DNA from: a virus
Strand: one strand, 5' to 3'
IMG/VR virus record: IMGVR_UViG_3300025770_001704
Span: 1 to 44,622 of that record
DNA length: 44,622 bases
In this document: piece after piece, positions 1 to 44,622 of the stretch
How positions within the stretch are numbered: position 1 is the stretch's first letter
How the letters are laid out: each line of letters begins with the position of its first letter
Notes under the pieces: generated by a model
The model's input: only the letters and a program-made list of their open reading frames with translations
Told to the model about the DNA's origin: nothing
Database searches by the model: none
Position numbers and translations under genes: made by a program

Positions 1-1245
1 TTACACGACTTGCGATATCAAATCTGCGGCTAAGTCTGCATCTTGAACAGAGAAGTCAAGGTGTGGCCTTAGCCTGATGGAATCTGATCCACAAGAAAGC
101 ACAAACATACCTTTGTCAAATAAATCTGAAATCACTTGATCACGATTTGGATGGTCAAATGCAATCCAAAGTCCTTTCCCTCTTGCATTATCCAACCCCA
201 TTGCTTCCAGTCTTGAAAGAAGATGATTTCCAACTGATTTTGCGTTGTTTACTAAATCATCCTCTTCTATTATTTCCAAGTACATGGTTGAGCGAACCAT
301 GTCAACAATGTTTCCTCCCCACGTAGAGTTGATTCTACTTGGAACTGTGAACACATTGTTTTTTTCTGTGGTTATTCTGTCACTTGCTGCGAACCCGCAT
401 GTTTGCATCTTCTTCCCAAAAGATATCATGTCTGGAACTACGGAGAAGTTTTGATATGCCCAAAATTCTCCTGTAAGCCCAACCCCAGTTTGAACTTCAT
501 CAAAGATCAACATCGCTTCATATTGATCAGCCAGTTGTCTCAGTCCCACTAAATATTCGTCACGGAAGTGGTTGTCTCCACCTTCTCCTTGGATGGGTTC
601 GATTATAATCGCCGCCACGTTTCTATTTTTCAAAGCAGCTTCAGCTTGATCTAAAGATGTCTTTTCCCTTCTTTCTAGATCGCTCAAATAATTTGCATCA
701 TCTAATATAGGGAAATTAATTTTAGGATTAAGAATTCTTGTCCATTCAAATTTTGGATAGCCATCAACTTTTGGATTATCAGGATCGCCATTGTTTGTCA
801 AAGACATAGTGTATCCACTTCTTCCATGGAAACAGTTTTCGAGATGGATTACATCCATATCTTCCTTGCCATACTTTTGGTATTTCCAATCAAAGGCAGC
901 TTTTAATGCATTCTCTACACCCAATGCTCCTCCGCTTACATAAAAATGATATGGATGATCAGGTGTGAACTCTGCAAATTTTTCAACAAACTCAACATAC
1001 TCTTTGGTATACATGTCGCTATTTGCTACTTTGCTAATTGCGGCATCAAGCAGTCTGTCCTTTTGGGCAACGACTTTTGGATGATTCCAACCAAGTGGTT
1101 GAGAAGCAAATTGACTAAAGCAATCCATGTATTGCTTTCCAGTTTCTTCGTCTACGATCCAACTGCCTTGAGATTTTTTTAAATCAATTACAACTGCATT
1201 TTCGTCAACAAGAATATGCTTCTTTAGTCTGTCTGCTATCTTCAT
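1..1245 (-). CDS. lat: L-lysine 6-transaminase (LAT), class III PLP enzyme
   Basis: Moves the epsilon-amino group of L-lysine to 2-oxoglutarate, giving allysine (2-aminoadipate semialdehyde) and glutamate, in the cytoplasm with PLP. The 414 residues are full length for the class III fold. Visible motifs are SGGALGVENALKAAFDWK (104-121, PLP phosphate region), CFHGRSGYTMSLTN (138-151), IIEPIQGEGGD (214-224), FDEVQTG (248-254) and SFGKKMQTCG (275-284), where K278 should form the Schiff base. PSRINSTWGG near 305-315 is typical of the lysine 6-transaminase branch rather than ornithine or GABA transaminases. ATG with AAGGAA upstream; that SD overlaps the stop of the preceding gene, so the pair is probably co-transcribed. 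No key residue is missing. Family assignment is firm from remembered mycobacterial LAT; the role in a phage is inference. Confidence 0.92.
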   Translation of the reverse strand: MKIADRLKKHILVDENAVVIDLKKSQGSWIVDEETGKQYMDCFSQFASQPLGWNHPKVVAQKDRLLDAAISKVANSDMYTKEYVEFVEKFAEFTPDHPYHFYVSGGALGVENALKAAFDWKYQKYGKEDMDVIHLENCFHGRSGYTMSLTNNGDPDNPKVDGYPKFEWTRILNPKINFPILDDANYLSDLERREKTSLDQAEAALKNRNVAAIIIEPIQGEGGDNHFRDEYLVGLRQLADQYEAMLIFDEVQTGVGLTGEFWAYQNFSVVPDMISFGKKMQTCGFAASDRITTEKNNVFTVPSRINSTWGGNIVDMVRSTMYLEIIEEDDLVNNAKSVGNHLLSRLEAMGLDNARGKGLWIAFDHPNRDQVISDLFDKGMFVLSCGSDSIRLRPHLDFSVQDADLAADLISQVV

Positions 1246-1247
1246 TG

Positions 1248-1562
1248 TTATTCCTTTGAATATTTGTTTTTGTATTTCTTAAAAGTCATTGTTTCGATAT
1301 ATTTGTAGCAACATATTTGCTTCTTCAATGAGTTGGAAGAAAATTTATAAACAGCTACCTTTTCGTCAGGAGAACATCCTGTGCATTGCTCTAAAAATCT
1401 AGTTCCTAAATTCTTGTTTGGCTTTTTTTTGCTAATTCTTTCAATCCATATTTCTGGAGGGTCCTCGTCATTGATTGACATTACGGTTCCTCTGTAGCCA
1501 TCAAGCGGGCCGCCAAACAGTTCAGTTAAAAATTCGTATCCGTAACCTGATACTTCGTTCAT
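1248..1562 (-). CDS. Small GGPLDG-motif protein, unknown function
   Basis: 104 residues, cytoplasmic, no signal or membrane segment. The N-terminal half contains LFGGPLDGYRGTV (residues 15-27), a motif seen in many short phage and bacterial proteins of unknown function, followed by Cys-rich stretches (CTGC and QICCYKY) and a Lys-rich tail. It starts at ATG, two bases after the stop of the zinc-ribbon gene, with AGGATGG upstream. It ends just before the lysine transaminase start, so the three minus-strand genes from 2040 to 1 look like one operon. I do not know its function. Confidence 0.75.
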   Translation of the reverse strand: MNEVSGYGYEFLTELFGGPLDGYRGTVMSINDEDPPEIWIERISKKKPNKNLGTRFLEQCTGCSPDEKVAVYKFSSNSLKKQICCYKYIETMTFKKYKNKYSKE

Positions 1563-1563
1563 T

Positions 1564-2040
1564 TTAAATCCATCCTACTTTTATTGCTTGTTTTATTTCT
1601 AATGCTGTTACTTTTCTTCCTAAAACTTCTCCAACACTTTCTGTATAATGTTTTTCAATGTCCTTTTGTATTTCTTTGAAAAAGGATGGACCCATACTTT
1701 TAGCATCCATCAGCGAAGTAATATCCACTGTCCAGTCTAGCTTTTCGCCGTCTATAAAAACACCTTTTTCTACTGTTCCGTCTTCCCTTTTGCGTCCTTT
1801 AACTTCGAACCTTCTCATAGGCGTTCCATCTGGATACATTGGAATGCTGTCTTTTGGAATTATTCCTAGCCACTTTCCTTCTTTATTCTTTTTTGCAAAG
1901 CTTAATTCACTAACTTTTGAATCCATTCCGCAATTAGTACACCCTGCGTAATCGTGTTCCCAGCCACTTGGAACTACGAAAGGAATCCCACAATTTAGGC
2001 AGTTGTAGGTGTTTTTATCATTTTCTGTGTTTTCTGTCAT
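1564..2040 (-). CDS. Zinc-ribbon protein, unknown function
   Basis: 158 residues from the ATG at 2040. The frame is open further upstream, but the upstream part reads like non-coding sequence and crosses a TATAAATA box. An N-terminal zinc ribbon is visible (CLNCGIPF, then CTNCGMDS, about 15 residues apart), followed by a basic strand-rich middle (MRRFEVKGRKRED) and a helical C-terminus. The zinc ribbon suggests nucleic acid or protein binding, but no specific role can be given. It has no Shine-Dalgarno site: TATAAATATT directly precedes ATG. First gene of a probable three-gene operon ending in the lysine transaminase, and divergent from the SWIM gene at 2096. Confidence 0.75.
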   Translation of the reverse strand: MTENTENDKNTYNCLNCGIPFVVPSGWEHDYAGCTNCGMDSKVSELSFAKKNKEGKWLGIIPKDSIPMYPDGTPMRRFEVKGRKREDGTVEKGVFIDGEKLDWTVDITSLMDAKSMGPSFFKEIQKDIEKHYTESVGEVLGRKVTALEIKQAIKVGWI

Positions 2041-2042
2041 AA

Positions 2043-2050
2043 TATTTATA
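2043..2050 (-). promoter_or_regulatory. T4-type late promoter box TATAAATA
   Basis: An exact match to the T4 late consensus on the minus strand, in the 55-base gap between divergent genes. The box ends two bases before the ATG at 2040, so a normal late start point would fall at or inside the first codons. Either the mRNA is leaderless or the true translation start lies elsewhere. Confidence 0.5.
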
Positions 2051-2095
2051 ATAGTTTTAGATCTATATATTTGAAACATAGAATAGAGAACATTT

Positions 2096-2620
2096 ATGCA
2101 TACTTTTGAAAATTGGCTAATCGAAGAGTCATCAGTTTCTGATTTGTACCAGAGCACTGTTGAAGCTTTTCCAACTACAACGAAAAGACAACATGCGACT
2201 CAGCCAATTCAAATCTCTAATTTATACTTAAGTCCTTATAAAGGAGTTAGAACTTTATTTATGCGATCTCTCGCACAAAATGAAGGAAGAGAATACTCTC
2301 CAATCATTCTCTTTAAGAATGTACAATATGAAGATTCTGCTTCTTCAAAAACGTTGAAACTGAAAACAGAAACAGGAAATTTTAACATTAATCCTCTTAG
2401 CATGAGCCAAGATGTGGTTCTAAGGTGTAATTGCAATGATTTCAAATGGAGATTTAACTACACAGATCATTTAAATAAATCTCTATATGGAAGAAAAGCA
2501 AGAAAATATGAGGCTGAATTCAATCCTGGATCTAGTAACCCAAAGAAGATGCCTGGTATGTGCAAGCATCTCATAAAGATGGTAGAAGTGCTTTCTAATT
2601 CTGGGATAATTAGAGATTGA
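2096..2620 (+). CDS. SWIM-type zinc-finger protein
   Basis: 174 residues. The C-terminal half carries VVLRCNCNDFKWRF (about 136-149) and then PGMCKHLIKM (about 183 counting linker, near the end), giving the CxC...CxH ligand set of SWIM zinc fingers, a fold that binds DNA or protein. Similar proteins with a CxC-DF-WRF and PG-CKHL pair occur in T4-like phages as conserved hypotheticals. The N-terminus MHTFENWLIEE is like the short amphipathic starts of many T4-like late proteins. ATG at 2096 has only GAGAACATTT upstream, a weak SD. It converges on the 711-residue gene with one base between stops. Function unknown. Confidence 0.75.
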   Translation: MHTFENWLIEESSVSDLYQSTVEAFPTTTKRQHATQPIQISNLYLSPYKGVRTLFMRSLAQNEGREYSPIILFKNVQYEDSASSKTLKLKTETGNFNINPLSMSQDVVLRCNCNDFKWRFNYTDHLNKSLYGRKARKYEAEFNPGSSNPKKMPGMCKHLIKMVEVLSNSGIIRD

Positions 2621-2621
2621 T

Positions 2622-4757
2622 CTAAAAAGGATCGTACTTCTGGGAAAGTGATCCCTTTTCAATAGAATCTATTGCATAACGATACTCTTCTTCAGACTTT
2701 TTTAGGTTTTTGTACTCGGCAGGTTTGTGATTGAGGAGTTTGTTGACATCTTGAGAATTAGCATCGGCAGCATATGCTTGTTCTAATCCTGGAGTTTCTA
2801 GTTCTATCTTTTTGATTTTATCTTCAACTTGCTTTAACTCTTTTTGCAACTGGGGCAAATATGTTTTTCCTTTTTCGCCCAATTTATAAAGATTGTTGTG
2901 TAAGCTTTGATACCCCATTGAACGACCTCCAAGGCCAAACCCTTCTTCTCCACGGAATTTCAAGTATTTATCTACGAATCCATTTGCTGCCGGATTGTTT
3001 GCTTGAACCAAAGCATTTGCAAAGCTCTGAAGAATTCTCCCTTCAAAATTTTCAGAACCAATTACTTGACCCATCTGTCCGCCAATCATTTTTCGCTTGT
3101 TGCTTTTTTCTGTTTGGCTCTTTATTGGTCTCTCATTCAACTTTTCTGCTAGTTCGTAAATCTTCTTAACGATTTCATTAGGGATGGGTCTGAAGGCAGA
3201 AAGCTGATCAGCTATGTCGTTATAATGACCGAGTAGTGTGTAAGGACTATCGCCCATTCGTTTATCATCTTTTTTTGGAGGATACTCCAGCCCGTCTAAA
3301 ACTTCTTTATAGATATTTTTTTTCAATTGTTCAGCCACTTCAGGAGAAAGTTTGTCAATTGATCTGACTAATGCTTTCTTTGATTTGGCTACCATTGATT
3401 TTGTTAGATCTTCAACTTCTATTAGTTCTGGATGTCTAAGTAAATGACTCTCGTAACTGGGAACCCATACTGAATCTCCTTTTCTGTTTTTAAGAAATTC
3501 ATGAAGTCTTTTTATAGACTCGGAATCAAGAGACTTTTCTTTATCTAGTTGTTCTATTTTTTCCAACGCATATTTACTATCCGGCCTCCATGGATCTGTC
3601 AACTTCCACAAATCCTCGATTTTGTCAGAAGAAATGTATTCTCCATCTGGATCGTAGGTGTCTGAGTATTCGGCACCTTTTAACTGATACAACCCTGCTT
3701 TGATTTCTCCTTGTTTGGACTCTACCCATTTTTCTACTTCTTCAGCGAATCCAGGAACTTCCCATCCATAAATTTTTGACTCTACAACTGCTACCGACAT
3801 TCCATGCTTTGATCCGCCGCCAATTCTTTTACTGTCAAACCTTCTTACCAGCACTCTGGCTTTTGGGTTTTTTATTTCTTTGTCATCTGGCTCAATTAAA
3901 TATGCTATAAATCCGCCATCTTTCACTTCGCAATATACTTTAGAAGTGTTATCTTTTCCTATTTCCATACATGATTTCCAATCTCTACCTGTGCTCATGT
4001 TTTCTATATCTTCTGGTTTTTTAGAAATTGCAATTAAATACTTTTTAGATTTACCAGAGCCGGTTCTCGAAGGAGATGCTTCAAACCAATTTATAATATC
4101 GTCGTAATATTGATTATTGCGTTTGAATCGTTTTTGATATCTTCTTTGAGATATATTTTGATTGTTTAATTCATTTTCAAGACTTTTTTGATCTTGGTTT
4201 TTTATTTGATCTAAAATTCCACGAATTTTGTAAACGTTCTTTTTTGATTCATCTATGCCAAATTTATTTGAAATAGCTTTTTTAATTTTTTCAGGAGGTA
4301 AGTTTTTTCCTTGAAGATGAGATCGCAATTTATCTGGTGTGTCAAACTTGTCAATAGGCTCTGATCTAGGTGCGGCCAGTCCTTTTGCATAGTCTAACAC
4401 TTCGTATCCGTCTTCACTCTCAGGATATTTACCTCCACCTTTGAAGCCATTGATTAAATCGATGACATCTTTATCCTCTGATTCTGGAATATCTTGATCT
4501 TTCTTTTTGAAATTTGTTTCAAAAGGAATGTAAATTCTGTCTTTGCCTCCAAACCAATTTTCAAAGGCGAAACTTCTGTCTCTTATGGCCGTGTCACGAT
4601 CCATCATTTCTTGAGGATCGTATTCTTCTTCATCTTCATCCTCATAGTCATCATAGTCTTCTAGCCAATTGCGAAAACCAATCCCGACGAAAGTATTGAT
4701 TTTAGCACTCTCGAATATTAAGCTTCTGATATCTTTTGTTTTCCAGTCGAACTTCAT
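2622..4757 (-). CDS. Large conserved phage protein with MSTGRDWKSC motif, unknown function
   Basis: 711 residues, soluble, strongly charged. The N-terminus has an acidic run (DYEDEDEEEYDP, about 36-47). The middle holds a distinctive block: YLIAISKKPEDIENMSTGRDW, then KSCMEIG, then GGFIAYLIEPDDKEI and PKARVLVRRF (about 243-315). I recall this block (a motif with MST, W, SCM, followed by IAYLI) in unannotated proteins of many T4-like and jumbo phages, but no biochemical role is known to me. The C-terminal third is helical with heptad-like stretches. Start ATG has no SD; an ACTAAATA box lies six bases before it. A strong terminator separates it from the upstream virion gene, so it has its own promoter. 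Confidence 0.8.
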   Translation of the reverse strand: MKFDWKTKDIRSLIFESAKINTFVGIGFRNWLEDYDDYEDEDEEEYDPQEMMDRDTAIRDRSFAFENWFGGKDRIYIPFETNFKKKDQDIPESEDKDVIDLINGFKGGGKYPESEDGYEVLDYAKGLAAPRSEPIDKFDTPDKLRSHLQGKNLPPEKIKKAISNKFGIDESKKNVYKIRGILDQIKNQDQKSLENELNNQNISQRRYQKRFKRNNQYYDDIINWFEASPSRTGSGKSKKYLIAISKKPEDIENMSTGRDWKSCMEIGKDNTSKVYCEVKDGGFIAYLIEPDDKEIKNPKARVLVRRFDSKRIGGGSKHGMSVAVVESKIYGWEVPGFAEEVEKWVESKQGEIKAGLYQLKGAEYSDTYDPDGEYISSDKIEDLWKLTDPWRPDSKYALEKIEQLDKEKSLDSESIKRLHEFLKNRKGDSVWVPSYESHLLRHPELIEVEDLTKSMVAKSKKALVRSIDKLSPEVAEQLKKNIYKEVLDGLEYPPKKDDKRMGDSPYTLLGHYNDIADQLSAFRPIPNEIVKKIYELAEKLNERPIKSQTEKSNKRKMIGGQMGQVIGSENFEGRILQSFANALVQANNPAANGFVDKYLKFRGEEGFGLGGRSMGYQSLHNNLYKLGEKGKTYLPQLQKELKQVEDKIKKIELETPGLEQAYAADANSQDVNKLLNHKPAEYKNLKKSEEEYRYAIDSIEKGSLSQKYDPF

Positions 4758-4762
4758 GGTAT

Positions 4763-4770
4763 TATTTAGT
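4763..4770 (-). promoter_or_regulatory. Late-promoter-like box ACTAAATA
   Basis: Minus-strand CTAAATA, a form reported for late promoters of T4-like cyanophages, sits between a terminator and the ATG at 4757. Only five bases (ATACC plus one) separate the box from the start codon, again leaving no room for a leader with an SD site. Confidence 0.4.
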
Positions 4771-4778
4771 TATCTAGC

Positions 4779-4814
4779 AAAAAAAAGACCACAGCGTTAG
4801 CTGTGGTCTTTAAA
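4779..4814 (-). terminator. Rho-independent terminator
   Basis: Perfect 10-bp stem AGACCACAGC / GCTGTGGTCT (4786-4795 with 4800-4809), loop of four, followed on the minus strand by eight T. It lies just downstream of the small virion gene 4841-5185 and fits strong late expression of that gene. Confidence 0.9.
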
Positions 4815-4840
4815 GTTTAGTAATGTAAGACGGTATCTAA

Positions 4841-5185
4841 TTAGGCGTCAAGGCCATAACCAGCGTTTACAACCATCCACATAACGGCGTCAGTACCAGT
4901 TCCTGCAATGTCAAAGCTTGCGAAGTTGCCATCGCCATCATCAGTTTTTGCACCGACTCCTGCGACTGCACTATCAGTAGTAAGCATGACAACATATCCA
5001 CTTTCGCTTCCAGACAATGCTGAAGGGAAAGTAACTGTTAACGCACCACCGGCTAAAACGCCAGAACCAGCAGCGACAACGTGAGGTGTTGCCATAGGAA
5101 CGTAATGACTTCTTCCATTGCCTGGACCTTTAACGCCAGCATCTGCACTTCCAGGACCAACGCCTGTTACACTTGTTGCACCCAT
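4841..5185 (-). CDS. Small Gly/Ala/Val-rich probable virion decoration protein
   Basis: 114 residues, low complexity, rich in Gly, Ala, Val and Thr, with almost no Lys (KGPGNGRSHYVP near 19-30, then alternating beta-strand-like segments such as ALTVTFPSALSGSESGYVVML). This composition is typical of phage capsid decoration or head-fibre subunits. A strong SD (AAGGAG, seven bases before ATG), a late-like TATAGATA box 35 bases upstream and a strong terminator directly downstream mark it as a highly expressed single-gene unit. No known family was recognised; the virion role is inference from composition and expression signals. Confidence 0.7.
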   Translation of the reverse strand: MGATSVTGVGPGSADAGVKGPGNGRSHYVPMATPHVVAAGSGVLAGGALTVTFPSALSGSESGYVVMLTTDSAVAGVGAKTDDGDGNFASFDIAGTGTDAVMWMVVNAGYGLDA

Positions 5186-5219
5186 TGTAATTCTCCTTTA
5201 ATTAATTAAAAATCTACAT

Positions 5220-5227
5220 TATCTATA
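5220..5227 (-). promoter_or_regulatory. Late-promoter-like box TATAGATA
   Basis: One mismatch from TATAAATA on the minus strand, 35 bases before the ATG at 5185, with an SD between. This is normal spacing for a T4 late promoter. Confidence 0.4.
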
Positions 5228-5249
5228 ATTTAGATTGTTCTTTCCACAT

Positions 5250-5277
5250 GCAATTGGAAAAAAATTATTCCAATTGC
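5250..5277. repeat. 10-bp inverted repeat between divergent genes
   Basis: GCAATTGGAA (5250-5259) and TTCCAATTGC (5268-5277) form a perfect inverted repeat with an eight-base A/T loop. A related ATTGGAAAAAAAATTA copy follows at about 5293. No T-run follows on either strand, so it is more likely an operator, a processing hairpin or an endonuclease target than a terminator. It lies upstream of both the virion gene and the LAGLIDADG gene. Confidence 0.5.
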
Positions 5278-5324
5278 TTAACTAAACTCCATTGGAAAAA
5301 AAATTACGATAAATATATAATTTA

Positions 5325-5906
5325 ATGACTCATATTATAAATCCCAAACTAACGCATCGTCAAAAGCATACAGTTATAGGCACAATTCTGGGTGGTTCCT
5401 CTATAATCCAACCATCTGGTGGTGTTAATAGCTATCTTTCTATGCGAAGTAAGGACTCAGAATGGCTTCAGCATAAATCGAATGAATTGAATTGCTTGTC
5501 TTCTAATAAGCCTTTTACCATTGAAAAAACTAACAGATGGCACTCTTTGTGTTATCCTCTCTTTAATGAATACAGAGATATATTTTACAAAGACGGGAAA
5601 AGAGAAATTACGAAAAATATTCTTGAGAGCCTATATCTTTCAGATTTAACGTTTTCGATATGGTGCATTGATTCGTGGAGATATGATAGAGGAAGATTTG
5701 TTATGAATACTCACGTTTGGGGAGAAAGTGGGACTTTGGAAGTGGTTGATTATTTAAAACTTTTGGATATGAAATCAGAAATTATAACTGATCGAGGTAG
5801 ATTTCGTATCAAACTTAAACAAAAGTCAACTAGAGAGATGATGAAAATAGTGTCTCCCCATATTCCATATTTTTACACCATCAGAGACAACACGCCATTT
5901 AGATGA
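5325..5906 (+). CDS. LAGLIDADG homing endonuclease (free-standing)
   Basis: 193 residues, the size of a two-motif LAGLIDADG enzyme. First motif helix: HTVIGTILGGSSI (about 15-27). Second: LTFSIWCIDSWR (about 110-121), with the acidic D of each motif position at the C-terminal end of the helix replaced by G in the first and D in the second. Between them are segments typical of the LAGLIDADG_2 family (WLQHKSNELNCL, YRDIFYKDGKREI). Such enzymes cut a long recognition site and copy their own gene into it. Start ATG has no SD; GATAAATA lies nine bases upstream. It stands alone on the plus strand among minus-strand genes, as expected for mobile cargo. The degenerate first motif could mean reduced activity. 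Confidence 0.8.
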   Translation: MTHIINPKLTHRQKHTVIGTILGGSSIIQPSGGVNSYLSMRSKDSEWLQHKSNELNCLSSNKPFTIEKTNRWHSLCYPLFNEYRDIFYKDGKREITKNILESLYLSDLTFSIWCIDSWRYDRGRFVMNTHVWGESGTLEVVDYLKLLDMKSEIITDRGRFRIKLKQKSTREMMKIVSPHIPYFYTIRDNTPFR

Positions 5907-5907
5907 G

Positions 5908-6720
5908 TCACCTTTCTGTTTTGTTTAGCTGATAAGCTGTTGGGGCCTTTCGAACCCAATGGCCATCCATGTGATATGCATAATTCTTTAATAGTGCGAC
6001 ACTTTTGTATCCCCTTTTAAGGAATTCTTTAGCGTATTTAACCTCAAAAAATCTTTCACTCAAAAACCTTCCAGTTCCATTGATCAAAGATGTTTCAAAA
6101 ACAGAAGGATTTAATGTGAATCCCGGCCATGATGAATAATTTTCAATTGAAATTTGAGACAAAGGACTCATCTCATTGCCTTCTTTTGGAGTTCCATCTT
6201 TGTTCCAAAAAAGTCCAGCAGGATGATCGATGTATCCCAAATCAGATATTCCTGATTCTGTTCGTGCATACTTAATGTTCTTAATATCTTCCTCTAAATT
6301 ATAGTGCCTGTGCTTATAGAGGACGACTTGTTTTATGCTTTCTTTACTTTTTAAAACATTCAGGCATTCTGATATAAATTTACCTTTTTCTACAAATACC
6401 CAATCATCTTCCATGTGAAAAGTATATTTAGTTTTTACCTGATTAAACAGAACATTTAAAGCATTGGCGTGGCCTTTGTTTCTTGCAGGGTTTATTATCC
6501 AATTTATAAATGGATATTTTTTAATCAGTCGATCCAGTTCAGAAGCGTCTGTTCCATCATCGATGCATATTATTTCTCTTATAAGGTGTTTATCTAAACA
6601 ACTTTCAGAAATACTTTTTAGCATTCTTTCTAGTTTTTTTGGTCTTTTGCAAGCTGTTATGGTTAAAGTAACATTCGAACTTGAATTTGATATATTTAGA
6701 ATATTTTTACATTTTAACAT
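5908..6720 (-). CDS. Family 2 glycosyltransferase (GT-A fold)
   Basis: 270 residues. The N-terminal half is a classic GT-A domain: VTLTITACKRPKKLERMLKS (17-36, nucleotide-sugar strand), REIICIDDGTD (48-58), NPARNKGHANALN (77-89) and YTFHMEDDWVF (97-107), where EDD is the metal-binding DXD-type motif. The C-terminal half contains SSWPGFTLNPSVF and an acceptor-side region ending YAYHMDGHWVRKA. It transfers a sugar from a nucleotide donor; donor and acceptor cannot be read. Its ATG overlaps the stop of the CAP-protein gene (TAAATG), so both are co-transcribed. Candidate targets are host surface glycans, virion proteins or phage DNA. Confidence 0.85.
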   Translation of the reverse strand: MLKCKNILNISNSSSNVTLTITACKRPKKLERMLKSISESCLDKHLIREIICIDDGTDASELDRLIKKYPFINWIINPARNKGHANALNVLFNQVKTKYTFHMEDDWVFVEKGKFISECLNVLKSKESIKQVVLYKHRHYNLEEDIKNIKYARTESGISDLGYIDHPAGLFWNKDGTPKEGNEMSPLSQISIENYSSWPGFTLNPSVFETSLINGTGRFLSERFFEVKYAKEFLKRGYKSVALLKNYAYHMDGHWVRKAPTAYQLNKTER

Positions 6721-7203
6721 TTAAGCACCGAATACGACGCACCAATAAATAGTGCCATCTTTGGATTTGGAAAACCCAAACCCAACATACTTAAAGTAGT
6801 TATTTAGTATGTTTTTTCGGTGTCCTTTTGAGTTCATCCAAGCACGAACGACTTCTTTTTCGGTTTTCTGTCCGTATGCAATGTTCTCTCCGTAAATTAT
6901 GTAACCTTGTCCCACTCTGTCTTTGACGTTCGACTTATCAGGTCCAGTGTGGCTTAAAGTCTTGTTTTTTGCCATCCACTCAGCGTGTCTTTGTGCAGCT
7001 AATGATAGATTTTCATCAATTGAAAAAAGCGACTTGTTATATCTTGATCTTTCTTTATTGTGGAGATCAAGAATTACTTTTTTATTGAGAACAACTTCTT
7101 GAATTGAGTTGTTCTTTAAATCTTGAGGAGCGTTAAATGCTATTGTTCCTGATATGAAGAACGATAACAAAAATATAATTGATAATGTTTTAATCCTTTT
7201 CAA
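6721..7203 (-). CDS. Secreted CAP/SCP-domain protein
   Basis: 160 residues with an N-terminal signal peptide (Lys/Arg start, hydrophobic 7-22, probable cleavage after AFA-like INAF region near 23). The rest is a CAP domain (cysteine-rich secretory, antigen 5, PR-1): LDLHNKERSRYN (46-57), AAQRHAEWMAKN (69-80), SHTG (83-86), YGENIAYG (104-111) and VRAWMNSKGHRKNIL (120-134). The H and E residues that form the CAP cavity are all present. Bacterial CAP proteins act outside the membrane, mostly with unknown substrates. Start is TTG with a perfect AGGAGG five bases upstream, and an AATAAATA late-like box lies 31 bases before it. Very unusual cargo for a phage. Operon with the following glycosyltransferase. 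Confidence 0.88.
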   Translation of the reverse strand: MKRIKTLSIIFLLSFFISGTIAFNAPQDLKNNSIQEVVLNKKVILDLHNKERSRYNKSLFSIDENLSLAAQRHAEWMAKNKTLSHTGPDKSNVKDRVGQGYIIYGENIAYGQKTEKEVVRAWMNSKGHRKNILNNYFKYVGFGFSKSKDGTIYWCVVFGA

Positions 7204-7233
7204 GTTGCCTCCTGCAAATAAAGGAATTTACAT

Positions 7234-7241
7234 TATTTATT
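7234..7241 (-). promoter_or_regulatory. Late-promoter-like box AATAAATA
   Basis: Minus-strand AATAAATA, one mismatch from the T4 late box, 31 bases before the TTG start of the CAP gene, with AGGAGG in between. The spacing allows an ordinary leader. Confidence 0.4.
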
Positions 7242-7275
7242 CGTTATGAACTTGTTTTTATAAGTGAGACAACGT

Positions 7276-7309
7276 AATAAAGCCCAGTCAGAAACGACTG
7301 GGCTTTATT
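7276..7309 (-). terminator. Rho-independent terminator
   Basis: A 14-bp stem AATAAAGCCCAGTC / GACTGGGCTTTATT with a six-base loop, downstream of the Cys-Cys repeat gene. The A/T ends make it usable in both directions, but only minus-strand genes flank it. Confidence 0.85.
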
Positions 7310-7344
7310 GATTTTGCTTTTAATTTTAATTTACGACTCAGTAA

Positions 7345-7671
7345 TTATTTGTCTTGTGAGCCACCACAGCACTCGCTAGCTTGCTCTACTTGCGGCGAGT
7401 CACCACAGCATCCACTAGCTTGCTCTACTTGCTCTGAGCCACCACAGCATCCACTAGCTTGCTCTACTTGCTCTGAGTCACCACAGCATCCACTAGCTTG
7501 CTCTACTTGCTCTGAGTCACCACAGCATCCACTAGCTTGCTCTACTTGCTCTGAGTCACCACAGCATCCACTAGCTTGCTCTACTTGCTCTGAGCCACCA
7601 CAGCACTCACTTTGTTCTGCTTTTTGCGATCCGCCACAACACTCGCCGCTTTGCTCTGTTTCATTACTCAT
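7345..7671 (-). CDS. Cys-Cys repeat protein (CCGGS/CCGDS), possible metal binder
   Basis: 108 residues from the ATG at 7671, chosen because TTGGAG lies eight bases before it; an in-frame TTG is 12 bases further up. The whole protein is eight CCG(G/D)S motifs spaced 13 residues apart in Gln/Glu/Ser-rich linkers (EQVEQASG). It has 16 cysteines, all as vicinal pairs, and no hydrophobic core, so it is probably extended and may bind soft metals (copper, zinc, arsenic, mercury) or be redox active. No known family recognised. At DNA level the repeat unit is 39 bases and nearly identical, which indicates recent expansion. A strong terminator follows directly, and it appears to be expressed as a unit with the genes upstream. 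Confidence 0.75.
   Translation of the reverse strand: MSNETEQSGECCGGSQKAEQSECCGGSEQVEQASGCCGDSEQVEQASGCCGDSEQVEQASGCCGDSEQVEQASGCCGGSEQVEQASGCCGDSPQVEQASECCGGSQDK
7358..7591. repeat. Six tandem copies of a 39-bp repeat
   Basis: Units start at 7358, 7397, 7436, 7475, 7514 and 7553, and a diverged seventh starts at 7592. Units differ at a few positions only (mostly Gly/Asp codon changes). They encode the 13-residue Cys-Cys repeat on the minus strand. There are no spacers, so this is not a CRISPR array. Confidence 0.95.
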
Positions 7672-7764
7672 AATTTGCTCCAATAGTTAGATTAAACTGT
7701 CTTGAGCAATATCATAGTCATCAAACGCAAAAAATAAAACCCATGAGTTTGAAGTTTGTGACAA

Positions 7765-8028
7765 TTATCTGGAGTCAGAAGACAAGTCTAGTTCATCAGC
7801 GAGACTGCGAGCAATTTGCTTCACCATTGCTGCGAATCTAAGATCGCTCCAGCCTTCTGCATGGCCTAGCTCAGGCTTAATATCTGTTATCAAACCTATT
7901 AAATCGTCGATTTCCATATCCGCTATATCTTCTAATTCAACTCCTTTTTCATAAGTGAGTTTGTTAATTATTCCCTCAATTGCATCTTCTTGATTTTTAT
8001 TTTCTATATATTTTAAGAATGTATCCAT
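7765..8028 (-). CDS. Small acidic hypothetical protein
   Basis: 87 residues, helical and acidic (YIENKNQEDAIEGIINKLT, then DIADMEIDDLIGLITDI). No motif recognised and no membrane segment. It starts six bases after the stop of the homing endonuclease gene, with no clear SD; ACTAAATA overlaps that stop codon at 8036-8043 and may serve as its own late box. It lies between the endonuclease and the Cys-Cys repeat gene on the same strand. Confidence 0.65.
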   Translation of the reverse strand: MDTFLKYIENKNQEDAIEGIINKLTYEKGVELEDIADMEIDDLIGLITDIKPELGHAEGWSDLRFAAMVKQIARSLADELDLSSDSR

Positions 8029-8034
8029 GATGTT

Positions 8035-9573
8035 CTATTTAGTCTTGCTAGATTTATTTCTGCAAGCCTTGCATCTGGTTGCCTTCCCATCAGATTTATG
8101 TTTGTCGTTACCAAATTTTTCAAGCGGTAACACGCCCTTGCATTCGTTGCATTGTTTTTTACCTTCTGATGCATAAGGATTGACTTTCTTCTTTTTGGGC
8201 TTAGAACCAGCTAGATGTCCTCCGTATCGCTCACAGATGTATTCGCCGTTTCTTTTGATGTTCTTCTCATAGGTGAGACGAAGAGGCTCATGGGTCTCAT
8301 TGCAGAATTCACAAAAGACTTCTACCTTGTCTTGAGCAATGTGCTTGTGGTAATGTTTGTTGGCTCGCCTTCTGTTGTTCTCTTTTTGTTTTTCAATCCA
8401 TGTAGTGTCTCCTGTTTTTTCTGCAATGAATCTTTTTGCCCAATTGATGATAGTTTTTTCACCTTTGAGTCCAGAATTCTCTTCTGTCCAAACCTCAAAT
8501 TCCCATCCATTTTCTTCAGCATGCTTAATAGAATCAGATATTTGTTTCACCACCTCTGGTTCATTTAATCTTCTTTGTGGTTTAACTTCTAAAATTATTG
8601 TTTTATCTTTATAGTTTACTTTTATGTCTGGACTTCTCCATCTGTTTTCTTCATTTTTAAAAGAATCCACACGGCTGAAACTTAGAACTTTATCATTTTG
8701 TTCTAGCAAATACAGACATCTAAGTTCATACGAAGAACCATAATATATTTCTTTTTTATTTTTATTTGATTTAAAATATCCTCTAATATGTGAGTGCTTA
8801 AACAAACCCTGTGAATGCTGGTCTGCACACTGTTTGGATCGTTCTTCTCTCCATGTTCTCTTTTTCGAATCAAGCAGATAGGTCCATCTTTTTTTTCCTC
8901 GATCCCAAATTCTTTCAAGTCCTCTTTGCTTGGCCCATTCGTATTCGGTTAAACCGCTTGGACATTTTACTGAAGATTTCTTTTGGCTCTGTTTGCTGTA
9001 TCTTGAAGAAGGATTGTTTATGTCAACATAACTGTAATCTGGTCTATAATTTTTTTCTATTGAAAATCCTAGTTTTTCATAGGTGCTTCCTGTAGTTAAT
9101 CGATTATCACTAAAGCTTATTATTTCATCATATCTTTTATCTTTACTCCATTGCACGCATTTTTTAAACAACTTACTTGAACCGCCAACGACATATGCTC
9201 CTTTCTTAAAACAAAGTCGGTCGAGCACAATTCTGTTTTGTGAAATTTGACGACTGTGTCGTCCAAGAGATACAATTCCTAACAATTCGTCATCTTTAAA
9301 TATCCCAAAATAAACCAGAGATAGCTTGTTGGTTCCTTGGATGTGATATTCTTTTAAAAACTCTCTAGCAAGGTGTTTGCTCACCTCCTTAATGATGCAC
9401 TTGCGAGCATAAATTCTTCTTTCATGTTTTCTATTGGCACCATCTATAAAATTCTGACATTGGGATCGTCTGTTTTCCCACTCATCTGAAAACAAAATAA
9501 TGTCAGCATCTGGCAAGTCTTTTGTGTTAAGGTTTTCAGGGTCTTTTATATCTAAAATAATTGTATTTTTCAT
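8035..9573 (-). CDS. Composite free-standing homing endonuclease: GNAT-like domain, PD-(D/E)XK nuclease, zinc fingers
   Basis: 512 residues from the ATG at 9573 (GGAG six bases upstream; the TTG at 9585 is less likely). Residues about 50-185 form a GNAT-like domain seen in phage endonucleases (VYFGIFKDDELLGIVSLGR, YVVGGSSKLFKKCV, STYEKLGFSIEKNYRPDYSY). Residues about 275-375 are a nuclease of the VSR/TnsA-like PD-(D/E)XK type: GSSYELRCLYLL, WRSPDIKV and TIILEVKPQ supply the E, D and E-x-K residues. The C-terminus has two zinc-finger-like parts (VFCEFCNETHEP, then CNECKGVLPLEKF...CKACRNK). This layout resembles F-type homing endonucleases of phages T5 and T4 relatives. It lies directly downstream of the major capsid gene and its terminator, a typical insertion next to a conserved gene. 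Confidence 0.82.
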   Translation of the reverse strand: MKNTIILDIKDPENLNTKDLPDADIILFSDEWENRRSQCQNFIDGANRKHERRIYARKCIIKEVSKHLAREFLKEYHIQGTNKLSLVYFGIFKDDELLGIVSLGRHSRQISQNRIVLDRLCFKKGAYVVGGSSKLFKKCVQWSKDKRYDEIISFSDNRLTTGSTYEKLGFSIEKNYRPDYSYVDINNPSSRYSKQSQKKSSVKCPSGLTEYEWAKQRGLERIWDRGKKRWTYLLDSKKRTWREERSKQCADQHSQGLFKHSHIRGYFKSNKNKKEIYYGSSYELRCLYLLEQNDKVLSFSRVDSFKNEENRWRSPDIKVNYKDKTIILEVKPQRRLNEPEVVKQISDSIKHAEENGWEFEVWTEENSGLKGEKTIINWAKRFIAEKTGDTTWIEKQKENNRRRANKHYHKHIAQDKVEVFCEFCNETHEPLRLTYEKNIKRNGEYICERYGGHLAGSKPKKKKVNPYASEGKKQCNECKGVLPLEKFGNDKHKSDGKATRCKACRNKSSKTK

Positions 9574-9641
9574 ATCGCTCTCCAAAGAAGGTGCTACTTT
9601 AACTTAGTTAGGAAGCCTTTGAAAGGGCAAATAAAAACAAA

Positions 9642-9680
9642 AAAAACTCCTGCCATTTCTGACAGGAGTTTTTGTTTTTC
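9642..9680 (-). terminator. Rho-independent terminator after the major capsid gene
   Basis: Stem AAAAACTCCTG / CAGGAGTTTTT (9642-9652 with 9663-9673), which can extend inward through a G-T pair to a six-base loop, with T-rich flanks on both strands. It sits 29 bases past the capsid stop and insulates the homing endonuclease gene from very high capsid transcription. Confidence 0.88.
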
Positions 9681-9708
9681 TTATTACGCTGCTTTCGCAA
9701 CTTTGTTA

Positions 9709-11145
9709 TTAGATAACGAAATTGGCAATAGAAAGCCTTGCGTAGAATTTACTTCCTTCTCGGAGCAATTTCTTGCCGTATCGAGTGAGGATTCCCTTAC
9801 GTGGGCAGAAGCTCTCTGGATCGAGAACAACTGGAGTCTGTGTAAGTGGAACGTATGGGCAGTAGAAGTAACCACTGTCCATGTAGCTGTCACCTTTGTA
9901 TCCCATGAGGATTTGACCTGTTGGGAAGAGAGGATCTTTGTATAGTCTCCAACGGTTGTTGACAGTACCGACGTACTGAATACCGAGAGAGCTAGTGAAA
10001 GTCTCTGAAGGTGCAGGAGCGAATCCGGCAGTAGCTGTTTCGAAGATAGAAGCAACTTCTGGGCTACATACGAGCCAGTTAGCTCCGCCACGCAATGTCT
10101 TCTTGTGGATGACGTTGCTGACTTCTACGATCTTAACGTAGAGTGACTCATACTTCTCTTTGATGGTGTCACCAAGAGCGGTATTGAAGTCCCAAGAGGC
10201 GACAGTACCAGCGTTCTGACGAAGGTCAGTAAGTACTTCACGGTCGATCTCAAGGTTGATTTCCTGAGCAAGAACTCCAGTGAGTTCAGCTTCTGCATCA
10301 AGGTTGTGCTGTGAACGAAGGTCCTGCTGTGCTTCGTATGACCAGACAGCCTTAAGCTTACGGGTCTTAGCAGAAATGTCTTCGCTTTCGACAACGAGGT
10401 TGATCTCAGGAAGATCAGGATTGCACTCCATGTTGTACTCATAAGAGACAACGGCGTTGTTTGAGCCAGGATCGCCTGACCATGTGAAAGTCATTTCACC
10501 TGTGGTGTTGTTAAGGCTAATAGCGTCAACAGTTTCAGCAGGCGTTCCGATGTCAGTGATAGTAGCTGTTCCGCTCTCGTCGATGACGAAAGTAGCAACA
10601 GCAACACCGCCATCAAAGGCAGTACCAGTAACAGTGCCAGCCAAGATTGGAGTGTGCTCCAATGGGCTAAATACAGAAGTTACGTCTCCACCAGCATCTG
10701 TGCTAGTAGATTCGTTCTGTACGAACTGGTGAGAGTAGAAGATGTCCAAGTTTGGATCACCTGATGCAGTTTGCATCAAGGAGTTTGCGTCATCTCCTGG
10801 GAAACCGCCATTGTTATCAGCACCACGGATTGCTCCTTTGTTGCTGCTGTAACGGAATCGTAGGTAATAGACCAAGCCAGTTGGGCCAAGTAAAGGCTGA
10901 ACCGATACAACCTTGTTAGCGATTAACTGGGGATAAATTCTACGAACCAGTGGAATACTGATTCTTTTAAACTGACTAACGTCTCCGGTGTCAGTTGAAG
11001 TTTCGTTGATTAGACGCTGGTTTTCCAATAGAACGGCAGTGGTGGAGCGGGTAAAGCTATCTTCAATGCCATCTAGCAAACCAGTAGTCGCCCAACGAGC
11101 CTCAAGTTGTTTTGCTTCGTTTAGCAATCTTGCATTTGCATCCAT
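9709..11145 (-). CDS. gp23: Major capsid protein, T4 gp23 family
   Basis: 478 residues, somewhat shorter than T4 gp23 (521). It forms the hexamers of the head shell. The N-terminal delta region (about 1-48) is helical, followed by GDVSQFKRISIPLVRRIYPQ (53-72), the hallmark T4-like block, then VVSVQPLLGPTGLVYYLRF (79-97). INE at 46-48 and LNE at 8-10 match the gp21 cleavage rule (I/L-x-E), so removal of the first 48 residues is likely. An inserted domain rich in Gly, Thr and Val (about 155-240) includes repeated beta-strand sequence. SD GAGAGG lies before ATG. Codon use looks better adapted (more G and C in third positions) than neighbours, as expected for the most abundant phage protein. A strong terminator follows. 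Confidence 0.96.
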   Translation of the reverse strand: MDANARLLNEAKQLEARWATTGLLDGIEDSFTRSTTAVLLENQRLINETSTDTGDVSQFKRISIPLVRRIYPQLIANKVVSVQPLLGPTGLVYYLRFRYSSNKGAIRGADNNGGFPGDDANSLMQTASGDPNLDIFYSHQFVQNESTSTDAGGDVTSVFSPLEHTPILAGTVTGTAFDGGVAVATFVIDESGTATITDIGTPAETVDAISLNNTTGEMTFTWSGDPGSNNAVVSYEYNMECNPDLPEINLVVESEDISAKTRKLKAVWSYEAQQDLRSQHNLDAEAELTGVLAQEINLEIDREVLTDLRQNAGTVASWDFNTALGDTIKEKYESLYVKIVEVSNVIHKKTLRGGANWLVCSPEVASIFETATAGFAPAPSETFTSSLGIQYVGTVNNRWRLYKDPLFPTGQILMGYKGDSYMDSGYFYCPYVPLTQTPVVLDPESFCPRKGILTRYGKKLLREGSKFYARLSIANFVI

Positions 11146-11189
11146 TATATTTAAACCTCTCTGTGTTTATTAATATGGGGTAACTAGAT

Positions 11190-12113
11190 TTATGAGTCTT
11201 TTTTGATTCCTGAAAGTACTTGCATTTGATGCAAGGTTCCTTCATCAACAAGACTTTCGACTAAGGCTCCATCGCCTTCATCGGATTCGGTATCTGCCTG
11301 ATGTTCAGCAATTACTTCAACATCATCAGTTACCTGCTTTCCTCTCCCCGTTACAGTTCCTGCCTTTTCGATTCTTTCATTCTTTTCGGTAGATGCTGCA
11401 ACTTCTTCGTGTTCACGGAGAAGGTCGCCAGCCTGTCTTAAACTTTCGTTTAATTTATTATTTTCAGTGCTTACACGGATGTTCTTAGCTTCCAACATTC
11501 GCACTTTAGATTGAAGATGTTCGTTGGCCTTGTTAACTTCATCAATTTTTGATGTAGTTGCCAAAGCAAAATCTTCGTCTGAAATGTATTCTGATACAGT
11601 TTCAACAACCCTATCGAGAGTACATTTATGTTCAACCATTCTAGGATCACTGAGAACATCCCTACGAGCCTGCTCGTAAAGTTCCTGCCCTTTGTGAGTT
11701 AAGAATTCATCAATCTTATCGATGAAGTATTCTCTCATAGAACCGAGCTTGCTTTCATACTCTTCATAGAGTGATCCTTCTAGCTCTTCGTTTTTACCAC
11801 GCTCACCTAGGAGCATCTGGTACGCTTCTTCATACCCTTCTTCAAGTGCCGTTTCGAATTCACCACGTTGTGTATCCAAACGACCACGTAAGTCAGAAAT
11901 GATAGCCCATGCCTCTTGATAACCAGTTTCAGCGGTAGACTCAGCATCTTTCAATTCATCTGATAACTCGGCGTAAGCTTCTTCCAACTTAGTGTTGAAT
12001 TCAGCTTCGATTTCGGCTTTAGCCTCGTCGAGCATCCCATTGACTGCTGAGGTAACGTCTTCGACCTGATCTTCTGGCAAGAGCTTACTTAATGCTTCTA
12101 AAATCTTATCCAT
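11190..12113 (-). CDS. gp22: Prohead core scaffold protein, T4 gp22 family
   Basis: 307 residues, almost wholly helical and very acidic, with long coiled-coil stretches (about 25-150 and 190-235), as in T4 gp22. It fills the prohead as internal scaffold and is later digested by gp21. Recognisable region: YFIDKIDEFLTHKGQELYEQ (about 130-150), conserved among T4-like gp22 proteins. The C-terminus is disordered and acidic and ends MQVLSGIKK. Its ATG overlaps the stop of the protease gene by one base (TAATG), so translation is coupled. Identification rests on position between 21 and 23, composition and that block. Confidence 0.9.
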   Translation of the reverse strand: MDKILEALSKLLPEDQVEDVTSAVNGMLDEAKAEIEAEFNTKLEEAYAELSDELKDAESTAETGYQEAWAIISDLRGRLDTQRGEFETALEEGYEEAYQMLLGERGKNEELEGSLYEEYESKLGSMREYFIDKIDEFLTHKGQELYEQARRDVLSDPRMVEHKCTLDRVVETVSEYISDEDFALATTSKIDEVNKANEHLQSKVRMLEAKNIRVSTENNKLNESLRQAGDLLREHEEVAASTEKNERIEKAGTVTGRGKQVTDDVEVIAEHQADTESDEGDGALVESLVDEGTLHQMQVLSGIKKDS

Positions 12114-12838
12114 TAGCTCAACCTCGCTTTAATATCATTAGCCTGTTTCTTAACAATGCCACCTAGACAAGCTAAGAGTAAATCTTTGCTTACCGTATCT
12201 ATGCCGCTACCCTCATTTTTAACAGTGTTTTCTGTAGCAACTGGTTGTGACATGACGCTCTCACGCCTGTTGTTTACCACCTTCTCTTGGAAAGCGGCAT
12301 GTGTACTAGGGTCAGCTACGGCATCGAACGTGATGAGCTTATAGCTTTCGCCTATTACTAAAATTCCATTCTCGTTTACTTTTCCATTCCCAACACCTCT
12401 ACTGCTAATTCCGACTCTAACACCATCGTTGATAAGTGCTTGAAGAATTTTGCCGCATGGAGTGTTAAGAATTTTTCCTTCTCCCATTAGGACGTTTCCG
12501 TCCCACCAAAGTTTTGTGACTAGATGAGAAGCATTTTCAAAGTGAACAATTGAATCTGTGGGATGATCTAACTCCCCACATAATCCACCACTTTTCATAG
12601 CCTCATCAAGTCGCTTAACGTTGCTTTCAAGTACCATTTTGGGGTACATTCGTTTGTTCTTGTTGACTGCTTCTGCTTCCTGAAACTTTCCACGGAAACT
12701 AACGCCTCCTCCTCTTCCATTTGAAGAGGAGGATTCGTGTAATTCCATTTCATTCAGAACGCAGCCCACGCCACCATAAAGTAGTTTTTCTTCATAGTAA
12801 GTACCAGGGGTACAGTCGTGTTCAAGTAGGATTTCCAT
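12113..12838 (-). CDS. gp21: Prohead core protease, T4 gp21 family
   Basis: 241 residues from the ATG at 12838 (AAGGAG seven bases upstream; an in-frame TTG six bases earlier is less likely). It is a serine protease of the prohead (herpesvirus assemblin-like fold) that cleaves capsid and core proteins after I/L-x-E during maturation. Visible features: NKNKRMYPKMVL (60-71), GELDHP (88-93, catalytic His at 92), VGISSRGVG (142-150, catalytic Ser) and FDAVADPS (about 170-178). The order protease, scaffold, capsid is the same as in T4. The region after about 185 is variable and probably autocleaved. Confidence 0.93.
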   Translation of the reverse strand: MEILLEHDCTPGTYYEEKLLYGGVGCVLNEMELHESSSSNGRGGGVSFRGKFQEAEAVNKNKRMYPKMVLESNVKRLDEAMKSGGLCGELDHPTDSIVHFENASHLVTKLWWDGNVLMGEGKILNTPCGKILQALINDGVRVGISSRGVGNGKVNENGILVIGESYKLITFDAVADPSTHAAFQEKVVNNRRESVMSQPVATENTVKNEGSGIDTVSKDLLLACLGGIVKKQANDIKARLS

Positions 12839-12861
12839 AGTCAATCTCCTTGGTTCACGAT

Positions 12862-14535
12862 TTATTCTTTAACAACTAAGCTTTTAGCTGCCACTGCTTT
12901 TGGTGCATAAGGATTTTGGAGTTGAGGCCATGTGTCCTTTGACGATACATCCATATCATCTTTGTCAGCACCCTTTTCCCCTTTCATGGTCGCATTACCA
13001 GTTTTAGGAGCATATGGGTTATTCAGAGAAGGAAATACTTCATTTCCACCAATGTTTCCCCAAGCATTTCCACTCATTTCTTTCGCTCCATCAGCCCCCT
13101 TGCCCATTTTCCAATCGCCTTGAGAAACAGGTGCGGCTGATTTGTAATCACCGGAGAAGTCACCAGATGGTGAGTATCCATGTTGTGCCTGCACGTTTAG
13201 GAATGGATGATTCCCGCTTGCATCAACATGAGATTTTTCAACCTTCCATGCATGGCTATCGATGTTGGTTTCAATAAGATAATTCAACCATTCTGCTGCT
13301 TCGTAAGCAGTTTCTAATTTAGGCTGAACTTGACCTTGGATAACTACGCCTAGCATGTTTAGGTGCTTTGCAGTTTCGGTCACTACATCTTGTTGATTCT
13401 GGTCTTTAGCCATTGAAAAAACAGATCTCAGAGATTCATAAAGATCAACAAACATTTGCATTTGCAATTGATTTGCTTCATCAACTGATGGGTAGAAGTT
13501 ATCGACAGTATTTTTGAATTCTGAGTACTTATCTTCTACAGATTCGTCTAGTTCTGTTTTAGATCCCTTTAGAATTCTTTCGACTTTATCGACGTATGCA
13601 AAGTGAGCAGTTCTCAAAATACCTTCAGCCATGAAATCGCAAGTTTGCTCATCAAAGTTTTTAGCTTGAACAGTTTCAAGTGCTGTTTTGATGGAGCCTG
13701 ATAGTTCTTCTTGAGTTAGATAGAGAACTTCAGGCCAAGTGCTTACGATTGTTTCAAGTGATTCTTCCAATCCTTCGTTATCAGAAAGATTATTTTGTCT
13801 CTTTAGATCTCCCACAGCTTTGCAGAAGTCTACGTTTTCATGAAGCGTTTTCCCTTTTGACCTCAGAACATGCACATCACTTGGGCAACAATCCCAATCA
13901 AAGGACAATACTTTGGCTTCATTTCTTAATTTGTAGTTTGGAACTTTTACGGATACCACGTTTCCTTTGTTATCGCCTTTTACACTTGTTTCTTTCATCA
14001 CAGGTGCAGCGTTTCTTGAATTGATAAAATCAAAGACATTTTCACTTAGGTTGAACCAAGGCTTTAATTGATCTTCATGGATGGTAATTTTTCCTTTGAA
14101 GTTTTTAGCTTCAAATACTTTTCTTTCTTTCTTTTTGCTACCTATAGCTTCATTAATATTTCTTTTTACGTGTGGAAGCTTCATGTAATCTAAAAAGATT
14201 TGATCAGCCTGTTCGCTTTTGTTTTCTAACAAAGCGTCAACAAGGCCACCTAAAACTTCACGACTTTTCCCTTTTTCCGAATCTGTGTCGATAGTAAGCT
14301 GCTCTATATTTTCAAAAACAACTTGGTTGTTTTTGACATCATAAGAAGTATGAATTAATTTTCCATCAATAGATTCGTAAAGAGCGTTCTGTTCACTAAA
14401 ACAATTTAGTTTCAAGTCCTCTCCCAAAGCTCTTGATAGATATGGTGCAGCTTCTTTCAACTCGAACTCGGTTGTAGAAAGTGATTCATTCTGAATACTT
14501 TCAAAAACATCATAACTGATGAGCGTTCTTTTCAT
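12862..14535 (-). CDS. Probable prohead/virion protein of unknown function with C-terminal NPYAPK repeats
   Basis: 557 residues, located between portal and prohead protease, where T4 has the small core genes 67 and 68. No homolog was recognised. N-terminal region acidic and helical; middle block CDWD-like VLSFDWDCCPSDVHVLR (about 208-224); long helices at 300-420. The C-terminal 120 residues are Gly/Asn/Pro rich and contain the same short motif twice: FPSLNNPYAPK (about 506-516) and WPQLQNPYAPK (about 537-547). Repeated C-terminal tags like this can dock a protein to a shell or be protease-released. Strong SD (TTAGGAG, six bases before ATG). Late gene context says virion or scaffold component; an internal head protein is my best guess. 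Confidence 0.75.
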   Translation of the reverse strand: MKRTLISYDVFESIQNESLSTTEFELKEAAPYLSRALGEDLKLNCFSEQNALYESIDGKLIHTSYDVKNNQVVFENIEQLTIDTDSEKGKSREVLGGLVDALLENKSEQADQIFLDYMKLPHVKRNINEAIGSKKKERKVFEAKNFKGKITIHEDQLKPWFNLSENVFDFINSRNAAPVMKETSVKGDNKGNVVSVKVPNYKLRNEAKVLSFDWDCCPSDVHVLRSKGKTLHENVDFCKAVGDLKRQNNLSDNEGLEESLETIVSTWPEVLYLTQEELSGSIKTALETVQAKNFDEQTCDFMAEGILRTAHFAYVDKVERILKGSKTELDESVEDKYSEFKNTVDNFYPSVDEANQLQMQMFVDLYESLRSVFSMAKDQNQQDVVTETAKHLNMLGVVIQGQVQPKLETAYEAAEWLNYLIETNIDSHAWKVEKSHVDASGNHPFLNVQAQHGYSPSGDFSGDYKSAAPVSQGDWKMGKGADGAKEMSGNAWGNIGGNEVFPSLNNPYAPKTGNATMKGEKGADKDDMDVSSKDTWPQLQNPYAPKAVAAKSLVVKE

Positions 14536-14697
14536 AATTGACTCCTAACATCGAATCTGAGCTTTTAATACACCCGTTAATGCGTATATAGTGTTAGACA
14601 AAAACTTTTTACTTAAGTCTGTGTCTATAATGAAACAAATACGCTATACATATAGTATGCATCAAAGAGAAAAAACAATCAAAAATGAAAGTAAATT

Positions 14698-15039
14698 ATG
14701 AAAACATGGAGAGAATACGAAGATCAAAGATCGAAGCAAGAGAGCAATGCTTCGAATGCAGGACAAGAAGCATTGGGAAATATATCATTAGACGGCAGAG
14801 GAGAAGATGCTTTATCTGTTATGTATAGGTTGGTAAACCTCGCTTGGGAAAACCATCGGAAAGAAACAAAATCTTTTTTCAACAAGCTTTCGAAAAAAGA
14901 TCCTTATATACAACAAGAGTGGGAAAAAATAGAGAAAGAAGCCGCACGTTTCGCAGGCTCAGGCTCAGATGCTGATGATGTAGTTATGATTCCAAACGCT
15001 GATAGTGGGAATGGCGACGATGAAGGAGGGGATGATTAA
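14698..15039 (+). CDS. Acidic hypothetical protein, convergent with portal gene
   Basis: 113 residues on the plus strand inside the minus-strand head module. A helical basic/acidic N-terminal part (MKTWREYEDQ, then LVNLAWENHRKETKSFFNKL at about 51-70) is followed by an acidic tail (GSGSDADD...GNGDDEGGDD). Its stop overlaps the portal stop by three bases. A 162-base gap lies upstream with several TATA-like sequences (GTATATAGTGTTAG at 14584, CTATAAT at 14624) and a possible 23-codon leader ORF at 14629 whose TGA overlaps this ATG. The start MKTWREYED resembles short proteins of T4-like phages that begin MKTFxxW. Function unknown. Confidence 0.65.
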   Translation: MKTWREYEDQRSKQESNASNAGQEALGNISLDGRGEDALSVMYRLVNLAWENHRKETKSFFNKLSKKDPYIQQEWEKIEKEAARFAGSGSDADDVVMIPNADSGNGDDEGGDD

Positions 15040-17573
15040 TATCTCTCCATGCTATAATCTCTCTCTTCCTTATCTTGTTCCTTAGCGTATGACTTTATTT
15101 CTAGACCATATTTTTTAATATCTTCTTTGTCAGGTTCTGGGAGCAACTCCTCTCCACCTTCTGGTGGTGGCATCTCTCCCTCTGGTGGCATTTGTTCTCC
15201 ACCTTCTGGTGGCATTTGTTCTCCACCTTCTGGTGGCATCTCTCCCTCTGGTGGCATCCCCTCTGGTCCGATCATTGGATTTGGACCGCCAGCTTCTGCT
15301 CCCATTTCTGTTTCGTTTTCGCCAGGAGCACCTACTCCCAACAAGGATGGATTTTGAGCTACAACCTGAAGCTTCAAATCCTCTAATTTTTGAAGCTTCA
15401 TTCTTGCCAACATTGTCTTCGCCTCTTCTTTGCCATACTTCATCCATTTTGTAAGTATATCAAAGTCGGACATTAACATTGAACCTTTTAAACCGTTCGC
15501 ATTATTTATTCTATTAGTCACAACCTCTGCTTGAGATAATTCTTTCCAAGCAGAAGGAGGAGTCATTTTTATAACTAGATCTTCATAAGACTCTTCGCTA
15601 AAACCTCGCAGTCTTAAGTGACGATCTGCTATTTCCCAAAGTCCGTCTTCTATACTTGATTGCAATCTCTCAATCATTCTTGCAAATTTAACATCTTGAG
15701 CAGAAAGTGTAATTCTTGTAGCTTGAGGGTCTTCATTGTTAAAATAATTTTTAGGAAAGTTCAATGCAGTAAATAATTTGTTTCTAAAATAAACAGCATC
15801 ATCTATTTCCCCTAAATTCTGAGCACCTGGAAGGGTGTCGATCCTGGTGTTTGAATTTGGTCTAATCGGTAACCAATAATCTTCATCGGCAGCAGGAGCG
15901 TGCCATCTTTCTTCTACAGCATTTGCTCCGCTTCCGCCTGCTTTCCTGGTGGCGACTTTCTTTTTTCTAAATTGATCTTTAACTCTATCCATGAAAGCTT
16001 CAGCTTTAAACGGAGGGAGTTGACCAACATCTATATAAAAAACTCTTCTTTCGGGTGCTCTTGTCAATCTATAAACTAGCATCGCATCTTCCATCAATCT
16101 TAATTGATGAGCAGGTCCACGGGCTGGTTCTATCAGACTTTGACCATAAGGGTAGAAGGTTTTTCTATCGTCCCCAATTTTAATGTGAACAACTTGGTTT
16201 GGAGCAAATCTGATTGCAGTGGCTTGTTGCACGTCAGCATCTGTAGCTTGTGCAACTGGTGCTCTTGTTAGGGATTGATAATCTGGACCTTCGGCAGACT
16301 GTTGAAACTCTACAAGCTTTCCTTTAGTTGTTTCAATTCTATACATCGAATCTGGAGGCAATTCTTGAACTGCCAATATTCCATCCGATGGGTCTTGAGG
16401 ATTCATCACACACTCTAGGAATGTGTCCCCAAATATGTATAACTTTTTAGACATGGGCCACATTCTTCTGTCCATGTTCAGCATTCTTCGATGAAAGAAT
16501 AAAAAATCTAACTCTTCTTTAACATGGTGGTTGTCAACTTGAATGTCAAAAACATGCTCGTGTTCATTTTTTTGACAATTATGAAATATGACTGATTCCC
16601 CACAAAAGTTTTCATGATCTCTGACAGATAGATCATATACTTCGATCTCTTTGTGCGGAGATACTCCAATAACTCTTCTAGCCTTTGACCTTTTGCCTAA
16701 TACTTTGAGTTCTTTTGAATTAAAGCCTTCGTTTTTCAACCATTGATCAATAGTAGGCCAGTGAGTTCCCATCATGTCAGCAGTTTTTCTGACAGATATT
16801 CCACTAGACAATATTCTGCATGCCTTGTTAACTCTTTCTAGGTCTTCATTTTTTTCGCCAGTTCTCCACTCATCGATGAATTGTCTTTCATGCACCCATC
16901 CGTGCGTGTTTGTATACACTCTTGGAAATTGTTTAGTTTTCAAACTGTTTAATTCAGAGTTTGCCCTCACTCTGTGGAACGGCATTAATTCGTCGCCAGA
17001 TTTTAAAGATTCTGCGAAGTCCCATTTGCCACTCTTCAAAAGAACACGGTGGTCGGGAGTCGAGATAAAGGATGTTCCATCGTCTAATTTGACTTTTATT
17101 GTCATAGATTTTTTGACAACTCTTGGATTATAGGCCCAGCCTAGTGAGTAATCATTTTTTTCAAAATCCCAACAGTAGACTAAGAATTCCTCATCTTTTT
17201 TATTTTCTGCCAACCACTTGATGGTCTTATGTCCATCATATAGCGTAGATATTTTCGTATCTCCAGACAAGCAAGTTTCATCTGCCAAGACTGTCATAAC
17301 AGATTCTATTTCTGCTACGTTTCTTAATCTTTCATATTCTTTGTACCTGCTTTGCCTGTTTGAAACGGTAGACAGGTCAATCATGTCGCCTGTTTCACGC
17401 AGGCGCACCATCCCCTTTCCGCCTCCCCAATAACTGCCGTCTTGGCGTATATTCGGAATGGCTTCAGGAAGAGTGTGGCCAGCACCTGTTAATTCGCTTT
17501 TACTACTCAGTTTAGTTTGAGGATCATCCTCAAAACTATATGTCCAAAGTTTATAGAAATCCCACCAGGCCAT
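15036..17573 (-). CDS. gp20: Portal vertex protein, T4 gp20 family, interrupted by an intein
   Basis: 845 residues as encoded; about 613 after removal of the 232-residue intein at 101-332, close to T4 gp20 (524) plus a long tail. The portal forms the dodecamer through which DNA enters the head. Extein landmarks: MAWWDFYKLW start, SRYKEYERLRNVAEIESV (75-92), then after the intein VKEELDFLFFHRRMLNMDRRM-type block, LYIFGDTFLECVM, and APERRVFYIDVGQLPPFKA, all typical of T4-like portals. The last 100 residues are Pro/Glu/Gly repeats (PPEGGEQM and PPEGEM) followed by a charged tail. SD GAGG before ATG and an exact TATAAATA box 20 bases upstream. First gene of the 20-(557 aa)-21-22-23 late run. Confidence 0.95.
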   Translation of the reverse strand: MAWWDFYKLWTYSFEDDPQTKLSSKSELTGAGHTLPEAIPNIRQDGSYWGGGKGMVRLRETGDMIDLSTVSNRQSRYKEYERLRNVAEIESVMTVLADETCLSGDTKISTLYDGHKTIKWLAENKKDEEFLVYCWDFEKNDYSLGWAYNPRVVKKSMTIKVKLDDGTSFISTPDHRVLLKSGKWDFAESLKSGDELMPFHRVRANSELNSLKTKQFPRVYTNTHGWVHERQFIDEWRTGEKNEDLERVNKACRILSSGISVRKTADMMGTHWPTIDQWLKNEGFNSKELKVLGKRSKARRVIGVSPHKEIEVYDLSVRDHENFCGESVIFHNCQKNEHEHVFDIQVDNHHVKEELDFLFFHRRMLNMDRRMWPMSKKLYIFGDTFLECVMNPQDPSDGILAVQELPPDSMYRIETTKGKLVEFQQSAEGPDYQSLTRAPVAQATDADVQQATAIRFAPNQVVHIKIGDDRKTFYPYGQSLIEPARGPAHQLRLMEDAMLVYRLTRAPERRVFYIDVGQLPPFKAEAFMDRVKDQFRKKKVATRKAGGSGANAVEERWHAPAADEDYWLPIRPNSNTRIDTLPGAQNLGEIDDAVYFRNKLFTALNFPKNYFNNEDPQATRITLSAQDVKFARMIERLQSSIEDGLWEIADRHLRLRGFSEESYEDLVIKMTPPSAWKELSQAEVVTNRINNANGLKGSMLMSDFDILTKWMKYGKEEAKTMLARMKLQKLEDLKLQVVAQNPSLLGVGAPGENETEMGAEAGGPNPMIGPEGMPPEGEMPPEGGEQMPPEGGEQMPPEGEMPPPEGGEELLPEPDKEDIKKYGLEIKSYAKEQDKEERDYSMERY
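15144..15262. repeat. Tandem Pro-Glu-Gly coding repeats in the portal gene
   Basis: Near-identical 24-base units (CCACCTTCTGGTGGCATTTG plus TTCT on the plus strand) and shorter relatives encode PPEGGEQM and PPEGEM near the portal C-terminus. The high identity suggests expansion by slippage or recombination. Confidence 0.8.
16578..17273 (-). other. Intein in the portal gene (232 residues)
   Basis: Protein residues 101-332 of the portal precursor. Block A: CLSGDTKIST (Cys1 nucleophile at 17271-17273). Block B: GTSFISTPDHRVLLKSGKW with the T-x-x-H-type His. Block F: EVYDLSVRDHENFC. Block G: VIFHN followed by Cys+1, so the penultimate His, terminal Asn and Cys +1 extein residue needed for class 1 splicing are all there. 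Splicing would join ...LADET to CQKNEHEH... The 80 residues between B and F hold FPRVYTNTHGWVHERQFIDE, which looks like the start of an HNH-type or related endonuclease domain with missing residues, and a helix-turn-helix (ISVRKTADMMGTHWPTIDQW). The homing domain is probably degenerate, so this is a mini-intein-like element with DNA-binding remnants. Confidence 0.93.
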
Positions 17574-17592
17574 GTTTTTACCTCAATTTATC

Positions 17593-17600
17593 TATTTATA
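17593..17600 (-). promoter_or_regulatory. T4 late promoter TATAAATA for the portal gene
   Basis: Exact consensus on the minus strand, 20 bases before the portal ATG, with GAGG as SD in between. The best-placed late promoter in the window. Confidence 0.7.
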
Positions 17601-17636
17601 ATTTAGCAATGGTTGTCAAATTACTCTTATATAGTT

Positions 17637-18227
17637 ATGAAAAATGTTGTTTTTATTGTCAGTCACTTACATTCAGGGTCCGATGCTTTGATTCAGACCC
17701 TGAATGAAAACCCCAGAGTTCAAATACAGAGTACTAAATTAGCGTACAATCATCCAGACGTTTTGAGAAATTTGTTCTCTTTAGGTCATAAATTAGATAA
17801 TTCTTCGGCTGTTTTTGGAGACCACATTTTATTCAATACAGATTTAAGTTCAAGTACATTTTATGACTTTGCTAAATTTATCTATGTTATTAGAGATGGA
17901 AGAGGAACTTTAGAAGACATTTTATTTGATAAAAATTTAAATTATGATCAGAACCAGGCTGAATTATACTATTCGTACAGACTAAGAAGAATGTATGAAA
18001 TGGCATCTAAGACTCCAAATTCCATTTTTTTAAACTACAAACAGATGTATCAAAAGAGAAATTTAGAACTGATAGGAAATTATTTGAATCTAAAAGAACC
18101 TCTTAAGTATAAAGAGTTAAAGCGTCCCAATTTCGAAATTCCTCTGAGTCAGACAGAAGGATGCCAAGAGATTTTTGAAAAATATCTCTATAAGTTTAAA
18201 AAATTAGAATTGAAAGGCAGCAATTGA
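17637..18227 (+). CDS. Sulfotransferase-like protein
   Basis: 196 residues from the ATG at 17637. The N-terminal strand-loop-helix VVFIVSHLHSGSDALIQTLN (3-22) matches the 5'-phosphosulfate loop of PAPS-dependent sulfotransferases, and FIYVIRDGRGTLEDIL (about 85-100) matches the 3'-phosphate motif (VVRDPRD-like). The family moves sulfate from PAPS to a hydroxyl of a sugar or protein; the loop Lys/Arg seen in many members is replaced here by His, so activity is uncertain. The start has no SD, only TTATATAGTT just before ATG. It overlaps the oxygenase gene by four bases. The pair forms a plus-strand insert between terminase and portal. Confidence 0.72.
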   Translation: MKNVVFIVSHLHSGSDALIQTLNENPRVQIQSTKLAYNHPDVLRNLFSLGHKLDNSSAVFGDHILFNTDLSSSTFYDFAKFIYVIRDGRGTLEDILFDKNLNYDQNQAELYYSYRLRRMYEMASKTPNSIFLNYKQMYQKRNLELIGNYLNLKEPLKYKELKRPNFEIPLSQTEGCQEIFEKYLYKFKKLELKGSN

Positions 18228-18889
18228 GAAAACTAGGCTTAAACAATTGTGCAATTTATGACGAAGTTTTGTCGCAAGAAGATTTTGCATCTCTTTGGAA
18301 GTGGGTTCAAGAAGACAACTACACTGGCGCACATTCTAATGAATGGCTTAAAGTTTGGCGTTTGAGCGACAGCCCTCCCATGGGAGGAACGTCGTTCTAT
18401 TTAAGCAAGGCACCGTTCAGCAATCCCATAGACAAATTATTGCCAAAAGTTCTCCAAATGGCAGAAGACAGTCGGGACATGATTGGGAAAAGAGGAGAAA
18501 AGTGGAACGAGATAAGTATTAAATCATACATTTACCCAAGAGGCACAAAACTTTCCTGGCACAACGACTCAGGGTATGAAGCTGCGTGTATATTCTACAC
18601 CCACCCAAAATGGTCTTCTTCATGGGGAGGTGAGTTGTTTATAGCAGAGACGGATAAAAATTTTGAAAAAGAATGTTTTGAAGAAAAATTAAAAATAGGA
18701 CCTCTTGAAAAAGAATATGTTGATGCAATCCTTGAAGACAAAGGAGTGGGAAGATATGTTCATTCAAAACCCAACCGTGCAGTGCTTACGCCTGCTCCGA
18801 TCTGGCACACGGTGAATAGAGTAGATGCAGACGCAGGTGATAATTGCAGATGTTCAATAGTTTTCTTTTTTAAAAAAATTAAGTCTTAA
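18224..18889 (+). CDS. 2-oxoglutarate/Fe(II)-dependent oxygenase
   Basis: 221 residues, a prolyl-hydroxylase-like double-stranded beta-helix. Iron ligands: H and D of SWHNDSGYEAACIFY (about 113-127) and the distal H of PIWHTVNRVD (about 196-205). The R of NCRCSIVFFF (about 211-220) should bind 2-oxoglutarate. GGELFI (about 138-143) is also typical. It hydroxylates a protein side chain or other small substrate; target unknown. The start is TTG, overlapping the stop of the sulfotransferase gene (TTGA), with AAAGGC as SD. T4-like cyanophages often carry members of this family. It is coupled to the sulfotransferase-like gene, and the two may act on one acceptor. Confidence 0.87.
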   Translation: MRKLGLNNCAIYDEVLSQEDFASLWKWVQEDNYTGAHSNEWLKVWRLSDSPPMGGTSFYLSKAPFSNPIDKLLPKVLQMAEDSRDMIGKRGEKWNEISIKSYIYPRGTKLSWHNDSGYEAACIFYTHPKWSSSWGGELFIAETDKNFEKECFEEKLKIGPLEKEYVDAILEDKGVGRYVHSKPNRAVLTPAPIWHTVNRVDADAGDNCRCSIVFFFKKIKS

Positions 18890-18906
18890 ATGCATTGAGT
18901 ATCTTG

Positions 18907-19188
18907 TTACTCTTTTATCTGTTTTTCGACTTCGTCGATCATTTTGTCTATGTTCGATATGGCAGAATTAAAATTTATGCTTGGGTTTGTTAAAGATCCT
19001 TGCTCCATATCAAACATCCACTGAGAGTGTAGATCTAAATTCTTAGCTTTCTTTTGTTTTTTGTTTTCATTTAATTCAATTGACCTTAGTGACCTGTTTA
19101 AATAAGACCTTGTTTCTGAAAACTCTTGTTTATTCGGAAGCTCTTGTAAGGCTTTAATCAAAAACTGTTTACTTCTCTCTAGTGACAT
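18907..19188 (-). CDS. Small helical protein downstream of terminase
   Basis: 93 residues from the ATG at 19186-19188, directly after the terminase stop; the frame is open into the terminase gene but that part is not likely to be coding. Predicted mostly helical and basic: SLERSKQFLIKALQELP (2-18), ENKKQKKAKNLDLHS, then amphipathic NSAISNIDKMIDEVEKQIKE at the end. In T4 the small terminase (gene 16) lies upstream of 17; this gene is downstream and too short, so I do not call it gp16. Position suggests a late, packaging- or head-related role. No family recognised. Confidence 0.65.
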   Translation of the reverse strand: MSLERSKQFLIKALQELPNKQEFSETRSYLNRSLRSIELNENKKQKKAKNLDLHSQWMFDMEQGSLTNPSINFNSAISNIDKMIDEVEKQIKE

Positions 19189-19189
19189 T

Positions 19190-21025
19190 TTACCATCCAA
19201 ACTCTTTAAGTAAATTTTCATTTCTTCTTCTAAAATCAAAACTGATACCGGATAGAATATCTTCATCATCTGGCATCAAATTGTGATCGTTTGTTTTCTC
19301 ATCCAGCCAATCTTGCGGTGAGTCCTCTAGGATTTCTTTTTTAATTTCTTCGTACACAGACGACTTAAATATTTTAGTTATTTCGTCTGGGGCGTCAGCA
19401 CCTACTGGTATACCTCTAATTTGTGAATCTCGAACCCAAATTGCCAAAGCCATAGAAATTACCAAGTCATCATGCTTTCCTTTTCTCGCTTCAGCTTTTT
19501 TGCTTCTTGCGTTGTAAACGAACGTAGAAAGTTCGTTTACAAGTCTGTGGCTGTTGACTTTTACCCCTCCATTAATGATTCTGTGTTGAAGTGCTTCTAA
19601 GTATATAGGACGTTTGATTCTATTGGGAGTAACTCCAGCCTTGGGCTGTCCTGATTTTGGTTCGAAGTAAATGTTTTCATATGCCAAGTCATGCTGAAGG
19701 TTGCTTATAACAGCACCTCCTTGGCCAGTATTTTCTACAACTAGTAAAGCCGTATTGTAATAGTACCCTATCTCATTAAGAACTTGTGCGTATATGTGAG
19801 GAGGTATGGTGTTGCTATAAAACTCTGCGACTTGTTCCAGAGAAGCCATGTCAAGTATCTGAAAAGCACTATTGTCTCCACCTTCTCCCACGCCCTCTGC
19901 ACAGTCAACTCCAATTATGTACTCGTGACCGTCTTTAGGCTCTTTCCACAACCAAAGTGCCCCAGTGTCTTCTTCGTTTTGGTCTCTATCTTTTGTTATA
20001 CTAAGCCATTTTTGAAATTTTATTCTTAATGGATAGTTTTCCCTTGTATATCTATCAAGTTCTTTAATTACTTTTCCATTTATATAGGTTTCACCAGACC
20101 CAAGGAAGTCTCCTAAAACTTCTTGCCTCCAACCCTTTGCTCCAAGGTTGGCCTTTGTTGATTTCACCCATGTGGGATCATTGTAATCTGGATGGGAGGA
20201 ATAATGAAGGTCAATTATGTTAAAGGCATTCTTCCCAGCTTCAGCCTCGTGGTAAATTTCTTGATACCAGTTACCAAGACCATTAACCGTAGATATAACA
20301 CAACACTGACCACCTGTTGATATAACTGGATACATTGATTTCCAGTGTTTGTGCATGTCTTGAATAAACGCAGCTTCGTCAATAATTAAAACCGTGATAG
20401 ATTTACCACGAGCGGCTTCAGGTGTGTAAAACCAAATGACAGAACCAGTATCTAAAAACTGTCTTTCGTGTTCATTATGTTTGCCCATTTCTGGCTTCAT
20501 CCATGCGGGCAAATTGAACATTGCATTTTTCACAACATCGCCAGCAGCGATTGCTTCACGATCTGTTTTTGACATGACAAGTATTCTTTGGTCTGTTTTG
20601 AACAATGCTCTCCACAATGCCCACGCAACACTAACAGTCGTTAGTCCTCCTTGTCGGAACTTTCTTAGGATGTTGAACCTATTGGAGTCATATCCATCAA
20701 TTGTTCTCCTTTGATAGGAATACATGATGAATGGAATCAATCCATGAATTGGGTGATTGATTTTTACATACTTTGTACAGAAATAGGCGAAATCATTAAC
20801 GCACTTGATTATTTCTTTTATCTGTCTTTCTTGGGAGTATGCTTCAATTTGTTCTTTAGTTTCATTGATTTTTATATCTAATTCGTTTTCGCTAAATTCG
20901 AAGTAGTGTTTATAAACCTCGTCCCACTCTTCAGTTTCTACGACATCTCTAATAGTGTCGTGCTTTGGGAAAAACTTTTCAAACTTAATGTCTGGTATTG
21001 CAATATTTAAATTTTCGTTGTTCAT
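19190..21025 (-). CDS. gp17: Large terminase subunit, T4 gp17 family
   Basis: 611 residues, same size as T4 gp17 (610). It is the packaging motor: an N-terminal ATPase and C-terminal RNase H-like nuclease. Adenine side: FIMYSYQRR (99-107). P-loop region: RKFRQGGLTT (121-130), a deviant form in which the usual Lys before Thr is Leu. Walker B: TVLIIDEAAF (211-220). Coupling motif: CVISTVNG (about 238-245). Nuclease acids: IIGVDCAEG (about 376-384), ALLVVENTG (about 430-438) and KHDDLVISMALA (about 523-534). TATAAATG ends two bases before ATG and no SD is present. No intein here, although terminases are common intein hosts. Confidence 0.96.
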   Translation of the reverse strand: MNNENLNIAIPDIKFEKFFPKHDTIRDVVETEEWDEVYKHYFEFSENELDIKINETKEQIEAYSQERQIKEIIKCVNDFAYFCTKYVKINHPIHGLIPFIMYSYQRRTIDGYDSNRFNILRKFRQGGLTTVSVAWALWRALFKTDQRILVMSKTDREAIAAGDVVKNAMFNLPAWMKPEMGKHNEHERQFLDTGSVIWFYTPEAARGKSITVLIIDEAAFIQDMHKHWKSMYPVISTGGQCCVISTVNGLGNWYQEIYHEAEAGKNAFNIIDLHYSSHPDYNDPTWVKSTKANLGAKGWRQEVLGDFLGSGETYINGKVIKELDRYTRENYPLRIKFQKWLSITKDRDQNEEDTGALWLWKEPKDGHEYIIGVDCAEGVGEGGDNSAFQILDMASLEQVAEFYSNTIPPHIYAQVLNEIGYYYNTALLVVENTGQGGAVISNLQHDLAYENIYFEPKSGQPKAGVTPNRIKRPIYLEALQHRIINGGVKVNSHRLVNELSTFVYNARSKKAEARKGKHDDLVISMALAIWVRDSQIRGIPVGADAPDEITKIFKSSVYEEIKKEILEDSPQDWLDEKTNDHNLMPDDEDILSGISFDFRRRNENLLKEFGW

Positions 21026-21027
21026 AT

Positions 21028-21040
21028 CATTTATATAGTA
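21028..21040. promoter_or_regulatory. Shared TATA-type promoter between terminase and small membrane protein
   Basis: Minus strand reads CTATATAAATG, containing TATAAATG (21028-21035) two bases before the terminase ATG. Plus strand reads CATTTATATAGTAGG about 30 bases before the ATG at 21068. A near-symmetric box could serve both directions. Confidence 0.4.
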
Positions 21041-21067
21041 GGAAATTTATTCAAAAAAGGAGTTCTA

Positions 21068-21238
21068 ATGGCTAGAAGATTAAAATCTAAATGTAAAAAA
21101 GAAAAATATATTGAAAAAGAGTTCTTAGTTCCAGCCGCTGCGCCAACCTTTTTCTTCATAGTAAAGAATGCTATAGGAGGAATGATTGCTTTCTTCACTG
21201 TAGAGATGTTTAAAAAGTTCAAAAACAAAAAAAAATAA
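21068..21238 (+). CDS. 56-residue single-span membrane protein
   Basis: MARRLKSKCKKEKY start, then a hydrophobic segment about residues 24-47 (PAAAPTFFFIVKNA and GGMIAFFTVEMF), then a Lys-rich end (FKKFKNKKK). The very good SD (AAAAAAGGAG, five bases before ATG) and the charge pattern argue that it is real. It lies between the terminase start and the glycogenin-like gene. Holin-like size and topology are possible, but a single span with basic ends fits many small phage membrane proteins; function unknown. Confidence 0.7.
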   Translation: MARRLKSKCKKEKYIEKEFLVPAAAPTFFFIVKNAIGGMIAFFTVEMFKKFKNKKK

Positions 21239-21272
21239 TTCATTTTTTGCTGTTTTGCGTTATACTAATTAG

Positions 21273-22070
21273 ATGAATAAAGCGTATTTTACTCTAGCCA
21301 CCTCAGACTACCTTAAAGGTGCCGTTTGTCTTGTAAAGAGTCTAAAAAAGCATAGCAAAATCCCCATAGTAGTAATGAGCGTAGATCTCTCTATCGATGA
21401 GAAACATCACCTTAAAGACTTAGGAGCGGGTGTGATTGAGGTTCCTAAGATAACTTCTAAATTGGTGAAAGTGCTCCCCTTTCACAAGGATGAAAATTTT
21501 TGTCAAAATTGTTTCTGTAAACTAAACATGTGGAATACGACAGAATACGACAAAATTGTTTATTTAGATTCAGACACAGTTGTGTTGAAAAACACAGATT
21601 GCATGTTCGAAACAGATTCGGACTTTTCTGCTTGTCGATCATTAAACGTCGAAATCAACATTGATGAATTTAAGAAACATCCTTCTTTTAAAAAGTCTGC
21701 AAGCCTTAAAGACATTCCCAGAAAATTCATAAAAACAAATTATAAGAATGATTACTTCAATGCTGGGGTGTTAATTTTAAAGCCGAATAAAGAAGACTAT
21801 AAAAAAATGATGAGTCTAAAAGACGCAATTGTTCCAAACAACAGCAATGGCGATCAAGGGTTTTTGAACAATTACTTTAAAGGGCGATGGCACCCTATGG
21901 ATCACAAATTTAATTATTCCCGCAGACATTTTGAAATGTGGCCAGAAAAATTTGAGAAAGATAAAGAGGACATACACGTTTTGCACTTCACAGGCGCAGA
22001 CAATAATCCTTGGAGCAAAGAACCAGAAAACGAAATGGAAAGGATATGGTGGTCAAATTTTGACTGCTAA
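21273..22070 (+). CDS. Family 8 (glycogenin-like) glycosyltransferase
   Basis: 265 residues. Motifs in order: NKAYFTLATSDYLKGAVCLV (2-21), FCKLNMWNTTEYDKIVYLDSD (about 81-101), where DSD binds the metal and nucleotide sugar, DYFNAGVLILKP (about 155-166), NGDQGFLNNYF (about 187-197), and VLHFTGADNNPW (about 236-247). These are the hallmarks of GT8 enzymes that take UDP-glucose or a related donor. The acceptor cannot be read. Start ATG has no SD; TATACTAATTAG immediately precedes it, so a leaderless message is possible. It runs into the M28 peptidase gene with two bases between. Confidence 0.88.
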   Translation: MNKAYFTLATSDYLKGAVCLVKSLKKHSKIPIVVMSVDLSIDEKHHLKDLGAGVIEVPKITSKLVKVLPFHKDENFCQNCFCKLNMWNTTEYDKIVYLDSDTVVLKNTDCMFETDSDFSACRSLNVEINIDEFKKHPSFKKSASLKDIPRKFIKTNYKNDYFNAGVLILKPNKEDYKKMMSLKDAIVPNNSNGDQGFLNNYFKGRWHPMDHKFNYSRRHFEMWPEKFEKDKEDIHVLHFTGADNNPWSKEPENEMERIWWSNFDC

Positions 22071-22072
22071 AT

Positions 22073-23185
22073 ATGATGAATAAAAAATATATAATTTTTT
22101 GCTTGATTGTAATGATTTCAAGCGTTGTTGTTTTGAAAAATAATTTCATTACAAACAAGCCCGTTGACCCTATAGTTCCAATCGGCCCTATAGTTCCCAT
22201 TGATCCCGATCCAGACTTAACTTTGACCGAAGCTCTAGAGACCATCACAGAAGAAGAATGCGAAGAGTATGTGTTCAAACTTGCAGACGATAAGTGGGAA
22301 GGACGTATGTCTGGCAAGGCTGGAAACGTCGCCGCAGCCGAATGGATAAAACAATATCATGAAAGTAATGGTTTAAAGACTGAATATCAAAGATTTGACA
22401 TTAGACGCTTGAATCCAGGTCCTAACAATGAAACGGGTGACAATTATACACAAAATATATTTGCTTGGATCGAAGGCGAAAATCCCAATGAAATTGTTGT
22501 GCTAGGTGCTCACATGGATCACATTGGATACGGTCCTTCAATGTCCAGATCAAGGACGATGGCAATTCATCCAGGCGCAGATGACAATGCGAGCGGAACT
22601 GCTGTAATCATGGAAATTGCAGAAGCCCTTTCAAAGATGGAAAAACCTAAGAGAACTATTGTGATACAGCACTACTCTGGCGAAGAAATGGGATTAATTG
22701 GAAGTCGATATTACTGTGCTAATCCAACTTTTCCTAGAGAAAATCCAAACATAAGAAGTCATGTTGCGATGGTTAACTTAGATATGGTGGGATACTTAGA
22801 TAAAGGTGTATATTTCACAGGATGGGGCGATGGAGAAAGTTCTATAGACGTTAAAAATATAATTAAAAAATTAAATGAAAAATATATTTTTGCAAATAAA
22901 ATCACAAGTCGTGGAGGAGGCGGAAGCGATCATGCTCCATTCTATAACAATAAAATTCCTGTGGCGTTTTTGCACACAGGAGGCCATAAACATTATCACA
23001 CTCCTTCTGATACTCCCGATAAATTGAATTATGCCGGAATGAAGCAGGTTTCAAAGTATACGTTGGAATTAGTTTGGGAACTTGCAAATATCGAAAATAA
23101 GCCAAAATTCAATATTGCAAACTTTAAAACTATGAATTATAAACATGACCACGGAAATCCTGAAGTTAAATTTGAAAGGGAATAA
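22073..23185 (+). CDS. Exported M28-family zinc aminopeptidase
   Basis: 370 residues. N-terminal hydrophobic segment (7-22) is a signal peptide or membrane anchor, followed by a Pro/Ile/Asp linker (PVDPIVPIGPIVPIDPDPD, two imperfect copies). The M28 domain shows all metal and catalytic residues: GAHMDHIG (about 149-156), HPGADDNASGTA (about 168-179), YSGEEMGLIGS (about 206-216), NLDMVGY (about 239-245) and HYHTPSDT (about 306-313). It removes N-terminal residues from peptides in the periplasm or outside the cell. Two ATG codons in a row start the frame; there is no SD, and translation may be coupled to the upstream transferase. Four bases separate it from the ferritin-like gene. Confidence 0.92.
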   Translation: MMNKKYIIFCLIVMISSVVVLKNNFITNKPVDPIVPIGPIVPIDPDPDLTLTEALETITEEECEEYVFKLADDKWEGRMSGKAGNVAAAEWIKQYHESNGLKTEYQRFDIRRLNPGPNNETGDNYTQNIFAWIEGENPNEIVVLGAHMDHIGYGPSMSRSRTMAIHPGADDNASGTAVIMEIAEALSKMEKPKRTIVIQHYSGEEMGLIGSRYYCANPTFPRENPNIRSHVAMVNLDMVGYLDKGVYFTGWGDGESSIDVKNIIKKLNEKYIFANKITSRGGGGSDHAPFYNNKIPVAFLHTGGHKHYHTPSDTPDKLNYAGMKQVSKYTLELVWELANIENKPKFNIANFKTMNYKHDHGNPEVKFERE

Positions 23186-23188
23186 TAA

Positions 23189-23650
23189 ATGGAAAATGAA
23201 CAACTAATTGAATTCTTACAAGAAGACTTGAAGAATGAAAGAAAACATCTGTCAGCGTACACGCAATATGCTGTTCAGTTAACAGGGTTACATAGAGAAG
23301 AGCTTCGAGAGTTTTGTGAGACTCAGGCTGCTGATGAACTAAAGCATGTTACTGAATTTTCAGAGCTTATAGTTCATCTAGGCGGAACCCCAGATGTTAG
23401 AACAAACCCGTACCCTTCTGGCTTAACCTGCCCCACTTCGATTGTCAAAGCAATTGTAGAGATGGAAGATGAAGTCGCAGATAATTATGCGAAGCGTCTC
23501 AAGTCAACTGAAGACTATGATAATGCCGCTACAGCATACACGCATCTTTTCTACGAAGAGCAGCTTTTAGATTCTTGGAAAACTGCTAGAGAAGTTCAGA
23601 AAATGATCCCTAAAAAAACATGCGAAACTAAAGCCCGATCAGGTAACTGA
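23189..23650 (+). CDS. Ferritin-like diiron protein
   Basis: 153 residues, the length of a four-helix ferritin or bacterioferritin subunit. Helix A: LKNERKHLSAYTQYAVQL (about 12-29, E16). Helix B: REFCETQAADELKHVTEFSE (about 40-59) with ExxH (E51, H54). Helix C: IVKAIVEMEDEVADNYAKRL (about 88-107). Helix D: HLFYEEQLLDSWKTAREV (about 122-139). The pattern of Glu and His supports a diiron centre. It may store or oxidise iron, or protect DNA. No heme-ligand Met is obvious. SD AAAGGG before ATG; same transcript as the GT8 and M28 genes. Substrate and assembly state are inference. Confidence 0.82.
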   Translation: MENEQLIEFLQEDLKNERKHLSAYTQYAVQLTGLHREELREFCETQAADELKHVTEFSELIVHLGGTPDVRTNPYPSGLTCPTSIVKAIVEMEDEVADNYAKRLKSTEDYDNAATAYTHLFYEEQLLDSWKTAREVQKMIPKKTCETKARSGN

Positions 23651-23792
23651 TCTCTTAAGTAGACGACAATAGTTATTGTTAAAAAATATAAAATTATTAT
23701 GATTCATATTGAATCAAGATAGAGAGATCTGTAAACTTACAAAGTTAACAAATCAAACTAACATTAAAAAACTGATATTGGAGGGTACAATA

Positions 23793-24002
23793 ATGCTTGA
23801 TTTATATAGCAAAAGAAATGAACGAAAAGTCTCGGTTCTATATCCTACTCGTAAGAAAGATGGAACCAGATCAAATGTCTTACGAAAAATAGATGGAATA
23901 AAAATTCGTTCTTATACTGGACCAAATGGTCGTGGAGCAGTTATTCAGGAAAACAATGGTCAAATTAGATCATTATCTAATTCTAGATGTGTAGAACCCT
24001 GA
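23793..24002 (+). CDS. Small basic protein, unknown function
   Basis: 69 residues from the ATG at 23793, chosen for its GGAGG eight bases upstream; the frame is open further up without a good start. Basic, strand-rich (RKVSVLYPTRKKDG, KIRSYTGPNGRGAV, GQIRSLSNSRC), perhaps a small SH3-like or ribbon fold. A strong terminator follows 20 bases after the stop, so it ends the transcript that may start with the GT8 gene or has its own promoter in the 140-base gap upstream, in which I see only A/T-rich sequence and a weak hairpin near 23665. No family recognised. Confidence 0.7.
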   Translation: MLDLYSKRNERKVSVLYPTRKKDGTRSNVLRKIDGIKIRSYTGPNGRGAVIQENNGQIRSLSNSRCVEP

Positions 24003-24020
24003 AATGTAAAAAATAAGATA

Positions 24021-24050
24021 AACCCCGCCTTTAGGCGGGGTTTTTTTATT
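24021..24050 (+). terminator. Rho-independent terminator
   Basis: Stem AACCCCGCC / GGCGGGGTT with a four-base loop and seven T after it. One of the strongest terminators in the window. Confidence 0.93.
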
Positions 24051-24075
24051 TAAAAATCATTTATAGAGGTTGATT

Positions 24076-24087
24076 AACTATATAAAA
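24076..24087 (+). promoter_or_regulatory. TATA-type promoter AACTATATAAAA
   Basis: Lies between a strong terminator and the gene at 24114, 26 bases before its ATG. The same ACTATATAA core occurs upstream of 31742 and, reversed, at 21040. Promoter class is inference. Confidence 0.45.
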
Positions 24088-24113
24088 CCACACAGTATCC
24101 GTGAGGAAAAAAC

Positions 24114-25022
24114 ATGACATTTTATCAAAATCCATTCTCATTTGATTATCAAGGCAATCTCCTTTTAGGAGACAGGCATCACATTCCCGGTTTCCCGATT
24201 AAAAGAAACGCAGGTCGTGGTGACGATTTAGTAATGGCTTGGCAATCAGGGCCATTTGATCTTTCTGGCAACGATGCAGACGGCGTAAATTCCCGTGATA
24301 CACTCGTTATTTGGTTTGCTCGAAACACTGATGAATTTACAAATTGGGCCAAGATATCTATTGCTCTGCCGAATGGTGCTGCTGAAACTAATACGACTAT
24401 TGCAGCGGCGTTAAATGCAAACGCACAATTCTCTGCTTGGTTCACTCTTTCATCTAGTCCAGGAAATGACACCTCAGAACAAGAACGATTGTTTATAAGA
24501 CAAAAGAAAAATGTAGGAGAATTTCGATTTTATATCGAAAATGGAAGAGCCGAAGAAGCGATTCAATTCAACGCTAGATCAGGTGTAAATGAAATTCTTA
24601 CGTATTTCGATAGAGATAGAGTTTTTCATTTTTTCACTTCCGATGAAAGAACAAGGCACAATCCCGCAGGAGATAGACCTGGAAACAACTGTTTGATCAA
24701 ACTCGATCCAGCAGGCAGCAATGTTGACGCTGCTGTGATTGATAATGCTTTAAATGCAGCAGGAAAATCATTAGGGTTTAATTCTTCCGTTGTTCAAGAA
24801 GATTGGGAAATTATGAGTGGAAAATCAGGGATTTTCCAATTCACAAAGTATTCCGCCGCTGTTGTAGCATCCACAAATACTTCAATAATTTATCCGGCAG
24901 GAGCAGAAGTTGGAGACTTTGCGTTGAAAGTCGTCGAACAATATGACGTTACTCCTGAATTAGTTAACAAATTTAACCTTCCTTACACCTTAGAAGCAGG
25001 CGATTTAATAACTCCTCCGTAA
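24114..25022 (+). CDS. Probable virion structural protein
   Basis: 302 residues, no signal peptide, Asn/Ala/Gly rich and strand-rich. N-terminus FYQNPFSFDYQGNLLLGDRH, middle IWFARNTDEFTNWAKISIAL and QERLFIRQKKNVGEFRFYIENG, C-terminus with FNLPYTLEAGDLITPP. Composition and its own promoter plus SD (GTGAGG) between two terminators point to a late virion protein such as a neck, tail or fibre-linked component. No family recognised. It is a single-gene unit, similar in style to the probable virion genes at 4841 and 40456. Confidence 0.7.
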   Translation: MTFYQNPFSFDYQGNLLLGDRHHIPGFPIKRNAGRGDDLVMAWQSGPFDLSGNDADGVNSRDTLVIWFARNTDEFTNWAKISIALPNGAAETNTTIAAALNANAQFSAWFTLSSSPGNDTSEQERLFIRQKKNVGEFRFYIENGRAEEAIQFNARSGVNEILTYFDRDRVFHFFTSDERTRHNPAGDRPGNNCLIKLDPAGSNVDAAVIDNALNAAGKSLGFNSSVVQEDWEIMSGKSGIFQFTKYSAAVVASTNTSIIYPAGAEVGDFALKVVEQYDVTPELVNKFNLPYTLEAGDLITPP

Positions 25023-25088
25023 GCCCCATTTAAATTTTTCATATTAATCATACATATCATAGAAGTCTTTTAAATGGAGGGATTTATA

Positions 25089-25595
25089 ATGGATGCTAAA
25101 AAAATAGAGAAATTTGTCATGGAAGATGGGCGTAATGCTGAAAGGCATCTTCATACGGTTGAAGAAAACGGTGAGACAAAACACATCACAGAGCTTTTCG
25201 TAGAAGAAGCACGACCAATGGAACTCGCTAAGAGAGTCGTTGAAGTTGAACGTCCGATGATTGTTGAAAGACATGTTGAAGTCCTTGATGAGGAAGGCAA
25301 CGTTGTTGACAAAACAAAAGAAGTCGTTGATAGCGGCGAAGAATTGAAGAAGATGGCCGCTGGAGTAACACAAGAAGAACTTCAAGAGGCAATTATGAGA
25401 GCAGTCGTTTTAGTTCAAGGTGGCAGTTGTGATCACAAGTGCGATCATGAAGGTCACGACGATACTCCAATTTCCGCTATGCAAGCGAATGTCGCCAAGC
25501 GTGTTGAATCGAAAAGTTCAAATACATTGGATATCGTACTATGGGTAGTCATTGCAGGATTGGGAGCAACACTCGCATACATCACATTGATGTAG
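25089..25595 (+). CDS. Tail-anchored membrane protein with His/Cys/Asp metal-binding loop
   Basis: 168 residues from the ATG at 25089 (GGAGGG eight bases upstream; the ATG at 25074 lies before the SD). Residues 1-105 are charged and alternately strand and helix, with repeated Val/Glu segments (LAKRVVEVERPMIVERHVEV). At about 112-123 is CDHKCDHEGHDD, a likely metal site. The last 22 residues (LDIVLWVVIAGLGATLAYIT) form one membrane span with the bulk of the protein on the inside. A tail-anchored protein in the host inner membrane or on the virion is likely. A perfect terminator lies about 120 bases downstream. No family recognised. Confidence 0.75.
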   Translation: MDAKKIEKFVMEDGRNAERHLHTVEENGETKHITELFVEEARPMELAKRVVEVERPMIVERHVEVLDEEGNVVDKTKEVVDSGEELKKMAAGVTQEELQEAIMRAVVLVQGGSCDHKCDHEGHDDTPISAMQANVAKRVESKSSNTLDIVLWVVIAGLGATLAYITLM

Positions 25596-25711
25596 AAGAA
25601 AATTTCCATCCCTACACATTATATAATTTGAATTTGACTTCTTGCGCAGCTAACCCTCGCAATAAAGAATGTGTAGAAAAGGTTATATTTCGAACGTTAA
25701 AAGAATTAAAC

Positions 25712-25750
25712 AAGCCTATAGACTTTGAGAAGTCTATAGGCTTTTCTTTT
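25712..25750. terminator. Bidirectional terminator between convergent genes
   Basis: Perfect 14-bp stem AAGCCTATAGACTT / AAGTCTATAGGCTT with loop TGAG, then TTCTTTT on the plus strand and A/T-rich sequence on the other side. It separates the tail-anchored gene from the converging gene at 25758. Confidence 0.9.
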
Positions 25751-25757
25751 AAAAATT

Positions 25758-26216
25758 CTATAGAAGAGGATTGCTGTCATCTCTAACAGGTCTGCAAGAT
25801 ACTTGTACTATCTTTTCTGGATCGATCCTTAATTTTTCAAGCAAAGCCTCTGCACTTTTTCTCCCAATTGCATCGGCCTCTTCATGCGTTCGAGCTTCGA
25901 CAAATAAGTTTTTGTATTCTGGTCCTAATCCTTGATCATACATCACTGAGACCCGCCATCTTTGCTTTGGAGGACATTGGTTTTTTTCTTCAGGTGTTTC
26001 CCATTCAATAAATTCTTTAGCGAATTCAATTGCATCATTGAAAGAATTAAACTGCAATTGATACACATGTGGAGGCTTCGCATTTGGAAATGAATTTCTT
26101 GTATCGTGAGGAGACGGTGTTTTTGTTATTATCCATCTGCTATGGTCCTTCCATATCGCAATCCCACGGTTCATCAATTCTTTTAAGAGCAAATATTCAT
26201 TTGACCAATTTGTCAC
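25758..26216 (-). CDS. Hypothetical protein
   Basis: 152 residues from a GTG that overlaps the stop of the gene upstream (GTGA), with AAGGTGG before it; a GTG nine bases further up is the alternative. Contains VSVMYDQGLGPEYKNLFVEA and then RTHEEADAIGRKSAEALLEK (about 92-130), a strand-helix unit like the small domains that read or bind modified peptides in many conserved unknowns, preceded by FNDAIEFAKEFIEW. Soluble. Translationally coupled to the 212-residue gene and co-directional with MscL. Function unknown. Confidence 0.68.
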   Translation of the reverse strand: MTNWSNEYLLLKELMNRGIAIWKDHSRWIITKTPSPHDTRNSFPNAKPPHVYQLQFNSFNDAIEFAKEFIEWETPEEKNQCPPKQRWRVSVMYDQGLGPEYKNLFVEARTHEEADAIGRKSAEALLEKLRIDPEKIVQVSCRPVRDDSNPLL

Positions 26217-26851
26217 AGTCCCCACCTTTCTCTCATTTTTTGAATCCAGCTTGTTTTCATTTTCTGAACTTCTTTTATTTCTTCTTCTTTTCTTTCTTTT
26301 TTGACGGATCTTTCTTTTGTTGCAGCGATTTGGTACAAATAATTAATTTTATTTTCCCATTCTTCATTGGGAGAATATGCAGCCAACTCACCTGCTGACT
26401 CCTTATATGCCAGATATCCCTTCCAGTTCAACGTTAAGCTTTTGCTGTGTTCATCGTATTTGATCTCCATATGAACACCGCTGCTTAAGCCGTCAAAGTA
26501 CCATCCAATTTGAGATGTAGAATTGAAAGGCATATCATAGTCTCTGCTCTGTCTGAAAGCACCGTCAATAGGTTCTTCTGTTCCTTGTGGGTTCATTTCC
26601 ATATATGGAATTTGGTTTTGAACATAGTCAGCGGGTCCCTCTCTAAGTTCTCCAGGAGTATTTTCCGATTGCAAAGCCCAAGGATCATCGAGATATGACG
26701 AATCCATAAGCGATCCGCCTTGACTTTGTGCTATCAATGGCTCACCGAGGTTTCGAAGCACAGTCCCAATTTTTCCAGTCAACCCCATTAGATTTTTTCT
26801 GGTTGCTTCAATCGTTCTTTGTTCTTGTATTCTCTTTTCTCTTTCGTTCAT
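26213..26851 (-). CDS. Hypothetical protein, coupled gene between MscL and 25758
   Basis: 212 residues, soluble, charged at both ends. The N-terminal part is helical, the middle is Pro/Gly/Asp rich (DDPWALQSENTPGEL), then a strand pair (IGWYFDGLSSGVHMEIKYD and LTLNWKGYLAYKE, about 123-158), then a long Lys/Glu helix. The strand pair looks like a small beta domain. ATG lies one base after the MscL stop with GAAAGAA upstream. No family recognised; probably part of a three-gene operon headed by MscL. Confidence 0.68.
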   Translation of the reverse strand: MNEREKRIQEQRTIEATRKNLMGLTGKIGTVLRNLGEPLIAQSQGGSLMDSSYLDDPWALQSENTPGELREGPADYVQNQIPYMEMNPQGTEEPIDGAFRQSRDYDMPFNSTSQIGWYFDGLSSGVHMEIKYDEHSKSLTLNWKGYLAYKESAGELAAYSPNEEWENKINYLYQIAATKERSVKKERKEEEIKEVQKMKTSWIQKMRERWGL

Positions 26852-26852
26852 A

Positions 26853-27347
26853 TTATTCTTTCAAAGTTGATGTGCAAAATGGGCACTTGCTTGCTTTGTA
26901 GTGTATCTCTTCTTGACACTCTGGGCAAGATATGGTTTGAATGCATCTTATTTTTACATCTTCTTTCAATAAAGGAAACATGACTTTCCTGTAAACGACA
27001 TACAAAATAATAGAAATTAGCACAAAGTCTAAGAAAGAGCCAGCGAATTGACCTAGTTCAAAAGTCATTCCTTCAAGAGGGGAAAGACTGTAATCCCTCC
27101 AGTCTTCGCCAGTTTTCCCAACGACATAATTCACCATTGGCATGATCAAATTTTGGGAAATAGAACTTACAACCTTTTGAAATGCCGCTCCAAGTATGAA
27201 GGCAATCGCCATTTCGATCATTCTGCCTTTGAATGCGAACTTCTTCCACTGCTTTAGTTCTTCTTCTCCAACGACGTGCTCGATACCATCTTCGATGGTA
27301 TCTTTCGCTTTTTTTATGTTAGCTCTATTTATAAATTCTTTTTTCAT
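26853..27347 (-). CDS. mscL: Large-conductance mechanosensitive channel MscL with zinc ribbon
   Basis: 164 residues from the ATG at 27347. Opens a wide pore in the inner membrane under tension. TM1: FKGRMIEMAIAFILGAAFQK and VVSSISQNLIMP (39-70), the family signature with the Gly/Ala-lined pore; loop 72-98; TM2: LDFVLISIILYVVYRKVM (106-123). The C-terminus is a zinc ribbon, CPEC...CPFC (C141, C144, C155, C158), as in some cyanobacterial and other MscL proteins, instead of the E. coli helical bundle. The N-terminus is about 25 residues longer than E. coli MscL and charged. A TATAAATA sequence lies just inside the reading frame (27326-27333). Weak SD (TTGGTAA). A phage-borne MscL could protect against osmotic stress or help lysis; both are inference. 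Confidence 0.93.
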   Translation of the reverse strand: MKKEFINRANIKKAKDTIEDGIEHVVGEEELKQWKKFAFKGRMIEMAIAFILGAAFQKVVSSISQNLIMPMVNYVVGKTGEDWRDYSLSPLEGMTFELGQFAGSFLDFVLISIILYVVYRKVMFPLLKEDVKIRCIQTISCPECQEEIHYKASKCPFCTSTLKE

Positions 27348-27394
27348 ATTATTACCAAATACATACTCATGAATATCTATCCAAGGAGTCTGCA

Positions 27395-28843
27395 ATGTTT
27401 GATTATATTAAATCAATGTTTTCTAGAGAGGTTGGTGCTTTATCTGCAAATCAACTTTGGTATCCGTTTAATGATCCAACTACACCAAGTTTAGGTTCTT
27501 TAATTAGTCCAAAAATTCCACCTAAAAAACTAAACTTTCAAGTGTTTGGGTATAAAAAAGGAAATTTCAAAAAAGGATCAAAAGACCATCAGGCATCTTG
27601 CTGTGTTGAAACAATGTGCAGAACGGTTGAACTCTCACAAAGAAATATTAAAAGCTTTAGAAAGCCTCTTGACAAATGGGCAGCAACTAAAAGTTTGATT
27701 GTCAAGCCAAGAGCGGGAAATGATTTCAATGCTTGGTATGATCGCAAGAGTTTGAGCTTTTTCTACGATCAGGATTCTAAAACTAAGAAAATGATTTTTA
27801 CCGCTGACTCTGTGGATATAATTGCACATGAGGCTGGCCATGCCATTTTGGATGCAATGAGGCCGGACTTTTGGAGCGTACCTGCTTTGGAAATTTGGTC
27901 ATTCCATGAAGCCTTCGCAGACATAATTGCTATACTCACATTAATGGAATCAGATGAAGTTTTAGAACATGCGTTGAAAGAGACAGATGGAGATCTGGGA
28001 AAAGACAATGTTATAAGTAAGTTGGCGGAAGAAATGGGCAGTGCTATATTCAACCTTACAGGCGGTAAAGGCGGATATAGTCATGCATACCTAAGAAAAG
28101 CAAATAACACATTTAAATATCAAGATCCTAGAAACCTTCCAAAACAAGCACCAAACAATAAGCTTGCCGCTGAGTGTCATTCGTTTGGAAGAGTTTTCTT
28201 AGGAGTGTGGTATGAAATTATGGTTAGAATTTTTAACCATCTTAAACAAAACAAATCAGATATTGAATCTTTAAAAGAAGCTAGAGATGTAATGAGTCTT
28301 TATTTATTTAAGGCAATTCCAAGAACCCCTAGAACCTCAAAATACTACCAAGCAATAGCTAAATCAATGATGGACGTGGATCGCCAAGCTGGTAGTCCGT
28401 ATGGAAAAATAATGAGAAAGGTCTTTGAAGGAAGAAAAATACTTACACAAGAAGTTAAAATGTTATCAAAAGATAATGAAGGTCTAAATTGGAAAGATTT
28501 CAAAAAAGGAGTCGAGCCAGAAGATAATGTTTTCAAACATAAAGATGGACTTACTTATATTTCCAAGTCAAATCACGTTGTAAAATTAAGCGACTATGTA
28601 GTTAGCGGTTTGTCTGGCGACAATCCTTTGTTTGATGTAGAGATTGAATTAGCTCAAGATGGTTTGTATGAATTTGATAAATCTGGAAACTTAATTGAGG
28701 AAATAGTTCCAAATGGAACAGAGGCAATGGATGATGCTGTATTTTGTCTAAATGTAATACAAGATGAAAACTTAATAAACAAAGCTTGGGATAGTATGTG
28801 GGAAGTGAAATCAGGCAAATTAGAAAGAATATACATGCAATGA
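27395..28843 (+). CDS. Thermolysin-like (M4-type) zinc metallopeptidase without signal peptide
   Basis: 482 residues. Zinc site HEAGH (145-149) and the third ligand in HEAFAD (171-176), spaced like M4 peptidases (HExxH then ExxxD about 25 later). Upstream NAWYDRKSLSFFYDQD (112-127) matches the strand that precedes the HExxH helix in thermolysin, and CHSFGRVFLGVWYEI (about 260-274) sits where M4 enzymes have their catalytic His region. The C-terminal 130 residues are an extra strand-rich domain. Unlike secreted M4 enzymes there is no signal peptide or propeptide, so it should act in the host cytoplasm or be carried by the virion. Strong SD (AAGGAG) before ATG. Translation overlaps the next gene (ATGA). 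Confidence 0.85.
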   Translation: MFDYIKSMFSREVGALSANQLWYPFNDPTTPSLGSLISPKIPPKKLNFQVFGYKKGNFKKGSKDHQASCCVETMCRTVELSQRNIKSFRKPLDKWAATKSLIVKPRAGNDFNAWYDRKSLSFFYDQDSKTKKMIFTADSVDIIAHEAGHAILDAMRPDFWSVPALEIWSFHEAFADIIAILTLMESDEVLEHALKETDGDLGKDNVISKLAEEMGSAIFNLTGGKGGYSHAYLRKANNTFKYQDPRNLPKQAPNNKLAAECHSFGRVFLGVWYEIMVRIFNHLKQNKSDIESLKEARDVMSLYLFKAIPRTPRTSKYYQAIAKSMMDVDRQAGSPYGKIMRKVFEGRKILTQEVKMLSKDNEGLNWKDFKKGVEPEDNVFKHKDGLTYISKSNHVVKLSDYVVSGLSGDNPLFDVEIELAQDGLYEFDKSGNLIEEIVPNGTEAMDDAVFCLNVIQDENLINKAWDSMWEVKSGKLERIYMQ

Positions 28844-29118
28844 ACGTTTGGTTGTTAAATGTTTGGCAAAATGGATATGATTATGTTCTTGCTTCGAATG
28901 TTAGAGAAGCCAGAAAAATTGTAGCCGACCACAATAATTTTAAAGACCCCTACATGTATGCTGAACGTATTGCCATAGAGGGCAATGGATGGAAGGTCTT
29001 GCCTCACGATAAAAAATTTAAAATAAAAATAGAAAATGAATACTTCAATGAAACTCCAATATTTTGGGCAATGTTTTGGCAAGAACCTGTATATCTTTCA
29101 AAAATAAAAAATTATTGA
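28840..29118 (+). CDS. Small hypothetical protein coupled to the zincin gene
   Basis: 92 residues from the ATG at 28840, which overlaps the metallopeptidase stop (ATGA). Begins MNVWLLNVWQNGYDYVLASN, a strand-helix unit with aromatic residues; later EARKIVADHNN and NGWKVLPHDKKFKIKIENEY. It resembles small phage proteins that read a short beta-alpha-beta unit, but no family was recognised. The coupling suggests a partner or inhibitor of the peptidase. Convergent with the lipoprotein gene, overlapping it by seven bases. Confidence 0.7.
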   Translation: MNVWLLNVWQNGYDYVLASNVREARKIVADHNNFKDPYMYAERIAIEGNGWKVLPHDKKFKIKIENEYFNETPIFWAMFWQEPVYLSKIKNY

Positions 29119-29528
29119 AATTTTCTTACGGGATTCCCATCTCTGAAGTTAATTGTAGCAATGTTTTCTTCTATCTTTTTATAAAGCAACTCTGCGTATG
29201 GCTTGTCCCCCATGAAATTAACTCTTATACTGAGCTTCGAAATTTCTTTTTCGTAGGGTTGGATTGTTATTTTAAATTTATCATTTTTTCCAGCAATGAT
29301 GTAATAATTTTCATTTTCCGATGTTTCGTCTTTTAGAATTTCAATCCCCATTTCGGATAATGTTGACTTTGTAACTCTGTATATTGTTTTAGAATTATAG
29401 TTATAATACACATGCGCTTCTCCTTCACTCCAAGCTATTACTCCACTCACGATTGGAGCAATAAAAATTTCAGGTCCACATCCCGCAAAAGTAATTGCAA
29501 ATAGAAAAATTATAAGAATTTTTTTCAT
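29112..29528 (-). CDS. Outer/inner-membrane lipoprotein (DUF3568-like)
   Basis: 138 residues. Lipoprotein signal: KK, hydrophobic ILIIFLFAITF, then lipobox FAGC with Cys17 as lipid anchor. The mature part reads IVSGVIAWSEGEAHVYYNYN (about 27-46), then a helix, and alternating strands, similar to the DUF3568 family of small lipoproteins. It is expected in the periplasm, attached to a membrane. SD AGGAGG seven bases before ATG, with TATTAT just upstream. Lipoproteins are known in lysogenic and some lytic phages for superinfection exclusion or spanin function, but the sequence does not show either. Confidence 0.75.
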   Translation of the reverse strand: MKKILIIFLFAITFAGCGPEIFIAPIVSGVIAWSEGEAHVYYNYNSKTIYRVTKSTLSEMGIEILKDETSENENYYIIAGKNDKFKITIQPYEKEISKLSIRVNFMGDKPYAELLYKKIEENIATINFRDGNPVRKFQ

Positions 29529-29579
29529 TTTAACCTCCTATAATATGTATTAATTATCCAAAAATAAGAAAGGCGAAAA

Positions 29580-29834
29580 ATGTCTAATTATAATAAATGG
29601 TCTGATGATGAAGATAATGGATGGTTCGAACCAGAACCAGAATATGATGAAGAAGACGATGATGATAGACCTGACTATGATGATGGCGAGCGTAAAAAAT
29701 ATGATGACGGGTATGGTAGAAGGGATTATCCAAGTTACTATAATGACGACGAAGACGATGACGAAGACGATGAATGGGACGAAAATGATGAAGATGAAGA
29801 TGAAGATGAAGATGAAGATGAGTGGGAGCATTAA
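29580..29834 (+). CDS. Extremely acidic Asp/Glu/Tyr protein
   Basis: 84 residues, mostly Asp and Glu with Tyr, Trp and Arg in the first half (WFEPEPEYDEEDDDDRPDYD) and a DEDEDEDEDE tail coded by a GATGAA repeat. Disordered and about as acidic as a DNA mimic, so it may bind a basic protein. SD AAAGGC before ATG. The next gene follows directly after its stop. The matching minus-strand and other-frame ORFs are shadows of the repeat. Function unknown. Confidence 0.7.
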   Translation: MSNYNKWSDDEDNGWFEPEPEYDEEDDDDRPDYDDGERKKYDDGYGRRDYPSYYNDDEDDDEDDEWDENDEDEDEDEDEDEWEH

Positions 29835-30440
29835 ATGAATCTTGGAGTTGAATACTTTGTCAGATCCAGGTTTAAAGATTTATCTTTATTTTTTCCGTGT
29901 TCTTTATTTTTAACTTCCAAGTCAGGAAAAAAAATAGTAACAACAATAGACGGGTGGCCTAGTGATTGCCTCGTAAAGCATTGGAATATATCAGAATGCG
30001 AAAAAGATTTAGTTCTTCCTCCCATGAAAGAAATCTATGTAAATGATGTATTTGACAAAGGCTCGCACTTGTCTAGTTATAAAATGTTCAAATTCCAAGA
30101 GCAGCCAATTCCCACCAGCCTGAATAATTGGCGAAGACCAATGCCTAAAAAAGAATATGATTCTTATTGCAACAACATCTTGTGTCCATCTAAGCATGAA
30201 AACGCAAAGAAGTTCTGGCTTTGGAATGAATTTGTAAAAATCTACAATCCGTCATGTAAATTTCCAAAATACAATTGGCTTGGGATTAAGTTGAGAAGGT
30301 CAGAAGTTTATGCAAATCAAGTTGAAACTTTAAAATCAGATTATCCTAAGCTTTGGAAATACTGGCAAATTTGGCAAAAAAATCTAATCAAGAAATCAGA
30401 TATTGCTGGAGAATTAATTTTTCATCGTATTTACAATTAG
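29835..30440 (+). CDS. Hypothetical protein with conserved aromatic residues
   Basis: 201 residues starting right after the acidic gene stop (TAAATG), with GGGAGC upstream. Soluble, rich in Trp, Lys and Tyr: TTIDGWPSDCLVKHW (about 36-50), FDKGSHLSSYKMFKFQEQP (about 73-91), FWLWNEFVKIYNPSCKFPKY and LWKYWQIWQKNL near the end. No motif of a known enzyme. It and the acidic protein are likely co-expressed, and a basic/acidic pairing is possible. Overlaps the convergent small gene at its end by four bases. Confidence 0.7.
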   Translation: MNLGVEYFVRSRFKDLSLFFPCSLFLTSKSGKKIVTTIDGWPSDCLVKHWNISECEKDLVLPPMKEIYVNDVFDKGSHLSSYKMFKFQEQPIPTSLNNWRRPMPKKEYDSYCNNILCPSKHENAKKFWLWNEFVKIYNPSCKFPKYNWLGIKLRRSEVYANQVETLKSDYPKLWKYWQIWQKNLIKKSDIAGELIFHRIYN

Positions 30441-30634
30441 ATTTTTTTCATCTTTTTCTTCATTCTGAATTTGTTTTTCTTTGTAGGCGGATCTTCTTCG
30501 GCATTATATGTAGGGAAGGCTCCTCTGGACTGTCCAGGGGCTGGCGAAGGATCAACAGGGCTTTGTTTAGGAGGCTCCAAACCTCCTCCTAACACCTGTG
30601 ATTCTATCCATTTTTTAAAAGATAAACATTTCAT
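30437..30634 (-). CDS. Small Pro/Lys-rich protein
   Basis: 65 residues. N-terminus MKCLSFKKWIESQVL is like the amphipathic starts of many T4-like late proteins; then a Pro-rich linker (PPKQSPVDPSPAPGQ) and a basic tail (KKNKFRMKKKMKKI). It starts 18 bases from the divergent gene at 30653 with no SD; TATATC lies five bases before ATG. The codon usage and start pattern favour a real gene, but it is short and unproven. Function unknown. Confidence 0.55.
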   Translation of the reverse strand: MKCLSFKKWIESQVLGGGLEPPKQSPVDPSPAPGQSRGAFPTYNAEEDPPTKKNKFRMKKKMKKI

Positions 30635-30652
30635 ACTCTGATATATACTATT
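30635..30652. promoter_or_regulatory. 18-base shared region between two divergent start codons
   Basis: The gap holds only CTGATATATACTATT-type sequence. Plus strand: TATACT three bases before ATG at 30653. Minus strand: TATATC five bases before ATG at 30634. If both boxes are -10 elements, both messages would start at or next to their AUG. Confidence 0.4.
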
Positions 30653-31195
30653 ATGAAAAATAAAAATGAATCACCATGGTCGGGATTGGTAAAAGTCCTG
30701 CATATTCAGCATTTGTCTAAAAATGGCGACATTCTTTGGGAAGATTATAATTTAAAAAATATTTTCCACACTGAAGGTGAGGCATTTGTACTGAATTCAG
30801 TTTTTTCGGGTGGAAATAATCCAAACACATTTATACCAAATAATTATTACTTTGGTTTGGATGGTAGGATATCTCCAAACGCTGGTGATTCGATGGCAGA
30901 TATTCTCGGAGAACCTGTTACTAATGGCTACTTTAGACAAACTATAAGCTCAGAGGGACAGTTTTCGGTTTCTGAGGTAGAAGGAGTGAATCAGGCTAAT
31001 GGGCCTATTATTCAATTTAGTGCCTCGGGCGGATCTTGGGGGCCAGTGAGACAGTTGTTTTTTACGAACGCAACTGGTTTATCAGGCGACTTAATTGCAA
31101 CGGTCGCACTCAGTAGTGAAATAACTTTGTCTGATGGAGAGTCTGTAAACATGAGAATGGGCTTGAGTTTGAGAGATTGCCCTCCTGCTCCCTAA
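30653..31195 (+). CDS. Probable virion structural protein
   Basis: 180 residues. LKNIFHTEGEAFVLNSVFSG (about 34-53) followed by PNNYYFGLDGRISP (about 62-75) is a pattern I recall in uncharacterised phage structural proteins. The rest is Gly/Ser rich beta-strand sequence (ATGLSGDLIATVALSSEITL). No SD; the start is next to a TATACT box. Overlaps the convergent gene stop by four bases. A tail or baseplate-linked component is plausible but not proven. Confidence 0.7.
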   Translation: MKNKNESPWSGLVKVLHIQHLSKNGDILWEDYNLKNIFHTEGEAFVLNSVFSGGNNPNTFIPNNYYFGLDGRISPNAGDSMADILGEPVTNGYFRQTISSEGQFSVSEVEGVNQANGPIIQFSASGGSWGPVRQLFFTNATGLSGDLIATVALSSEITLSDGESVNMRMGLSLRDCPPAP

Positions 31196-31677
31196 GATAA
31201 AGTGCTTTCTAAAATTTCTTTTTTTTGTATTTCCACATAGTGGATTACATTTATTTTCCATTTATCTTTTGTAATTAAATCAAGAGTTTTGAACTTTAAA
31301 AATTCATTTCCACCATCTTTTATATCTCTTAAATTCTCAGCACTGTCAGGTTCTTTATTTATTTCACCCCATAGAAGACGTTCTTTTTCCGTCATTTCAT
31401 TCCACTCGTCTTCTTCTGTTTCTATTTTTTCATAATCATCAGGAACCTGTGGCAAGTTTATTTTGTAACCTTGTTTAGTTGTAGAAACAGGATAGATTTG
31501 TTTTACGTTTGTTAAATGGTACTTGCTAAATATTTCAACAGCAGGTTCTGATGTTGTTCCTTTATGAAACCAAACTGGAACACTAACGCCTATACATTCT
31601 ATAGTTTTTCCATTTATTAGTTCTTTTCTTTGTTTTTCGTTCAAAAACACATTATGAGATACTGCTAAGGTTAACAT
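31192..31677 (-). CDS. Hypothetical protein
   Basis: 161 residues from the ATG at 31677 (TAGGAAAAAG upstream); the frame is open to 31788 but crosses the promoter of the divergent protease gene. N-terminal LTLAVSHNVFLNEKQRKELI and CIGVSVPVWFHKG (about 28-45), then acidic helical sequence (KIETEEDEWNEMTEKERLLW), then a strand-rich end. No family recognised. Divergent from the exported protease, sharing a TATA-type region. Confidence 0.65.
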   Translation of the reverse strand: MLTLAVSHNVFLNEKQRKELINGKTIECIGVSVPVWFHKGTTSEPAVEIFSKYHLTNVKQIYPVSTTKQGYKINLPQVPDDYEKIETEEDEWNEMTEKERLLWGEINKEPDSAENLRDIKDGGNEFLKFKTLDLITKDKWKINVIHYVEIQKKEILESTLS

Positions 31678-31698
31678 TTTCTTTTTCCTATTGTCTAA

Positions 31699-31711
31699 AA
31701 CTATATAAGTT
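31699..31711. promoter_or_regulatory. Near-palindromic bidirectional promoter AACTATATAAGTT
   Basis: Reads AACTATATAAGTT on the plus strand and AACTTATATAGTT on the minus strand, between divergent genes at 31677 and 31742. Each gene then has a leader of about 20-30 bases with an SD. Confidence 0.5.
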
Positions 31712-31741
31712 GAACGAACACGATAATTCAAAGGAGTGATA

Positions 31742-32689
31742 ATGAAAAAAACATTTTTACTAGTGTTGTCATTTATGTTTTGTTTCATGACGTTCTTCCA
31801 CAGTCATGATTCACACGTTGGCGATCCTATAGTTATGTGGGGTGCATCAGATAACGATGTTGCCCGTATGCCTCTTGTACAAGATGGAAACCCACGTACT
31901 GCATCGTTAAAAACCGATCAGCCGCTTGCTCAAAGAGGAATTGAGTTTCGACGTTTTTTATCCCCTTCTGTAAAAATCAGAGTATCGAATGCTTCAGGGT
32001 CTGGAACAATTGTCTATTACGACAAGGTAACAAAAGAAGCCTACGTGGCTAGTTGTGGACACCTCTGGAGCGGGACTCGTTCATCTGCTGATCTTAGGAG
32101 TAATCCTGTAAGCTGTGAGATTGTTGTATGGTATCACAATAATGTTAAATTAAAAAGACCAAAAGTATATAAGGCACAAGTGTTGTTTTGGTCAAATGAC
32201 AGAGGATACGACAGCAGTCTTCTTAAATTTAAAGCGGACTGGGAGCCTTCTTATTTTCCAATTGCGCCAAAATATCACATAATACCAGAAAACTCTCATC
32301 GACATTCTACTGGGTGCGACAACGGGAGCGAAGTGGCACATTATGATGTAGTGATAGATGAATTTCGAGGTGGCGATTTAATTACCAAATATAATTCACC
32401 GAGGCCAGGTCGAAGTGGTGGCGGTCTTTTAGATGATGCTGGATATTATATCGGAACTTGTTGGGGAACCTCTAATTATAATGGATCTGGAATTGGGTAC
32501 TTTACCCCATTGAGTGCAATCCATAAAATGTTCAACCAAAATGGATATGGCTGGTTACTTGATATTAATCCTTTTGGTTCTGCAAGAGAAATTAGAATCC
32601 TAGACAGATCTGATTTCGATAGAAGATTCCCAAAAAGTTATATACCAATTCCTTCAGGACGAATGAGTGTTCCGCTAGGTTTGAGATAG
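31742..32689 (+). CDS. Exported trypsin-like serine protease
   Basis: 315 residues from the ATG at 31742 (AAGGAG five bases upstream). Signal peptide: KKTFLLVLSFMFCFMTFF (2-19). The chymotrypsin-fold domain shows the triad: H107 in YVASCGHLW (101-109), D157 in DRGYDSSLLKF (153-163) and S225 in RPGRSGGGLLDDAG (221-234), with SGSGTIVYYD (85-94) as first strand and YIGTCWGTSN after the Ser. It resembles the S1C/trypsin_2 group without a PDZ domain. It should act in the periplasm or outside. Phage-encoded exported proteases of this type are rare; degradation of envelope or host defence proteins is possible. Confidence 0.88.
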   Translation: MKKTFLLVLSFMFCFMTFFHSHDSHVGDPIVMWGASDNDVARMPLVQDGNPRTASLKTDQPLAQRGIEFRRFLSPSVKIRVSNASGSGTIVYYDKVTKEAYVASCGHLWSGTRSSADLRSNPVSCEIVVWYHNNVKLKRPKVYKAQVLFWSNDRGYDSSLLKFKADWEPSYFPIAPKYHIIPENSHRHSTGCDNGSEVAHYDVVIDEFRGGDLITKYNSPRPGRSGGGLLDDAGYYIGTCWGTSNYNGSGIGYFTPLSAIHKMFNQNGYGWLLDINPFGSAREIRILDRSDFDRRFPKSYIPIPSGRMSVPLGLR

Positions 32690-32690
32690 G

Positions 32691-33467
32691 TCATGTTAAT
32701 CTATAAAACGGGCATATGGTTCTATAGTCGCAAAACTTGCAGTGATCTTGCACGTTTCCCCATGCTTTATTTTCAGGGGTTCGTTTAATTTGATCATATG
32801 CATAGATCAGTTCTTCATGAGCTTCGATAAGTGATTGTTCAGAAAACTTGCATCCAATCAAAGATTTGTCTTCTAAGTAATACAAAGCAGCACGAATTTT
32901 GTTTGCTGGTATTCCTTTTTCCAATTGAACAACTCTGGCATATGCTCGCAATTGCAAGTCTGTTCGAATTGTTCTTAGATTTTTCCTATATCTTCCCTTT
33001 TTAGTTGTTTTGTAATCAATAATTATCCATTCATCACCTTTAGGAATCAACCTGTCGATGAATCCCTTGATCATTTTGTTGTTTGGAGGATCGATGTCAA
33101 ATTCAAATTTATATTCTATCTCTCCCTCTGTTCCAAGTTGATCAGTCAAATACTGAATTGATTCCATATGTTTGGGAAATCTCTTTTTATATTCCTTGGG
33201 CAATGTAGGAGCAAAAATTTCATTCCCATCTTTATCTTGGTCGAAAGGTATTTTTCCTTCCAGTATATCTTGCGATATCTTCTCTAAAGAAACTTTTGCT
33301 TCTTTTTCGACATACAACTCTGCAATCTTGTGGACCATTGATCCGTATGTGAAGAAAAAAGGCTCCTCAACTCCAGTGTCAATTTTTAGATGATATTTAT
33401 ACTTGTATTGTTGCTGACATTTATTCCACACATCTTTTCGGGAAACGCTTATGTGGTTGATATCCAT
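32691..33467 (-). CDS. RecB/Cas4-like PD-(D/E)XK nuclease
   Basis: 258 residues from the ATG at 33467 (GGAAG upstream). Motifs: VSRKDVWNKCQQQYKYKYHL (about 7-26, first Cys), FTYGSMVHKIAELYVEK (about 38-54, His), GFIDRLIPKGDEWIIIDYK and TTK (about 150-172, the D and D-x-K catalytic residues), QLRAYARVV (QxxxY motif), and CKFCDYRTICPFY at the C-terminus, giving with the first Cys a likely 4Fe-4S cluster. Family members are ssDNA exonucleases in repair and recombination. It diverges from the primase gene; the two starts are 90 bases apart. Probably works in phage replication or recombination. Confidence 0.88.
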   Translation of the reverse strand: MDINHISVSRKDVWNKCQQQYKYKYHLKIDTGVEEPFFFTYGSMVHKIAELYVEKEAKVSLEKISQDILEGKIPFDQDKDGNEIFAPTLPKEYKKRFPKHMESIQYLTDQLGTEGEIEYKFEFDIDPPNNKMIKGFIDRLIPKGDEWIIIDYKTTKKGRYRKNLRTIRTDLQLRAYARVVQLEKGIPANKIRAALYYLEDKSLIGCKFSEQSLIEAHEELIYAYDQIKRTPENKAWGNVQDHCKFCDYRTICPFYRLT

Positions 33468-33556
33468 TGAGAAACTTCCGTTGACTAAAGAAAATGTTTT
33501 TGTTAATTTATTCTTCAAGTAAAAAAATAGCAATACCAATTTGCAGAGTGGTCTTA

Positions 33557-34624
33557 ATGTCGGTCGATTTTGATAAATTTCTAGCTTGGGCAGAATCCCG
33601 TTGGGGTGGCGATGTGATAGTAAAGGGTGAAGAAATTCGCTTGAATTCTCCTTTTACTGAAGATTACAAACATAAGATGTGGTGTAATTGCTCTGGCGGT
33701 AAGAAAAAAAGAAATAATGGAGTCTTTCACTGTTGGAAAACAGAAGAACGAGGAACTTTAATTTCTCTTGTCATGTTTAGAGATGGATGCTCATACGACG
33801 AAGCTTTGGAGATATTGGGAGGAAGCGACACGTTTTTAGCAGAGGCAGAATTAAAGTTAGAAGAAATATTTAATAATTCAAATCAAGAAATTGCCCCTGT
33901 GGCGGAAGAGAAAGAGTTAACTTTGTCCCTTCCGCCAAATTCATATAAAATCAAAGACCTTCCAGAAAGCGATTTTTATCGAATAAATGCAGAGATGCAC
34001 CTATCTGAAAGGAAGATCCCCACAGATGGACTTCTGGTGTGCATTGGCGGCAAGATTGGCGACATTGACTACACTAATAGAATCATTATACCTTATTATG
34101 ATAAGTATGGGGATTTAATTTACTTCAATGCTCGATACTTAGGAAGCGAGAAAAGAGTTCCGAAGTATATGGGACCTCCTAAAGAACTTGGAATCGGAAA
34201 GTCAGATATTTTATATTTTCCAGCTTGGCCTGAGCAAGGATCAAAAATACATTTAACAGAGGGCGAATTGGATGCGAAAGTTTTAAGAATGTCTGGTATG
34301 TGGTCTGGTGCTTTTGGGGGAAAGGAAATTAGCGATAAGCATGCCCAGATTTTAAGAGACTTAGAGTCAAAAGTTGTCCTATGTTTGGATAACGATAGGG
34401 CTGGAAAAGACTCTTTACCAGAAATCGGTTTATCTTGCGTAAGGGGTGGAATTTCTGTTGAATATGCATTCCCACCGGAAGGATATAAAGACTGGAATCA
34501 AATGTTGGAAAAGTTAAATGCAAAAATTATAAGTGCCTACATCAAGAAAAGCACCGAACCATTTGATGTTTTTGAATGGGAAATTAAAAGCGGTAAAATC
34601 GCTAAAAACTTAGACACAGAATAA
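33557..34624 (+). CDS. DNA primase (zinc-binding plus toprim)
   Basis: 355 residues from the ATG at 33557. N-terminal zinc module: MWCNCSGGKKKRNNGVFHCW (41-60; C43, C45, H58, C59). Toprim core: KIHLTEGELDAKVL (230-243, Glu235) and VVLCLDNDRAGKDS (273-286, D278 and D280). It makes RNA primers for lagging-strand synthesis. No helicase domain is fused, as in T4 gp61, where a separate helicase (gp41) is the partner; that helicase is not in this window. The start has only AGAGTGG as SD. It heads a plus-strand group with the next gene and glpX. Confidence 0.9.
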   Translation: MSVDFDKFLAWAESRWGGDVIVKGEEIRLNSPFTEDYKHKMWCNCSGGKKKRNNGVFHCWKTEERGTLISLVMFRDGCSYDEALEILGGSDTFLAEAELKLEEIFNNSNQEIAPVAEEKELTLSLPPNSYKIKDLPESDFYRINAEMHLSERKIPTDGLLVCIGGKIGDIDYTNRIIIPYYDKYGDLIYFNARYLGSEKRVPKYMGPPKELGIGKSDILYFPAWPEQGSKIHLTEGELDAKVLRMSGMWSGAFGGKEISDKHAQILRDLESKVVLCLDNDRAGKDSLPEIGLSCVRGGISVEYAFPPEGYKDWNQMLEKLNAKIISAYIKKSTEPFDVFEWEIKSGKIAKNLDTE

Positions 34625-34655
34625 AAAACTAATTCTTAATTAACTAGTTTATATC

Positions 34656-35066
34656 ATGAAACATTTAGAGAGATTTGTTGGAAAAGTATGCACGGTTTTT
34701 ACTGTAGGCATCAATAGAGATTTCAAACAAGAAAATCCAAAAACATATCCAAAGCCTTTGTATGTTTATTTTATGGGTGCTATAGAATTTGTGAACGAAC
34801 ATGGAATCATGATGCAACAAGTGACAACTGGTTTGTCCACTTTTGTCTTCATGAATAATGTCGTAAGCATTTCTGAGGAAGAAGTCCTAGACCCAGAGAA
34901 CGAAAACGATGCTGAAATGATCAAAAAATATAAAGAAGACGCCGAACAGATCAAAAAACAATATAGCACTCAAGGAAAAGATGATGCTCAAGCCGAATCT
35001 TCTGAATATTTAAATGTAGATTCCATGAGTGACTTATCTGACATGATACAGAAAGATATAAAATGA
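34656..35066 (+). CDS. Hypothetical protein coupled to glpX
   Basis: 136 residues. The first 80 residues look like a small beta barrel: VGKVCTVFTVGIN, KPLYVYFMGAIEFVNEHGIM and STFVFMNNVVSISEEEVL. The remainder is acidic, helical and disordered (MIKKYKEDAEQIKKQY). The ATG has no SD, only TTTATATC before it. Its stop overlaps the glpX start (ATGA), so the two are translated together. Could be a nucleic-acid-binding or regulator protein; function unknown. Confidence 0.7.
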   Translation: MKHLERFVGKVCTVFTVGINRDFKQENPKTYPKPLYVYFMGAIEFVNEHGIMMQQVTTGLSTFVFMNNVVSISEEEVLDPENENDAEMIKKYKEDAEQIKKQYSTQGKDDAQAESSEYLNVDSMSDLSDMIQKDIK

Positions 35067-36013
35067 AAAACCATCACTTAGATATAATAAGGGCGACAGA
35101 GGCAGCGGCAATATCTGCTGCCGAATGGGTTGGTCGAGGCAATAAAGAGTTAGCAGACAAAGCTGCAACCGATGCAATGCGTTCAAGATTGAACGATATA
35201 GATTTTCGTGCGCAAATAGCTATAGGCGAAGGAATCAAAGATGGTTCTTTCGGGCTTTTTGAAGGAGATCTGGTCGGAGCCGCATATGGGGATTGTCCCT
35301 CTGATGCGGAATATGATATTGCAGTCGATCCGATTGAGGGAACAACCCCCACGGCTAAAGGTGGGTACGAAGCAATGGCCGTTCTTGCTATGGGGAATGT
35401 AGGATCACTGTACAAAACAGATGTTTTTTACATGGACAAGATTGCCGTGGGTCCCAAGGTGGCAGCAAAGGCTCAGATTGACCTCAAAAACCCTGCAAGT
35501 GCAAATGTTGGGATGGTTGCTGCTGCTTTGGGGAAATCGCCAGAGCATGTTACCGTATGTGTTCTAGACCGAGAAAGAACAAAGCCACTTGTTGGAGAAC
35601 TGAGGAAAATAGGTTGCCGGATCAAGTTTATTAGTGACTGCGATGTGACGGCCTGTATTGCCACCTGTGTGCCCGATAGCGGGATTGATATGTATTGGAG
35701 CATCGGTGGAGCACCAGAGGCTGTGATAGCCGCCTCAGCGATGAAATGCATGGGAGGTTTCCTGCAATGTAGGGAAGTCGAGGAGTCAGTACAAAAATGT
35801 GGTGATTTTCAAGGAATTTTGACACATGCATCTGATTCGATGCATATAAATGACCTCGCTGAAGGCGAGGTCATGTTTGCTGCCACTGGGATTACGGATG
35901 GGAAATTCTTGAAAGGCGTTAGATTTACATCCAATGGCCCAGTCACTAGCTCAGTATCTATGAGATCAGAAAGCGGGACAGTCAGATGGTTGACGACAGA
36001 ACACGGAAATTAA
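35063..36013 (+). CDS. glpX: Class II fructose-1,6-bisphosphatase (GlpX)
   Basis: 316 residues, full length for GlpX. It removes the 1-phosphate of fructose 1,6-bisphosphate (often also of sedoheptulose 1,7-bisphosphate) in gluconeogenesis and pentose cycles, in the cytoplasm with Mg or Mn. Motifs: AIGEGIKDG (53-61, E56), YDIAVDPIEGTTPTAKGG (84-101, the D-P-I-E-G-T metal and phosphate motif), YMDKIAVGP (about 123-131), VCVLDRERTK, SIGGAPEAVIAA (about 213-224) and GVRFTSNGPVTSSV. No key residue missing. The gene is visibly richer in G+C than its neighbours, suggesting recent acquisition from a cell. Coupled to the upstream gene by ATGA. Confidence 0.93.
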   Translation: MKNHHLDIIRATEAAAISAAEWVGRGNKELADKAATDAMRSRLNDIDFRAQIAIGEGIKDGSFGLFEGDLVGAAYGDCPSDAEYDIAVDPIEGTTPTAKGGYEAMAVLAMGNVGSLYKTDVFYMDKIAVGPKVAAKAQIDLKNPASANVGMVAAALGKSPEHVTVCVLDRERTKPLVGELRKIGCRIKFISDCDVTACIATCVPDSGIDMYWSIGGAPEAVIAASAMKCMGGFLQCREVEESVQKCGDFQGILTHASDSMHINDLAEGEVMFAATGITDGKFLKGVRFTSNGPVTSSVSMRSESGTVRWLTTEHGN

Positions 36014-36015
36014 AT

Positions 36016-37716
36016 TTAGCGATATAGTTTTTCTTTTAGGTATTTAACTCTTTCGTTGAGCTTAATTTCGCTTAAATTAATTCTGTCTGAACTCATACGA
36101 ATCCCACAAGACAAAAGTTTTTTGTAATACTCCAGCTTATGATGCGGATTTAATTGTTCTAGTATTTTTGTAGCTTTATAATGATCTAAGCCCGCTCCTT
36201 CAAATTTGTATGAAGAAACTGCACCTTTGCTCGGTCCTTGAGAGAGTTCAACTGGCTCACGATCAACTGGAATTTCTCTAAGTTTGTTTTCGACCTGTGA
36301 CTTGTCCATTTTCAAAATTTCTTCAGGAGAGAGTTCACCGCTGAAGCCGTGTTTAGAAATTAAATCTGCCATGACTTGAATATGCAATTTAAGTTGTTGA
36401 TCCTTTTTTAATTCCTCAAGTTTTTTACTTTCCTTAGTTTCATCGTTGTGTTGCTTAAGTCGTTTTGTATAAAAAGATTTTAGCTCTTCGTCTTCTGAAT
36501 TTGCTATATTCTTTTTCCACGATCTTAGACTGTAGATATCTATTAAAGGGTCGCTGTCTCCTAATACATGGGGCATTAGCCCTATAAATTCTTTAGATTT
36601 CTCATTAGTAAAGACGTTGGCCGTTTTGCTTGAAACGTCAGCATTGTCGCCTTCTTTGCCAGACTCGTCTCCACCAGAAGGAGGACTGATTGGCCTTACT
36701 TTGCTTACAACGCCCGTGGGCGTGTCGTCCCCTTTACCAGCATCCACATCATCAGCAGTGGGTGCTGACGAAGAGGACATTTCAGCAGAATCTGCCTCGG
36801 GAGATTTCTTTTTATTAATCAATCTTTGAATTATTCCCTTTCCTTGGTTACCGAACGGCGGCAGGGTTCGAGTACCTTTTTTCAGTATCCAAGTGTTTTT
36901 ATTTTTTACGAACTCCCATCCTTCCATATCAATTTCATCCGTATTGATTTTATTGATTAGAGTTTCCATGGCTTCATCTAAATTAGTTAATGGATCTATT
37001 CCTAATTGACTCAAGAAAACGTTTAATGTTTCAAGGTTGGTTTTCCTGCCCGCTCCTCTAGAGTTGCTGCCTTTTTGTCTAGCTTCGGCCACAGCTTGCC
37101 TGAAGTGACTTGCTATTTTTTCTTTGAGAGAATTGATTAGATCATCATAATCGGTCACTACAGCTTCTGTCAAAAATTGATTTGAAAGTTGGTCAACTTT
37201 TTCTGATATTTGCTTATTTAAGAATATGCATTCATCTAGAGTTAGCCTTTGCTCGGCTTTATACCCTTGCCAACTGGGATTCTCAGGATGGTCGCCGTGC
37301 CACAGCTTTCTAAAAAATCCCTTCATTCCATGTTTAAACCATGGAAGCTTTGAATTCGGATCATATCCAGATCTTGATTGTTGGACAGGCGACACACCGC
37401 CGCTCATGCCACTTGGACTTGATGCCCGACCAAAGCCATATTCAGGTGTTTCAGGTTTTGGAGCAAATGTCTTTTTAAGATCTTCAGAATCAAATTCTGG
37501 CTGAGTGGCCTTAGTTCCAGAAGGCAATGCTGGGGCATCACCGGATTTTGGGAGTTTAGGGATGGGAGATGGAGTATCATTTTTTTGAGGATGAAGCTCA
37601 TCACTAGATGCCTTTACAGGCTCTCTTTTGTGTACTTGAGCAATAAACTCATCGACTTCTATTCCAATGTCATTCAGTAAACTGTCTAAAATTTCTTCTA
37701 TTCTGTCTTTAGCCAT
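36016..37716 (-). CDS. Large low-complexity protein, possible virion component
   Basis: 566 residues. N-terminal helix (RIEEILDSLLNDIGIEVDEF), a long Pro/Ser-rich disordered stretch (about 35-125), then a conserved-looking block LPWFKHGMKGFFRKLWHGDH and PENP (about 124-147) followed by helices to about 215, another block on GRKTNLETLNVFLSQLGIDP, then disordered Asp/Ser/Gly sequence and a helical end. The WF-GMKGFFRKLWHG block is basic and amphipathic and could bind membrane or DNA. SD TTGGAG before ATG. No family recognised. Convergent with glpX, three bases apart. Confidence 0.7.
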   Translation of the reverse strand: MAKDRIEEILDSLLNDIGIEVDEFIAQVHKREPVKASSDELHPQKNDTPSPIPKLPKSGDAPALPSGTKATQPEFDSEDLKKTFAPKPETPEYGFGRASSPSGMSGGVSPVQQSRSGYDPNSKLPWFKHGMKGFFRKLWHGDHPENPSWQGYKAEQRLTLDECIFLNKQISEKVDQLSNQFLTEAVVTDYDDLINSLKEKIASHFRQAVAEARQKGSNSRGAGRKTNLETLNVFLSQLGIDPLTNLDEAMETLINKINTDEIDMEGWEFVKNKNTWILKKGTRTLPPFGNQGKGIIQRLINKKKSPEADSAEMSSSSAPTADDVDAGKGDDTPTGVVSKVRPISPPSGGDESGKEGDNADVSSKTANVFTNEKSKEFIGLMPHVLGDSDPLIDIYSLRSWKKNIANSEDEELKSFYTKRLKQHNDETKESKKLEELKKDQQLKLHIQVMADLISKHGFSGELSPEEILKMDKSQVENKLREIPVDREPVELSQGPSKGAVSSYKFEGAGLDHYKATKILEQLNPHHKLEYYKKLLSCGIRMSSDRINLSEIKLNERVKYLKEKLYR

Positions 37717-37731
37717 TTTTCACTCCAATTA

Positions 37732-37747
37732 ATCCTACACTATATAG
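37732..37747 (-). promoter_or_regulatory. TATA-type promoter GCTATATAGTGTAGG
   Basis: Minus-strand TATATAGTGT element between the 81-residue gene and the 566-residue gene, with SD TTGGAG about 16 bases on. A very similar TATATAGTGTTAG lies at 14585. Confidence 0.4.
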
Positions 37748-37758
37748 CATTAATTGAA

Positions 37759-38004
37759 TCAATTATGATTAGGCATATAATCGCCAATTTTCTTCAAAGA
37801 CATAATGCAAGAATCGAATCTGTGGAATTCGCTAGACAGGTATTCTAATTGTCTTTGATCGAATTCTGAAGATCCTGATTCTTCGACTTGAAAGATAATA
37901 GCTCTTTGTTGTCTGCCTATCACCCTATATCCGTGCATCATTAAATAAGCTGCTGCGCCTAAATCTCCAACTTTTTTGGTAACGCTTTCGTTTTCGTTTT
38001 CCAT
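37759..38004 (-). CDS. DUF5659-like small protein
   Basis: 81 residues. VGDLGAAAYLMMHGYRVIGR (about 12-31), followed by AIIFQVEESG and LEYLSSEFHRFDSCIMSLKK, matches the pattern of DUF5659 (D-AAYL---GY then F-F then helix ending LK) that I recall from phage and bacterial small proteins. Function unknown. SD GAAAGGAAATAGG before ATG, and a leader of about 65 bases full of tetranucleotide repeats. Confidence 0.72.
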   Translation of the reverse strand: MENENESVTKKVGDLGAAAYLMMHGYRVIGRQQRAIIFQVEESGSSEFDQRQLEYLSSEFHRFDSCIMSLKKIGDYMPNHN

Positions 38005-38030
38005 CTTGTACCTATTTCCTTTCGGTCTTG

Positions 38031-38065
38031 TTCATTTATTTATTCATTCGTTCGTTCGTTCGTTC
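38031..38065. repeat. Tetranucleotide tandem repeat in the leader of the 81-residue gene
   Basis: Plus strand TTCATTTATTTATTCATTCG then TTCG repeats, minus strand (GAAC)n grading into (GAAT) and (AAAT). It contains AATAAATA (38037-38044) on the minus strand, 33 bases before the ATG at 38004, a late-like box inside the repeat. Repeat-number change would alter promoter spacing. Confidence 0.75.
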
Positions 38066-38069
38066 TTTA

Positions 38070-39086
38070 CTAACCTTGTGCAGCTTCTGCTGCCACAAGG
38101 CATCCTCGTGCTACTGAATAAAGGGGGTCGCTAGGCCGAATAACCTCCCCAATATCAATGCCTATATTTGATGACTTAAGCACATCACTAAACATAGTAT
38201 CAAATCCAGGCGGAGAACTTGTTCCACCTGCAATTACAATGTCAATCGGATGATCAGCACGAGCACTTTTGCCCGCTTCTTCAATGCCGTTCTTGATTCC
38301 TGTAACTGTCTTTTGAATCATGATTTCATACTGTGCCTTGATAGCTCTTTGAACTAGCAAGTCTGAATCTTCATTTAAATCTACTTTCATTTTTTCTTTA
38401 TTGATATAAGTAGGACTTTCGCCTGTTGCCCTAGCTGCCATTTTGTCGATCCAGTCTCCACTATTAACGAGAGCGAATTCAAAAATTGGAGCACCATAGA
38501 TTGCAAAGCAAAGATTTACCATGCCTGCGCCGAACGAAATTCCAATTCCAGTATATGCTGTCTTTTTCAGTTCAGCATATACTAGTGCCAATGCTTCATT
38601 AATTGGGTGAGCTTCAACAACTTTTCCTGTTTCATCTTCAAACGCATTGAATACAGCTTCTAAAACTTTTGAGTGGTAATCTGCATCTGTATCTTGATTA
38701 ATAGCATTTGCGGGCACACTGTAATAGAGTTGCTGCTTATCTTCGTCGAGTTCGTCAAGAAGACTGTGCATCATTATACTCATGATTTGTTGAGCATACT
38801 TTTCTTTTGGATTCAAGCAGCCATCTTTCATTGGTCGCTTTAGTTCAATGTCGTTCATTGTGTATGCGATATCTACAGCGGCTTCTCCTAAAGCGTAGGC
38901 AATCCCTGCCTCAGTTCTTTCAATTAGAGGAACGCCTGCGTTCTTCATCATGTTGAACACAAATCTATTTTCTAAAGGCATTTCAATGAATGCATTTACC
39001 TCTCTTTTATGCGAGAAGTCTTTGTTTTCGTCTCTTCTGCAACAAACAAGGTTGTATGTCCCACAATCAAATCCTAATCCTGCCAT
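38070..39086 (-). CDS. Actin-like ATPase (ParM/MreB/Hsp70-fold superfamily)
   Basis: 338 residues, size of ParM or MreB. Phosphate-1: LGFDCGTYNLVCCRRDE (4-20). Connect-1-like helix with HPINEALALVYAEL (about 160-173). Phosphate-2: YTGIGISFGAGMVNLCFAIY (about 178-197). Adenosine motif: DIVIAGGTSSPPGFDTMF (about 283-300). Proteins of this type polymerise with ATP and segregate plasmids, shape cells or position cargo. The region between is not close to MreB or ParM in sequence, so it is probably a separate phage or bacterial branch. It follows directly after an 85-residue gene, the arrangement expected for a filament and its adaptor. It could move phage DNA or capsids, or act on the host cytoskeleton. 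Confidence 0.88.
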   Translation of the reverse strand: MAGLGFDCGTYNLVCCRRDENKDFSHKREVNAFIEMPLENRFVFNMMKNAGVPLIERTEAGIAYALGEAAVDIAYTMNDIELKRPMKDGCLNPKEKYAQQIMSIMMHSLLDELDEDKQQLYYSVPANAINQDTDADYHSKVLEAVFNAFEDETGKVVEAHPINEALALVYAELKKTAYTGIGISFGAGMVNLCFAIYGAPIFEFALVNSGDWIDKMAARATGESPTYINKEKMKVDLNEDSDLLVQRAIKAQYEIMIQKTVTGIKNGIEEAGKSARADHPIDIVIAGGTSSPPGFDTMFSDVLKSSNIGIDIGEVIRPSDPLYSVARGCLVAAEAAQG

Positions 39087-39344
39087 TTACTTGTCCTCTT
39101 TCTTTTCTATGCCAAATTTGACTTTATTTCTCTTTTTAGCACTTGAGAAATCTGGTATTGCCCAATTTACATCTTCGTCATCATTTTTCTTTTTGACTTC
39201 TTCAGATGAAGTTTGTGCAGCTTTAGCTGAAATGTGCAATCCATCTGAGTTTAGATTGACATTTAAGTCAAGAACAATGGAGATTTGAACTTCTCCATCT
39301 TGAGTTACTACTTTTGTTGATCCGGGTCTTATTAAATTAGGCAT
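39087..39344 (-). CDS. Small partner gene upstream of the actin-like ATPase
   Basis: 85 residues, ending directly before the ATPase start. The first 50 residues alternate strands (VVTQDGEVQISIVLDLNVNL, GLHISAKAAQ), the rest is charged and disordered with a short WAIPDFSSAKKRNKVKFGI stretch (about 62-80), a good candidate for a filament-docking peptide. No match to ParR. TATAAATA lies four bases before ATG and there is no SD. Role as adaptor is inference from gene order. Confidence 0.7.
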   Translation of the reverse strand: MPNLIRPGSTKVVTQDGEVQISIVLDLNVNLNSDGLHISAKAAQTSSEEVKKKNDDEDVNWAIPDFSSAKKRNKVKFGIEKKEDK

Positions 39345-39348
39345 ACTG

Positions 39349-39356
39349 TATTTATA
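39349..39356 (-). promoter_or_regulatory. T4 late box TATAAATA upstream of the actin-like operon
   Basis: Exact consensus, four bases (CAGT) before the ATG at 39344. Late start point at about six bases after the box would coincide with the AUG. Confidence 0.55.
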
Positions 39357-39376
39357 TTAGTAAAAGATTATTTTTT

Positions 39377-40342
39377 TTAAATTATGGGACATTTTTTTAA
39401 CATTTGATCTACGCCATTTAGAAGCATATCCACTGATATTTTAGAGCAACAAGGTTTAATTGGGTTTTTTCTTTCCAGCGAGCAGTTAGGCCAGTTATAG
39501 CAGGGGCCGCAAGGCCAATCGTCATTATCCCTGTGTTTCTGAACTAGTGTGAAATCATAGTGCTTCCCGTATACCTTTCCATCTGCAAAAGTGAATATTC
39601 CCATTAAAGGTTTTCCAATTCCTCCTGCAAAGTGAAAAGCAGCCGTATCCACACTAATTACATAATCTGCTGCGTTTAGAATACCCATCCATTCTTTAAT
39701 TTTAAGACCGTAAATTTGTGGTGTGTCTTTCGGGAATCCGTCTATAGGGCGAAGATGAAGTCCAACAACAAACGTGCCCCTATCTCTTAATCCCTTAATT
39801 AAACCTTCCTGCTGCCAATCCTGTAGATTCTTAGTAAGCATCGCTGATATAGGGTTCAGCACCACTACAGGAGACTTACCATCGTGTCCTGCTTGTCTTA
39901 TTTTTTCTTTGCCAAAATTTATTGTATCTTCGTCAAGATTTATATGCATATTGTGATTTTGAAGCTCTACGCCGCAATGGTTGGCCCAAATGTCGCTTCT
40001 GTTTTTGTTAGATAGAGGTGCGTGCCTCATCTCATGTCTAGTGCAGGCACTTGTCGTGTTGTAATGAATTGTATAATCATAAGGATTCACCTTTCTCGAA
40101 TCCAAAATCTCATCAATAAAAGGATGATCTCTCAAAGCCTCGTGATACATGGTGGGGCATGCAAAAACAATCTTCGCATCGGGCATTATCCTGTTAAAGT
40201 CCTCAAACATCTGTCTATGCATTAAGATGTCGCCCAAACCACCTGTTTCACGCATTATCAATATTTTGTTTTTTCTTTCATGAAATTCTTTTATTGACAA
40301 TGATTTCTTTATAGGATCGTTTCTTCTTATGATTCTTGGCAT
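39377..40342 (-). CDS. Family 9 (heptosyltransferase-like) glycosyltransferase
   Basis: 321 residues, GT-B fold. N-terminal domain: KILIMRETGGLGDILMHRQM (about 26-45, sugar-acceptor side), AKIVFACPTMY. C-terminal domain: VVVLNPISAM (about 158-167), then MGILNAADYVISVDTAAFHF and AGGIGKPLMGIF (about 218-250), the nucleotide-diphosphate-sugar site. A Cys-rich tail (CGPCYNWPNC, CC) is typical of phage members. It adds a heptose or similar sugar. Start ATG has no SD (TTTAATTC before it). It precedes the actin-like pair on the same strand, 32 bases apart. Confidence 0.87.
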   Translation of the reverse strand: MPRIIRRNDPIKKSLSIKEFHERKNKILIMRETGGLGDILMHRQMFEDFNRIMPDAKIVFACPTMYHEALRDHPFIDEILDSRKVNPYDYTIHYNTTSACTRHEMRHAPLSNKNRSDIWANHCGVELQNHNMHINLDEDTINFGKEKIRQAGHDGKSPVVVLNPISAMLTKNLQDWQQEGLIKGLRDRGTFVVGLHLRPIDGFPKDTPQIYGLKIKEWMGILNAADYVISVDTAAFHFAGGIGKPLMGIFTFADGKVYGKHYDFTLVQKHRDNDDWPCGPCYNWPNCSLERKNPIKPCCSKISVDMLLNGVDQMLKKCPII

Positions 40343-40384
40343 GAATTAAATTAGTTTAAAAACAAAAAAAGTTGAACTAAACAA

Positions 40385-40420
40385 AAATAAACCGTGACCA
40401 GAGATGGTCACGGTTTATTT
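40385..40420 (-). terminator. Rho-independent terminator
   Basis: A 16-bp perfect stem AAATAAACCGTGACCA / TGGTCACGGTTTATTT with loop GAGA, and T-rich sequence beyond on the minus strand. Follows the probable virion gene at 40456. Confidence 0.92.
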
Positions 40421-40455
40421 GTTAGGATTTTTAATCAATATTTTATCTGTACTGA

Positions 40456-41037
40456 TTAGCTATCGCAAGAAGCTCGCACAGAAAGAATAATTTGAACATC
40501 GCTTTCTGGATTTCCAGATGCACTGTTGTCAATTTCAATCAAGCTAATTGAAAGATCGCCAGCATTAAATACCTGAGTATCACCTGCGACCAAATCAAAC
40601 GCTCCATCTACAATGCCATTTAATCGAATTTTTACAGAACCAGTTGCGCCATTGTTAGTAATTTGGGCAAATACAGCATATCCGCCAGTGTCTCCATTAA
40701 TATCCGCTTGATTAGCGGCATATGCACTTCCTGCGGCGGCAGTGATGTCATAAACTTTTGGATATGAATTTTCACTTGCAATATCACTGTAAATGCTTCC
40801 ATCGTCTGTAACTATTTCGATGAATGAATCACTCAGTGGAACTTGAGGATACGCAAATCTTTTCCAGTAGTTACAATCTGTGAAAGTTTCTCCATCTTTC
40901 AGTAAGCGATTGATTCTGTTTGGACCCATAACATATATTGTTCTTTGGATCGATGTTGCGAATTCCTGACCCGTTTTTGGGTTGATATCCAGTTGTCCTT
41001 GAATATCATTGTTTAGGTTTACTCTAAATACACTCAT
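40456..41037 (-). CDS. Probable highly expressed virion protein
   Basis: 193 residues, strand-rich with Gly, Ala, Asn and Asp: FRVNLNNDIQGQLDINPKTG (4-23), then YVMGPNRINRLLKDGETF, and a C-terminal domain AVFAQITNNGATGSVKIRLN and GAFDLVAGDTQVFNAGDLSI like a small jelly-roll or immunoglobulin-like unit. Strong SD (GGAGG, five bases before ATG), CATAAATA late box about 41 bases upstream and a perfect terminator downstream mark a late single-gene unit. Decoration, tail or fibre protein; no family recognised. Confidence 0.75.
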   Translation of the reverse strand: MSVFRVNLNNDIQGQLDINPKTGQEFATSIQRTIYVMGPNRINRLLKDGETFTDCNYWKRFAYPQVPLSDSFIEIVTDDGSIYSDIASENSYPKVYDITAAAGSAYAANQADINGDTGGYAVFAQITNNGATGSVKIRLNGIVDGAFDLVAGDTQVFNAGDLSISLIEIDNSASGNPESDVQIILSVRASCDS

Positions 41038-41078
41038 TATGTCCTCCGAAAAAAAACGGATTATTTTTTTTGCCTTCT

Positions 41079-41086
41079 ATTTATGT
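41079..41086 (-). promoter_or_regulatory. Late-promoter-like box CATAAATA
   Basis: One mismatch from the T4 late consensus, about 41 bases before the ATG at 41037, with GGAGG in between. Confidence 0.45.
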
Positions 41087-41111
41087 ATGAAATAATAAAA
41101 CAATTTCATAT

Positions 41112-41435
41112 TTATTTTAATTGACTCTCTAAAAAGGACAATTCAGATTCTTTTAAAAACTCAATTATAGGATCATCTTTCATGTTAAACGTTAATTCAC
41201 GAATGTGCGAAAAGTTCCTTTTGTTCTCTTGTATGTTTGAATATTTCAATGTTTTTTCTTCGGAATTTGATACAAATTGATCTCTTAGGCACACATAAAC
41301 CTCTGTGGATGGGAATGTTTTTTCAAGAATTGGACGTAGATACTTCAACTGCTTAATTGTTTTTTCATTAGGCCCAAAATAACATATGCAATATCTATTT
41401 TTAATTTTTGCATAATCAGGAAATCTTATTGACAT
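41112..41435 (-). CDS. Hypothetical protein, glycosyltransferase-associated type
   Basis: 107 residues from the ATG at 41435. RYCICYFGPNEKTIKQLKYL (14-33) then LEKTFPSTEVYVCLRDQFVS (37-56) is a beta-alpha-beta unit seen in short phage proteins near glycosyltransferase genes. No catalytic motif. TTGGGG upstream may serve as SD. Its start codon overlaps that of the divergent gene at 41434 (both within CATG). Confidence 0.65.
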   Translation of the reverse strand: MSIRFPDYAKIKNRYCICYFGPNEKTIKQLKYLRPILEKTFPSTEVYVCLRDQFVSNSEEKTLKYSNIQENKRNFSHIRELTFNMKDDPIIEFLKESELSFLESQLK

Positions 41436-41658
41436 GAAAAACCCCAATAAAAAAAATATAGAAGGATATCAAACTCTCAACTCATTTTTTGAACAATTTG
41501 GAGACAGAGACGTTTATACTATGATAGTATTAGAAGAGGTATTTAAGGAAATTTATGGGACAGAAGAACATTTACATATATCTGGCGAGGCGGGACAGGA
41601 AGGGCGTGCAGGTTCTCTACATGTTTCAAGGGACGAATCGCAAGATACATCCAAATAA
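41434..41658 (+). CDS. Hypothetical protein, possibly 5' part of a frameshifted gene
   Basis: 74 residues; the first 45 (LNSFFEQFGDRDVYTMIVLE, EEVFKEIYG) read like a real protein, while the rest overlaps the +1 frame that looks better coding from 41555. ATG overlaps the divergent start. Either a short gene with an overlapping downstream gene, or one gene of about 170 residues expressed through a frameshift or split by a sequencing error. Confidence 0.5.
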   Translation: MKNPNKKNIEGYQTLNSFFEQFGDRDVYTMIVLEEVFKEIYGTEEHLHISGEAGQEGRAGSLHVSRDESQDTSK

Positions 41659-41953
41659 AATAGAAAGTATTAGTGAGTTTAACCTGCCGGTTAAAATTCA
41701 AAACTCTATTCAAAAAAGCATCACAGATAACCGGATGCTTTGGGAAGCTTGGGCTGAAAGCTCTGATTCATTTCAAGATTTAAAAGAATCTCTAAAGAAA
41801 AGAGGGTATAAAAACTTACCAATTAGCTCTTTCCCAAAATTTAAAGAAAGTATTTCCTCGAAAATTTCATTTGGCAAGAAAGAGCAAGGAAGAGATTTTA
41901 ATTTTAGGAATTTAAAAGAAACAAAAACTATGTTGAGAAGAAAAAAAAATTAA
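41555..41953 (+). CDS. Basic hypothetical protein
   Basis: 132 residues from the ATG at 41555, which has AAGGAAATTT upstream, inside the previous ORF. NIYIYLARRDRKGVQVLYMF and KIHPNKIESISEFNLP (5-45), then a helical middle (LWEAWAESSDSFQDLKESLK) and a basic end (TMLRRKKN). Reads as a compact basic protein, maybe nucleic-acid binding. Overlaps the previous ORF by 104 bases. Convergent with the gene at 41950, with a four-base overlap of stops. Confidence 0.65.
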   Translation: MGQKNIYIYLARRDRKGVQVLYMFQGTNRKIHPNKIESISEFNLPVKIQNSIQKSITDNRMLWEAWAESSDSFQDLKESLKKRGYKNLPISSFPKFKESISSKISFGKKEQGRDFNFRNLKETKTMLRRKKN

Positions 41954-42246
41954 GACCTTCTAACGTAAGACCTGTGAATATAAAAATCTCCTAGGTCTGT
42001 TTCAATTAAAAAGTGCTTATCCTGCGATTCTTTTATAATTCCCCCTTTTTCAAGAAATTCTTGAGCCACCTCGTAAGCATCTCCTTCATTTGGTTCCATC
42101 TTTGAAATTAATTTTCTAACTCCAATTTTTGATTCAACAAATATACCATTGAATGATTTTCTTTTAAATTTTTGCGAGTCTTCTTCGGGCTTATCTTTTA
42201 TCCACTTTTTAAAATCATCAAAGTTGAAAAATGAATTTGTTTGCAT
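41950..42246 (-). CDS. Small hypothetical protein
   Basis: 98 residues. NFDDFKKWIKDKPEEDSQKF (8-27), then KRKSFNGIFVESKIGVRKLI and LIETDLGDFYIHRSYV at the end. Soluble and basic. ATG follows the stop of the DUF115-like gene by four bases with TAGGTAA upstream, so it is the third gene of a minus-strand run starting with the repeat protein. No family recognised. Confidence 0.68.
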   Translation of the reverse strand: MQTNSFFNFDDFKKWIKDKPEEDSQKFKRKSFNGIFVESKIGVRKLISKMEPNEGDAYEVAQEFLEKGGIIKESQDKHFLIETDLGDFYIHRSYVRRS

Positions 42247-42250
42247 TTTA

Positions 42251-43099
42251 TTACCTAAAAAAATCTTTAACTTCTTCTTCTGTTTTTATATATGTTGCAT
42301 TACTCAACTTTGGGCCACTAGAATAATCAGATACTTCTATATTTTCTTTTTTAAACCATTGCAGCAAAGCGTCTATGATTTGATTTGATTTGATTTGTTG
42401 TTCATACGCCCACAGACCATTCTCCAATTCAATTGACGATGGACGTTCTTGGTTGAAAGAATCGTCGCAGCAAAATAGCATTAATTTATCGACTTTAAAG
42501 TTACAAGCTAAATTTATACAGGCACAAATTACATTTCTGTAGTCGTCTATTGTTGTTCCAAGATTGTCGATCTTACAAGAGAAGTTTTCATTTTTCACAG
42601 GGTTGAATAAAATCTTTTGACCCCTGTACGACTCTAGAAATTCTGGATTTGTTCTCATAGATGCAATACAATTTGGGTAATATCTATGTTTATCTGGAAG
42701 GCTTAATAAGCACTCTTCATAAGGATTGGACGTTACATAGTAGTTGATTCTTCTCCGCATAGCTTGCGGGCATTCCTCTCCAACTAAGTCCCAGTACTTT
42801 AAAGCACCATTTGCAGCCAATATGCAAACGTCGTTTGGAACTTCAGATAAAATCTTTTGCTTACTTTTAAAGTCGTATCCATCTGAAACTATAATTATAT
42901 TTTTAAATACATTTGCATTGTTTTCAAGAATGGGATATTTTTTTCTTTTGTTTTTATATTCATTGTTGAAAATCAATGAATAATCCTCGCTTCTGAACGA
43001 GTTAATATCCAAAGGTGAAGAATTCTTAAAAGGATCTCTAACCCACGTTCCATCCGTTGAAAGAACATATTGGTTCGATTTATATTTTTTTATTCTCAT
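42251..43099 (-). CDS. DUF115/MptE-like Rossmann protein
   Basis: 282 residues. NIIIVSDGYDFKSKQKILSE (about 67-86), VCILAANGALKYWDL (about 91-105), YYVTSNPYEECL (about 119-130) and the later DDYRNVICACINLACNFKVD and KLMLFCCDDSF (about 190-220) follow the layout of the DUF115 (MptE-like, formerly flagellar glycosylation) fold: a beta-strand then Gly-rich turn, a substrate strand, and an acidic strand near the end. Such proteins act on pterins or in glycosylation of surface proteins. The match is by pattern only. Its ATG overlaps the stop of the repeat protein (TAATG), so the two are coupled, which suggests a joint role. Confidence 0.55.
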   Translation of the reverse strand: MRIKKYKSNQYVLSTDGTWVRDPFKNSSPLDINSFRSEDYSLIFNNEYKNKRKKYPILENNANVFKNIIIVSDGYDFKSKQKILSEVPNDVCILAANGALKYWDLVGEECPQAMRRRINYYVTSNPYEECLLSLPDKHRYYPNCIASMRTNPEFLESYRGQKILFNPVKNENFSCKIDNLGTTIDDYRNVICACINLACNFKVDKLMLFCCDDSFNQERPSSIELENGLWAYEQQIKSNQIIDALLQWFKKENIEVSDYSSGPKLSNATYIKTEEEVKDFFR

Positions 43100-44622
43100 T
43101 AGTTACAAGGTACAAATCTAAAACATGGACCATCAGTCCCATCTCCATCTCCGAGCACGTTACTGGTTGTAAACTCTATTGGAACAGGACCGCCTTTATA
43201 AACTAGTGGAACCTCTAAATTTTCTGGTGCTTTAATTGTGATTTCGCTAGGCAGACTTCCCTTCAGTTCTATTGAGTCTGGAACGCCAACAACTTGTATT
43301 TCGGAAGGAATTTGTGATCCATCTATTACTATCTGAGATGGGAAATTTTCTGGAACTATAAGACGAATTTCTTCTGGCAAACTAGACTCCAATTTTATTA
43401 CGTCTGGTAATTCATGCACTATTTCAACCGAATTTGGAACTTCCGTTCCTACAATTTCTATTTGTCTAGGAATAGAGTCAACCCCAGTTATTCTTATGTT
43501 TGGAATATCTGGGACATCAAGGGCTATACTCTTAGGAAGATCGTGCAAAATTCTCACATTTGGGATCTTAGGGGCAATTATCTTTATCTCAGATGGTATT
43601 CCAATATCTGCGGTTTGCACCTCTAGTAAATCGTCTCCAAATGAATCAACAAAACTGTCATCAAAAGATTGCGATCTGAACGGAGTTGCACTTGCTCCAG
43701 GACACTCAACAGCGACAGTTACAGATGCTGTAATTGTCGGAACTGGACCCCAGTTCACATCTACTGAAGGAACTGGACCCCAGTTCACATTTATATCTGG
43801 AATGTCAGAGGAGACGGTTATTACTGATGGTATATCGCAACCTTCAATACTTATTGTTGTTGGTATATCAGGACTTTCAACACTTATTGTTGTTGGGATG
43901 CTGTCAACAACGGTTATTGTTGTTGGGATATCATCATATACGCTTATTGTTGTTGGGATGTCACCATCAATACTTATTGTTGTTGGAATATCATCATATA
44001 CGCTTATTGTTGTTGGGATGCTATCAACAACGGTTATTTGGATTGGGATATCATCATATACGCTTATTGTTGTTGGGATATCATCAATAACGGTTATTTG
44101 GATTGGGATATCATCAGTAACACTTATTGTTGTTGGGATGTCACCAGTAATACTTATTGTTGTTGGGATGCTGTCAACAACGGTTATTGTTGTTGGGATG
44201 TCACCAGTAATACTTATTGTTGTTGGGATGTCACCAGTAATACTTATTACTGGTGGTATATCAGGACTTTCAATACTTATTGTTGTTGGTATATCAGGAC
44301 TTTCAATACTTATTGTTGTTGGTATATCGCAACCTTCAATACTTATTGTTGTTGGTATATCAGGACTTTCAATACTTATTACTGGTGGTATATCAGGACT
44401 TTCAATACTTATTACTGGTGGTATATCAGGACTTTCAATACTTATTACTGTTGGTATATCAGGACTTTCAATACTTATTACTGTTGGTATATCAGGACTT
44501 TCAATACTTATTACTGTTGGTATATCATCGTAGACGCTTATTATTGTTGGGATGTCAGGGCTTTCAATACTTATTACTGTTGGGATGTCAGCTACAACAC
44601 TTATTACTGTTGGTATATCATC
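43099..44622 (-). CDS. Repeat protein of IPxxIxI units, partial at the window edge
   Basis: The minus-strand frame is open from 44622 to the stop at 43099: 507 residues visible, start not in the window. About 26 units of 10-11 residues occupy 43791-44622: DIPTTISIESP, DIPTTISVYD, DIPTTITVVD, DIPPVISIESP, DIPIQITVID and others. Two GPVP-type units (VNWGPVP) follow, then a non-repeat stretch (ECPGASATPFRSQSFDDS), then about 12 diverged relatives of the repeat (GIPSEIKIIAP, KIPNVRILHD, LPEEIRLIVPE), ending CFRFVPCN. The pattern x-(I/L)-P-x-x-I-x-(I/V) suggests short beta-strands stacked as a fibre or solenoid. Plausibly a fibre shaft or adhesin. A shorter start at GTG 43788 is in frame but lies inside the repeat run and is not needed. 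Confidence 0.85.
   Translation of the reverse strand, partial: DDIPTVISVVADIPTVISIESPDIPTIISVYDDIPTVISIESPDIPTVISIESPDIPTVISIESPDIPPVISIESPDIPPVISIESPDIPTTISIEGCDIPTTISIESPDIPTTISIESPDIPPVISITGDIPTTISITGDIPTTITVVDSIPTTISITGDIPTTISVTDDIPIQITVIDDIPTTISVYDDIPIQITVVDSIPTTISVYDDIPTTISIDGDIPTTISVYDDIPTTITVVDSIPTTISVESPDIPTTISIEGCDIPSVITVSSDIPDINVNWGPVPSVDVNWGPVPTITASVTVAVECPGASATPFRSQSFDDSFVDSFGDDLLEVQTADIGIPSEIKIIAPKIPNVRILHDLPKSIALDVPDIPNIRITGVDSIPRQIEIVGTEVPNSVEIVHELPDVIKLESSLPEEIRLIVPENFPSQIVIDGSQIPSEIQVVGVPDSIELKGSLPSEITIKAPENLEVPLVYKGGPVPIEFTTSNVLGDGDGTDGPCFRFVPCN
43791..44622. repeat. Tandem 30/33-bp coding repeats
   Basis: At least 26 units, alternating 30 and 33 bases, encode the IPxxI repeats. 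Units share the core TTATTGTTGTTGG(G/T)AT(A/G)T (plus strand) and differ in the three to four bases that code the turn residues (ESP, EGC, YD, TG, VD, DG). Same-type units cluster, a sign of recent duplication. The run continues beyond the window. No spacers, so not a CRISPR array. Confidence 0.95.

Follow-up and report, generated by a model that had tools for sequence, protein, structure and literature searches.

A class 1 intein in the T4-like portal protein of an uncultured large-phage clade and free-standing copies lacking its splicing residues in one lineage

The window analyzed here, a 44,622-nucleotide stretch of viral DNA (IMG/VR record IMGVR_UViG_3300025770_001704), encodes the precursor of a T4-like (gp20) portal protein on its minus strand (15036–17573; phrog_213). 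The Pfam family Portal_T4 (PF07230) matches residues 347–725 of the 845-amino acid ORF with an E-value of 7e-73, and the gene order around the portal is T4-like, with terL, the prohead protease, and gp23 alongside. The precursor, also read from the minus strand in each of its parts, comprises an N-extein (17274–17573; residues 1–100) that ends in ...TVLADET, a class 1 intein of 232 amino acids (16578–17273) that begins with cysteine and ends with HN, and a C-extein (15039–16577) whose first residue is the nucleophile C333 (CQKNEHEH...). Predicted splicing would leave a portal protein of 613 amino acids. We refer to this insertion point as site a. Two further intein sites of the portal, site b (16064–16065, minus strand, between L503 and T504) and site c (15821–15822, minus strand, after A584), are unoccupied in the window. 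Near the portal C-terminus (15100–15360, minus strand), a run of PPEGGEQM/PPEGEM repeats gives rise to long spurious ORFs on both strands.

The N-terminal Hint half of the intein (16962–17273, minus strand; intein residues 1–104) contains block A (CLSGDT) and block B (TPDH at 72–75), while the C-terminal Hint part (16578–16685, minus strand; residues 197–232) contains block F (VYDLSVRDHENF) and block G (VIFHN). The central insert that separates them (16686–16961, minus strand; residues 105–196) consists of a β-hairpin, a helix, and helix-turn-helix (HTH)-like helices, and has no endonuclease motif. The GWVHERQFIDEW motif (16866–16901, minus strand; residues 125–136) is the most conserved stretch of the insert, as it is in the free-standing copies described below. 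The HTH-like helices (16731–16847, minus strand; residues 143–181) give weak HTH matches only.

Several other genes in the window deserve mention. A sulfotransferase-like gene (a weak match) and a 2OG-Fe(II) oxygenase gene lie between terL and the portal gene on the opposite strand (17613–18889, plus). A 516-amino acid protein (8035–9585, minus) combines a part resembling the DNA modification protein Mom with a TnsA-like endonuclease part, and an actin-like protein (38070–39086, minus) matches Volactin (Pfam PF25216). The window also carries a phage-borne homolog of the mechanosensitive channel MscL (26853–27395, minus) as well as homologs of M28-family peptidases (22073–23185, plus) and GlpX-type fructose-1,6-bisphosphatases (35063–36013, plus), both of which are unusual phage cargo.

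The 232-residue segment is a class 1 intein, and chance is excluded as the source of its features. The NCBIfam model intein_Nterm starts at residue 101 of the precursor and intein_Cterm ends at residue 333, both above their cut-offs; these ends define the intein as C101–N332 with C333 at position +1, which corresponds exactly to 16578–17273. Pfam Intein_splicing (PF14890) matches residues 113–332 with 45 bits (cut-off 35.8). The splice junctions read ...LADET/C...HN/CQKN, and the class 1 set is complete (C101, T172-P-D-H175, VYDLSV, H331-N332, and C333). AlphaFold2, supplied with a 43-sequence alignment whose members all match PF14890 (43/43), predicts a Hint fold for the intein with a pLDDT of 95.8 and a pTM of 0.90. 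The top PDB matches of this model in Foldseek are all mini-inteins (Ssp/Npu DnaB, Npu/Ssp DnaE, and Mtu RecA), with E-values from 1e-8 to 1e-6 and TM-scores on the target of 0.74–0.85. These results agree with the original prediction of an intein with these ends and class 1 residues in a T4-like portal. The full residue set, together with the fold, leads us to infer that the precursor is spliced in cis.

The original prediction also proposed a search of related phages for an intein-free allele, and such alleles were found. The 232 residues are absent at the exact joint in the outgroup contigs L101–L106, whose portals are ~35% identical and whose sequence runs continuously across the joint (for example, ...ADDA/TQTH...), and in contigs L209 and L410. 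It had been suggested that an alignment in which the 232 residues are conserved as a portal domain would speak against an intein. Within the clade they are indeed conserved in that manner, so that such a test would misfire; the outgroups, L209, and L410 show that they can be removed. We rejected the possibility that these residues form a portal domain on the basis of these empty sites and the Hint fold.

The site a intein was found in at least 153 distinct portal ORFs from an uncultured clade of large phages in IMG/VR, which encode at least 143 distinct inteins 228–237 amino acids in length. C1, T72, H75, D214, H231, and N232 are each present at a frequency of 1.00 in 143 aligned rows. A whole-portal search returned 79 relatives, and all those in which the site was covered in an unbroken frame had the intein. 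Because some search patterns were derived from the intein, the search was repeated from the C-extein alone (once with an alignment and once with the window sequence) and later from the L209 portal. Each search comprised the best 80 matches, so that some intein-free alleles may have escaped notice, a few at most; only ORFs reaching across site a were counted. Five contigs that appeared intein-free (L182, L196, L348, L385, and L394) were excluded because they start inside or after the intein, as was L075, in which the portal lies in several frames, probably through sequencing error. Among the matches listed, the one exception to clade-wide occupancy of site a is the lineage formed by L209 and L410. 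A DNA-pattern search for the empty junction returned the L209 contig and chance matches and missed L410. The intein is present in the 595-kb phage LR756511. A search of 84,980 bacterial and archaeal genomes for relatives of the intein yielded just one phage contig, binned with a Neisseriaceae metagenome-assembled genome, and one unrelated archaeal intein. L314 (RXKI01000042.1), which is filed as a Neisseriaceae metagenome-assembled genome, looks like a phage contig of the clade and has inteins at sites a and b.

The site a intein looks vertically inherited, since its tree is concordant with that of the extein and site a is saturated within the clade. Trees of 62 matched sequences have 37 of 59 splits in common, compared with a chance expectation of 0.2. 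Each of the 15 intein splits with SH-aLRT support of at least 95 recurs in the extein tree with zero conflict; at a laxer cut-off of 80, nine splits conflict. We found no evidence of homing at site a in these comparisons, and its distribution is neither sporadic nor horizontal, as that of a homing intein would be.

Purifying selection acts on the intein as a whole. Across 24 independent, moderately diverged pairs, dN/dS was 0.154 for the N-terminal Hint half, 0.209 for the insert, and 0.154 for the C-terminal Hint part; the exteins of the same pairs gave 0.077–0.136. The value of 0.209 points to looser constraint on the insert than elsewhere in the intein, yet clearly not to decay. The GWxHERQFxxxWxxG motif of the insert has a column entropy of 0.91, lower than the ~1.4 of the splicing domain. 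The original prediction regarded this region as a degenerate endonuclease, a description at odds with its near-constant length and clear purifying selection.

Other sites in the same gene show the look of mobile, patchy inteins, and site a is unlike them. Site b (YRL/TRAPERR) is occupied in 18 of 141 portals (including those of L314, L050, L056–L064, and L097–L100) by inteins of ~395–430 amino acids with LAGLIDADG motifs and, in L098, by a 262-amino acid form. Mapped on the tree, site b changed seven times and site a once. Site c (LPGA/S/QNLGE, with S or Q after the joint) is occupied in L078, L080, and L278 by inteins of the HNH type or with HNH remnants; the L078 intein, which is of the HNH type, ends with CN rather than HN, and the intein in L080 is shortened and ends with KN.

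The site a intein resembles neither a homing intein, which would have a LAGLIDADG, HNH, or other endonuclease domain, nor a Hint-only mini-intein with a short linker, as it has a constrained, folded insert of ~92 amino acids. The expectation of an HTH-like insert held up, and Pfam, NCBIfam, and PHROGs scans found no endonuclease family in it. Sequence searches with the insert gave nothing convincing; a fold search of the PDB with the insert alone gave weak matches to LuxR/NarL-type HTH domains (E-value 0.1). By eye, GWxHERQF is similar to GWTELHHMVW in the dCTP deaminase intein of an Aphanizomenon phage and to WxFTHRxV in site c inteins. An HNH endonuclease remnant was considered on this likeness and set aside, as hhalign gave no support for homology of the insert to HNH inteins. 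HTH accessory domains occur in endonuclease inteins such as TliVMA and PI-TkoII (PMC8966425). The insert is probably the DNA-contacting accessory part of a homing endonuclease that has otherwise been lost.

The intein-free portals of L209 (IMGVR_UViG_3300032884_000230) and L410 (IMGVR_UViG_3300033977_000105), two incomplete contigs from different metagenomes, are precise: the sequence reads ...YADEA/CQIGEN..., with the +1 cysteine kept. Both contigs encode a free-standing copy of the intein as an intact ORF of 235–236 amino acids (L209, 1333–2040; L410, 2998–3708) in the order terL, a small ORF, a gene resembling 2H-phosphoesterases (assigned by eye), the free intein, an oppositely oriented sulfotransferase-like gene, and the portal gene. 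As in the window, a sulfotransferase-like gene is found between terL and the portal gene in these contigs, and in L314 one lies beside the portal gene. Neither copy has exteins. The L209 copy consists of methionine, intein residues 1–232, and a stop codon, with C1S, T72N, and D214T substitutions and a changed final histidine. The L410 copy has no C1, carries H75Q and D214S, and ends with FNCLNK in place of FHN-C. With C1, the block F aspartate, and the terminal HN context lost, both copies are without residues needed for splicing. The GW..E.Q..W pattern is kept despite this loss.

L209 and L410 cluster as a single clade (support 99) within a six-member group, the remaining members of which have their inteins in the portal. 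This nesting among intein-bearing portals points to one derived event with two survivors. The free copies are ~55% identical (dN 0.34, dS 0.78, ratio 0.44), and between the two contigs pN/pS is 0.57 for the free copy, ~0.2 for terL or the portal gene, and 0.32–0.46 for adjoining accessory genes. The free copy is therefore under weaker constraint than terL and the portal gene and somewhat weaker constraint than adjoining accessory genes. Its hairpin region retains 79% identity at a pS of 0.34, with a stretch near KQFPRIYTHTHGWKxERQFIDEWRT that is almost identical between the copies. The HTH part, at 38% identity, is the least conserved, so the feature being preserved may be one other than the HTH. 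When an ORF of the free copy's composition was drifted neutrally to 70% identity in simulation, a mean of 7.4 stops accumulated, and none of 200 runs ended with zero stops. The end branches of L209 and L410 are ~0.5 in the intein tree and 0.06 in the portal tree; fast evolution of the free copies fits release from the constraint of splicing.

These observations suggest a model, to which we assign a probability of roughly 55%, in which a class 1 cis-splicing intein without an endonuclease reached fixation in the portal gene of an ancestral phage, from which a clade of large T4-like phages descends, and was inherited vertically thereafter. As judged from residues and fold, splicing would start with an acyl shift at C101, continue with transfer of the N-extein onto C333, and finish with cyclization of N332 aided by H331. 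The products would be the 613-amino acid portal and the free 232-amino acid intein in equal numbers. The excised intein would be useful beyond splicing, most likely through contacts of its hairpin-helix-HTH domain with DNA or protein. In one lineage, the portal lost the intein while the protein survives, incapable of splicing, as its own gene by the portal. The comparisons establish the intein, its vertical fixation, selection along its entire length, and the freed, constrained copy, whereas splicing, the origin of the insert, and the second role are inferred. The second role is proposed because this lineage keeps the splice-dead protein as its own gene; the single relocation event, the two incomplete contigs, and the fast evolution of the free copies count against it, and the weak HTH matches in sequence and fold (E-value 0.1) count against a role of the HTH. 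A farther-reaching version, in which the intein has been domesticated so that a non-splicing function explains its retention in all portals of the clade, while one lineage has turned it into an independent splice-dead gene beside an intein-free portal, is plausible, though we place it somewhat short of even odds.

The main rival explanation, which we consider less likely, is that this is an ordinary fixed mini-intein whose endonuclease was lost after fixation and which is kept because precise deletion is rare. The insert would then be retained only because the splicing fold needs it, and the free ORFs would be transient leftovers. Homing-cycle theory speaks for such a history, as does the known dependence of splicing on the endonuclease domain (HINT-HEN), which is discussed in PMC8966425; the near-constant length and constraint of the insert fit a scaffold role, and the free copies evolve ~three times faster relative to their own portals than in-place inteins do. 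This explanation does not account for two ORFs that remain intact at ~55% identity and a dN/dS of ~0.44, nor for a 25-residue hairpin motif that stays nearly invariant after loss of the splicing residues.

T4-like head formation begins with portal assembly, and the intein interrupts the conserved N-terminal part of the protein. Splicing might thus limit or time the supply of assembly-competent portal and so explain fixation; conditional splicing has precedents elsewhere among inteins, according to work cited in PMC7156551. We regard such a switch as unlikely: no sensor feature was found in the intein, and the intein-free portals of L209 and L410 stand beside intact terL genes, which indicates that cis-splicing is dispensable at least there. 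Least probable by far is an intein that still homes by relying on a free-standing homing endonuclease to act in trans, as the original prediction had suggested. In favor of this reading, the window contains one gene of the kind mentioned in that prediction, a LAGLIDADG_2 homing endonuclease (5325–5906, plus). This gene lies ~10.7 kb away with no evidence linking it to site a, the clade is already saturated for the intein at that site, and the intein and portal trees show no strongly supported conflict.

Inteins are commonly regarded as selfish passengers, but some may be retained because they benefit their hosts. A single intein here combines clade-wide fixation, selection on an insert outside the splicing domain, and a naturally occurring uncoupling of splicing from the other parts of the protein; the sporadic LAGLIDADG intein at site b of this portal gene serves as an internal control. 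Whether inteins persist by helping their hosts becomes a testable question in this system.

Portal inteins had been described as rare in the original prediction. They have been reported in cluster C1 mycobacteriophages, with six instances in one cluster (PMC5050341), and are near-universal in the present clade. Both are insertions into phage portals, a likeness at the level of the host protein; the present intein differs in residing in a T4-like gp20, in having no endonuclease, and in being fixed across a broad clade. Terminase inteins have been documented in T4-like and Rak2-like phages (PMC3868846, PMC5259590). In the open-access literature, we found no report of a T4-like portal intein, of a portal intein fixed throughout a clade, or of a free-standing derivative that is splice-dead, and nothing on free-standing or exapted inteins.

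Despite only ~14% identity, the mini-inteins of Ssp/Npu DnaB, Npu DnaE, and Mtu RecA (PDB 6frg, 4o1r, 4kl5, 3ifj) share the Hint fold of the portal intein; they are ~140 amino acids in length and lack the ~92-amino acid hairpin-helix-HTH insert. TliVMA and PI-TkoII (PMC8966425) likewise have an HTH-like accessory domain, but they retain a LAGLIDADG domain, whereas the portal intein has no endonuclease; the likeness lies in the presence of an HTH-like domain. The N-terminal splicing half aligns with HNH phage inteins (SP15_022 of Bacillus phage SP-15, which is the top viral fold match, and the site c inteins of L078 and L080) at 36% identity and an hhalign probability of 98.9, but these inteins bear an HNH block that the site a intein does not. 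The best NCBIfam match, RtcB_rel_intein2 (NF052663), covers all 232 amino acids over a model stretch of equal length (E-value 1e-14), with an RtcB-like protein as host instead of a portal. The site a intein as such therefore belongs to a known kind, portal inteins being known already, and the lineage in which it has been freed is the new part.
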